A program made the translations under genes and the position numbers. DNA of 46,648 nt. Source: Gammaproteobacteria bacterium RBG_16_51_14. Lineage in GTDB: Bacteria; Pseudomonadota; Gammaproteobacteria; Eutrophobiales; Eutrophobiaceae. Position 1 is the stretch's first letter. The number at the start of each line of letters is the position of its first letter. Below, piece by piece: positions 1 through 46,648 of this stretch. The DNA is taken from the NCBI GenBank assembly GCA_001802375.1, contig MGXK01000019.1:1-46648 (forward strand). Direction: 5' to 3'. The notes below the pieces were generated by a model. It saw nothing but the letters and a program-made list of their open reading frames with translations, was not told the origin of the DNA and made no database searches.

Positions 1-29
1 ACATGCCAGGCCTGCCTGGCCGGGCATGT
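1..29. other. Stem-loop at the left edge, possible terminator
   Basis: The first 29 bases fold into one hairpin. Arms 1-7 and 23-29 are perfectly complementary, and after one mismatch an inner GGCC/GGCC stem (9-12 and 18-21) closes a 5-nt loop. Four T follow a few bases later. It probably ends the transcript of a gene outside the window, but the U-tract is weak. Confidence 0.4.
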
Positions 30-91
30 CAGTTTTATGGATGGTAGTCATATCAACTTTATATTCTATTGGATCGATCGGAATCTTAGTG

Positions 92-1276
92 ATGAGCAAA
101 TCATTAATGGCAAGTTACCAGAAATTGTCCATAGGTTTTAAATATGGGGAAGGTGCGTGGTTAACCGACTCGGAAGATCAACGTTATCTTGATGCCATAA
201 GTGGTATTGCTGTCTGTAGCCTGGGGCACGCCCATCCTGCTGTCAAACAGGCGATCAGCAGTCAGGCGGGCCTGCTTCTGCATACATCGAATCTGTACCA
301 GATCCCATTGCAGGAACAACTTGCTGAAAGACTGGTTGCCCTGGCAGGTATGAACAATGTGTTTTTCGGGAACTCCGGTGCCGAGGCCAACGAGGCCGCG
401 ATTAAAATAGCACGACTGCATGGAAGCAGGCAGGGTTTTACTGCACCAGTGATTGTTGTGATGGAGGGCGGTTTTCATGGCCGTACCATGGCAACACTCA
501 GTGCCACCGGAAACGCCAAGATCCAGAACGGCTTTGAGCCGTTGATGCAGGGTTTCCTGCGGGTGCCTTATAACGATCTCAAGGTCCTGGAGGATCTTAC
601 CGGGCAATCCGGCGAAATTACCGCAGTCCTCGTCGAACCCATCCTTGGAGAGGGAGGGATTGTCATTCCGGATGACGGATATCTTCAGGGGATACGTCAG
701 ATTTGTGACAGCAATGGCTGGTTAATGATGCTGGATGAGATACAGACAGGGTTGTGTCGTACCGGCAAGTGGTTTGCCTGTCAGCATGAGGGCGTTGTGC
801 CGGATGTCATGACCCTGGCCAAGGCGCTGGGAAACGGGTTTCCTATCGGGGCATGCCTCGCCCATGGCCAGGCAGCTGATTTGATACAGCCTGGCGCACA
901 TGGATCGACGTTTGGAGGTAATCCACTGGCCTCTCGTGTGGCCCTGGCTGTTCTTGATACGATGGTGACGCAAGCACTGGATGTGCGGGCAGCCGCTTTG
1001 GGTGTACATATGCTGCAAGGTTTCACAGAGGGTTTGCACGGCACAACGGGTATCAATGCAATACGTGGTAAAGGCATGATGTTTGGTATCGAACTCGATC
1101 GACCCTGTCCTGAACTGGTTGCCATGGCACTGGAAGAAAAATTGTTGATTAATGTAACCGCAGGTAATGTCATTCGTTTGTTGCCACCCCTGATCATCAG
1201 TGATGAAGAGGCAGGACAAATCGTGTCGAAGGTCTGTGCCCTCATCAAGGTCTTTTCAGGCAAATCGCCGGCGTAA
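92..1276 (+). CDS. argD: Acetylornithine aminotransferase ArgD
   Basis: PLP-dependent class III aminotransferase of arginine synthesis that interconverts N-acetylglutamate semialdehyde and N-acetylornithine; the family often also serves succinyldiaminopimelate in lysine synthesis. Visible are the NSGAEANEAA phosphate-binding region, LDEIQTGLCRTG with the ring-binding Asp, and Lys244 in TLAKALGNGFP as the Schiff-base lysine. The open frame begins at 26, but the first 22 residues are a hydrophobic stretch absent from ArgD, so the ATG at 92 is preferred (394 aa, the usual length). ATG 107 is another possible start. argF follows after 15 bp, so the two are probably co-transcribed. Substrate range cannot be told from sequence. 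Confidence 0.93.
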   Translation: MSKSLMASYQKLSIGFKYGEGAWLTDSEDQRYLDAISGIAVCSLGHAHPAVKQAISSQAGLLLHTSNLYQIPLQEQLAERLVALAGMNNVFFGNSGAEANEAAIKIARLHGSRQGFTAPVIVVMEGGFHGRTMATLSATGNAKIQNGFEPLMQGFLRVPYNDLKVLEDLTGQSGEITAVLVEPILGEGGIVIPDDGYLQGIRQICDSNGWLMMLDEIQTGLCRTGKWFACQHEGVVPDVMTLAKALGNGFPIGACLAHGQAADLIQPGAHGSTFGGNPLASRVALAVLDTMVTQALDVRAAALGVHMLQGFTEGLHGTTGINAIRGKGMMFGIELDRPCPELVAMALEEKLLINVTAGNVIRLLPPLIISDEEAGQIVSKVCALIKVFSGKSPA

Positions 1277-1291
1277 TATCAGGCGGCCATA

Positions 1292-2194
1292 ATGAAAACC
1301 AGACATTTTCTGACACTGAATGATCTGTCGGTGGAGGAATTGCAAAACATCATCAATAACGCCATTGCGGGCAAGTTGCGTCTCCATGCAGGACAAACTG
1401 TCCAGACGCTGAAAGGTCGCGTGCTGGCCATGGTCTTCGAAAAATCATCTACCCGGACGCGGGTGTCATTTGAGACTGGCATGGCGCAACTGGGTGGTCA
1501 TGCTATCTATCTGTCACCGGAAGGGACGCAATTAGGCAGGGGAGAGCCACTGGAAGATACAGCGCGTGTCCTGTCGAATATGGTTGACTGCATCATGATC
1601 CGGACGTTTGCTCATGAGAAGGTAGTGCGGTTTGCCGAGTTTTCGCGGGTGCCCGTGATAAATGGTCTGTCTGATACCTATCATCCCTGTCAGATACTGG
1701 CCGATATGCAGACCTACGTTGAACATCGCGGTTCAATCAAGGGAAAAACAGTGGCCTGGCTGGGAGATGGAAATAACATGTGCCATTCCTACATCAATGC
1801 GGCCTGGATGCTGGATTTCAAGTTGAATATCGCCTGCCCTGAGGCCTATTGTCCCGATCAGACAATTCTGCGTACGGCATCAAATCATGCCGAGTTATTC
1901 AATGAACCCTGTTCTGCAGTAAAAGAGGCAGATCTTGTTGTGACCGATGTATGGGCAAGCATGGGACAGGAACAGGAGATGGCTGAACGGCAGGCCGTCT
2001 TCGCGCCTTATCAGGTTAACAGGGAGCTGATGACGCATGCAAAACGCGATGCCTTGTTCATGCATTGCCTGCCTGCACATCGGGGTCAGGAAGTTACAGC
2101 AGATGTGATTGATGGGCAGCAGAGTGTAGTATGGGATGAAGCCGGGAACCGCTTGCATTCACAAAAGGCATTGCTGGAATTTTTGCTGCTGTGA
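1292..2194 (+). CDS. argF: Ornithine carbamoyltransferase ArgF
   Basis: Catalyses carbamoyl phosphate plus ornithine to citrulline in the cytoplasm. The carbamoyl-phosphate motif STRTR lies at 53-57, HPCQ at 131-134, the ornithine loop SMGQE near 223, and the catalytic HCLPAHRG with Cys259 near the C terminus. At 300 aa it matches the anabolic ArgF family. An AGGCGG ribosome site precedes the ATG. It follows argD closely, giving two steps of arginine synthesis in one transcript. A perfect 7-bp stem-loop follows its stop. Confidence 0.96.
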
Positions 2195-2200
2195 AAACAA

Positions 2201-2219
2201 GCGCATAGTACGTATGCGC
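2201..2219. other. Stem-loop after argF
   Basis: Perfect 7-bp arms GCGCATA/TATGCGC around a 5-nt loop begin 7 bases after the argF stop. No T-run follows, so it is more likely an mRNA 3'-end or processing structure than a classical intrinsic terminator. Confidence 0.5.
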
Positions 2220-2278
2220 GGAAATACCTGGCCTGCTGTGCGTTTGATATTGTTTGTGAACAGGAGGGCCTGACCACG

Positions 2279-2311
2279 ATGAAATTGTTCCTGAAATGCA
2301 TTTTTTATTAA
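2279..2311 (+). other. Short upstream reading frame overlapping the surE start
   Basis: An ATG at 2279, 11 bases after a strong AGGAGGG, opens 10 codons ([10 protein letters not shown]) that end past the surE ATG at 2296 in another frame. It is the only start in this leader with a good ribosome site, so it may feed ribosomes to surE by coupling. This is an inference; such a short frame can arise by chance. Confidence 0.35.
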
Positions 2312-3045
2312 GCAATGATGATGGCTATCAGGCCCAGGGGCTGCGTACCCTTGCTGAAGCGCTGGCACAAAAGGGCAAGGTGACGGTAGTGGCACCGGAC
2401 AGGAACCGCAGCGGTGCGAGTAATTCATTGACGCTGGATGCCCCCCTCTATGTAAAAAAAGACGGTGCAGGTTTTTACTACGTCAATGGTACCCCCACGG
2501 ACTGTGTTCATCTCGCCATTACGGGTTTGCTGGATTCGGAGCCGGATATGGTCATCAGTGGCATTAATTCGGGGGCAAATCTTGGTGATGATGTTCTCTA
2601 TTCAGGCACTGTAGCGGCAGCAATGGAGGGGCGTTATCTTGGCTGTCCGGCAATTGCAGTATCCCTTGCAGGTGAAAACCCGTCCTGTTTCGATACCGCG
2701 GTCAAGGTCGTCATCAGGCTGGTTGATGGATTAAACTCAGAGGAGATTGATGATGATCTGCTGCTGAATGTCAACATTCCGGATCTTCCCTTTGAATCCA
2801 TCCGGGGTTGTGAGGTGACGCGACTGGGAAACCGGCATAAATCAGAACCGGCACTGGCGGCCAAAGATCCAAAAGGACACACGGTTTACTGGGTCGGGCC
2901 GGTAGGACCGGAACAGGATGCAGGACCTGGAACGGATTTTTATGCTATCAAGACCGGTTGTGTATCCGTTACCCCCCTGCATATTGACCTGACGCGTTAT
3001 CAGATTCTGGATGATGTAACAAAATGGCTGAAAAAGATTTTTTGA
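2296..3045 (+). CDS. surE: 5'/3'-nucleotidase SurE
   Basis: Metal-dependent survival phosphatase acting on nucleoside monophosphates and short polyphosphates. The N terminus LLSNDDGY carries the paired metal-binding Asp residues, followed by [40 protein letters not shown] and the C-terminal [10 protein letters not shown] of the family; 249 aa is typical. The start at 2296 is fixed by homology, yet the strong AGGAGGG site lies about 27 nt upstream and serves an overlapping 10-codon frame at 2279-2311. The stop codon abuts the pcm start. The surE-pcm-nlpD-rpoS order is the classical gammaproteobacterial stationary-phase block. Confidence 0.96.
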
Positions 3046-3705
3046 ATGCAGATTGACCTTCAAGGTATCGGTATGACCTCGCAAAGGTCCAGGAATCGCC
3101 TTGCCGATACGCTGCGGGAAATGGGCATACAATCTGAATGTATTCTGGATGCAATAAGGAATACACCAAGGCATCTCTTTGTTGATGAGGCCCTCGCCAG
3201 CAGGGCTTATGAAAACACGGCCTTGCCCATAGGGTATAATCAGACGATTTCCCAGCCCTATATTGTTGCAAGAATGACCGAGGCCCTGATCAGCGGTGGC
3301 AGGCTGCAGAGCATACTGGAAATCGGGACAGGGTGTGGTTATCAAACAGTGATTCTTGCCCGCTTCGGTGAAAAGGTATACACCCTGGAGAGGATAGATG
3401 CCTTGTTGAGCAAGGCACGTGAAAGGTTTTATACACTCCGGTACCGTAATATACGTACCAGGCATGGAGATGGTAATGAAGGTTGGCCGCAATATGCCCC
3501 CTATGACGGCATTATTGTTACCGCTGCCCCGACCGGGGTGCCTGCAACCCTGTTACAACAGCTTGCTGTTAACGGTCGTCTCATTATTCCCGTCGGGAAG
3601 CCGGGAGAACAAACGTTGTTGCTCATCACACGCACAGATGAGGGATACCATGAACAGCGGCTGGATTGGGTCAGTTTTGTCCCCATGCTGGAAGGTATAG
3701 GGTAG
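3046..3705 (+). CDS. pcm: Protein-L-isoaspartate O-methyltransferase
   Basis: SAM-dependent repair enzyme that methylates isoaspartyl residues in aged proteins. The SAM-binding motif I, ILEIGTGCGYQT, lies in the middle, preceded by the family segment around NQTISQPYIVARMTEAL that holds the substrate-site residues; the C-terminal RLIIPVG strand is also present. The ATG directly follows the surE TGA with no gap, so translation is coupled. Length (219 aa) is slightly above the E. coli enzyme because of a short N-terminal extension. Confidence 0.96.
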   Translation: MQIDLQGIGMTSQRSRNRLADTLREMGIQSECILDAIRNTPRHLFVDEALASRAYENTALPIGYNQTISQPYIVARMTEALISGGRLQSILEIGTGCGYQTVILARFGEKVYTLERIDALLSKARERFYTLRYRNIRTRHGDGNEGWPQYAPYDGIIVTAAPTGVPATLLQQLAVNGRLIIPVGKPGEQTLLLITRTDEGYHEQRLDWVSFVPMLEGIG

Positions 3706-3730
3706 TAAAATAGCAGGTTGACTTGTCGTC

Positions 3731-4558
3731 ATGTCATTGCATCCAGTTCACAGAACTTGTTTGTTTCCGGTCCTTTTTTTTGTTGTTACAGGCTGCACGT
3801 CGACAGTCAAGGCACCCGTCTCAAACGGGACAAGACCTCCGGTAACAGTGAACAACAAACCTGAAACGCAAATACTGGAAAAAAAAACAGCTCCAAAAAC
3901 CCAAGCCATTACCGGTTATCATGTTGTCGCCAGGGGAGATACGCTTTATTCCATTGCCTGGCGCTATGACCACGACTATCGTGACATGGCAAACTGGAAC
4001 CGTATTCGTTCTCCCTATGTCATTTATCCGGGTCAGTTATTACGCCTGAAACCGCAACCTGAAAACAGGCAGGAGCCGGCGCGACCAGCACCGGACAAAC
4101 CAGGAACAGCAATAACTAAAACGGAACAGGCAACAACGTCTTCCAAACCAGCATCCATTCAGGAGAAAAAGATGTATGCGGCAGGCCAGGTAAAGTGGCA
4201 TTGGCCTGCACAGGGGGAATTACTCAAACTGGATTCACCCACCTCAAAAAAAGGGATTGATATTTCCGGAAAAATCGGACAGCGAGTCAGGGCGGCTGCA
4301 ATGGGTGATGTTGTGTACAGCGGGAGTGGACTTCTTGGTTATGGTAAGCTTATCATCATTAAACATAATGATACTTATCTCAGCGCGTATGCCTATAACA
4401 GCCAATTACTGGTCAAAGAAGGGGATAGTGTGAAGGCAGGTCAGGATATTGCAATAATGGGACAGGGAAATGAAGGTCGTCCCATGTTGCATTTCGAAAT
4501 ACGAAAAGACGGCAAACCAGTCAATCCCCTGGAAATACTTCCAAGGAATCAGTCATGA
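3731..4558 (+). CDS. nlpD: NlpD-like murein hydrolase activator lipoprotein
   Basis: Envelope lipoprotein expected to activate septal amidases. The signal peptide ends in lipobox VTGC with Cys22. A LysM peptidoglycan-binding module spans about 62-107, then a Pro/Lys/Thr-rich linker, then an M23/LytM domain at about 156-271. The LytM zinc site is degenerate: the usual HxxxD is replaced by KGIDIS and the HxH by SAYAYN, with only HFEIR (His254) kept. This pattern is typical of NlpD/EnvC activators that have no peptidase activity. It sits between pcm and rpoS, where rpoS promoters often lie inside nlpD. Confidence 0.92.
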   Translation: MSLHPVHRTCLFPVLFFVVTGCTSTVKAPVSNGTRPPVTVNNKPETQILEKKTAPKTQAITGYHVVARGDTLYSIAWRYDHDYRDMANWNRIRSPYVIYPGQLLRLKPQPENRQEPARPAPDKPGTAITKTEQATTSSKPASIQEKKMYAAGQVKWHWPAQGELLKLDSPTSKKGIDISGKIGQRVRAAAMGDVVYSGSGLLGYGKLIIIKHNDTYLSAYAYNSQLLVKEGDSVKAGQDIAIMGQGNEGRPMLHFEIRKDGKPVNPLEILPRNQS

Positions 4559-4582
4559 TTGTCAGGAGACAGGTGTAATGCC

Positions 4583-5605
4583 ATGTCCAAGCCGGGAAAT
4601 CAGGAACCAGATGATATGATCGATGCAGAAATCGAAAATGAAGAGATAGCACTGCATGACCTTCCCGAGATCGACGAAAAAGAGTCTGATATATTGCAAC
4701 CACCGGTGGAAACGGTATCCGAGCAATCCGAAGGCAATGATTTCCAGATAGGGACGGTATCCGAAGGTGATCTCGATGCTACCCGGCTCTATCTGGGTGA
4801 GATTGGATTTTCACCGTTACTGACGGCTGAAGAAGAAGTTTATTACGCACGCAGGTACAGACTGGGTGATAGTGTTGCACGTAAGCGTATGATTGAGAGT
4901 AACCTCCGCCTGGTTGTCAAGATAGCCCGCCGTTATATGAACCGGGGTCTGGCATTACTGGATTTGATCGAAGAAGGCAATCTCGGATTAATCCGCGCCG
5001 TGGAAAAATTTGATCCGGAGAAAGGATTCAGATTCTCGACTTATGCCACGTGGTGGATAAGACAGACTATCGAACGGGCGTTGATGAACCAGACACGGAC
5101 GGTACGTTTACCGATACATGTCGTGAAGGAAATCAATATTTACCTCAGGGCGGCACGTAAACTTTCACAGACCCTCGATCGTGAACCGAGCCCGGAAGAT
5201 GTTGCTGATATGCTTGATCAGCCGATTGATGCGGTGAAAAGGATGCTGGGGCTGAATGAACGAATTACCTCGGTTGATGTTCCTTCCAGTCAGGATTCAG
5301 ACAGATCACTGCTTGACAGCATTCCTGATGAACAAAACAATGATCCATCCCTGCTGCTGCAGAACAGTGATGTGCAGAAGCATATTGACACCTGGCTGGC
5401 GCAATTAAGTGACAAACAGTGTGCAGTCGTTGAACGCCGGTTTGGTCTGCATGGGCGGGAAGTTGCCACACTTGAGGAAATTGGTAATGAACTGGGAGTG
5501 ACCAGGGAAAGGGTCAGGCAGATCCAGATAGAAGCGATAAAACGGCTGAGGCAGATACTGGAACGCGAAGGATTTTCCCTGGATGCATTATTTACCGGGA
5601 GTTAG
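4583..5605 (+). CDS. rpoS: RNA polymerase sigma factor RpoS
   Basis: Stationary-phase and stress sigma factor of the sigma-70 family. Region 1.2 starts with [10 protein letters not shown], region 2 carries [32 protein letters not shown] and the RpoS-typical [13 protein letters not shown] in region 3, and region 4 ends in the helix-turn-helix with [18 protein letters not shown]. The frame is open from a TTG at 4559, but the ATG at 4583 behind an AGGAGA site gives 340 aa, close to known RpoS, and is preferred. Being directly after nlpD is the standard context and rules out RpoD. Confidence 0.95.
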
Positions 5606-5696
5606 AAAACGGTTCTGAACAGTTGTCCCTGATCCCCCCTGCATATTATCAGGATGAATACGAAATCTGATATCAACCATTAATTAAATAAGCACA

Positions 5697-5765
5697 GGGC
5701 ATACCCCAGGGGTACCCTTCGGGCGAACAGAGATCTCAGTGTATCCTGTCTTGGCCGGGATACAC
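5697..5765. repeat. REP-like hairpin cluster after rpoS
   Basis: Bases 5697-5724 hold a GGGCATACC/GGTACCC imperfect hairpin followed by a CCC-TTC-GGG mini-hairpin. The reverse complement of 42625-42654 reads almost the same (CATACC, GGTA, then CCCTTCGGGC), and 34246-34269 shares the GGGCATACC core. A separate stem-loop with perfect 8-bp arms follows at 5739-5746 and 5758-5765. No T-run follows, so a terminator role for rpoS is unproven. Confidence 0.5.
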
Positions 5766-5790
5766 CGGGCGTAAGAGCAGGGAGATTCAA

Positions 5791-6171
5791 TCAGACACCC
5801 TGCAACAATAACGCCGCAACTACTTTTCTGTTATCACTCATAAGCAGGTTGTAACTCCGGCAGGCAGCCCCTGTGTCCATGAATTCCACACCGATATATC
5901 TTGAAGTGATGGTCGAAATAATCATTTCATCCGGAAATATAAGGCGCTTGCCGGTTCCAAACAGGACAATTTCCGGTTCCAGGGCGATGATGGTTTCCAG
6001 ATGTTGCGTCGCAAGATCAGCCATTGTCTGCGGTGGCCAGTCCGGTATCAGTCTTTTTGCAGAAATAAGAATACCAGACGTAATACGTTCATTATTGATA
6101 GTAAATGAATCTGCTGAATATGACTGTATCCTGTAGTTATTGGCCGCACCATTGTCAAATAGAATTTTCAT
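5791..6171 (-). CDS. Mth938-like (DUF498) domain protein
   Basis: Small soluble protein (126 aa) of the Mth938/NDUFAF3-like fold. Recognisable family features are the YSADSFTINNERITSGILIS opening with its central glycine, the long strand IIALEPEIVLFGTGKRL, and the closing TGAACRSYNLLMSDNRKVVAALLL. Eukaryotic relatives include a complex I assembly factor, but the bacterial function is unknown. The start at 6171 gives the usual MKIL opening with a GGAA just upstream; a frame start eight codons earlier is also possible. It lies opposite to rpoS and adk, which flank it. Confidence 0.8.
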   Translation of the reverse strand: MKILFDNGAANNYRIQSYSADSFTINNERITSGILISAKRLIPDWPPQTMADLATQHLETIIALEPEIVLFGTGKRLIFPDEMIISTITSRYIGVEFMDTGAACRSYNLLMSDNRKVVAALLLQGV

Positions 6172-6230
6172 TTCCGGTAATATACAGAATGCCATGATAT
6201 ATTCACAATTATAACCGTTGACACGGTTGA

Positions 6231-7001
<771 letters not shown>

Positions 7002-7154
7002 ACATCGATCATCATGTATTGAGTATGTGCATTCGAGTTTTATGTCATATTATGACTCTCGATCCCCGCAATGAGTTATTATTGATTGCAGTATTGTTAG
7101 ATAAGAAATTCATTAAAAATAAAAAATAATGATAGAAATAATAAAAAACATGGC

Positions 7155-7160
7155 TATAAT
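7155..7160 (+). promoter_or_regulatory. Candidate -10 element for the histone-like gene
   Basis: A consensus TATAAT lies in a very AT-rich stretch about 76 bp before the small histone-like ATG. A TG two bases upstream of the hexamer resembles an extended -10, but spacing is off by one and no good -35 is visible. Start of transcription is therefore only suggested. Confidence 0.35.
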
Positions 7161-7235
7161 TGTTTGCGTGTTTTGTTTTTGTGTTGTATATAGGGTTTGT
7201 TAAATTCATTAAAGGTTCTAGGGGAGTTTCAAATC

Positions 7236-7361
7236 ATGGCAAAAGCAAAGAGAAAGACTGCAAAGAAAAAGGTAGTAAAGAAAAAGGTAGTAGCGAAAAA
7301 GGTAGCAAAGAAAACGGCCAAAAAGAAAGTAGCCAAGAAAAAGACGGCCAAAAAAAAATAG
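7236..7361 (+). CDS. Histone H1-like Lys/Ala-rich small protein
   Basis: A 41-residue frame beginning MAKAKRKTAKKKVV and consisting almost only of Lys, Ala, Val and Thr in AKKK/VVKKK-type repeats, as in bacterial H1-like (Hc-type) DNA-binding proteins. An AGGGGAG site lies 9 bases before the ATG. The reading frame ends in nine A followed by TAG. A longer frame from 7160 crosses the same DNA but lacks a ribosome site and gives a Lys/Ser/Glu mix, so it is discarded. Probable role: non-specific DNA or RNA compaction. The stop is followed by an Arg-rich frame that a one-base slip in the A run would join to it. Confidence 0.7.
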   Translation: MAKAKRKTAKKKVVKKKVVAKKVAKKTAKKKVAKKKTAKKK

Positions 7362-7365
7362 TAAC

Positions 7366-7515
7366 TTGACTTTGAACACTGCCCACCGCGAAAAAGAACG
7401 CAGGTCGCAAGCCAGGGCAGTGATAAAGGCGAGAAGGGATCGCCGAAGAGAACTTGTCAGGCAACTGACAGGGGATCAAAGCGGAGGTGCACGGTCAGCA
7501 CCGGGAGATCTCTAG
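7366..7515 (+). other. Arg-rich reading frame behind the histone-like gene
   Basis: From a TTG at 7366 a frame of 49 codons runs to TAG 7513-7515 and reads HREKERRSQARAV and RRDRRRELVRQLTG in its centre, a strongly basic, helix-like composition. No ribosome site precedes it. It lies one frame (+1) from the 41-aa gene; with eight instead of nine A at 7350-7358 the two would fuse into one 92-residue basic protein. Intrinsic terminator 7524-7552 follows at once, so both are on one short transcript. It could equally be an untranslated 3' region. Confidence 0.4.
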
Positions 7516-7523
7516 AAATTCAG

Positions 7524-7552
7524 GGCCCCATGTTAGCATGGGGCCTTTTTTT
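7524..7552 (+). terminator. Intrinsic terminator
   Basis: Perfect 9-bp stem GGCCCCATG/CATGGGGCC with TTAG loop followed by seven T. It ends the short histone-like transcript and isolates mrcB, which starts 78 bp later. Confidence 0.93.
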
Positions 7553-7630
7553 GTGTCCGCTCTCCACTGCACAGGTAATTCCATGTTATTTCATTGATAT
7601 ACAACGGGTTAGAGACTGAACCTGTTTTCC

Positions 7631-9949
7631 ATGCCCCGTAAGCGCAGACCCAGAAACAGTACCAGGACTGGCAGGACACCCAGTGGAAGCCGTTTTCGAT
7701 TGTGGGGGTTTCGATTATTCGTAATTGCAGTGTGTTGTGTAGCATTGTATTGCCTGTGGCTTGATTATCTTGTGCGAATTGAATTTGAAGGTAAACGCTG
7801 GGCATTACCTGCACGTGTCTATGCGAGTCCGATGGAACTGTATGTTGGAATGTCAGTCAGCAAACAGGATCTCGTTTACGAATTGGCAGCCTTGGGATAT
7901 CAGAAAGTATCGAGGGTAACACGTCCAGGACAATATGCCGTTACCGGAAATTCAATCCGGTTCTTCAATCGTGAATTCAGTTTCTGGGATGGGATACAAA
8001 AATCAGCGAATACCGACCTTACTCTTGCCAATGGCATTATCCGGGATCTGAAAGACAGGGTAACAGGCAATTCTGTATCAATAATACGACTCGTACCTCA
8101 ATTAATCGGCAAGATCTATCCTGCCCATAATGAAGATCGTGTGCTCGTTCCCTACGAGGATATTCCTGTAACCCTGATCCATGCCCTGATAGCGGTTGAA
8201 GATCGTAATTTTTATGATCACCACGGCATTGATCCACGTGGAATAGCCAGGGCACTGTATGCCAATCTGCGTGCAGGTGCAGTGATTCAGGGCGGCAGTA
8301 CTCTGACACAGCAGTTGGTAAAAAATTTTTATTTAGACCGGGAACGGACCTTATGGCGCAAAATCAATGAAATGATAATGGCTGTCATGCTGGAATGGCA
8401 TTATTCAAAAAGGGACATACTGTCGGCTTATAGTAATGAAGTTTATCTTGGGCAGCATGGTGCAAACAGTATTCATGGTTTCGGCACCGCGTCAGAGTTT
8501 TATTTTTCCCGACCACTGCAGGAATTATCTCTGGATCAACTCGCCGTGCTTGTGGGATTGGTGAAAGGTGCCTCCTATTACAATCCGCGCCAGCATCCCC
8601 GACGGGCACTGGAAAGGCGTAACCTGGTTATCGGCATGATGCAAGAACAGGGTTTTGTCACCGGGAAGGAGGCAAGGCAGGCCGTTGCAAGGGACCTCAC
8701 TGTAACGAATCAATCGCACTGGAGCAGTGCAAAATATCCTGCTTATCTTGATCTGGTACGGCGTCATTTGCAACGTGACTATGAAACTGAAGAACTGCGA
8801 AGCGAAGGCTTGCAGATATTCACGACACTGGTACCTGACATCCAGGAAAAGGCTGGTCTGGCCACGCAAGTCGTCCTGAATAGACTGGAAAAAACAAAAC
8901 ATCCGGATGCAAAACATTTGCAGGCAGCACTGCTGGTGACAGAAATCAGTACGGGGGAAATACTCGCCATAATAGGGGGGCGGGATTCCTATCTTCCCGG
9001 TTTTAACAGGGCGCTGGATGCGAAACGGCCGATTGGATCACTGGTCAAACCAGCGATATACATGACGGCACTGGCAAACCCGGCGAAGTACAATGTCCTG
9101 TCAGAGATTGATGATGCACCGATCACGATTAAACAGTCAAATAAGCTTACCTGGCAGCCGGAAAATTACGGTGGCAAATCCCATGGCAAGGTATCACTGC
9201 TTACTGCTATGGCCAGTTCCTATAATCTGGCAACCGTGAGGCTTGGAATGGAACTGGGTATCGACAATATCAGAAAGACACTGGAAGTACTTGGGGTTCA
9301 GTCCGGGATACCCGTTTACCCTTCTTTATTGCTTGGTGCTGTTGAACTCTCACCATACGAAATTACACAAATGTATCAGACAATTGCGAACGGGGGTTTT
9401 AAAGTCCCTCTGAATACAGTTCGTGCCGTGTTGGATAAAAATGGCAGACCTTTGAAACGGTATGGTCTGGAAATAGAGCAGGTAGCGGAATCGGAGCCGG
9501 TGTTCTTAACAAAATATCTGATGACGGAAGTCGTGAATACGGGTACCGGCAAGGGTTTGAAGACACGATTAGCTGATTTCATGCCACTGGCCGGAAAGAC
9601 CGGGACTACCAATGATCTGCGGGACAGCTGGTTTGTCGGTTTTGGTGATCGTATATTGGCCACGGCATGGGTGGGTCGTGATGATAACAAGCCGGCAGGA
9701 TTGACCGGGGCATCGGGGGCAATGCAGGTCTGGTCTGACCTGATGCAATCAATCAGACCTCAGCCATTAATGCTAGATGCACCTGAAAATATTGCCTGGA
9801 TCAATATTCGGGATGGGGCAAGGACATCCAGGGATTGTCCGGGTACCACCGCCTATCCTTTTATTCGTCCTTACCTGCCGGCAAAATCAGTTGAGTGTAA
9901 TACGGATGGGAGGCAAGGTAGTGCGACTGATCTGCTGAGGATGTGGTAA
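7631..9949 (+). CDS. mrcB: Penicillin-binding protein 1B, bifunctional
   Basis: Inner-membrane peptidoglycan polymerase and cross-linker. A basic cytoplasmic tail is followed by one membrane segment at about 28-48, a UB2H-like domain (about 55-165), the GT51 glycosyltransferase with catalytic Glu190 in AVEDRNFYDHHG and GGSTLTQQLVKNF at 221-233, and the transpeptidase with Ser470-x-x-Lys473, SYN at 530-532 and KTGT at 656-659. All active-site motifs are intact. At 772 aa it lacks the long C-terminal tail of the E. coli protein. The TPR lipoprotein gene overlaps its stop codon and may be a partner, in analogy to the LpoB activator, although the sequence does not resemble LpoB. Confidence 0.95.
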   Translation: MPRKRRPRNSTRTGRTPSGSRFRLWGFRLFVIAVCCVALYCLWLDYLVRIEFEGKRWALPARVYASPMELYVGMSVSKQDLVYELAALGYQKVSRVTRPGQYAVTGNSIRFFNREFSFWDGIQKSANTDLTLANGIIRDLKDRVTGNSVSIIRLVPQLIGKIYPAHNEDRVLVPYEDIPVTLIHALIAVEDRNFYDHHGIDPRGIARALYANLRAGAVIQGGSTLTQQLVKNFYLDRERTLWRKINEMIMAVMLEWHYSKRDILSAYSNEVYLGQHGANSIHGFGTASEFYFSRPLQELSLDQLAVLVGLVKGASYYNPRQHPRRALERRNLVIGMMQEQGFVTGKEARQAVARDLTVTNQSHWSSAKYPAYLDLVRRHLQRDYETEELRSEGLQIFTTLVPDIQEKAGLATQVVLNRLEKTKHPDAKHLQAALLVTEISTGEILAIIGGRDSYLPGFNRALDAKRPIGSLVKPAIYMTALANPAKYNVLSEIDDAPITIKQSNKLTWQPENYGGKSHGKVSLLTAMASSYNLATVRLGMELGIDNIRKTLEVLGVQSGIPVYPSLLLGAVELSPYEITQMYQTIANGGFKVPLNTVRAVLDKNGRPLKRYGLEIEQVAESEPVFLTKYLMTEVVNTGTGKGLKTRLADFMPLAGKTGTTNDLRDSWFVGFGDRILATAWVGRDDNKPAGLTGASGAMQVWSDLMQSIRPQPLMLDAPENIAWINIRDGARTSRDCPGTTAYPFIRPYLPAKSVECNTDGRQGSATDLLRMW

Positions 9950-10515
9950 TGATGCTGAAAAAAAATCAGGCGCCATTCTGGCTGCTTCTTCTCGTTAGCG
10001 GCTGTACGGTGATTCCGGGAAAACAGGAGGTTCCAGTTCCCGTGGAAGAACGCACTGTCCCAGTTGATATCCAGGCGGTAACGCCGGAATATCCTGTCCA
10101 GACTGAATCAGGAGAAAAGAAACGGATCGTTTCTGAAACAGAAGAATCCGCACATGAACGCCATGATATAAGCACGCCTGAAACAGGGCCTGCGGTGATC
10201 GCACTCCTTGCTGAAGCAGAAGGACACGTCATGGACGGACGGAGTGAACAGGCCTCGGCCAGTCTGGAGAGGGCATTGCGGATTGAACCTAAAAATGCCC
10301 TGTTATGGCATCGGCTGGCGATTATCAAAATGCAGCAAGGTCAGTGGGAACAGGCCATAGCATTGGCCGGTAAATCGAATGCCTTGTCAGGTTCCGATTA
10401 CAAACTTCAGTCTGGAAACTGGGAAGTCATTGCCCATGCCTATGAGGCGTTGGGGCAAAATGAAATGGCAAAAAAGGCCAGGGAAAAATCAATCAACCTG
10501 AAAGGAAGGGGTTAG
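9949..10515 (+). CDS. TPR-repeat lipoprotein
   Basis: Predicted outer-membrane lipoprotein of 188 aa. The signal peptide ends in lipobox VSGC, followed by a Pro/Glu/Val-rich linker and two to three tetratricopeptide-like helical pairs (LLAEAEGHVMDGRSEQASAS, ALLWHRLAIIKMQQGQWEQA, NWEVIAHAYEALGQNEMAKK). The ATG overlaps the mrcB TAA as TAATG, with GAGGAT upstream; a GTG six bases earlier is less likely. Tight coupling with PBP1B suggests a role in regulating or tethering the synthase, which is inference. It ends 10 bp before a heptanucleotide repeat array. Confidence 0.8.
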   Translation: MMLKKNQAPFWLLLLVSGCTVIPGKQEVPVPVEERTVPVDIQAVTPEYPVQTESGEKKRIVSETEESAHERHDISTPETGPAVIALLAEAEGHVMDGRSEQASASLERALRIEPKNALLWHRLAIIKMQQGQWEQAIALAGKSNALSGSDYKLQSGNWEVIAHAYEALGQNEMAKKAREKSINLKGRG

Positions 10516-10525
10516 CCTTGTTATA

Positions 10526-10630
10526 GGACTGAGGACTGAGGACTGAGGACTGAGGACTGAGGACTGAGGACTGAGGACTGAGGACTGAGGACTGAGGACT
10601 GAGGGCTAAGGACTAAGGACTAAGGACTAA
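10526..10630. repeat. Heptanucleotide tandem repeat, 15 units
   Basis: Eleven exact GGACTGA units (10526-10602) are followed by one GGGCTAA and three GGACTAA, with no interruption. It lies between two convergent genes, and the minus-strand MEMO-AMMECR1 gene runs into it: its last codons (Leu-Val-Leu-Ser-Pro) and stop are made of repeat units. Both unit types contain a stop triplet in one frame. Because 7 is not a multiple of 3, copy changes would alter the frame distal to the change, but the stop lies in the proximal units. Confidence 0.97.
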
Positions 10631-11980
10631 ATTATCCTCTTCATAGCAATCAGCACAATAACGCCAGGCCTTGTCCGGTGTTTTTGCAACATCGATATGT
10701 GCCTTTATCTTGAGATGGCGCAGGAAATCATCTGCCCTGGGCAAGGACTCCCATACGGTCGGCAGAAATGTGGCCCTATGACTTCCACACTCAATAATCA
10801 GACCATCTGTCCCTGGTCTCAGCTTCTGCAGGAGTTCTGCATCCGATCTGAATGCTATAGGTTCAATTGGAGTCAAGATGGAAATACTGATCCGGATTTT
10901 TTCAAACTCGTCATTGATCAGTGGGGTAAAACGCGGATCTTTGAATGCAGCCGAATAGGCATTCTCTGCTACGGTGGATATTAATGGCAAAACAGCCTCT
11001 GTCGTACCGATGCACCCGCGTAACGATTCATTCATCTTGAGGGTAACAAAGATGGCTCTGGTTTGTTGCAGAACAGGGGGGTATTCGGCAAGAACAGGTT
11101 TGTATGGTTTGCCTGTTTCCAGCCCGGACTGAATGCTCTGACGGGCGGTTTTGAATAGCAGTTTACATTCAGACTTGCCCAACCTGCCGGAATCAAAAAA
11201 ACCAAACGTGTATGCGCCATAACCGACAACTCGATCATGTGTGCCTGCCGTGTCTCCCGAATTACGCAAATCCAGCGTCCTGACCTGCATGTTTTTCTGT
11301 TTTGCCAGGTATAACAAGCCGCGCACAGGCATATAACCACAGGCTTGTTCAGGACCGATGGCTTCCAGCTCGAGAGACTGGATTGAATCAGTCGTTGCAG
11401 CGTCCAGCCGGCGCGCTGTCTCGTAATCATGATAATGACTGAGGTCTGAGCTGATAATGATCAGGGTTTCAGATCCACCCCACACCATGTCCAGCACTTC
11501 TGCAACGGAGGCTGGCGTGGCATTACCGACAACCAGCGGGATCAAACTGAAATCTGCCAGTATGGTCTGCAAAAACGGCAAATGTACCTCGAGACTGTGC
11601 TCCAGGGCATGGGCACCATCCATAACTGTCACCTGTTCCAGTTGTTGCAGCTTCGAGCAGACGGACTGGTCAACCGGGATATTCCCAAACGGGGTTGCAA
11701 AGTGCGTTGCGGAACTGAGTGCAAGTCCTTGCAGATATACCCGGTGCGCCGGACCAAGGAGTACCACGCGTTTGATCTGATCCCGCGCCGGGATCAGGCT
11801 TGCATAGGCCGTGGCAGCGATTGGCCCGGAATAGATAAAGCCGGCATGGGGCGCGATGATGGCCTTAGGTACGGGGATATCAGCATGGGCATCCTGCAGG
11901 AAGGCTTCGATCATGTTATGAAGCATGGCGGGATTACCGGGGTAGAATTGATCCGCTACCGCCGGGGGTCGCACTGACAT
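10613..11980 (-). CDS. MEMO-AMMECR1 fusion (AmmeMemoRadiSam proteins B and A)
   Basis: A 455-aa two-domain protein. The N-terminal MEMO-like domain (about 1-265) shows RPPAVADQFYPG, APHAGFIYSGPIAATAYA and SSDLSHYHDYETA, the metal-dioxygenase-like fold of human MEMO1. The C-terminal AMMECR1 domain (about 280-445) shows TLKMNESLRGCIGTTEA and AFKDPRFTPL. In many genomes the two are separate genes beside the radical SAM protein; here they are fused and divergent from it. The start at 11980 (MSVRPPAV) is preferred over 12004 by family alignment. Biochemical function is not established. The 3' end is built from the heptamer repeat. Confidence 0.9.
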   Translation of the reverse strand: MSVRPPAVADQFYPGNPAMLHNMIEAFLQDAHADIPVPKAIIAPHAGFIYSGPIAATAYASLIPARDQIKRVVLLGPAHRVYLQGLALSSATHFATPFGNIPVDQSVCSKLQQLEQVTVMDGAHALEHSLEVHLPFLQTILADFSLIPLVVGNATPASVAEVLDMVWGGSETLIIISSDLSHYHDYETARRLDAATTDSIQSLELEAIGPEQACGYMPVRGLLYLAKQKNMQVRTLDLRNSGDTAGTHDRVVGYGAYTFGFFDSGRLGKSECKLLFKTARQSIQSGLETGKPYKPVLAEYPPVLQQTRAIFVTLKMNESLRGCIGTTEAVLPLISTVAENAYSAAFKDPRFTPLINDEFEKIRISISILTPIEPIAFRSDAELLQKLRPGTDGLIIECGSHRATFLPTVWESLPRADDFLRHLKIKAHIDVAKTPDKAWRYCADCYEEDNLVLSP

Positions 11981-12079
11981 GCGTCTGTTGTCTGGAATGG
12001 CCAATTTCAGTGTCCGGGAATGTTAAGTTGCTCTTTTTTGTCTAAAGTATAGGTAGTTCCTGAAGAGGATGCAGCGTCA

Positions 12080-13171
12080 ATGGTTCAATTTCCGAATTCA
12101 ATTGTAGCAACGAAATACTGGCACAGGCTGGATGATGGTCATATTCAGTGTGATCTGTGCCCACGATTCTGCAAACTCAGGGAAAATCAAAGGGGGATGT
12201 GTTTCGTGCGTGCCTGTCAGGACGGACAGATTGTACTGACAACCTATGGTCGTTCCAGTGGCTTTTGTATTGATCCGATTGAAAAAAAACCCCTGAATCA
12301 TTTCCTGCCGGGGACCGCAGTGATGTCATTTGGGACAGCCGGGTGCAATCTGGCCTGCAAATTTTGCCAGAACTGGGATATCAGTAAATCACGGGTAACG
12401 GATACACTGGCCGATGCAGCGACCCCGGAATTACTTGCCAGGACATCGAAGTCGCTGCATTGCAGAAGTATTGCCTTTACTTACAATGACCCGGTTGTAT
12501 TTCATGAATATGCCATTGATGTGGCCCGGGCCTGTCACGAACTTGGTATCAAAACGGTTGCCGTAACTGCGGGTTATGTGTGTGAGGAACCGAGGGCGGA
12601 ATTTTACCGGTACATGGATGCTGCCAATGTCGATCTGAAGGGCTTCAGCGAACGGTTTTACAAATATCTGACCGGCAGCCATCTGCAACCAGTACTGGAA
12701 ACATTACTCTATCTCAGGAATGAAACCGATGTCTGGTTGGAGATTACCAATCTGATTATCCCGGGGGAAAATGACAGTGAACAGGAACTGGAGGCAATGA
12801 CACAGTGGATAGTCGAACATCTTGGTCGGGATGTCCCTGTCCATTTCTCGGCATTTCATCCTGACTGGAAGATGAAAAACCTGCCCCCGACACCCACTGC
12901 GACCTTGACGCGTGCCAGGGAAATAGCATTAAAAAACGGAATTCACCATGCCTATACCGGCAATGTCCATGATCCGGCCGGGGATACCACGATCTGTAGC
13001 GGTTGCGGGGCAGCATTGATTGTCCGTGACTGGTATGAATTAAAGGCTTGGCATCTTTCCGGAACGGGCCGTTGTCAACGTTGTAATACACAATGTCCCG
13101 GGGTATTTGATGGGGCACCGGGTACCTGGGGTGCCAGGCGCATGCCGGTCAGATTAAGTGTGACCATTTAG
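12080..13171 (+). CDS. amrS: AmmeMemoRadiSam system radical SAM enzyme
   Basis: Radical SAM protein of 363 aa. The [4Fe-4S] motif CxxxCxxC is Cys89, Cys93, Cys96 in GTAGCNLACKFCQNW. An N-terminal Cys cluster (24, 27, 31, 41) and a C-terminal zinc-ribbon-like set (CSGCG, later CQRC and CP) flank the barrel, as in this subfamily, which resembles pyruvate formate-lyase activases. GAGG precedes the ATG. It is divergent from the MEMO-AMMECR1 fusion across about 100 bp, so the two probably share a control region. The substrate is unknown. Confidence 0.9.
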   Translation: MVQFPNSIVATKYWHRLDDGHIQCDLCPRFCKLRENQRGMCFVRACQDGQIVLTTYGRSSGFCIDPIEKKPLNHFLPGTAVMSFGTAGCNLACKFCQNWDISKSRVTDTLADAATPELLARTSKSLHCRSIAFTYNDPVVFHEYAIDVARACHELGIKTVAVTAGYVCEEPRAEFYRYMDAANVDLKGFSERFYKYLTGSHLQPVLETLLYLRNETDVWLEITNLIIPGENDSEQELEAMTQWIVEHLGRDVPVHFSAFHPDWKMKNLPPTPTATLTRAREIALKNGIHHAYTGNVHDPAGDTTICSGCGAALIVRDWYELKAWHLSGTGRCQRCNTQCPGVFDGAPGTWGARRMPVRLSVTI

Positions 13172-13224
13172 GGAATCTTTGAGAATCTAATATGAATGAT
13201 ATAATCTGAATTGGAGTTATTACC

Positions 13225-13253
13225 TTGAAAAACCGGTATGGGGGCTGTAACAT
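13225..13253 (+). promoter_or_regulatory. Candidate promoter of the initiator tRNA/rimP operon
   Basis: TTGAAA at 13225-13230 and TAACAT at 13248-13253 are 17 bp apart and would start transcription about 7 bp before the tRNA, with a GC-containing discriminator. A second TATAAT at 13200-13205 has a TTGAGA at a short 15-bp spacing. Position directly ahead of a stable RNA supports the first. Confidence 0.5.
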
Positions 13254-13266
13254 TCGCCACCTCTGA

Positions 13267-13343
13267 TGCGGGGTGGAGCAGTCTGGCAGCTCGTCGGGCT
13301 CATAACCCGAAGGTCGCAGGTTCAAATCCTGCCCCCGCTACCA
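13267..13343 (+). tRNA. Initiator tRNA-fMet (CAT)
   Basis: A 77-nt cloverleaf with CTCATAA anticodon loop, encoded 3' CCA and TTCAAAT T-loop. Three consecutive G:C pairs (GGG/CCC) in the anticodon stem and a non-pairing first acceptor position (T1 against T72) identify the initiator. Its place just upstream of rimP-nusA-infB corresponds to metY of enterobacteria. Confidence 0.97.
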
Positions 13344-13434
13344 TCAAGTGATTATAATAAGTCTCAATCCGGGGCTTTTTCATCAGCTTGTCTGAAGAAG
13401 GAAGTTGTATATCAAATTGGCAGTATTGTGGAAA

Positions 13435-13496
13435 ATAGCTATACTAGCTATGAGTGTGAAGATGTCGATTGGGAGTGGGCCTTGAGCCCACTTTTT
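13435..13496 (+). promoter_or_regulatory. rimP leader with attenuator hairpin
   Basis: Between the tRNA and rimP lie a 7-bp palindromic stem (13435-13451, loop TAC) and then a terminator-like hairpin, AGTGGGC/GCCCACT at 13474-13492, followed by five T. The rimP ATG comes 13 bases later. A hairpin with T-run at this place matches the rimP-leader motif known upstream of rimP in proteobacteria; it may attenuate transcription into the operon or end the tRNA transcript. Confidence 0.65.
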
Positions 13497-13508
13497 GTTT
13501 TCAGCTTA

Positions 13509-13958
13509 ATGTACAGACAAAATCAGAAATTGGTCGGACTTCTTGAACCGGTTGTAACGGCACTGGGTTATGAGATGCTGGGTGTGGAACACCATCCCAG
13601 AGGGCACAGATCCCTGCTCCGCATCTATATTGATAACAAGGCGGGGATCAGTATTGATGATTGTGCCCGCGTCAGTGAACAATTGAATGGTGTTCTTGAT
13701 GTGGAAGATCCTGTACGTGGGGCATACGATCTTGAAGTATCTTCTCCGGGTCTGGACAGGCCATTATTTATCCTGGAACATTTCAGACGGTTTACTGGAC
13801 ACAGGGTACAGGTGCAACTGTATGAAAAACTGGATGGCCGCAAGCGATATCAGGGCGAGATTATGGCTGTGAATGACAATCAAATCAGTATTCATGAAGA
13901 GGGTATTGAATACAGTATTCCGGTGGACTCGATAGAGAGGGCACGCCTGGTACCTTAG
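13509..13958 (+). CDS. rimP: Ribosome maturation factor RimP
   Basis: Cytoplasmic 30S assembly factor of 149 aa. Family segments seen are LLEPVVTALGYEMLGVE at the N terminus, SLLRIYIDNKAGISIDDCA, YDLEVSSPGLDRPL, and the Sm-like C-terminal domain. The frame is open further upstream but that part covers the tRNA and the leader hairpin, so the ATG at 13509 is the start. It begins the rimP-nusA-infB-rbfA-truB-rpsO-pnp cluster. Confidence 0.94.
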   Translation: MYRQNQKLVGLLEPVVTALGYEMLGVEHHPRGHRSLLRIYIDNKAGISIDDCARVSEQLNGVLDVEDPVRGAYDLEVSSPGLDRPLFILEHFRRFTGHRVQVQLYEKLDGRKRYQGEIMAVNDNQISIHEEGIEYSIPVDSIERARLVP

Positions 13959-13983
13959 TATGGGTAATTAACGGTAAGTTTAT

Positions 13984-15513
13984 ATGAATAAAGAAATTCT
14001 TATGGTTGTTGATGTCGTCTCCAATGAGAAGGGTGTCAGCAAGGAAATAATCTTTGAGGCTATTGAAGCGGCACTGGTGAGTGCAACAAAAAAGCGGAAC
14101 CGCGAGGATATTGAAGCGCGAGTCGTAATCGATCGTAAAACAGGTGACTACGAAACATTCCGTCGCTGGGAAGTGGTAGATGATGACACTGAACCAATGG
14201 AATTTCCCACACGCCAGATACGCCTCTCTGATGCACTTGAGAAACAGGAAGATAGTAAAACAGGACAATTTATTGAAGAGCCGATGGTATCAGTCGAATT
14301 CGGGCGGATTGCAGCTCAGGCCGCAAAACAGGTTATTGTCCAGAAAGTGCGTGAAGCAGAGCGGGCCCAGATTATCGATGCCTACCAGAACCGGGTTGGT
14401 GAGATGGTCAGTGGCGTTGTAAAACGGGTTGAACGCAGTGGCATTATTCTGGATCTCGGCAGCAATGCGGAGGCATTGATCCAGCGTGAAGGACTGATTC
14501 CACGGGAATCTGTGCGGCCTGGCGATCGATTGCGTGCATATCTTAAGGAAGTCAGGACGGAAAGCAGGGGACCACAGTTATTTTTAAGTCGGACCGCCCC
14601 GGAATTATTAGTTGAATTGTTCAAGATTGAAGTACCTGAGATCAATGAAGGTATGATCGAGATTATCAATGGTGCACGTGATCCGGGGGCGAGAGCCAAG
14701 ATCGCCGTGAAGGCAAAAGATCCCAGAATCGATCCAATTGGCGCCTGTGTCGGTATGCGTGGTTCACGTGTTCAGGCTGTTTCCAATGAACTGGCAGGTG
14801 AACGTGTTGATATCATCCTCTGGGATGAAAACCCTGCCCAGTTCGTTATTAATGCAATGGCACCTGCTGAAGTTGAATCAATCCTGGTAGATGAAGATGC
14901 CCATTCGATGGATGTCGCAGTTATGGAGGAAAACCTGTCCCAGGCCATTGGTCGTGGTGGACAGAATGTCAAACTGGCCAGTGAGTTGACCGGATGGGTA
15001 TTGAATGTCATGTCTGTTGAACAGGCTGAAGAGAAGAATGAGGCAGAATCTGCGACACTGCAAAAGATGTTTATGGATCAACTGGATGTGGATGAGGAAG
15101 TTGCCAATATTCTTGTACAGGAAGGGTTTTCCAGTATCGAGGAGGTGGCCTATGTCCCTGAAAAAGAGATACAGGAGATTGAGGAATTCGATGCTGATCT
15201 GGCTGACGAATTACGTGGCCGGGCCAGGGATGTGATGCTGACAAGAGCCATTGTCAGTGAAGAGAAACTGGCGAATGCCAGGCCTGCGGAAGATCTGTTG
15301 AATATGGAGGGTATGGATAAGGCCCTGGCCTATGAACTGGCTGGTCATGGTGTGATCACAATGGAGGATCTTGCTGAACAGTCCGTAGATGAATTGATGG
15401 CGATTGAAATTATGGATGAAGAACGTGCAGGAAAACTGATCATGACAGCACGTGTGCCCTGGTTTGAAGCCGATAACGAAAGAAAAAACAAGGAAGGGGT
15501 TACGGGTGGCTGA
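13984..15513 (+). CDS. nusA: Transcription termination/antitermination factor NusA
   Basis: RNA polymerase-associated elongation factor of 509 aa. N-terminal polymerase-binding domain, S1 domain at about 135-200 ([16 protein letters not shown]), two KH domains at about 200-345 ([15 protein letters not shown] and [12 protein letters not shown]), and two acidic C-terminal helical repeats ([19 protein letters not shown], then [16 protein letters not shown]) as in proteobacteria. A weak AAGG-type site precedes ATG 13984. The 3' end overlaps infB by 8 bases. Confidence 0.97.
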
Positions 15514-18064
15514 AATAACCGTCACACAATTCGCCGAGGTAGTCGGAATTTCTGTTGAGCGATTACAGGAACAATTGCTGGAGGCGGGACTTTCCGGAAA
15601 AGTGCCTGATGATGTGATTACAGATGAAGAAAAATCAGAGTTGCTGGGCTTTCTCCGCCGCAAACGTGGTAAGGATGATGTCATTGGCGCGGAACCAAAA
15701 AAGATCACTTTAAGACGCAAATCGGTCAGTGAGATTAAAGTGCCTGTTGCGGCACAGGGGAGGACCAAGGTTCGTTCCAAAACAGTCAACGTTGAATTTC
15801 GCAAACGCAGAACTTATGCAAAACGAAGTGTGCTGGTTGAGGATATGCGACTGGCGGAAGAAGCTGCACTGGCCAGGGAAAAGGAATTGGAAGAAGCAGC
15901 CAGACAGGCAGCGCAACTTGCAGCATCAGAAAGGACAGAAGCAAAAGTTCAGGAAGACGAAAATCAAATACCAGCCCCTGAGGTAATTCCAGCATCAGAC
16001 AGGACAGTTCAGGAACCGGTTACCGGAGAAGTGACGGTATCAATCCTTGAAGTATCCGGACTTGAAAATAGCAAGGCCGGGGCTGAAACATCCACGGACA
16101 GTCGGCTGACCGGCAGGCAGGCAAAGGTATTGCCGGCAGAAAAAGAATCCACTAAAGATAAATCTCACGATGAAAAGCATACCCGCTATGGACGCAGGGA
16201 ATTGCATGTTGCAACAGAGAAGTCGGGCAGGCGTCGCAAGAAACAAAGAGTTAAACCTGTTGCTTCTCCTGCAGTAAAACAACATGGTTTCGAAAAACCC
16301 ACTGCCCCTGTTGTTCGTGAAGTCGGAATACCTGAAAGCATAACTGTGGCTGAACTGGCGCAACGTATGTCCGTCAAGGGTTCTGAAGTTGTCAAGGTCA
16401 TGATGGGACTCGGAAGTATGGCGACGATCAATCAGACCATCGATCAGGAAACTGCCTCGATAGTCGTTGAAGAGATGGGGCATAAACCGGTGTTACAGAA
16501 AGAAAATGCCCTGGAAGAAGAAATCACTCAATTTGCCAGAAACGAGGGGGAGGTTGTTGACAGGGCGCCTGTCGTTACCATCATGGGCCACGTCGATCAT
16601 GGCAAGACAACCTTGCTTGACTATATTCGCAGTACCAAGGTTGCCGCGGGCGAAGCCGGCGGGATAACGCAGCATATCGGTGCCTATCGGGTTTCGACTA
16701 AAAACGGGGATATTACATTTCTCGATACACCGGGACATGAAGCATTTACTGCCATGCGTGCGCGTGGTGCCAAGGTAACCGATGTGGTGATTATCGTGGT
16801 TGCTGCTGATGATGGTGTCATGCCACAGACGATAGAATCAATTAATCATGCCAAGGCAGGTTCGGTTCCGATCATCATCGCAGTCAACAAGATAGACAAG
16901 GAACAGGCCGATACGGATCGTGTCAAACATGAATTATCAAAACATGCCGTGATTCCTGAGGATTGGGGTGGCGATACCATATTTGTCAATCTTTCTGCCA
17001 AGACTGGTCAGGGTGTTGATGATCTGCTGGAGAGTATTCTCCTGCAAACCGAGATTCTCGAGCTCAAGGCAGTGACAGATGGACCCGCAATGGGTACAGT
17101 CCTGGAAGCACGCCTTGACAAGGGGAGAGGTCCAATTGCTTCAATTCTGGTGCAAAGCGGAAGTCTGAATAAGGGAGATATGATCCTCAGCGGACATGAA
17201 TTCGGCAGGGTGCGTGCCATGCTGGATGACAGTGGTAAAGAGGTATTTTCAGCTGGTCCGTCAACACCGGTTGAAGTATTGGGATTGTCCGGCATGCCCA
17301 ATGCCGGTGATGAAATGATTGTTGTGACGGATGAGCGAAAGGCACGTGAGATTGCACTGTTTCGCCAGGGAAAATACCGTGAGGTCAAGATGGCACGGCA
17401 ACAGGCGACAAAGCTGGAGGATGTGCTTTCGCAAATGGAGACCGGTGATCTCCTGTCCCTGAATTTGTTGATTAAGACCGATGTACAGGGGACTGCGGAA
17501 GCACTCGTCAATGCACTGGGTAAACTCTCGAATGAGGAAGTCAGGATTAATATTATCAGCAGTGGCGTTGGCGGGATTACGGAATCCGATATTAATCTGG
17601 CCTTGACAGCCCGTGGTATTGTGATCGGTTTTAATGTTCGTGCCGATGCATCAGCAAAAAGAATTGTTGATGCAGAGAATATTGATCTGCGCTATTACAG
17701 CGTCATCTATGATGTGGTTGATGATGTCAAGCTGGCACTCAGTGGTTTACTCGAACCGGAATTACGTGAACAGATTGTAGGTATCGCCGAGGTTCGGGAA
17801 GTATTCCGGTCACCCAAGTTTGGTGAGGTTGCCGGTTGCATGGTTTCAAGCGGAATTGTAAAGAGGAATAACCCGATACGGGTATTGCGTGATAATGTGG
17901 TTATCTACGAGGGTGAACTTGAATCACTGCGGCGTTTCAAGGATGACGTCAGTGAGGTCAAAGCGGGGATGGAATGTGGCATTGCGGTGAAAAATTATAA
18001 CGATGTCAGGGCAGGTGACCAGATAGAAGTCTTCGAGCGGGTAGAAATCAGGCGCACCGTTTAG
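15506..18064 (+). CDS. infB: Translation initiation factor IF-2
   Basis: GTPase that loads fMet-tRNA on the 30S subunit. The N-terminal IF2_N helix domain ([19 protein letters not shown]) is followed by a long charged linker, then a second IF2_N-like module ([15 protein letters not shown]), the G domain with GHVDHGKT at 361-368, DTPGHEAF and NKID, and domains II-IV to the C terminus. The GTG at 15506 behind AGGAAGGGG gives 852 aa and the family start VAEITV; an upstream ATG at 15452 is inside nusA and is rejected. Overlap with nusA implies coupling. Confidence 0.97.
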
Positions 18065-18073
18065 GTTGCAGCA

Positions 18074-18442
18074 ATGCCAAGAGAATTCAGTCGTAACCAG
18101 CGGGTTGCTGAACTAATCAAAAAGGAACTGGCAATAGTGATACAGCGGCAATTCAGTGCACGTGAATTTGGTATGATCACATTGTCTGCGGTCAATGTCA
18201 GTCCGGATCTTATGAATGCAAAGGTTTTCATTACCTGTCTGGAGGCAGGTAAATCGCACGACGAAGTTATTGCCACACTGAATAACCGGGCCGGTCAGCT
18301 TCGCCATGAATTATCACAAACCATTATTTCCCGTAGAATCCCCCGCCTTTGTTTCCTGTTTGATGAATCCGTTGAACGGGGGCAGTATTTAACTTCATTG
18401 ATTGATTCCTTGTGTACTGATGCAAAAAAACGAAACGAATAA
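18074..18442 (+). CDS. rbfA: Ribosome-binding factor A
   Basis: Small KH-like 30S maturation factor of 122 aa that acts on the 16S 5' end. Family features are REFSRNQRVAELIKKELA at the start, MITLSAVNVSPDLMNAKVFI in the core and RRIPRLCFLFDESVERG near the end. It starts 9 bp after infB, in the usual order. Confidence 0.96.
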   Translation: MPREFSRNQRVAELIKKELAIVIQRQFSAREFGMITLSAVNVSPDLMNAKVFITCLEAGKSHDEVIATLNNRAGQLRHELSQTIISRRIPRLCFLFDESVERGQYLTSLIDSLCTDAKKRNE

Positions 18443-18555
18443 GCAGGTCGTCATTGTGTGCATAATCGCCGGTGCTTCGCAGTCAGGAAATTCAGCAATC
18501 CCGGTTGTGGCAGCTTTACTCTGTTACAATTAGCTGTTTACGAATCGAAATTTAC

Positions 18556-19491
18556 GTGTCGAGAAGACAAAAATCATATGGACGGGATGTCCACGGAATC
18601 CTGTTGCTGGATAAGCCGCAGGGCGTGGGTTCAAACGCTGCCCTGCAGCGTATAAAACGGATTTATCAGGCAAGAAAGGCTGGTCATACCGGTAGTCTTG
18701 ATGTCCAGGCCACAGGACTCCTGCCAATCTGTCTGGGAGAAGCAACCAAGCTTTCCGGATTCCTGCTCGATTCGGACAAACACTATCATGCAACATGCAA
18801 ATTGGGGGTCATCACCAGCACGGGTGACGCCGCAGGCAAGCCGCTGGAAGTTCATGAGGTGCCGGATTTCACGACGCACCGGATAGAGCAGGTACTTGAG
18901 CAATACAAAGGGAAAATTGACCAGATACCGCCGATGTATTCTGCACTTAAACACAAGGGACAGCGTCTATATCAACTTGCATACCAGGGTATTGAAGTTG
19001 AGCGTAAACCACGGCGCGTCATAATTCACCAGCTTGTATTGTTGCGGTTTGAAAAAAATATATTTGAGATCGATGTCCGTTGTTCCAAAGGGACCTATAT
19101 ACGGACGCTGGCTGAAGATATCGGCAGGGCACTTGAATGTGGTGCTCATGTCACTGCCATCAGGCGTCTGGGGGCGGGCCCATTCAAGGCAGATCAGATG
19201 ATCAGCATGGATAAAATTGAACAAACAGCAGAGAAAGGTCTTGCAGCACTTGATCAGTTGGTACTATCCATGGACAGTGCAGTCGAGAACATGCAGTCAG
19301 TCGAGGTGACCGAATCTGTTGCTTATTATCTGCTCCAGGGACAGGCCGTTGTTGTGCCCAGGGCACCAGTCAGTGGCTGGTTACGGATATACGCTGCCAA
19401 TCATGAATTCATAGGCATTGGTGAGATACTGGATGACGGCCGGGTAGCACCACGTCGTATAATAAGGAGGAATAGACAGGAAACGGTTTGA
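18556..19491 (+). CDS. truB: tRNA pseudouridine-55 synthase TruB
   Basis: Makes pseudouridine 55 in the T loop of tRNAs. [10 protein letters not shown] opens the catalytic domain, and the nucleophile Asp49 sits in [22 protein letters not shown] and a C-terminal PUA-like domain follow. The open frame reaches back to 18472, but the GTG at 18556 gives [14 protein letters not shown], which aligns with the N terminus of E. coli TruB (311 aa). No strong ribosome site is visible. The usual LDPLATG is here LDVQATG, a conservative loop change with the Asp kept. Confidence 0.95.
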
Positions 19492-19588
19492 AAGTACGAT
19501 TATTGGTCAGTTTCCCTTGTTCCTGTGCGGGTGGGCAGGTACAATACGCGCGAATTTTAATACAGTGATTACAGGAGCAGTTATTTTT

Positions 19589-19858
19589 ATGACATTAAGT
19601 CATCAGCAAAAGGCTGATATTGTTAAGGATTTTCAGCATTCAAGCAGCGATACCGGATCCCCGGAAGTGCAGATTGCATTGTTGACAACGCGTATCACTG
19701 ACCTGGCAGATCACTTTAAATCCCATAATAAAGACCATCATTCCAGACAAGGTCTGTTGCGTATGGTTAATCATCGACGCAAGCTTCTGGATTATTTGAA
19801 GAATAAAGATATCAACCGGTATCGTGATCTGATTGGACGACTGGGATTACGTAAATGA
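19589..19858 (+). CDS. rpsO: 30S ribosomal protein S15
   Basis: Primary 16S-binding protein of 89 aa. [50 protein letters not shown] and the end [13 protein letters not shown] are all typical. CAGGAGCAG precedes ATG 19589; the longer frame from 19517 is not part of the protein. The rpsO-pnp order is conserved. Confidence 0.98.
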
Positions 19859-19993
19859 TCCTGTCTGGCCGTACCATACTGACAGACTCAGATTGACAGC
19901 ACAATTCGTATACATGCATTACAGGACAGTATTGTCCGTCGTGTTTGAACTTCAATCCTTCCAAATATAACCCCGACATTAAAAGGTATCACC

Positions 19994-22078
19994 ATGAGCA
20001 TGGTCAAGAAAGAATTTCAATTCGGTAGTCACACAGTCATACTGGAAACCGGAAGGATTGCCCGCCAGGCAAGCGGTTCAGTCATGGTCAGTATGGGTGA
20101 CACCATGGTACTGGTAACCTGTGTTGCCAGTAAGGATGCGGATCCCGAACGTGATTTCTTTCCCTTGACGGTCGATTATCAGGAACGTACCTATGCAGCG
20201 GGCAAGATACCGGGTGGTTTTTTCAAAAGGGAAGGTCGACCATCTGAAAAGGAGACACTTACCTGCCGCCTGATTGATCGGCCGCTCAGGCCCCTGTTTC
20301 CAAAAGGCTTCAATAATGAGGTGCAGATTATTGCTACCGTGATGTCACTGGATCCGGAGATTAATCCGGATATCCCTGCCATGATAGGTTCTTCAGCTGC
20401 AGTTGCCCTGTCGGGTGTACCGTTTAACGGCCCTGTTGCCGCTGCCCGCGTAGGTTATAGGGATGGTAACTTCATACTTAATCCCGCACTCAGTGAATTG
20501 AAGGAATCCGCACTTGATCTGGTGGTTGCCGGCACAGGTACGTCTGTTCTGATGGTGGAATCCGAAGCGAAACAATTGCCGGAAGAAGTAATGCTGGGTG
20601 CTGTCATGTACGGGCATGAACAATACCAGGTGGTCATAGAAAACATACGGGCATTGGCAAATGAATCCGGCATACGTGCCTGGGACTGGCAAGCGCCTGC
20701 AAAGGATGCAGCACTGGCAGCGGAAATCAGTCAGCGGTGCGTTGACCTGATTCGTGAAGCCTATTCCATCGAAGATAAACTGTGTCGCAGGGAAAGACTC
20801 GGCGAAATCCGCAAGGAAGTGATCCAGTCCATGACCGAAACCGGGGATGCGGCCTGGAATGAGTCCCAGATAAGTGGTGCGATTGAAGCGCTTGAGAGCG
20901 CCCTCGTGCGCGGCAGTATTCTCGCAGGTGAGCACCGTATTGATGGACGTAATAACAAGGATATCCGTCCCATCACCATCGAAGTGGGTTTATTACCGAG
21001 AACACATGGTTCTGCCCTGTTCACCCGTGGTGAGACGCAGGCAATTGTCACGGTTTCATTAGGGACTGCACGCGATGCACAGATCATAGATGCGATTGAA
21101 GGGGAGCGTAAGGACCCTTTCATGCTGCACTATAATTTTCCCCCTTACTGTGTCGGTGAGATCGGGCGTGTCGGCAGTCCCAAGCGCCGCGAAATAGGTC
21201 ATGGCCGGCTGGCCAAGCGCAGTATCATGGGTGTCATGCCCAATCTGGATGTGTTTCCCTATACTATCCGGGTGGTCTCTGAAATCACGGAATCAAACGG
21301 TTCCAGTTCCATGGCCTCGGTTTGTGGAACCAGCCTGTCTCTGATGGATGCAGGTATTGATATTGATGGCCCGGTGGCCGGTATTGCCATGGGCCTGATC
21401 AAGGAAGGCGACAAATTTGTCGTACTCTCCGATATTATGGGTGATGAGGATCATCTGGGTGATATGGATTTCAAGGTCGCTGGTACAGCGAAGGGTGTCA
21501 ACGCACTGCAAATGGACATCAAGATCAGTGGTATCACCAGAGAGATCATGGAAGTGGCGCTCGCACAGGCAAAAGAAGGGCGGTTTCATATTCTTGAGAA
21601 GATGAATGCAGTCATTTCCAGTCCGCGGACAGAAATGTCTGAATATGCACCACGAATTATAACGATCAAGATTAACCCGGAAAAGATCCGGGATGTCATT
21701 GGCAAGGGAGGATCTACCATACGTTCCATTACTGAAGAGACCGGTACCACGATTGATATTGATGATGATGGTACGGTAAAAATTGCATCCGTTGACAAGG
21801 TTCAGGGCGAAGAAGCACGCAGGCGCATCGAGCAACTGACCGCAGATATTGAGGTTGGCAAGGTCTATGAAGGACGGGTTGCCAAACTGATGGACTTCGG
21901 TGCTTTTGTCAACATCCTGCCCGGGAAGGATGGGTTGGTGCATATTTCCCAGATCTGCGATGAGCGTGTCGAGAATGTCAGCGATAAACTGAAAGAAGGT
22001 GAGTTAGTCAAGGTCAAGGTCCTCGAAATTGACAAACAAGGCCGGGTACGTCTCAGTATGAAGGCGGTCAACGAGTAG
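19994..22078 (+). CDS. pnp: Polynucleotide phosphorylase
   Basis: 3'-5' exoribonuclease and degradosome component of 694 aa. Two RNase PH domains (first about 1-145, second about 295-530 with [16 protein letters not shown] and [14 protein letters not shown]), an all-helical linker, a KH domain with [12 protein letters not shown], and a C-terminal S1 domain ([21 protein letters not shown]). An AAAAGG site precedes ATG 19994. The 135-bp gap after rpsO holds a small GGACA/TGTCC stem; such leaders are RNase III targets in E. coli, which cannot be shown here. A terminator follows. Confidence 0.98.
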
Positions 22079-22102
22079 CCTTTCCCCCTGTCAAGGATAA
22101 AG

Positions 22103-22125
22103 AAGGGGTCTTGGGCCCTTTTTTT
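22103..22125 (+). terminator. Intrinsic terminator after pnp
   Basis: AAGGG/CCCTT stem with a G-rich loop followed by seven T, 25 bp after the pnp stop, closing the rimP-pnp operon. Confidence 0.8.
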
Positions 22126-22488
22126 ATGTCCGTTTAACCCGTCTGTTTCTTTCCGTTCAACCGGATTATTTTTCTTGACGGGCCGATTGGATAGTTGCCA
22201 TGAATATGCTGATGAAAGATGGTAGTTCTGTCTGGTTGGGTGGTAATGAAATGAGAGTGCAAGGAACAGCCCCACACTGGTCATGAAATACTGCATAACA
22301 ATGCAGTCAGGCCAGAATGCATTGTGACAGACGATTTTTCCGGAAGGATTCGGTAATATAGTTATGTCTGAATATCAAGGTTATGGCTGGATTATTGTTC
22401 ATGCACCCGACTGTGGAAGGTTGCCAGGCATAGGAGTTATTGCTGCTGTAAGGTAGTATTTGTGACTCTATTTTCGTGAGGGACAAGA
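22126..22488. other. Intergenic stretch without a supported gene
   Basis: About 360 bp between the pnp terminator and the ATPase gene. The longest plus-strand frame (ATG at about 22200, 28 codons) lacks a ribosome site. No palindrome or strong promoter stands out; the ATPase promoter must lie here. Confidence 0.5.
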
Positions 22489-23334
22489 GTGAAACTGGGT
22501 AGTCAGGAATTCAGGACTTGGGACCAGAAGGCAATTACCCTCCTCGGTATGTCCGGGGTGGGGAAGACCCGGCTGGCCTGTATCCTGCGCAAACATCTCT
22601 GGTTTCATTATTCAGGTGATTATCGAATCGGTACCCGCTACCTGGATGAACCAATCCTGGACAATATAAAACAGCAGGTGATGCAGATACCCTTTTTACG
22701 GGAGTTACTGCGATCAGATTCAATTCGCATCGATAACAAGATTACGTTCAATAACCTGCAACTGGTTTCAAGTTTTCTCGGTGAGATCGGCAATCCGCAA
22801 AAGGGCGGTATTGGTTTGCGTGAATTCAGGCGTCGTCAGAAGCTCCATCATGATGCCGAGATAGCCGCCATGAAGGATGTGCCCGTGTTTATCCGCAAGG
22901 CCCACGATATCTATGGCTATGAACATTTTGTCAATGACGCGGGCGGCAGCCTGTGTGAACTGGATGATCCCGATGTCATGGAGATCCTGTCCAGGCATAC
23001 ACTAATCCTGTATATAAAGGCGACTGAGAAAGACGAGAGGGAACTGATCCTCCGTGCCGAGGAAGATCCAAAGCCGCTTTATTACCGTGAGGATTTTCTT
23101 GATGATCAACTTGCTATCTACATGAATGAGCGGAACCTGGACTATGCGGCGCTCATTGACCCTGATGATTTCGTATGCTGGATATTTTCACGCCTTTTTT
23201 ATTATCGTATTCCACTCTATGAAGCGATAGCCCGCCGGTACGGCTATACCATCACAACAGATGATGTCGCTACAGTGCACAGTGAAAAAGAATTTCTGGC
23301 AGTGGTCGAACAGGCTCTTGATCAGCAGAACTGA
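22489..23334 (+). CDS. P-loop ATPase/kinase-like protein of unknown function
   Basis: A 281-aa protein with Walker A GMSGVGKT at 20-27, resembling the shikimate/nucleotide-kinase P-loop group. Acidic segments such as VNDAGGSLCELDDPDVMEIL and TLILYIKATEKDEREL follow the order expected of Walker B and sensor strands. There are no membrane segments. The GTG start has GAGGG just upstream. It ends 30 bp before the MetA-like gene, with a GAGAGGAGG site between, so both are very likely co-transcribed and may act in one pathway. I do not recognise a named family. Confidence 0.7.
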   Translation: MKLGSQEFRTWDQKAITLLGMSGVGKTRLACILRKHLWFHYSGDYRIGTRYLDEPILDNIKQQVMQIPFLRELLRSDSIRIDNKITFNNLQLVSSFLGEIGNPQKGGIGLREFRRRQKLHHDAEIAAMKDVPVFIRKAHDIYGYEHFVNDAGGSLCELDDPDVMEILSRHTLILYIKATEKDERELILRAEEDPKPLYYREDFLDDQLAIYMNERNLDYAALIDPDDFVCWIFSRLFYYRIPLYEAIARRYGYTITTDDVATVHSEKEFLAVVEQALDQQN

Positions 23335-23364
23335 CATGGAAATGCGGAGAGAGGAGGTTTTCAC

Positions 23365-24432
23365 ATGCCACTCGTAGCAAATACTGATCTGCCAAGTTTT
23401 GACAGACTGCGAGAGGAGGGAGAGACAGTCATCCCCCGCGAGAATGCCATTCACCAGGATATTCGTGAATTACATATCGGGCTTTTAAATATGATGCCTG
23501 ACAAGGCGCTGGAAGCAACCGAGCGGCAGTTCTTTCGTCTGGTTGGGGAAAGTAACCAGATTGCACAGTTTTATATGCATCCGTTCACCCTTGAAGAGCT
23601 TGAAAGGGGTTCCGAAGGCAAGGCACATGTAGAACAGTATTACATGAGTTTCGATCAGATCAAGGAGGAAGGTCTGGACGCGCTCATCATCACCGGTGCC
23701 AATGTAATCGGGACCGAACTCTCGGAACAGCCTTTCTGGGAACCGCTTATCGAGATCATCGACTGGGCCTATGCAAACGTGACCTCAACCCTCTGTTCAT
23801 GTCTGGCAACCCACGCGGTGCTGCAATTCCGTTACGGACAGAAGCGACGACCCCTGCCGGGCAAGCGTTGGGGTGTCTATTCACACAGGGTGATGGATCA
23901 GCACCATCCGCTGGTGTCGGGGGTGAATACCCGATTTGATGTACCGCACTCCCGTTTCAATGATATAAGTCGCAGGCAGTTTGAGGCGGCAAGGCTCAAG
24001 ATCCTTGCTGAAAGTGAGGAAGGAGGGAGCCATCTGGCCGTGAGTGAAGATGGTTTCCGTATTGTCTTTTTCCAGGGGCACCCGGAATACGATTCAATCA
24101 GTCTGCTCAAGGAATACAAACGGGAAGTCGGGCGCTATGTAAATGGCGAGACTAATGAATATTCGCCGTTTCCGGAGAACTATTTCTGCCTTCGCATCCA
24201 GGCGATCCTGGAGGAATATCAGGATCGCATCGTCACAGCACTGCAGCGCGGTGATGCATTACCTGAATTACCGGAGGGACACATTATACCCTGCCTCGAT
24301 AATACCTGGCATGACACTGCTGAGGCCGTTATAAACAACTGGATAGGCAAGGTATATCAATTGACGCACCTGGACCGCCGTACACCATTCAGGGAAGGTA
24401 TCAATCCTGAAGATCCGCTGGGTCTTTCCTGA
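23365..24432 (+). CDS. metA: MetA-like homoserine O-acyltransferase
   Basis: Glutamine-amidotransferase-fold acyltransferase of the MetA family, first step of methionine synthesis (homoserine to O-succinyl- or O-acetylhomoserine). HIGLLNMMPDKALEATERQF matches the family start, Cys146 in CSCLATHAV aligns with the nucleophile Cys142 of E. coli, and His239/Glu241 in FQGHPEYDS complete the triad. The position equal to Gly111 of E. coli, linked to acyl-CoA choice, is Ile115, neither the Gly of succinyl- nor the Glu reported for acetyl-using enzymes. The protein (355 aa) has a longer C terminus than E. coli MetA. Substrate is therefore open. A GAGAGGAGG site precedes the ATG. Confidence 0.83.
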   Translation: MPLVANTDLPSFDRLREEGETVIPRENAIHQDIRELHIGLLNMMPDKALEATERQFFRLVGESNQIAQFYMHPFTLEELERGSEGKAHVEQYYMSFDQIKEEGLDALIITGANVIGTELSEQPFWEPLIEIIDWAYANVTSTLCSCLATHAVLQFRYGQKRRPLPGKRWGVYSHRVMDQHHPLVSGVNTRFDVPHSRFNDISRRQFEAARLKILAESEEGGSHLAVSEDGFRIVFFQGHPEYDSISLLKEYKREVGRYVNGETNEYSPFPENYFCLRIQAILEEYQDRIVTALQRGDALPELPEGHIIPCLDNTWHDTAEAVINNWIGKVYQLTHLDRRTPFREGINPEDPLGLS

Positions 24433-24726
24433 CAAACACAGGAAAATACCGGTACGTTTTGCACGATGTGTAATACAACAACGGTATTACTGCCAATAGC
24501 GCAGTGGAGGGGCATGCCGGGATGCTCAAAAACCATTTGTAGAAACGGGGAGACGATTAGGAGAAGGTCCGGGCGGCAAGCAGCATAATGCGTGTTGTCG
24601 GCAGTAGCGGCAAAATCATCCCCGGAGTGCCCTGTATCATGGCCAGACATCCAGGTATGAGACAGGCCGTGGTCCGTGTACTTTGTGGCATATGATCCCT
24701 ACCGTTTTGTCAGGTATGCAGCACAT
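24433..24726. other. Intergenic stretch, nothing recognised
   Basis: About 295 bp between the convergent metA-like and katA genes. Only short frames without ribosome sites occur. The hairpin at its right end (24727-24756) is listed separately. Confidence 0.5.
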
Positions 24727-24756
24727 AACAGGAACAGCCGTTAGGCCGTTCCTGTT
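24727..24756. terminator. Hairpin between convergent genes, possible bidirectional terminator
   Basis: Perfect 9-bp arms AACAGGAAC/GTTCCTGTT, one mismatch, then an inner GCC/GGC stem and GTTA loop, 27 bp past the katA stop. No clear T-run on either strand, so strength is uncertain. Confidence 0.55.
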
Positions 24757-24782
24757 CTACGATAAGGATGCTTTCGCACCGG

Positions 24783-26252
24783 TTACCGGATGGCCAGCGC
24801 TTCTTTTACCATGCGCCCGTATTCTGGATCGCACTGATCAAATTGAGACAGCATCCTCTCCCGTACCGGCTTGGAGGTCCCTGCCAGGCTCCCTGCGATG
24901 TTATCAGCCAGTTGCTGTTTTTGATCCGCATTCATCAGGCGAAACAATGCACCTGCCTGTGTGTAATCGTCCGCTTCCGGCCTGTGGTCATGACGGTCGA
25001 TTACACCAGCGGCAAACGGCATGGGTGGTTCCTTGAAGGCACTATGCTCGACGGGTCCATCGTTTGAATTGGGCCCATAATTGACTTCCGCACTGCCACT
25101 GAGGTTGTTTCCGTTACCGAATGGACAGCGTGTGCCCGCCATGACACCACCGCGTTGATAATTTGCCGGTTGTGCCGAACGCGGGTAGTTGACTGGCAGA
25201 TCGTTATAATTAGCACCGATACGATAACGGTGGGCATCCTGATAGGCAAACAATCTGGCTTGCAACATCTTGTCCGGTGAAACACCGATCCCGGGCACAA
25301 GGTTGCTGGGGGAAAACGCCGCCTGTTCCGTTTCCGCAAAGTAGTTCTCGACATTGCGATTTAGCTCAAGCACGCCGATATCAAGCAGGGGGTAATCGCC
25401 ATGTGGCCACACCTTGGTGAGGTCGAAAGGATGGATATGATAACTCTCAGCCTCGACCTCCGCCATGATCTGCAGATTGACCGTCCAGCGGGGATGATTA
25501 CCACTCTCGATTGCTTCTACTAAATCGCGCTGTGCATGATCGGGATCCACGCCACAGACCCGGCGCGACTCTGCCTGCGTAAGACATTGAATGCCTTGCC
25601 GGGTCTTGAAATGCCACTTGACCCAGAAACGCTCACCCTTTTTGTTCCACATTGAATAGGTATGTGAACTGTAGCCGTTCATATGACGGTAGGTAGCAGG
25701 TACCCCGCGCTCGGAGAACAGGATCGTCACCTGATGTATGGATTGCGGATTCAGGGACCAGAAATCCCACATCGCCTCCGGATCCTTGCAGTTGGTTACC
25801 GGATTACGCTTCTGGGTGTGAATGAAATCGGGAAATTTACTGGGGTCACGCAGGAAAAACACGGGCGTATTGTTGCCTACGATATCGTGATTGCCCTGCC
25901 TGGTGTAAAGTTTGACTGCAAAACCCCGTGGATCACGTTCCGCATCAGCCGAACCCATTTCACCGCCGACAGTTGAAAAACGAGCGAATACCTCAGTTTG
26001 CTTGCCCTTGCCATTCAGATGATCGGCAATGGTGTAGTCAGACAAATCGCGGGTCAAGGTGAAAGTACCATGTGCTCCGCTCCCCTTGGCGTGGACAATA
26101 CGCTCGGGGATGCGTTCGCGATTAAAATGTGCAAGTTTCTCGATTAGCTGCCAATCCTGAATAAGCAAGGGACCACGCGGTCCTGCAGTAACAGAATTCT
26201 GGTCATCAACGACGGGTGCGCCGGATGATGTCGTTAGTATTTTCCTGGCCAT
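24783..26252 (-). CDS. katA: Monofunctional heme catalase
   Basis: Clade 3-type small-subunit catalase (489 aa) that disproportionates hydrogen peroxide. Catalytic His54 lies in RIVHAKGSGAHGTF, the distal Asn in VGNNTPVFF, and the heme-ligand Tyr337 in RLFAYQDAHRYRIG. No signal peptide is seen, so it is cytoplasmic. A strong GAGGAG site precedes the ATG. Upstream, 109 bp from the start codon, lies a palindrome fitting an OxyR half-site pair. An unknown gene and a PQQ dehydrogenase lie upstream on the same strand, but the 368-bp gap suggests its own promoter. Confidence 0.97.
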   Translation of the reverse strand: MARKILTTSSGAPVVDDQNSVTAGPRGPLLIQDWQLIEKLAHFNRERIPERIVHAKGSGAHGTFTLTRDLSDYTIADHLNGKGKQTEVFARFSTVGGEMGSADAERDPRGFAVKLYTRQGNHDIVGNNTPVFFLRDPSKFPDFIHTQKRNPVTNCKDPEAMWDFWSLNPQSIHQVTILFSERGVPATYRHMNGYSSHTYSMWNKKGERFWVKWHFKTRQGIQCLTQAESRRVCGVDPDHAQRDLVEAIESGNHPRWTVNLQIMAEVEAESYHIHPFDLTKVWPHGDYPLLDIGVLELNRNVENYFAETEQAAFSPSNLVPGIGVSPDKMLQARLFAYQDAHRYRIGANYNDLPVNYPRSAQPANYQRGGVMAGTRCPFGNGNNLSGSAEVNYGPNSNDGPVEHSAFKEPPMPFAAGVIDRHDHRPEADDYTQAGALFRLMNADQKQQLADNIAGSLAGTSKPVRERMLSQFDQCDPEYGRMVKEALAIR

Positions 26253-26360
26253 GTCTGCAACTCCTCTGAATTTGAATGGTTTAGTAAGTTGATTAATACG
26301 ATTTAGCAGAGTGTAGGCACCTGATGAAAATATATATAATTAAATATATTTAATTAATTA

Positions 26361-26375
26361 ATAGTATATATCTAT
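26361..26375 (-). promoter_or_regulatory. OxyR-type binding palindrome upstream of katA
   Basis: ATAG-N7-CTAT in perfect spacing and symmetry, the core of the OxyR consensus, within a very AT-rich region. A second, degenerate half-site pair would lie on the katA side. The position fits peroxide control of the catalase. AT-rich sequence raises the chance of random matches. Confidence 0.5.
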
Positions 26376-26569
26376 CACTCGAAAACCGGGAAATCATATC
26401 AGCAGGGAAAGTCAACCCGCACATCAGGAAGACGTCCCGGATTGGTTTCAATTAAGTATAGTTATACCTTCCTGTCAAGATTCATCGGCAATCAGGCCCT
26501 GCCAAGGCCATATAAAGGCCAATTATCTGTCATGGATTGATTGTGATTATCACTGGATCGAGCCATGCC

Positions 26570-26620
26570 AATGTCGGTACTTCCCTGTACCCAGGAAACC
26601 CTGAATTAATCAGGATTTCC
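26570..26620. repeat. Dispersed two-hairpin repeat, copy A
   Basis: Starts AATG, then CGGTAC-TTCCCT-GTACC, GGAAACCCTGA and TTAATCAGG. About 41 of 48 bases match 42723-42770 without gaps. Both copies are intergenic and each carries two short inverted repeats. It ends at the stop codon of the minus-strand unknown gene. Confidence 0.75.
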
Positions 26621-27097
26621 TTAGTGAATATGTTGTGATGTTATTTCTTTACCTGCATGCAATTGCCAATTAGCCTGATTGATGCCTTGCGTTAACAGGG
26701 AATAAAACAGGTACAGGAGTGAATTATTCAGGCTCAGATTGATACCACGTCCATCTTCCGCGTGTAACTCAAGTGTTAAAGTCCCTTCCGCATCTGTCCC
26801 GGTTTTTATGCTGAAAGCAACAATACCGGATTCACCAAGTGGTAAATTAACATTGTCGTCCTTAAACGGCTTTTCGAAGGCACCATTCTTGAACAATTTA
26901 GTTGTCTGCTCATTCGAGCAGATCGCGGTTACACCTCCTTTTTTATCCATTTCCTTTGCAAGCACATCATAGAGCAGGCGGGTAAAGCGGCGTGTCAACC
27001 ACAGTCTGTATTCATCCCCATCCTTTGTGGAAGCCCTGAGCAACAGACGGTCCTCCCTGTTCGAATAACTGATGTTGAGCTGATGGAGTTTATTCAT
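26621..27097 (-). CDS. Conserved protein of unknown function
   Basis: Predicted soluble protein of 158 aa. The N-terminal half has ISYSNREDRLLLRASTKDG and EYRLWLTRRFTRLLYDVLAK, a beta-hairpin plus Trp-Leu-Thr-Arg-Arg motif I remember from unnamed beta/gammaproteobacterial proteins; the C-terminal half is beta-rich. No signal peptide or membrane segment. The frame is open back to 27226 and would overlap the PQQ gene; the Met at 27097 leaves a 40-bp gap and starts at the conserved part. Downstream position implies co-transcription with the PQQ dehydrogenase. Function unknown. Confidence 0.65.
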   Translation of the reverse strand: MNKLHQLNISYSNREDRLLLRASTKDGDEYRLWLTRRFTRLLYDVLAKEMDKKGGVTAICSNEQTTKLFKNGAFEKPFKDDNVNLPLGESGIVAFSIKTGTDAEGTLTLELHAEDGRGINLSLNNSLLYLFYSLLTQGINQANWQLHAGKEITSQHIH

Positions 27098-27137
27098 GAT
27101 ATTCAGGTATGCATGGATAATTTGATTAAGCTGACGT

Positions 27138-28928
27138 TTAATTTGTATCAGGACTTGCTGTGAGCGTAAAGACAAGAATCTCATCACCGACTGGATAGCC
27201 AAACAGTTGATTTCCCCCTGCCGCAACGGCTACATATTGTTTTCCATCCATTGCATAGGTAATGGGCGGGGCGTTTACTCCATATCGGCTGTGGTAAGTC
27301 CACATGCGCCTGCCATTGCGGGCATCAAAGGCATCAAAATCACCGTTTCCTTCCCCGGTAAAAACAAGTCCACCTGCCGTTGCCAATACGCCCCCGACCA
27401 TCGGGTCTTCAATCTTTTGTTGCCAGAGTATGCTACCGGTGTTGACTGAGATTGCGGTCAGGAAACCCCAGTCGGGTTCATTTGCCTGTCTGAAAAAGGT
27501 ATAGCTCTCCCGGGGTTGGTCCGGTTTCGGATCCAGTTTACGGCTGAAGAAGAGTGAGGGTTGATGGATCCCTGCAATATAAACAGTCTCTGCCTGTGGA
27601 TGATAACTGACTGGTGACCATGATGTAGCCCCAAGGGTGCCGGGAACGATGCGAACGCCTTCAGTCGTTGGCTGTGCAAAAAGGTTTGTCTGTTGGACAA
27701 ATGGTTCCGATTTTAACAACAATGCCCCTGTCTTACGGTCATGGACAAAGAACCAGCCGAGTTTACTCGCCTGACCAACGGCCTTGATAATCCTGCCATC
27801 TTTTTTATAGTCAAAAAGCACCGGTGGACTTGCGATATCGTAGCCCCAGCGATCATGTGGTACCTGCTGGTAATACCAGTGCAGTTTCCCGGTATCGATT
27901 TCGAGCGCGATCAGACTGACGGTATACAGATTGTCACCGGGCCGGGTGGTGTCATCCATTTGGGGTGAGGGGTTGCCGGTTCCTACATAAAGCAGACCGA
28001 GTTCAGGATCGATGGCGGGAGTTGTAAAGATTGAACCACCACCGGGTTTCCAGTTCTCCTGGCGATCGGAAAACAGGCGTTTTTCTTCTTCGATATCACG
28101 TCCGAGCGGTATCCCGTCCGGGGTCGTCTGGCGCCATACCCCCTCCCAACCCAGTTCCGGTATGCTATACCAGCGCCAGATCTCCCGTCCTGTTTCAGCA
28201 TCATAGGCAACCAGGAACCCTCGCAGGCCATGTCTGTTTCCGGAAAACCCGCCTACAGACAGCCTGGAATCGCCATTTTCTTCCAGTTCGAGATGAAGAC
28301 CATAGCCGGCGCCGGTTACACCGACAAATACCTTGCCATCAAATACCTGTGGGGCGAGGTTGGCACTGTAACCGGTCTGGCCGGTTTGTACAGCGCCCTT
28401 CAATTCTGCAAAACCAAGCACGGGTCCAGGTATTTCTCCACCCTCTGCAGAGATGTCTGCGATCTCCCTGTCCCAGACTACTGCGCCTGATTTTTGATCA
28501 AGTGCAATCAAACGTGCATCGATGGTTACGGTATAGACCTTGCCATTGGCAACGGCCGGACCACGATTGGCAGGCCCACAGCAAAATTTGTCCCCCCGGA
28601 GCCGGTGCCGGTAACGCCATATTTCCTGGCCACTCTTTGCCTCGAGGGCAATCACATCATTAAATGGTGTGGTGATATACATCACACCATTCAATACAAT
28701 GGGACTGGTCTGGAAGGTTCCGTGTTTACCCGTGTGATAGGACCAGGCGAGGCCGAGTTGTTCGACATTTCCCTGATTGATCTGGTCCAGTGGACTGTAA
28801 CGTTGATTACTGTAATCTCTGCCATACAGTGGCCAGTCTGTATCAGCGCCACACCCGCAGGCAAAGGTGCTTATGGTGAAAGACAAACTGGCCAGGACCC
28901 AGGATTTGATATTAATAAAAGGGTTCAT
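27138..28928 (-). CDS. PQQ-dependent dehydrogenase, periplasmic
   Basis: Eight-bladed quinoprotein of 596 aa with an N-terminal export signal (cleavage near FACGCGA). Vicinal Cys116-Cys117 in KFCCGPANRG form the disulfide ring over PQQ, metal-ligand candidates are the Glu in GGEIPGP and Asn319 in GTGNPSP, and several Trp-docking motifs (DAETGREIW, EIDTGKLHW) mark the blades. In the active-site segment, HDRWGYDIAS at 358-367, the usual WD is WG (Gly362), with Asp364 two residues on. Substrate is therefore unclear: alcohol, aldehyde-sugar type or other. No cytochrome domain is fused. Divergent from a lipoprotein gene. Confidence 0.85.
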   Translation of the reverse strand: MNPFINIKSWVLASLSFTISTFACGCGADTDWPLYGRDYSNQRYSPLDQINQGNVEQLGLAWSYHTGKHGTFQTSPIVLNGVMYITTPFNDVIALEAKSGQEIWRYRHRLRGDKFCCGPANRGPAVANGKVYTVTIDARLIALDQKSGAVVWDREIADISAEGGEIPGPVLGFAELKGAVQTGQTGYSANLAPQVFDGKVFVGVTGAGYGLHLELEENGDSRLSVGGFSGNRHGLRGFLVAYDAETGREIWRWYSIPELGWEGVWRQTTPDGIPLGRDIEEEKRLFSDRQENWKPGGGSIFTTPAIDPELGLLYVGTGNPSPQMDDTTRPGDNLYTVSLIALEIDTGKLHWYYQQVPHDRWGYDIASPPVLFDYKKDGRIIKAVGQASKLGWFFVHDRKTGALLLKSEPFVQQTNLFAQPTTEGVRIVPGTLGATSWSPVSYHPQAETVYIAGIHQPSLFFSRKLDPKPDQPRESYTFFRQANEPDWGFLTAISVNTGSILWQQKIEDPMVGGVLATAGGLVFTGEGNGDFDAFDARNGRRMWTYHSRYGVNAPPITYAMDGKQYVAVAAGGNQLFGYPVGDEILVFTLTASPDTN

Positions 28929-29074
28929 ATGAATTTGTATATACCTGATTATTAGACATAATAAACCATGTTGACTGCTTTCTCATAAACCTTAGGCATG
29001 GTTCCGGTCAAGAAAAATACGGGCCAGCGCCCCTGACTGAGAATATTGTTTATCTGATATACTGAAACAGTTCT

Positions 29075-29806
29075 ATGTATCTTCGAAAACCTTCCTGTTC
29101 AAGGCGTCCATCTCCTGGCCAGTACCTGTTTCTGCTCGTTGCCGTATTGACCAACAGCAGTTGTTTGAGTGAAAAAAACAGTTATTTTCCACTGGAAGAG
29201 GGTTTGTCATGGCATTATTTCGTCGAAATGACCACCATGGACGGTATCAACAGACAAAAATACATGATCGTTAATCAAGCACCAGGATACAAGGAAGGAC
29301 AGCAGGTTTTTGTACGCAAATCTCTGGATGGCACATTGCTTTATTACAAGAAAACGGAGGAAGGGATTTTATTTTTTGGCAAGGAGGACACATCCGGGAT
29401 CAGGCCGGTATTTACCAGGGATGAACACTATGTTTTCCGCTATCCATTAACGACCGGTTCAGAATGGAACACGGTAACCCTGACCAGGTTGCTAAAAAAA
29501 ACCGGGCCGCCACAGAAAACGGAATTCCAGATTGTTGCTGAAGTGCCGGTGACCAGCCGGGTGGAGGCAACAGATGATACGATCAACGTCCCGGCGGGGC
29601 TGTTTCATGGCTGTGTAAGGATCCGGATGCAGGGTTATGCGTACAAGAATGCGGGTAACTATATCGGGCTTACCATTGTCAGCGTCAATGAAACCAGTTG
29701 GTATGCACCAGGTATCGGCTTGATAAAAATGGTGCGTGAGGAAACGACGGAAAGCCAGGCGCTGGACAAGGGAAAGATGACGATTGAATTGGAAAAGTTC
29801 GGCTGA
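29075..29806 (+). CDS. Predicted lipoprotein of unknown function
   Basis: A 243-aa exported protein. A basic start, hydrophobic LFLLVAVLT and Cys in NSSC suggest a lipoprotein signal, although the lipobox is poor. The mature part is beta-rich with YFPLEEGLSWHYFVEM, INVPAGLFHGCVRIRM and a WYAPGIGLIKMVREE end, a pattern I associate with beta-barrel-like lipoproteins of unknown role. Divergent from the PQQ dehydrogenase (146 bp apart) and convergent with fau. No known function recognised. Confidence 0.6.
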   Translation: MYLRKPSCSRRPSPGQYLFLLVAVLTNSSCLSEKNSYFPLEEGLSWHYFVEMTTMDGINRQKYMIVNQAPGYKEGQQVFVRKSLDGTLLYYKKTEEGILFFGKEDTSGIRPVFTRDEHYVFRYPLTTGSEWNTVTLTRLLKKTGPPQKTEFQIVAEVPVTSRVEATDDTINVPAGLFHGCVRIRMQGYAYKNAGNYIGLTIVSVNETSWYAPGIGLIKMVREETTESQALDKGKMTIELEKFG

Positions 29807-29858
29807 CAGAACCTGGTATGCCCCTGGTCAGATGTTGCCTGTACAGGGTTAAATTCAG

Positions 29859-30446
29859 TCATCGACCGGTAATAACACGAATAACACGTTTTTCAGTAAC
29901 GATGATATCGACCGGGACATCGTTGACCCCCACTGGCAGCTGCTCGATCAGTTGCGCCTCAAAGGCCAGGGCTATCCTGCTCTTCACGATATTTGTTTTA
30001 AACCACCGGTCATAATAACCGCGGCCAAAACCGATACGGCCGCCGGCAATGGTAAATCCAAGGCCCGGTGCGATAGCGATATCCAGAGGGCCGGAATAAG
30101 GGATGTTTGTGCCTGCTGTCAGTATTTCCATTACATCGGGTTTGAGATCATTCCATGTGGTGAATGGTACTGAAATCATGCGATCGGCATTGATAATCTT
30201 TGGTATGGCAAGTGATTTCCCCTCGTCCAGTAATCGCCGGATGACAGCATGGGTATCCACTTCGCTGCCATGGGAGATGTAAATGAAGACGTTTTTGGCA
30301 GAAATCACCTCATCCAGACCGGCCAGATGCCCAAGGATCAGTCTGCTGTGGGTATGGCGCAGGGATTCCGGCAAACCGGCCCGGATTTTTTTCATCAGGG
30401 CACGGATTTCTGTCTTCTGTTCCTGCAAGTTATCAGGGACACGCAT
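29859..30446 (-). CDS. fau: 5-formyltetrahydrofolate cyclo-ligase
   Basis: Converts 5-formyl-THF to 5,10-methenyl-THF with ATP, recovering folate for one-carbon metabolism. The ATP-site loop GRIGFGRGYYDRW and the PLDIAIAPGLGF strand are diagnostic; N-terminal KTEIRALMKKIRAGLP fits the substrate helix. Length 195 aa is normal. In enterobacteria 6S RNA lies just upstream of this gene; the 263 bp upstream here show no convincing 6S fold. Confidence 0.94.
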   Translation of the reverse strand: MRVPDNLQEQKTEIRALMKKIRAGLPESLRHTHSRLILGHLAGLDEVISAKNVFIYISHGSEVDTHAVIRRLLDEGKSLAIPKIINADRMISVPFTTWNDLKPDVMEILTAGTNIPYSGPLDIAIAPGLGFTIAGGRIGFGRGYYDRWFKTNIVKSRIALAFEAQLIEQLPVGVNDVPVDIIVTEKRVIRVITGR

Positions 30447-30709
30447 TACTTATAATAAAATAATAATTATCAATGATATACATAGATAAAGTGTACAATA
30501 AACGATTCCCTCTGCTGCAAAGCCTGCATTATAAACGGGGGAATCCCGGTAGCGTTAGCTGCCATTCAACAGCCTGGCAGGCAGTTTCATGCGCAAGTGT
30601 CTGTCTGCTCTTTCTTTTTCAATAAGATGACGTACAATAACGCACTTTTTTGGGATGGTGAATTTCGCCTGGATAATAGATCAATGACAGAGATGAGGTC
30701 AGCAAACTG

Positions 30710-30967
30710 ATGGTTAAAATTCGACTGGCACGTGCTGGGACCAATAAAACCCCCTTCTACCATATCGTTGTTACGGACAGCCGCAACAAGCGTGATGGCC
30801 GTTATATAGAACGTATTGGATTTTTTAATCCTATCGCTAAAGGAAATGAAGAGGCCTTGAAAATTGCATCAGACCGTGTTGAATATTGGCTTTCGAAAGG
30901 TGCCAGGACGACGGAACGTGTCAATAAATTAATCAAGGGGAATCTGGCGGGGGCGGCCAGCACGTAA
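30710..30967 (+). CDS. rpsP: 30S ribosomal protein S16
   Basis: 85 aa starting [21 protein letters not shown] with [19 protein letters not shown], the S16 hallmarks. GAGG lies upstream of the ATG. First gene of rpsP-rimM-trmD-rplS. Confidence 0.98.
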
Positions 30968-31074
30968 TACTTACTTTACCTGTATTTTGAATTGACGATA
31001 GGCATGTACCTGCCATGCAATATCGGCCACATATCCAGACAGGATGACGGGGCACCATTGACAACAGAATTCTG

Positions 31075-31587
31075 ATGCAGCCAGAAAACGAGCGCGTTGT
31101 GATGGGGCGAATCGCCGGGATTTACGGGGTGAGCGGTTGGGTCAGAATCATGTCTTACACAAGACCCAGGGAAAATATATTTTACTATAAAACCTGGTAT
31201 GTCAGGCAAGATGGGCAGTGGGTTGTGATGACCCTGAAAACAGGCAGGCAACACGGCAAGGGACTGATTGCAAGTCTGCAGGATATAGATGATCGGGAGT
31301 CGGCAAGGGCGTTAATCAATGCGGAAATCGCCATCGAACGCGGACAATTGCCGGCACTGCCGGAGGGAGAATATTACTGGTGTGACCTGATTGGTCTGTC
31401 AGTAACAAATCAGGCAGGGATTCCACTCGGCAAGGTGGATGAGATTTATGAAACCGGTGCAAATGATGTGCTGGCCATTGCTGGAGAAAAGCGGATCCTC
31501 TTCCCGCTGATCCAGGGAACGCATGTTCTTGATATTGACCTCAAACAGGGAATGATACGGATTGACTGGCGGCCGGAGAATGAATAA
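31075..31587 (+). CDS. rimM: 16S rRNA processing protein RimM
   Basis: 30S maturation factor of 170 aa that binds S19. The N-terminal domain shows [20 protein letters not shown]; the C-terminal PRC-barrel shows [31 protein letters not shown]. Its stop overlaps the trmD start as TAATG, so they are coupled. A 107-bp gap separates it from rpsP. Confidence 0.96.
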
Positions 31588-32354
31588 TGCTGCAAATCGA
31601 TGTGGTCACCCTGTTCCCGGACATGGTCAATGTGGTTACAGAGTACGGGGTCACAGGTCGGGCGGTTGAAAAGGGGTTGGTAAAGGTGAATACCTGGAAT
31701 CCCAGGGATTTCACCCATGACAGGCACAGGACAGTCGATGACCGGCCGTATGGTGGGGGACCCGGTATGGTGATGCTGGTTGAACCCTTGCGTGAAGCTA
31801 TCCATGCGGCACGCAATTCCCAGGCACAGGGGGCGAGGGTGATATATCTAAGTCCGCAGGGACGCAGACTGGAACATCTTGGTGTGCTGGAATTGTCACA
31901 CTCCAGCGGACTGATCCTGGTTGCAGGCCGTTATGAAGGGATTGACGAGCGCATTATTGCATCCGAGGTGGACGAGGAATGGTCAATCGGGGATTATGTC
32001 CTCAGTGGCGGGGAACTGGCAGCAATGGTGTTGATCGATGCCATTACCAGGACCATTCCGGGTGTTCTGGGGCACGAAGATTCAGTCAGGGAAGACTCAT
32101 TTTTTGACGGGTTGCTGGATTATCCTCACTACACTCGGCCGGAACAGATTGACGGACTGTCGATACCGGTTGTGCTGGTGAGTGGTAATCATGAAGAGAT
32201 CCGCCGTTGGCGTCTCAAGCAGGCACTGGGGCGGACCTGGTTACGGCGGCCTGATCTGTTGGCAGTATTACACCTGGATGCAGAGCAGGCGGGATTGCTG
32301 GAAGAATACAGGAAGGAATTCAACGCCGGTAAAGGTCAGGAACAGAATGGTTAA
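31587..32354 (+). CDS. trmD: tRNA (guanine-N1-)-methyltransferase TrmD
   Basis: SPOUT methyltransferase making m1G37 in tRNA. 255 aa; [12 protein letters not shown], the trefoil-knot SAM site with [22 protein letters not shown] and [14 protein letters not shown], and the C-terminal helical domain are all present. Confidence 0.98.
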
Positions 32355-32381
32355 GCGATTGCAATTGATTGGAGCAGAACG

Positions 32382-32738
32382 ATGAGTAATATAATTGAGC
32401 AACTCGAGTCCGGACAAATGACACGTGAGGTGCCGGACTTTAACCCGGGGGATACTGTGGTTGTTCAGGTCAAGGTCAAGGAAGGTCAGCGTGAACGTTT
32501 GCAGGCCTTCGAAGGCGTAGTGATCGCAAAGCGAAACCGAGGTCTGAATTCCTCATTTACCGTGCGCAAGATCTCCTATGGTGAAGGTGTTGAGCGTGTC
32601 TTCCAGACCTACAGCCCGACCATTGCCGATATCGAGATCAAACGGCGCGGTGATGTCCGCCGTGCCAAGCTTTATTACATGCGGGAACGCAGGGGCAAGT
32701 CCGCCCGCATCAAGGAAAAGATCAAAACGACCTCCTGA
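32382..32738 (+). CDS. rplS: 50S ribosomal protein L19
   Basis: 118 aa with [36 protein letters not shown] and [16 protein letters not shown], all L19 motifs. Last gene of the rpsP operon; a strong hairpin follows. Confidence 0.98.
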
Positions 32739-32744
32739 TCCAGG

Positions 32745-32769
32745 CCCTGACCAGGTAAACTGGTCAGGG
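32745..32769 (+). terminator. Hairpin after rplS, terminator candidate
   Basis: Perfect 10-bp stem CCCTGACCAG/CTGGTCAGGG with loop GTAAA, 6 bp after the rplS stop. No T-run follows, so it may stabilise the 3' end or need Rho. Confidence 0.6.
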
Positions 32770-32815
32770 GTCATTACCCTTCCTGCAACAGGTGATATGA
32801 ACCAGGTCATCTGTC

Positions 32816-33295
32816 ATGTCATCATCGACAGCTGAACAGCAGTATGATGCTGTTTATCTCAGCCCGATCGGGTGGCTGGGGATCCGCTTGCAGGGACAAC
32901 AGTTGAAGCAACTTGCCTGGTTGTCTGCAAGGCCGGTAGTCAAAAAAGTGGAGAACCGCCGCCTGCGCATAATCATGGATGCATTACACCGCTATTTCTC
33001 TGCTGCCCAGGATTTTCCAACACTTCCCGTGGCACCGGAGGGAACCGTGTTTCAAAGGCGTGTCTGGGCTGCCCTCCAGGATATACCCTGCGGGCAGGCC
33101 GTCACCTACGGCCAGCTAGCCCGCAAGCTGAATACCGGCAGCCGCGCGATTGGCCAGGCCTGCCGCGCCAATCCGATTGCCGTAATAATACCCTGCCATC
33201 GCGTTATCGCAGCCCGTGGTCCTGGCGGGTATATGGGCAAGGCAGGGAAGACCGTCATCAAGCAATGGTTACTTGCACATGAAGGCCATGACTGA
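32816..33295 (+). CDS. ogt: Methylated-DNA--protein-cysteine methyltransferase
   Basis: Suicide repair protein removing O6-methylguanine. 159 aa; acceptor Cys127 in IIPCHRVIAARG, the helix-turn-helix GQAVTYGQLARKLN with the Arg finger in SRAIGQACRANP, and the C-terminal PGGYMGKAG. The gene overlaps the start of xerD, suggesting co-transcription. In a methylotroph-like cell the protein would counter alkyl damage; that link is inference. Confidence 0.93.
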   Translation: MSSSTAEQQYDAVYLSPIGWLGIRLQGQQLKQLAWLSARPVVKKVENRRLRIIMDALHRYFSAAQDFPTLPVAPEGTVFQRRVWAALQDIPCGQAVTYGQLARKLNTGSRAIGQACRANPIAVIIPCHRVIAARGPGGYMGKAGKTVIKQWLLAHEGHD

Positions 33296-34199
33296 ACTAC
33301 GGGTACCACCCTCGGAGGGTTCCAGACAACTCATCGATGGCTTCCTCGATGCAATCTGGATGGAACGTGGCCTGAGTGACAATACCCTTGCTGCCTACCG
33401 TAGCGATTTGTATGCCTACGCTGCCTGGCTGGAGAAACAGAAAGGACAAATCATATCAGCCCGGACCAGTGACATACTTGCCTATCTCTCCGTGGTGTGT
33501 GAATGTTCAGTGCGGACGGTGGCCAGACGGTTATCCAGTATTCGCAGGCTGTATGAATATCTTGTGCGTGAAGGACAGGCAGGACATGATCCGACGGCAA
33601 GGGTTGAATCACCAAGACTGGGCCGGCCATTGCCCCTGTCCATGACAGAAACCGAAGTCGAGGCATTGCTTGCGGCACCGGATACCGATATCGCGCTTGG
33701 GTTCAGGGATCGGACCATGCTGGAAGTGCTTTACGCAACCGGTCTCCGGGTCACCGAGCTGGTAGGCTTGACCCTGCAACAGGTCAATCTGCGCCAGGGC
33801 GTTGTGCGGGTCATTGGCAAGGGCAACAAGGAGCGCCTTGTGCCCCTTGGCGAAGAGGCTGTTGTCTGGCTGGAACGATTTCTGACACAGGGCAGACCGG
33901 CGTTTTTCAAGGGCAATGCGAACGATACGCTGTTTCCCACAATGCGTGGCCGTGCCATGACCCGGCAGTCCTTCTGGTACATCATCAAGCGCTATGCACG
34001 GATAGCGGGGATCAACAAAACCCTCTCACCCCATGTCCTGCGGCATGCGTTTGCAACGCATCTCTTGAATCACGGTGCTGATTTGCGCGTGGTACAGATG
34101 CTGCTCGGGCACAGTGATATCTCGACAACCCAAATCTATACGCATATCGCCAGAGAACGATTGAAGGATTTACATGCAAGACACCATCCAAGGGGGTGA
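33288..34199 (+). CDS. xerD: Site-specific tyrosine recombinase XerD
   Basis: Chromosome-dimer resolution recombinase acting at dif with XerC and FtsK. SAM-like N-terminal domain (LIDGFLDAIWMERGLSDNTL), then catalytic Arg154 in ATGLRVTEL, Lys178 in GKGNKER, His249/Arg252 in HVLRHAFATHLL, His275 in LLGHSDISTTQ and Tyr284 in IYTH, all present. ATG 33288 (303 aa) overlaps ogt by 8 bases; ATG 33279 is an alternative. Length and sequence fit housekeeping XerD, not a phage integrase. Confidence 0.95.
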   Translation: MTELRVPPSEGSRQLIDGFLDAIWMERGLSDNTLAAYRSDLYAYAAWLEKQKGQIISARTSDILAYLSVVCECSVRTVARRLSSIRRLYEYLVREGQAGHDPTARVESPRLGRPLPLSMTETEVEALLAAPDTDIALGFRDRTMLEVLYATGLRVTELVGLTLQQVNLRQGVVRVIGKGNKERLVPLGEEAVVWLERFLTQGRPAFFKGNANDTLFPTMRGRAMTRQSFWYIIKRYARIAGINKTLSPHVLRHAFATHLLNHGADLRVVQMLLGHSDISTTQIYTHIARERLKDLHARHHPRG

Positions 34200-34245
34200 G
34201 CCGGAAACAGGAATAGACACTGGACATGTCTTTTCCCCGGTGAAC

Positions 34246-34307
34246 GGGCATACCAAGGAGGGTATGCCCCGGGTTTCAAGCGGGGCATGACAGCGCAGCG
34301 CTGAAAC
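34246..34307. repeat. REP-like hairpin cluster after xerD
   Basis: Four overlapping inverted repeats: GGGCATACC/GGTATGCCC (34246-34269, perfect 9-bp arms), GCCCCG/CGGGGC (34266-34286), CAGCG/CGCTG (34291-34303) and GTTTCA/TGAAAC (34273-34307). The first core recurs near 5697 and 42637. No T-run directly follows. Confidence 0.6.
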
Positions 34308-34387
34308 AGCCATGATTTTTTCCAATGGACAAACGCAGCGTGGCGATCATTTTGCCTGCAGGAAATGGAGACATTTTACTCGTAGCG

Positions 34388-34750
34388 TTAACTCTTTTTC
34401 CACTCTTTCATGGCTGCCGTGAGTTTTGCGGATACGGATGCATACTCGCCGCCAAGCGAAATTATTTTTACAGCCTCTTTTTTGTGGCCAGCCACAGCAA
34501 GTTCGGCAACCCGGGCGGCAATTTTGTGGAATTCAGCGTGAAGTTGCTTCACCGTTTTGTAATGATCGGATGCCTTATCCACGGTTGTGTGGGTAGGACC
34601 ATTCAGCCACTTTCCGAATACACAATGATCATCCGTCCGGATCGTTTCTACCGGCAGGTCAATCTCGCCGGTATCAATGGCCTGCTTGAGCCGGGTTTTC
34701 CACATGCCATGTGCGGCAATCGCCTTGTCAATTTCTTCTTTGTTGATCAT
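34388..34750 (-). CDS. Stand-alone CZB zinc-binding domain protein
   Basis: A 120-aa all-helical protein made only of a chemoreceptor zinc-binding domain. The signature is complete: His14 in AHGMWK, Cys43 in DHCVFGKWLNGP, and His71/His75 in LHAEFHKIAARV, giving the 3-His/1-Cys zinc site. No membrane, GGDEF or methyl-accepting part is attached. Linked CZB domains sense zinc or hypochlorite and tune diguanylate cyclases or chemoreceptors; as a free protein it may partner with one elsewhere. It stands alone, oriented against xerD and with the same strand as the next ATPase. Confidence 0.85.
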   Translation of the reverse strand: MINKEEIDKAIAAHGMWKTRLKQAIDTGEIDLPVETIRTDDHCVFGKWLNGPTHTTVDKASDHYKTVKQLHAEFHKIAARVAELAVAGHKKEAVKIISLGGEYASVSAKLTAAMKEWKKS

Positions 34751-35044
34751 GTAATTTTCTCTATATCTTATTATTGAGATGACATTAGTGAGGGTGAGCT
34801 GTGGGCTTCCTCTAATTCGATTAAATCAGACAAATCCTATCATGATTAAGGAGTGACAATAAGGGATGTACCAACTTCTTCCCGGGAGAAGCAGGGGCCG
34901 AGACCGAAGGCCAGACTCCTTACCCGAAGCAGCTATTGTTATCACCGATATGGCAATGCAAGACTTATGTTTGCTTGACGGATCTGGCCGTTAACAGGAA
35001 TGTCCCGGCCTCGATTCAAAATCAAGAACCCGAAACCTTAAGTT

Positions 35045-36844
35045 TCACTCACTCCGCTGGGGCAGGACGGAATAGGCTTCTTCCAATGTCGTTACCCCTT
35101 CCGCTATTTTCTGGGCGGCACCGATGCGTAACGAACGCATGCCCTGGGCTATGGCGGCGGCATGCAAGTCATCAAGACTGGTAGTGGCAGTGATCTGTTT
35201 TCTGATCTCGCTGTTGACGGTCAGGATTTCATAGATGGCGACGCGGCCCATATAGCCGGTATGACGGCATTCATCACAACCTTTTGAGGTATACACTTTT
35301 TTTGGCGGACGTAACCGGTGGGGGGCGGCAAAATGATTCCAGGCCTCCTTGTCCAGGGTGTCCGCCTGTTTACAATGGTTGCACAGGGTACGGATCAACC
35401 GTTGGGCGACCACACCGAGCAGGGTTGCATTGATAAGGAAGGGTTGTGAACCGATGTCAATAAGCCGGGTCACAGCCGCGGAGGCATCATTCGTATGCAG
35501 GCTGGAGAGGACAAGGTGCCCAGTCAGTGCGGCCTGGATAGCAACATCGGCGGTTTCCTTGTCCCGGATCTCCCCGACCATGATGATATCAGGGTCTTGG
35601 CGTAACAGGGTACGGACTCCGCTCGCAAAATCCACCCCGATCGCAGGTTGCACCTGCATCTGGTTGAAGAGTGGGTCGACCATTTCGATGGGGTCTTCAA
35701 TTGTGCAGATATTCAGTTCCGGGCGGGCCAGGTGATTCAGGACAGAATACAGGGTGGTGGTTTTCCCGGAACCGGTCGGGCCGGTGACCAGTATTATCCC
35801 GTGCGGGTTTTCCATGATGTCTTTCAGGCATTGCTCATCATGCCTGGTAAAGCCCAGGTCCTTGAAACTTTTTACCAGCATCTCCGGGTCAAAAATTCGC
35901 ATGACCAGTTTTTCGCCGAAGGTTGTGGGCATGGTGGAAAGACGCATTTCCACTTCCTTGCCACTTGGGGTCACGGTCTTGACGCGGCCGTCCTGCGGGC
36001 GTCTGCGATCAGTGACATCCATGCGGCCCAGTGATTTCAGGCGGCTGGTGATGGCCCCCATCAGGACACTCGGGAATTCATGCACGATATGCAGGACCCC
36101 GTCGATACGGAACCGGACCCGGCCCTTCCCCCGGCGGGGTTCGAGGTGGATATCGCTGGCCCGCTGTTCGAAGGCAAATTGCAATAACCAGTCAACAATG
36201 CTGACGATATGACGGTCATTGGCATCCGGTTCACCAGCCTTGCCAACCTGCACAAGCTGTTCAAAATTCTGGATCAGGGCCATCGGTTCATCGGCCTTTT
36301 CATTGATGGCACCCAGGATGGAGCGGCTTACGCCATAAAACTCAACCAGATAGCGCTCAAGGTCCCTCGGATTGATAATCACACGTTTGATTTTGCGTCC
36401 GGCGATGTGTGCCAACTCCTCTTCCCATGACTCAATGAAAGGTTCACAGGTAGCCACGGTGAGTTCCTTTTCATTGACGGTGACAGGCAGGATCTTTAAC
36501 CTGGCCGCATAGCCCTGTGACACAATCCCCGTGATACTGCGCACATCGATTTTCAGTGGATCGAGGCGTAGATAGGCCTGCCCGGTTTTCTCCGCCAGCC
36601 AGCGCGTCAATGTTTCCAGTGTCAGGTGGTAGGGTGGTTGTGTTGCGCTCTGCCAGCCCTGTTCAGACACAAGCAGCAGGGGGTGGATAGAGGGTTTATT
36701 GATATCCTGGCTTCGATTGGCTAACTGGGCCGCCTGCTGTGGGCTGATGATCCCGTCTTTCTGCAGCTGGACGAGGACGTAGCTCAGCGTCAGTCTTTCT
36801 TCGGATGGCTGTGTTATTATTGTCTTCTGCACCAGTGGGATCAC
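35045..36844 (-). CDS. GspE/PilB-family secretion or pilus ATPase
   Basis: A 599-aa ATPase of the type II secretion/type IV pilus group. N-terminal GspE-II-like domain (about 90-175), then SDIHLEPRRGKGRVRFRIDG, Walker A GPTGSGKT at 355-362, Asp box TIEDPIE, Walker B with Glu425 in GEIRDKET, His box SSLHTNDA, and a C-terminal zinc site of Cys488, 491, 523 and 526. No gsp/pil partner genes lie nearby, so which machine it powers is unclear. Confidence 0.88.
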   Translation of the reverse strand: MIPLVQKTIITQPSEERLTLSYVLVQLQKDGIISPQQAAQLANRSQDINKPSIHPLLLVSEQGWQSATQPPYHLTLETLTRWLAEKTGQAYLRLDPLKIDVRSITGIVSQGYAARLKILPVTVNEKELTVATCEPFIESWEEELAHIAGRKIKRVIINPRDLERYLVEFYGVSRSILGAINEKADEPMALIQNFEQLVQVGKAGEPDANDRHIVSIVDWLLQFAFEQRASDIHLEPRRGKGRVRFRIDGVLHIVHEFPSVLMGAITSRLKSLGRMDVTDRRRPQDGRVKTVTPSGKEVEMRLSTMPTTFGEKLVMRIFDPEMLVKSFKDLGFTRHDEQCLKDIMENPHGIILVTGPTGSGKTTTLYSVLNHLARPELNICTIEDPIEMVDPLFNQMQVQPAIGVDFASGVRTLLRQDPDIIMVGEIRDKETADVAIQAALTGHLVLSSLHTNDASAAVTRLIDIGSQPFLINATLLGVVAQRLIRTLCNHCKQADTLDKEAWNHFAAPHRLRPPKKVYTSKGCDECRHTGYMGRVAIYEILTVNSEIRKQITATTSLDDLHAAAIAQGMRSLRIGAAQKIAEGVTTLEEAYSVLPQRSE

Positions 36845-37058
36845 CGTGGTTTGCCGGATTTACGGATACGACTGTAGCATGAAAACCCCTTGAATTTGAG
36901 TATGTTTTATTGAAATCCTTATATCTGATATCAGACTGGTTCACTGCAAGGAGGGAGTATTACGGAACAGACAGGCTGCCAGAGAGTCTGATAGCATGTG
37001 TCTCCATTTTTGTAGTTCCCGGAAAAGATATCCTGTGTTGACCATTTTGGAGGTCAGA

Positions 37059-37775
37059 ATGAGGTTTACATTATTATTATCTGGTTGTTTGTGGCTTGTC
37101 CTGCTGTCAATTGACGGTCATGCCGATGAGGATGTTAAGGCAAATATCACCCGTGGTCTGCAATCACTGTTGCCGGATATGAAAATCACAGCGATCACAC
37201 CGTCTCCGGTCCAGAATATTTACCAGGTCATGATGGGTCCGGATATAGTGTATATGACGGGGGACGGCAGGTATTTATTGAAAGGGGATTTACTGGACCT
37301 TCAGGATCGACGTAATTTGAGTGAAGAGGGGCGTTCAGTCGCCCGCCTTGATATCCTGAAAAATATACCGGAACGCGATTTGATTGAATTTGCCCCGGAA
37401 AAGACCGAGCACGCAATCTATGTATTTACGGATGTGGATTGCAGCTACTGCCAGCGTTTGCATCGCGATGTGCCGGAATTGAATAAAAACGGGGTTGCCG
37501 TACGTTATCTGGCCTTTCCGAGGGCAGGTATCGATTCGAAGGCCTATCGGGATATGGTCGCCGTCTGGTGTGCCGGGGACCGTCACCAGGCCCTGACCGA
37601 TGCCAAGAACGGGAAACCAGTTGCCTACAGACAATGTGATAATCCGGTCAAGCAGCAGTATCAGATCGGACAGAGTCTGGGTATCAGGGGTACCCCGGCC
37701 ATTTTTCTGGAAAACGGGACAGAATTACCAGGTTATATGTCGCCTGAGAAACTGGTCAGCCTCATCAGAGGCTAA
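37059..37775 (+). CDS. dsbC: Thiol:disulfide interchange protein DsbC
   Basis: Periplasmic disulfide isomerase of 238 aa. Signal peptide of about 22 residues ending GHA, an N-terminal dimerisation domain, then the thioredoxin fold with Cys128-Ser-Tyr-Cys131 and the cis-Pro in RGTPAIF. The open frame starts at 36996, but GGAGG lies 6 bases before ATG 37059, which also gives the proper signal. It could serve the many Cys-rich exported proteins in this window. Its stop codon overlaps the flank of a MITE-like element. Confidence 0.93.
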   Translation: MRFTLLLSGCLWLVLLSIDGHADEDVKANITRGLQSLLPDMKITAITPSPVQNIYQVMMGPDIVYMTGDGRYLLKGDLLDLQDRRNLSEEGRSVARLDILKNIPERDLIEFAPEKTEHAIYVFTDVDCSYCQRLHRDVPELNKNGVAVRYLAFPRAGIDSKAYRDMVAVWCAGDRHQALTDAKNGKPVAYRQCDNPVKQQYQIGQSLGIRGTPAIFLENGTELPGYMSPEKLVSLIRG

Positions 37776-37914
37776 AACCTATCTCAATAATTGCTGTGCT
37801 TGCCAATACGGCGTTTAAAAAGGGCTCAAAATGCTCATTTACTCCCGTGTAAACTGCGCTTTCTCGCCCATTTTTGCCTTGTCTTGCCGGCGCTCGCTAA
37901 TTTTGAGATAGGTT
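37776..37914. mobile_element. MITE-like element, 139 bp
   Basis: Perfect 12-bp terminal inverted repeats AACCTATCTCAA (37776-37787) and TTGAGATAGGTT (37903-37914) enclose 115 bp without a coding capacity. Flanks are CTAA on the left and CTAG on the right, both fitting the YTAR target of IS5-group elements though not identical. The left flank contains the dsbC TAA stop, so the insertion left DsbC nearly intact. No transposase is inside, so it would move in trans. Confidence 0.7.
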
Positions 37915-37958
37915 CTAGCAATTCTTGTCCCTGCAGCTGCAGCCAGGGATGGCACAGC

Positions 37959-38708
37959 TTATGGCTGCTGTGGTAGAAGATTGTCTCTGTCGCCGAATCC
38001 TTTCAGTGTTTTTATCAGCGCCGTTGTTACTTGGCCGTCTTTCTCGGTATTTTCCACCTTGATCGGCAGGTATTCCAGGTTGATGGCGCACCATAGCAGC
38101 GTTTTGTCTTTACTGCCGGATTTGTAGCGTGCCAGCTTTATTGTCTGCAGGGCCCCAAGTGGCGTCTGGACAGACTCTTCACCCAGCACTTCAAATTCAT
38201 AAGACTTGATCTTGCCGCCATCGGCGATGGTATAGCTCTGTGGCAACCTGCCACGTTGTAAATCACGCATGATTGCGAGTTGATACAGCAGTTTATCCAG
38301 GATTTCCGGTTGCAGTGGCATAGACCAGACTGAATCACCCACCTGGTTGGTTATTCTGTTCTTGTCCCAATCAAAAACGATATCAACAAAGCGGTCTTTT
38401 TTACCGCCGGTATGCTGGTAGGTGTAGTGTTCTGGCCGAAGTTGTGGCTCGTGTTCAGACCATTGGCTTTCTTCAATAATCCTGTCCTTGCGGAAGAGGG
38501 ACATAAACCCTGTGGTCCGGGTTTCGGAACGAAAAATATATTTCCCGTTGCCTGCAGCAACAAAGCTGCGATTCATCTCGGCAAACTGTGCCTCCCTGGA
38601 GTGCAGGGTATAGGTCGCTTCAAAAAAGTCAGGAAGACGATCCGCCGCCAGGCAATTTTGCGAGAATAGCCAGATATAAAGAATGAATTGACGCCTTTTC
38701 AGTAACAT
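37959..38708 (-). CDS. DUF3108 domain exported protein
   Basis: A 249-aa protein with signal peptide ending NCLA and a DUF3108 beta-barrel-like domain: FFEATYTLHSREAQFAEMNR near the start, YTYQHTGGKKDRFVDIVFDW in the middle and GALQTIKLARYKSGSKDKTLLW near the end. Predicted periplasmic or outer-membrane associated; function unknown. It is divergent from hldE and its 3' end faces the MITE-like element. Confidence 0.85.
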   Translation of the reverse strand: MLLKRRQFILYIWLFSQNCLAADRLPDFFEATYTLHSREAQFAEMNRSFVAAGNGKYIFRSETRTTGFMSLFRKDRIIEESQWSEHEPQLRPEHYTYQHTGGKKDRFVDIVFDWDKNRITNQVGDSVWSMPLQPEILDKLLYQLAIMRDLQRGRLPQSYTIADGGKIKSYEFEVLGEESVQTPLGALQTIKLARYKSGSKDKTLLWCAINLEYLPIKVENTEKDGQVTTALIKTLKGFGDRDNLLPQQP

Positions 38709-38789
38709 CCTGAATACCAGAATAATGTCAGTGTGTTAAGATTCCACAAAATATTATTTGATTTGACTGCCGTTGCTATTGTGAATTTC

Positions 38790-40229
38790 ATGGGGCCTTT
38801 ATTCAATACAAATCAATCCGCCGTTGCCCTTATCGTCGGTGATGTCATACTCGATCGTTATGTCCATGGAGAGACATCACGGATTTCGCCCGAGGCACCG
38901 GTACCTATTGTCCGTGTCAGGACGACGGAGGAACGCCCGGGCGGTGCCGGTAATGTGGCGCTGAATATCAGTCATGTGGGTATCAATACCCGTCTGGTCG
39001 GGATCACAGGAGATGATGATTCTGCAGATATCCTGGCAAGACTACTGAAAGAAAGAGGAGTGGAGTGTGCCTTTCTACGCCAGCCTGGTTTCCCCACAGT
39101 CACGAAATTACGAATCCTGAGTCAACATCAGCAATTATTACGACTGGATTATGAGGCGGAATCAGGCAGTGCACATTCGCATTTACTGTATGAACTGTTT
39201 GAAAAACAACTTCCTTCTGCCGATATTGTGGTCCTTTCAGATTATGCAAAGGGCAGTCTTAATGATGTACAGGCATTCATCCGGTCCGCCAGACAACGCG
39301 CTGTTCCGGTTCTCGTAGACCCGAAATCAACTGACTTTTCCCGCTATCAGGGGGCAACCTTGTTAACACCGAATCAGAGAGAGCTGGAAATGGTGGTTGG
39401 TCCCTGTACGACAACGGATGCCGTTATTGAGAAGGGAAATACCTTACGCAAGACACTTCAGCTTGAGGGCATGCTGGTGACCCGTGGTGAAAACGGAATG
39501 ATATTGCTGAGAGAAGGCAACGAACCATTACAATTGTCAGCTCAGGCGCATGAGGTGTTCGATGTGACAGGGGCCGGGGATACCGTTATTGCAATATTGG
39601 CCGCAGCAATGGTTTCCGGATACGATCTTGCACAGGCAACCGCCTTTGCCAATTTGGCAGCTGGCCTGGTGGTTGAAAAACTGGGTGCAGCAAGTATCTC
39701 AACAGAAGAGATTAATAGCGCCATACAGGGCAGAAAGAATATCCATTCCGGTATCCTGACACAGGATCAGATGCAAAAAGTGATTCATGAAGCGAGACAA
39801 CGGGGAGAAAAGATCGTCATGACCAATGGCTGTTTTGATATCCTGCATGCAGGGCATGTCAGCTATCTGGTCAGGGCGAAGCAGTTAGGTGATCGCCTTC
39901 TGGTTGCAGTCAATGATGATTCATCGGTAGCACGATTAAAGGGAAGGGAACGACCGATCGTCCCTCTCGAACAGCGCATGACAGTGTTAAATGCGCTTGC
40001 GTGTGTCGATTGGGTGGTCGCCTTCACGGAAGATACGCCGGAAAGATTAATCTGCGAGGTCCGGCCGGATATCCTGGTGAAGGGTGGAGATTACCGGCCT
40101 GAGGCAGTCGCCGGCGCAGGATGTGTTGAAAAAGCAGGGGGGCAGGTTACCATCCTGCCTCTGGAAGAGGGATGTTCAACGACAGGGATTATCAACGCAG
40201 CAAGGCAAACGGGCGGGAACCCGGTATGA
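38790..40229 (+). CDS. hldE: Bifunctional heptose kinase/adenylyltransferase HldE
   Basis: Makes ADP-heptose for LPS inner core: phosphorylates heptose-7-phosphate and, after dephosphorylation, adenylylates. The N-terminal ribokinase-like domain shows [24 protein letters not shown] and the catalytic VTGAGDT; the C-terminal nucleotidyltransferase shows [19 protein letters not shown] 38790 gives 479 aa against 477 in E. coli; the frame is open from 38733 but without need. The stop overlaps the hldD start (ATGA). Confidence 0.96.
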
Positions 40230-41182
40230 TTATCGTCACGGGAGGGGCCGGATTTATCGGCAGTAATCTGGTCAGGAAACTGAATGAAAACGGCCGGGAA
40301 GATATCCTTGTGGTCGATGACCTGAGTGATGGTACGAAGTTCAGAAACCTTGTTGACTGTACCTTGCAGGATTTCATGGACAAGGTTGAATTTCGCCGGC
40401 TGATTGAAACAGAGAGTTTTTTGGCTGAGCGGATTGATGCTATTTTCCATGAGGGGGCCTGCACAGTGACTACGGAATGGGACGGCCGCTTCATGATGGA
40501 TAATAATTTCACTTATTCAAAGATACTCCTCCACTATGCACTCAGGCATAAAATCCCGTTTATCTATGCATCCAGTGCCGCTGTATATGGCAACGGGGAT
40601 ATCTTCCGCGAATTGCGGCAGTTTGAAGCACCGGTCAATGTCTACGGCTATTCAAAATTCCTGTTTGATGAATATGTAAGAAATATTCTGTACAAGGCGG
40701 GTTCACAGGTAGTCGGACTCCGCTATTTCAATGTGTATGGACCCAGGGAACAGCACAAGGCTTCCATGGCCAGTGTCGCCTACCATCTTAATCAGCAGAT
40801 ACTGTCCGATGGGAAAGTGAGATTGTTTGAAGGCAGTGACGGTTATGCCGACGGGGAACAACGGCGGGATTTTATCTATGTTGAGGATGTGGTGGCTGTC
40901 AATCTCTGGTTGCAGGCGCATTCCCGTGTCTCCGGTATTTTCAATGTGGGGACAGGCAACAGTTACAGTTTCAATGAAGTAGCGAGGGCGGTTATCAACT
41001 GGCATGGCCGGGGGGGGATCGAATATATCCCCTTTCCGGAACAGCTGGCGGGCAGTTATCAAAGTTTTACCGAGGCAGACATCACCGCATTAAGGCAGCT
41101 TGGGTATGAAGGGGCATTTACCTCTCTTGATGGCGGTGTACGTGCTTATCTCGACTGGCTCAATCAGTCATGCAACGAATGA
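40226..41182 (+). CDS. hldD: ADP-L-glycero-D-manno-heptose-6-epimerase HldD
   Basis: NAD(P)-dependent SDR epimerase completing ADP-heptose synthesis. GGAGFIGSN nucleotide motif at the N terminus, YGYSKFLFD with catalytic Tyr/Lys and [17 protein letters not shown] with the second catalytic Lys, as in E. coli. The start ATG overlaps the hldE TGA by 4 bases. 318 aa, slightly longer than the enterobacterial enzyme. Confidence 0.96.
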
Positions 41183-41203
41183 ATATCGGAACAGGTTAGG
41201 TCT

Positions 41204-42466
41204 TTGAGATTCCTCTACACGGTGGTGCTTTACTTTTTATTGCCCTTTGTCCTGTTGCGTCTTTTCTGGCTTGGGTTCAAATCTCCCGCCTATTGGTCAC
41301 GCTGGAATGAGCGCCTGGGATTCCCTGTCCGGGTTGATCCCGGCAAGCACGTTCTGTGGATACACGCAGTTTCAGTGGGGGAGGTACAGGCTGCGGTACC
41401 CCTGGTCAAACGGCTTCTGGATCGTTATCCGCAACATCAGATTCTGATAACAACAGTGACACCAACGGGGGCACAGCGCGTCAGACAGCATTTTGGTGAA
41501 TCAGTCCGGCATTTATATCTGCCTTATGATCTGCCCAATGCCATTACATCATTCATCAGGCGCATAAAACCGGAATTCCTGCTCATCATGGAGACTGAAC
41601 TATGGCCTAACCTGTATCATATATGTGCAAGCCGCAGGATACCTGTCGTATTGACGAATGCCCGCCTGTCACCCCGGTCATTCCGGGGGTATCAACGTCT
41701 GTGTCAACTCACCCGGGAGACCCTGTCCAATGTCACGATGATCGCGGCACAGACACAGGAGGATGCCAACCGTTTCATCCTGCTCGGGGCAGACGGGCAA
41801 AAAGTGGTTGTCACCGGCAACCTGAAATTCGATATCAGCCTGCCACCGAGCCTGGAGGAACAGGCGCAGTCACTGCGACGCTATTTCTCGGTTAACAGGA
41901 CAGTATGGATTGCCGCCAGCACCCATGAGGGGGAAGAAGAAACGATCCTGCAGGCACATCGGCAGATTCTGTCGATCGATCCGCAGTGCCTGTTGATCAT
42001 CGCACCCCGCCATCCGGAGCGATTTGACAAGGTTTATGAATTATGCAGGAAGCAGGGGTTTACAACGATACGGAAAGGTAATCATGAGGAGTGTCATCGC
42101 GGCGTACAGGTATTTATCCTGGATTCGCTGGGCGAACTGCCCATGTATTATGCGGCCTCTGACCTGGCTTTTGTCGGTGGTAGCCTGGTACCGGTAGGTG
42201 GGCATAATATGCTTGAGCCAGCCTGTATCGAGATTCCTGTCATCAGCGGACCGTATACGCATAATTTTGAGGAAGTCAGGCGTCTGCTTGTGGATGTGGG
42301 GGCCATGTTTATTGTGTATGATGTAGAACAGTTGATCGAAAAAGTGTGTACATTAATCAGCGATGCAAATATACGGCATGCAATGGGGGAAGCAGGCAGA
42401 AAGGCAGTGACAGCAAATCGCGGATGTGTGGACCTTGTGTACCAGATTCTGGAAAAATATATCTGA
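41204..42466 (+). CDS. waaA: Kdo transferase WaaA
   Basis: Inner-membrane glycosyltransferase adding Kdo to lipid IVA. An N-terminal membrane anchor (VVLYFLLPFVLLRLFWLG), the acceptor-side HAVSVGEVQAAVPLV, LPYDLP, METELWPNL and the donor-site PVGGHNMLEPA are all typical; 420 aa. The TTG at 41204 is used as start since its MRFLYTVVLYF matches E. coli WaaA; AGG upstream is weak. It completes an hldE-hldD-waaA unit. Confidence 0.94.
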   Translation: MRFLYTVVLYFLLPFVLLRLFWLGFKSPAYWSRWNERLGFPVRVDPGKHVLWIHAVSVGEVQAAVPLVKRLLDRYPQHQILITTVTPTGAQRVRQHFGESVRHLYLPYDLPNAITSFIRRIKPEFLLIMETELWPNLYHICASRRIPVVLTNARLSPRSFRGYQRLCQLTRETLSNVTMIAAQTQEDANRFILLGADGQKVVVTGNLKFDISLPPSLEEQAQSLRRYFSVNRTVWIAASTHEGEEETILQAHRQILSIDPQCLLIIAPRHPERFDKVYELCRKQGFTTIRKGNHEECHRGVQVFILDSLGELPMYYAASDLAFVGGSLVPVGGHNMLEPACIEIPVISGPYTHNFEEVRRLLVDVGAMFIVYDVEQLIEKVCTLISDANIRHAMGEAGRKAVTANRGCVDLVYQILEKYI

Positions 42467-42481
42467 AAATTTGCAACTTCT

Positions 42482-42717
42482 GTTTAGGTTACTATCTAAA
42501 CATAAGGTCTGAATAATTTCATACCCCACCAGGGTAGTACCGAGGTACTTGAATTTCGAGGTATTTGAATTTTCAGACCGCGACAAAATCGCCTGGAGCG
42601 ATTTTGAACAGTGCGTAAGCACTGGCCCGAAGGGCGCATACCATGGAAGGTATGAGTAAAGGCAAAAATACGATGGTTGCTTTGTCTCCCATTTTTATTA
42701 GATTGACAGCTATTGAA
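42482..42717. repeat. Dense hairpin block after waaA, REP-like
   Basis: At least six inverted repeats in tandem: GTTTAG/CTAAAC (42482-42501), GTACC/GGTAC (42537-42548), AAAATCGC/GCGATTTT (42585-42605), CAGTGC/GCACTG (42609-42624), GCCC/GGGC (42625-42635) and CATACC/GGTATG (42637-42654). A 16-bp near-perfect tandem duplication (CGAGGTACTTGAATTT) lies at 42541-42572. The last two hairpins recur in inverse orientation near 5700. No protein frame is credible here. Confidence 0.75.
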
Positions 42718-42770
42718 AATGGCGGTACCTCCCTGTACCGTGGAAACCCTGATTTAATCAGGGTTGCCCT
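42718..42770. repeat. Dispersed two-hairpin repeat, copy B
   Basis: AATG, CGGTAC-CTCCCT-GTACCG and AACCCTGAT-TTA-ATCAGGGTT, here with perfect arms. It matches copy A at 26570-26620 at about 41 of 48 positions with no gap. The second hairpin has 9-bp perfect arms. Confidence 0.75.
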
Positions 42771-42881
42771 AACAATATATTTTGATGTCAAGACAACGGA
42801 CAGTTTCACATAATGATTGAATAAGTGATATCCGGATTTATAATTTTCAGATTGAATTGAGAAATAGAGGAGAGAGTGAAT

Positions 42882-43286
42882 ATGAGATTATCAACCGCAT
42901 TTATAATCCCGCTGATTAGTCTGTCTGCTTCGGCATTAGCCAATGATTATCCGACCGATGCACGTGCCTTCTATGTGGTTCATTGTATGCATGACCTGGG
43001 GGAGCAAAACCTGGAACACCTCTATACCTGTTCCTGCCGTATCGATTCCATTGCGAAACAGCTTGTGTATGTCGATTATGAATTTGCAACTACCTATGAA
43101 CGCAACAAGACTGCGTATGGGGAAAACGGTGGGGTATTTCGTGACAATATACCTGCCAAGGAGATGTTTTCCAAACTGACAGAAGCAAGAAAAACAGCAG
43201 AACAGGAATGCCCTGTTGTGAAAAAGGTGATAAACCCCAGGGAAGAAGAACCTGTTGATGAAGAAAAATACAGGGAAGAAGAATAG
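42882..43286 (+). CDS. Small periplasmic Cys-containing protein, quinoprotein-linked
   Basis: A 134-aa exported protein. Signal peptide MRLSTAFIIPLISLSASALA, then DARAFYVVHCMHDLG, a YTCSCRIDSIAKQL segment and a late ECPVV, giving four mature Cys, and an acidic tail (EEEPVDEEKYREEE). The VxxCM and YxCSCxID pattern is one I recall from small conserved proteins near PQQ-dehydrogenase and XoxF clusters, but no function is assigned. AGAGGAGAG precedes ATG 42882; the GTG 6 bases earlier is less likely. Convergent with the SoxYZ-like gene across a shared terminator. Confidence 0.65.
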   Translation: MRLSTAFIIPLISLSASALANDYPTDARAFYVVHCMHDLGEQNLEHLYTCSCRIDSIAKQLVYVDYEFATTYERNKTAYGENGGVFRDNIPAKEMFSKLTEARKTAEQECPVVKKVINPREEEPVDEEKYREEE

Positions 43287-43315
43287 TCGTAATAATTTCA
43301 ATCCTGCACAATAGT

Positions 43316-43338
43316 AAGGGTGACCATCAGTCACCCTT
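43316..43338. terminator. Bidirectional intrinsic terminator
   Basis: Perfect 8-bp AAGGGTGA/TCACCCTT stem, 7-nt loop; the A/T ends of the arms provide short T-tracts on both strands. It lies between two convergent genes. Confidence 0.75.
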
Positions 43339-43360
43339 TGTACTATCTGATAATGTTATT

Positions 43361-44185
43361 CTAGAGTTTGACAGGATAGGATGAATTGAAATGGTTGTCC
43401 TTGTTGTCAATCACATCAACCGTCATATCAGCCTCTTTTTCCGGAACAAAGTAGAAACGGAAACTCGGGTCCTGACTGATAGCAAACGTCATCTTGGCCT
43501 TCATCACCATCTTGTTGTCATAGTTAATATTCATATCGGTAACATAGTAAGGCGGTGGGTATACGCCGGTTTTATCGTCCGGGGCCATACCGGTGATATT
43601 GGGGTGCCTGATTTTTAATTGCATCAGGTTCGGTTTGCCAAGTTCAAGTTCTCCCACTGTCTCCATTTTCATCTGACCGAGATTCGCCTTGGATTCCGCG
43701 ACGCTTTTACCTGGAGGGGCTGAACATCCCCCCTTGGTACGGATAAAGCTTTTGGCCATAACCAGATCGCCATTATTCATTTCGGCAATGACCCTGAAGT
43801 AACTGTATTCATTGACCCGGACCCGCATGGCCAGATCGGCGCGACCGGCATCCGGGGTAAACTCGAAAACACCGACCAGCGGGATCGGATTCTTGTCTAT
43901 GAAGATGTGCAGCTTCTGGATGAAGTTGTCCCCGGTCTGCGTGATCTTGGTGTGGATGGAGACTGGAACAATGGCGCCATCTTCAGCACGGTAAGGTGCC
44001 TTGATTTCCAGGATATCCTGGTTGGCCCCCTCAAGGATTCCCCTGTCCTGAAAAGTAGCAGGGCGGATGTTTTCTTCCCAGACTTGATCCGACAGTTCCT
44101 GGCGATAGTTTGGTGAGGAGACATCGGCATCAGCCAATACCGTCCCTGTGCAACCCAACAAAGACAGGCAAACAAGGGTATTCAT
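43361..44185 (-). CDS. Quinoprotein dehydrogenase-associated SoxYZ-like carrier
   Basis: A fused SoxY-SoxZ-type protein of 274 aa, exported by MNTLVCLSLLGCTGTVLA (signal peptidase I at LA/DA, or possibly lipobox LLGC). The SoxY-like part (about 40-155) ends in Lys-Gly-Gly-Cys154 (TKGGCSAP), the counterpart of the SoxY GGCGG swinging arm whose Cys carries the cargo. The SoxZ-like part (about 185-272) shows LKIRHPNITGMAPD and ends FNSSYPV. Known relatives are annotated as carriers next to PQQ dehydrogenases. The cargo is unknown. Start at 44185 is preferred over 44212 because the signal peptide begins there and AGAGAT precedes it. Confidence 0.88.
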   Translation of the reverse strand: MNTLVCLSLLGCTGTVLADADVSSPNYRQELSDQVWEENIRPATFQDRGILEGANQDILEIKAPYRAEDGAIVPVSIHTKITQTGDNFIQKLHIFIDKNPIPLVGVFEFTPDAGRADLAMRVRVNEYSYFRVIAEMNNGDLVMAKSFIRTKGGCSAPPGKSVAESKANLGQMKMETVGELELGKPNLMQLKIRHPNITGMAPDDKTGVYPPPYYVTDMNINYDNKMVMKAKMTFAISQDPSFRFYFVPEKEADMTVDVIDNKDNHFNSSYPVKL

Positions 44186-44612
44186 GGTTGATCTCTGTAA
44201 AACGTTATACATACGTATTGCCCTCCGGCAAGATCGGTTACTTGTTATAGGACGTATTTATTGCGCTTGTGGATGTATTCGCTCGCCCTGAACCACCTGC
44301 TAAAAAGCTGTGACTGTCTGTTTATGCTGGAGTTCAAGGCATCGCAAAGTTAAACGTAAATGAAAGTATAAAATTTTATTTGGAATATACCAATTTTTGG
44401 TAATCACGAAACCCTCTATAGTTCAATCATTTTATCATAAAATGATCGCATCTTATTAATTTATAAGTTTATATTATTTCAAGTTAAAGTTACTTCCCAA
44501 TTTAGACTGCATCTGATTGAATATGCTTGCACTGGGTAGGAAAATTTCCTAAAATTCGTCCGCGTAAAGGTGTAACATGTAATTAGAGACATCAGGGATG
44601 TTTTCATAAACG

Positions 44613-44637
44613 TTGAACCTGCCTGTTGGAGGTTCAA
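44613..44637. promoter_or_regulatory. Inverted repeat just upstream of the xoxF promoter candidate
   Basis: Perfect 8-bp arms TTGAACCT and AGGTTCAA around 9 bases, ending 6 bp before the -35 candidate. Such a placement suits an activator site, or the base of an RNA hairpin of an upstream transcript. Confidence 0.45.
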
Positions 44638-44643
44638 TCAATG

Positions 44644-44671
44644 TTGCTACAGGAACAGGAAAGACTATAAT
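44644..44671 (+). promoter_or_regulatory. Candidate sigma-70 promoter for xoxF
   Basis: TTGCTA (44644-44649) and consensus TATAAT (44666-44671) at 16-bp spacing. Transcription would begin near 44678, leaving a leader of about 340 nt before the xoxF ATG. Confidence 0.45.
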
Positions 44672-45019
44672 CTGCACGCTTCATATGTTGAATAACAAAC
44701 AAAAAAAGAAAGGTCACAGGTATTTTGTACAACGTATCACATAGTGAAGAGACTTACATGCGTTGCACAAGTACTGACGCAAGGCATACCTACATAGAAT
44801 AATGTCTGGCACACCACAAACCCGTAGTACCAACATTCCGAGTATCTATTACCCTGCCATCACCTTGGTGTCTTACACGTACAGATACAGACACAAGTTT
44901 GACTGTCTTTCCGTATCGATTTACAACCCCTTGATGACTTTTGATCTCGAGTCAGCAAGAGGTTTTTATAAGTAACAATGAGATCAACACATGATCAACC
45001 AATAATAGAGGAGGAGGTC

Positions 45020-46648
45020 ATGAGGAAATTTACTAGTAAATGGTTAGTCGCCGCCTTGGCCCTGGCTGTTTCTGGTTCGGCTTTTGCTAATGATGGGGTT
45101 AGGAAGCTGATTCAGGATCCAAACTACTGGGCTTACCCGGGGCACGACTATAGCAACAACCGGTATTCTGAACTGCAGCAGATCAACAACAAGAATGCCG
45201 GTAAACTACAGGTTGCGTGGACGTTCTCAACAGGCATCCTGCGTGGTCATGAAGGTGGTCCCCTGGTCCTGCCCGGTTCTGCAATCGGACTGGAATCTGA
45301 CCATCTCTTCATCCATTCAGCGTTCCCGAACAACGTATTCGCAGTCAACCTGGATTCGCTGGATATCACCTGGATGTATGAGCCGCAGCAGGATTTTGAT
45401 GAAACCGTTCCGGTCATGTGCTGTGACACGGTCAACCGTGGTCTAGCCTATGGTGACGGCAAGATCTACCTGCAACAGGCTGATACCGTCCTGGTGGCAT
45501 TAAAGGCCAATGACGGGTCCGTAGTCTGGTCTACCAAGAATGGTGATCCCAAGAAGGGTCAGACCAACACCAACGCACCCCATCCCATGAAGGACAAGGT
45601 CTTCACCGGTATCGCCGGTGCCGAGTTCGGTGTCCGCTGCTGGATGGCCGCCTACAATGCCAGCGATGGTAGCCTGGCCTGGAAGGCATACAGCATGGGT
45701 CCGGATGAAGAAATCCTGTTTGATGACAAGACCACATCCATGGGCAAGGCGGTCGGCAAGGACTCAAGCCTGAAGACATGGTGTGCCGACAAGGACTGGA
45801 AGGCCCCTGCACGAGGACCAAGCAGCTGTAAATCACTGAGTGATCAGTGGAAGACAGGTGGTGGTTCAACCTGGGGCTGGTGGGCAGCCGACTTCGATGA
45901 AAACCTGATGTATTACGGTTCAGGTAACCCGAGCACCTGGAACCCGGTCGTTCGTCCGGGTGACAACAAGTGGTCCATGACCATGTTCGCTCGTGACATC
46001 GACACCGGTATCGCCCGCTGGGTCTATCAGATGACGCCCCATGATGAGTGGGACTATGACGGCATCAACGAAATGATCCTGGCTGACCAGAACATCGGTG
46101 GCAAGACCCGCAAGACAGTGGTCCACTTCAACCGTAATGGTTATGGCTACACCGTCGACCGCGTCAGTGGTGAACTGCTGGTTGCCGAGAAGTTTGATCC
46201 GGCCGTCAACTGGTCAACCCATGTTGACATGAAGACCGGCTATCCGCAGACCGTTGACAAGTTCAGCACCCACCTCAATGGTGAGGATGTGGTGACCAAG
46301 GACCTCGTTCCGGCCGCGCTGGGTTCCAAGAATGAGAACCCGGCATCCTACAGCCCGAAGAACGGTCTGTTCTACGTCGGCACGAACCATGTCGCCATGA
46401 CCTACGAACCGGTCAGCTATTCTGCAGGTGGTAATCAGTATGTTGCAGGCCAGGCCTACGTGAATGCGAACCTGACCATGTATCCTGCTGGTGCAGTATG
46501 CCCGGATTGCCCGAACAACAATGCAGCCAAGGACAACATGGGTAACATGATTGCCTGGGATGCCACTAAGGGCAAGATTGTCTGGTCTATACCGGAACAG
46601 TGGTCAGTATGGAGCGGTATCCTCTCCACGGCTGGCGACGTCGTCTGG
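45020..46648 (+). CDS. xoxF: XoxF-type lanthanide-dependent methanol dehydrogenase (partial)
   Basis: PQQ quinoprotein oxidising methanol in the periplasm, cut by the window end after 543 codons. Signal peptide of about 25 residues ends SAFA. The vicinal Cys134-Cys135 ([11 protein letters not shown]) form the PQQ-capping ring, and the active-site segment [13 protein letters not shown] carries catalytic Asp345 plus Asp347, the extra acid that marks lanthanide (XoxF) enzymes; calcium MxaF has Ala there. A loop at 255-270 carries an added Cys pair relative to usual XoxF sequences. GGAGGAGG before the ATG is strong. Cytochrome and XoxJ partners, if present, lie beyond the window. Confidence 0.93.

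Follow-up and report, generated by a model that had tools for sequence, protein, structure and literature searches.

What can a PQQ dehydrogenase do when its catalytic Asp is replaced by Gly? Enzymes of this fold are described as needing both a metal ion and the catalytic Asp, the ion, calcium or a lanthanide, being regarded as obligatory; metal dependence is inferred from sequence by the presence of a D-x-D or D-x-A motif. The question is raised by a gene at 27138..28928 (minus strand) of the window, by which we mean the whole stretch of DNA that was analysed (46,648 nucleotides, Gammaproteobacteria bacterium RBG_16_51_14). The gene is one long open reading frame with an ATG start, and its product, P0001, is a PQQ-type eight-bladed beta-propeller protein of 596 amino acids with an apparent N-terminal signal sequence.

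P0001 belongs to the PQQ beta-propeller superfamily, with 299.1 bits against Pfam PF01011 (gathering score 26.7). Against the NCBIfam model of methanol/ethanol-type PQQ dehydrogenases, TIGR03075, it reaches 445.9 bits, just under the cut-off of 480.05; a relative that has kept the Asp, from locus L053, scores 481.2 bits. Against TIGR04528 (acido_non_PQQ) it reaches 370.8 bits, under the cut-off of 650, and an ordinary alcohol dehydrogenase (ADH) scores 338.3 bits on the same model. An AlphaFold2 model of P0001, built with a 69-sequence alignment, has a pLDDT of 87 and a pTM of 0.90. The best PDB match to this model found by VIA-align is PedH (6zcw; Z 43.2, rmsd 1.9, 485 aligned residues), and XoxF structures follow at Z 41-42, where matches within 1 Z count as tied. 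In structural alignments the type I PQQ alcohol dehydrogenases as a group, that is PedH and the QH-ADH/ADH-II enzymes (6zcv/6zcw, 1kb0, 1flg, 1kv9), share the fold for the greater part of the chain, at Z 41-43 and 34-37% identity. By its predicted structure, then, P0001 is a quinoprotein dehydrogenase propeller.

An earlier, sequence-only reading of this DNA had proposed that Gly362 stands in place of the catalytic Asp, with codons that leave no ambiguity, and that Asp364 lies where XoxF has its lanthanide-binding Asp. We found all three points borne out. The motif of P0001 is QVPHDRWGYDIAS (pattern match at 27837-27866), and pattern matching places the codons TGG GGC TAC GAT at 27837-27848, with GGC for Gly362 at 27843..27845 and GAT for Asp364 at 27837..27839 (these and all residues of P0001 below are encoded on the minus strand). 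We name active-site residues by what we take to be their MxaF numbers; the columns themselves come from the alignment. In the phmmer alignments to 1kb0, 1flg, 1yiq, 1kv9 and 6zcv, which are the five sequences compared residue by residue out of 26 PDB PQQ dehydrogenases among the matches listed, the Asp of WD(Y/F) is aligned to Gly362 every time. An hhalign comparison of 14 proteins of the clade described below with 10 ordinary ones sets Gly362 on Asp279 of the ADH from locus L055. Because the five phmmer alignments and hhalign agree, we rejected the alternative that a different Asp occupies the catalytic position. The catalytic Asp of MxaF is Asp303, and the lanthanide of XoxF is held by another Asp two positions further on (PMC9291206). 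P0001 thus has neither the catalytic Asp of the methanol/ethanol-type enzymes nor the D-x-D of the lanthanide-dependent XoxF/ExaF type; it has G-x-D.

The clade was sampled by 59 sequences whose mutual identities are below 80% or close to that. Residue 362 is Gly in 57 of them, Asn in one and Asp in another, and all four Gly codons are in use (GGC 35, GGT 15, GGA 4, GGG 3). Residue 364 is Asp in all 59.

The same reading held that the Cys-Cys ring and the other ligands are kept. For the cysteines this is correct, since the vicinal pair Cys116-Cys117 (28578..28583) is present in P0001 and in 57/59 clade members, but for several of the other ligands it is not. In hhalign the metal-ligand Glu of GGE[YF]G falls on Gly208 of a GAGYG loop (28305..28307; 58 Gly and 1 Ala in the clade). 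MAFFT instead places gaps in the region of the Glu loop, and its metal-Glu column falls on Arg232, with R 21, G 17, K 5, E 1, D 1 and others among the 59. Under neither alignment is there a conserved carboxylate at this position, and P0001 has none there. Since Arg or Lys is found there in 26/59, we considered that Arg232 might stand in for the metal, but this is no more than an idea: the position is variable, most of the close orthologues have Gly, and hhalign places the Glu elsewhere. The Glu55 that contacts PQQ (Glu70 of 1kb0) is Gln73 in P0001 (28710..28712) and Gln in all 59 clade members, as against Glu in 8/10 outgroup proteins. The Thr159 column holds Asn, Ala or another residue in 59/59 and never Thr. 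Finally, the Trp that stacks on PQQ is Phe301 in P0001 (28026..28028); the position is aromatic throughout the clade (W 53, Y 5, F 1).

After the lost Glu, hhalign opens a gap for an insert of about 24 residues (residues 210-233, 28230..28301). It contains His212, which is present in 56/59 clade members, and it is modelled as a beta hairpin with strands 212-217 and 220-227, at a pLDDT of about 60-80. On grounds of sequence likeness we considered an origin by tandem duplication of the GGEYG loop, in which case the insert would be a copied segment.

The remaining contacts are strictly conserved. P0001 and all 59 clade members keep the PQQ-contacting Arg122 (28563..28565), the metal-ligand Asn319 (27972..27974), the PQQ-contacting Lys389 (27762..27764; Lys or Arg elsewhere) and Trp437 (27618..27620), and His358, Asp359, Trp361 and Tyr363 are equally invariant. 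P0001 therefore has the vicinal Cys pair, the PQQ-binding Arg and Lys and the metal Asn expected of a methanol/ethanol-type PQQ dehydrogenase, and lacks the metal-ligand Glu. Beside the conserved Asn319, Asp364 would be the sole remaining carboxylate of the old metal and base set. Two divergent paralogues from the family of the window genome (L033, L034) have WGYD but KAG in place of the vicinal Cys pair, and may thus have moved still further from the function of a quinoprotein.

Compared with known enzymes, P0001 is like PedH, QH-ADH and ADH-II in the Cys-Cys, Arg, Lys, Asn and Trp of the PQQ site, and unlike them in its replaced catalytic Asp, metal Glu and Glu55 and in the insert after the Glu loop. 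Like XoxF (4mae, 6dam, 7o6z) it keeps the second Asp of D-x-D, as Asp364, together with Asn319; unlike XoxF it has G-x-D and has lost the metal Glu. XoxF1 binds its metal through Glu173, Asp315 and Asp317 (PMC8546591); P0001 has no counterparts of Glu173 and Asp315, and its Glu55 is neutralised.

The gene is present in 19 of the 37 sampled genomes of the window genome's family. In 18 of these the locus covers the site, each time with WGYD; the other carrier has a fragmented copy. Named genomes, some of them shared with the same-family set, were then scanned with the peptides TGNPSPQM and QQVPHDRW, which exclude residue 362. Among the best 80 of 265 confirmed loci, 79 have WGYD and one has WDYD. 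These 80 loci span Alpha-, Beta- and Gammaproteobacteria and come from Thiotrichaceae MAGs, Neptuniibacter, Methylophilaceae, other Betaproteobacteria, Hyphomicrobium and others; isolates of Novimethylophilus, Neptuniibacter and Hyphomicrobium sulfonivorans are among the carriers. A pattern that leaves residue 362 open (coded as RRN, so that Asp, Asn and Ser would also fit) matched nine times, in 8 of 369 genomes, and every match has Gly.

The earlier reading had suggested a phylogeny as a check on whether WGYD is a clade feature, and it is one. The motif columns were removed before the tree was computed (a quick method with midpoint root, long branches flagged). In this tree the 59 clade members, of which 57 have WGYD, one WNYD and one WDYD, form one branch with an SH-aLRT of 97, separate from the WDLD and the WDYD/WDFT proteins. 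We therefore rejected the idea that P0001 is a lone oddity. The protein is also under purifying selection: NG86 dN/dS is 0.017-0.136 in 14 of 16 close pairs, and the other two pairs were not computable. This strong constraint, together with the use of all four Gly codons, indicates that the Gly is maintained. Since the swap persists throughout a broad family found in many bacteria, it resembles a redesign more than damage to a gene.

Two members of the clade deserve a separate mention. The sole Asp-keeping (WDYD) gene among the best 80 of 265 named loci, L053:8992-10695, pairs in the tree with L052, a WGYD gene from the same MAG, and its Asp could be either ancestral or regained. The window genome itself carries a second clade member, L031:6385-8196 (G000:C87), which is about 50% identical to P0001 and has WNYD; by eye, transposase-like open reading frames lie upstream of it and ferredoxin-like ones downstream.

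Next, we asked whether the carriers have access to PQQ. The window genome has pqqE (565.2 bits). Within its family pqqE is found over the cut-off in 17/19 carriers versus 9/18 non-carriers (Fisher p 0.013), and one further same-family carrier has pqqE split in two. However, XoxF shows exactly the same counts (17/19 and 9/18; at least 70% identity, fragments counted), so the link to pqqE is not specific to the WGYD gene and may reflect the other quinoproteins of the host. Two genomes, G002 and G035, have the WGYD gene and pqqE without a close XoxF.

Among named carriers we tested 47 genomes, one per locus for 47 of the best 80 of 265 loci. Of these, 35 have pqqE over the cut-off and 8 of the other 12 have a homologue of the PQQ importer PqqU (E <1e-60), which leaves 43/47 with a visible source of PQQ. 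Neither gene was found at these thresholds in G415, G422, G425 and G444; G415 holds a fragment of pqqE, and the isolate Neptuniibacter pectenicola is one of these four genomes. Ten genomes that lack pqqE were searched for relatives of ordinary PQQ dehydrogenases and do contain them, so PQQ is probably obtained somehow.

In four loci (L053, L058, L094 and L098) a PqqU-type TonB receptor gene lies directly upstream of the clade gene and in the same orientation; by longest open reading frames, the space after the stop codon amounts to about 50, about 350, 2 and 2 nt, respectively. The receptors of L053, L098 and L058 score 346-467 bits against PqqU/YncD (6v81, 9c4o), while their next best matches reach 52-89; for L094, the receptor of the genome shares 46% identity with an L109 receptor that is itself a PqqU match at 564 bits. 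None of the four genomes has pqqE over the cut-off. This adjacency is suggestive but no proof, since an ordinary PQQ-ADH is close by in L058, L094 and L098 and the L053 gene is the WDYD copy; PqqU beside the clade gene may serve other proteins. L109 was examined as a fifth such locus and rejected: the genome has one PqqU match at 1e-60, its gene lies four genes away on the other strand, and the abutting receptor is another TonB receptor.

Apart from this, the neighbourhood says little. We were not able to find a universal partner gene across the same-family loci and the best 80 of 265 named loci. In the window's family the gene lies amid what we take, by recognising the proteins, to be the rpsP-rimM-trmD housekeeping genes, so its position is uninformative there. 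In 9/19 same-family carriers the contig of the WGYD gene also has XoxF at a distance of no more than 20 kb, with other genes in between. The window has such a gene at 44978..46648 (plus strand), cut by the window end, which served as comparison protein; it codes for an ordinary XoxF-type PQQ dehydrogenase (HDEWDYDG) with 550.3 bits on TIGR03075, over the cut-off of 480.05. Beside it, at 43361-44212 (minus strand), is a SoxYZ-like quinoprotein-associated carrier (TIGR04557, 238.1 bits over 140). At 29075-29806 (plus strand) we see a putative lipoprotein with a weak DUF3108-like match, whose homologues lie 1-4 genes from the WGYD gene in 13 of the best 80 of 265 named loci as well as in the window, in two arrangements. 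In L065, L069, L091, L102 and L104 a MotA/ExbB-like gene (PF01618, one representative tested) and two uncharacterised genes follow the WGYD gene directly on the same strand.

How should these results be read? The earlier reading had suggested a shifted Asp, a different substrate or a role as sensor, and any of the three may hold. The simplest explanation, that the gene is decaying or that Gly362 is a sequencing error, has little in its favour beyond one relative, G003, with a fragmented copy. We rejected it as almost certainly wrong, given that the residue is common to 79 of the best 80 of 265 named loci, that four Gly codons are in use and that dN/dS is well below 1. P0001 could also be an ordinary lanthanide-dependent alcohol dehydrogenase in which Asp364 acts as base and the lanthanide is held with Asn319 and PQQ. 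The invariance of both residues, the many carriers that are methylotrophs by name and the lanthanide enzymes PedH and XoxF among the closest structures are consistent with this. On the other hand, XoxF has four protein ligands, of which only two are left once the metal Glu and the base Asp are gone, and hhalign finds an almost invariant Gly at the Glu position, which makes this explanation quite improbable. Alternatively, the propeller might be empty of PQQ and, in the manner of BamB or the acido-empty-quinoproteins, serve for structure or binding. Group A of the latter (TIGR04528) belongs to the same superfamily, is presumed PQQ-free by the name of the model and has hosts without PQQ synthesis. 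The score of P0001 on that model, the loss of Glu55, Thr159 and the metal Glu and the missing Cys pair of L033 and L034 would fit. However, the score is below the cut-off and little above that of an ordinary ADH, the host has pqqE, and Arg122, Lys389, Asn319, Trp437 and the aromatic stacker are kept in 59/59 and the Cys pair in 57/59; we consider an empty propeller improbable.

A serious rival to a catalytic role is that P0001 holds PQQ and turns nothing over, being a store, a delivery factor or a sensor for the ordinary quinoproteins of the cell. In its favour, the base and the metal Glu are gone, and the residues that anchor PQQ are still there. PqqU adjoins the gene in genomes without pqqE, and putative two-component genes, as judged from their sequences (a sensor kinase and a regulator, divergent), lie nearby in 7 of the best 80 of 265 named loci. 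Yet the invariant His358-Asp359, Trp361, Tyr363 and Asp364 go beyond the PQQ anchors and fit catalysis better, the WGYD gene adjoins an ADH in few loci only, and PQQ, which is buried in the quinoprotein propeller fold, would suit a carrier poorly. We regard such a role as possible but rather unlikely.

The reading that we favour, tentatively and with somewhat less than even confidence, is that P0001 belongs to a conserved and widespread branch of the type I quinoproteins that binds PQQ, from which the metal and catalytic carboxylates have been removed, and that it is a non-canonical periplasmic oxidoreductase with little or no metal. Gly362 would have taken the place of Asp303, Gln73 that of Glu55, and Gly208 or a variable residue that of the metal Glu. 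With base and metal carboxylates stripped, P0001 could not follow the textbook mechanism. It would still hold PQQ in the centre of the propeller and would work without the calcium- or lanthanide-assisted, Asp-based alcohol oxidation of methanol dehydrogenase, its old metal site containing little metal or none. The parts of this reading are not equally firm. That P0001 binds PQQ is likely, judging from the conserved anchors. That it has lost the metal is rather probable: the carboxylates that hold the cation are gone and the PQQ anchors are kept, which, from sequence, fits a PQQ site without metal; the retained Asp364 and Asn319 would make a weakly held lanthanide possible. That it is catalytic and not passive seems slightly the better guess. 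We favour an oxidoreductase because residues beyond the PQQ anchors (His358, Asp359, Tyr363 and Asp364) are invariant.

Loss of the diagnostic motifs is not new as a general phenomenon. According to the accessible part of PMC11996626, 26.5% of 6,328 ocean PQQ dehydrogenase sequences have neither the lanthanide nor the calcium motif; that part does not describe this clade, its Gly, the loss of the Glu or the insert. We did not find the clade described in the literature searched, which took in few of the subscription papers, nor in the accessible parts of PMC6028718 and PMC12124388.

The function of the clade can be tested, since there are cultured carriers (Novimethylophilus, Neptuniibacter, Hyphomicrobium sulfonivorans), and L052 and L053, in one MAG, are a natural pair for testing the Gly/Asp change. 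It is conceivable, if somewhat doubtful, that this Alpha-, Beta- and Gammaproteobacterial clade carries out PQQ redox chemistry without calcium or lanthanide, its carboxylates replaced by Gly, Gly and Gln, with a different general base and a different substrate. A large conserved branch that has the PQQ pocket and lacks the carboxylates would be one of two things, a metal-free type of this fold or a pseudoenzyme that handles PQQ and is common among methylotrophs. In both cases, tallies of "PQQ alcohol dehydrogenases" that are based on homology alone would take in proteins that do something else.
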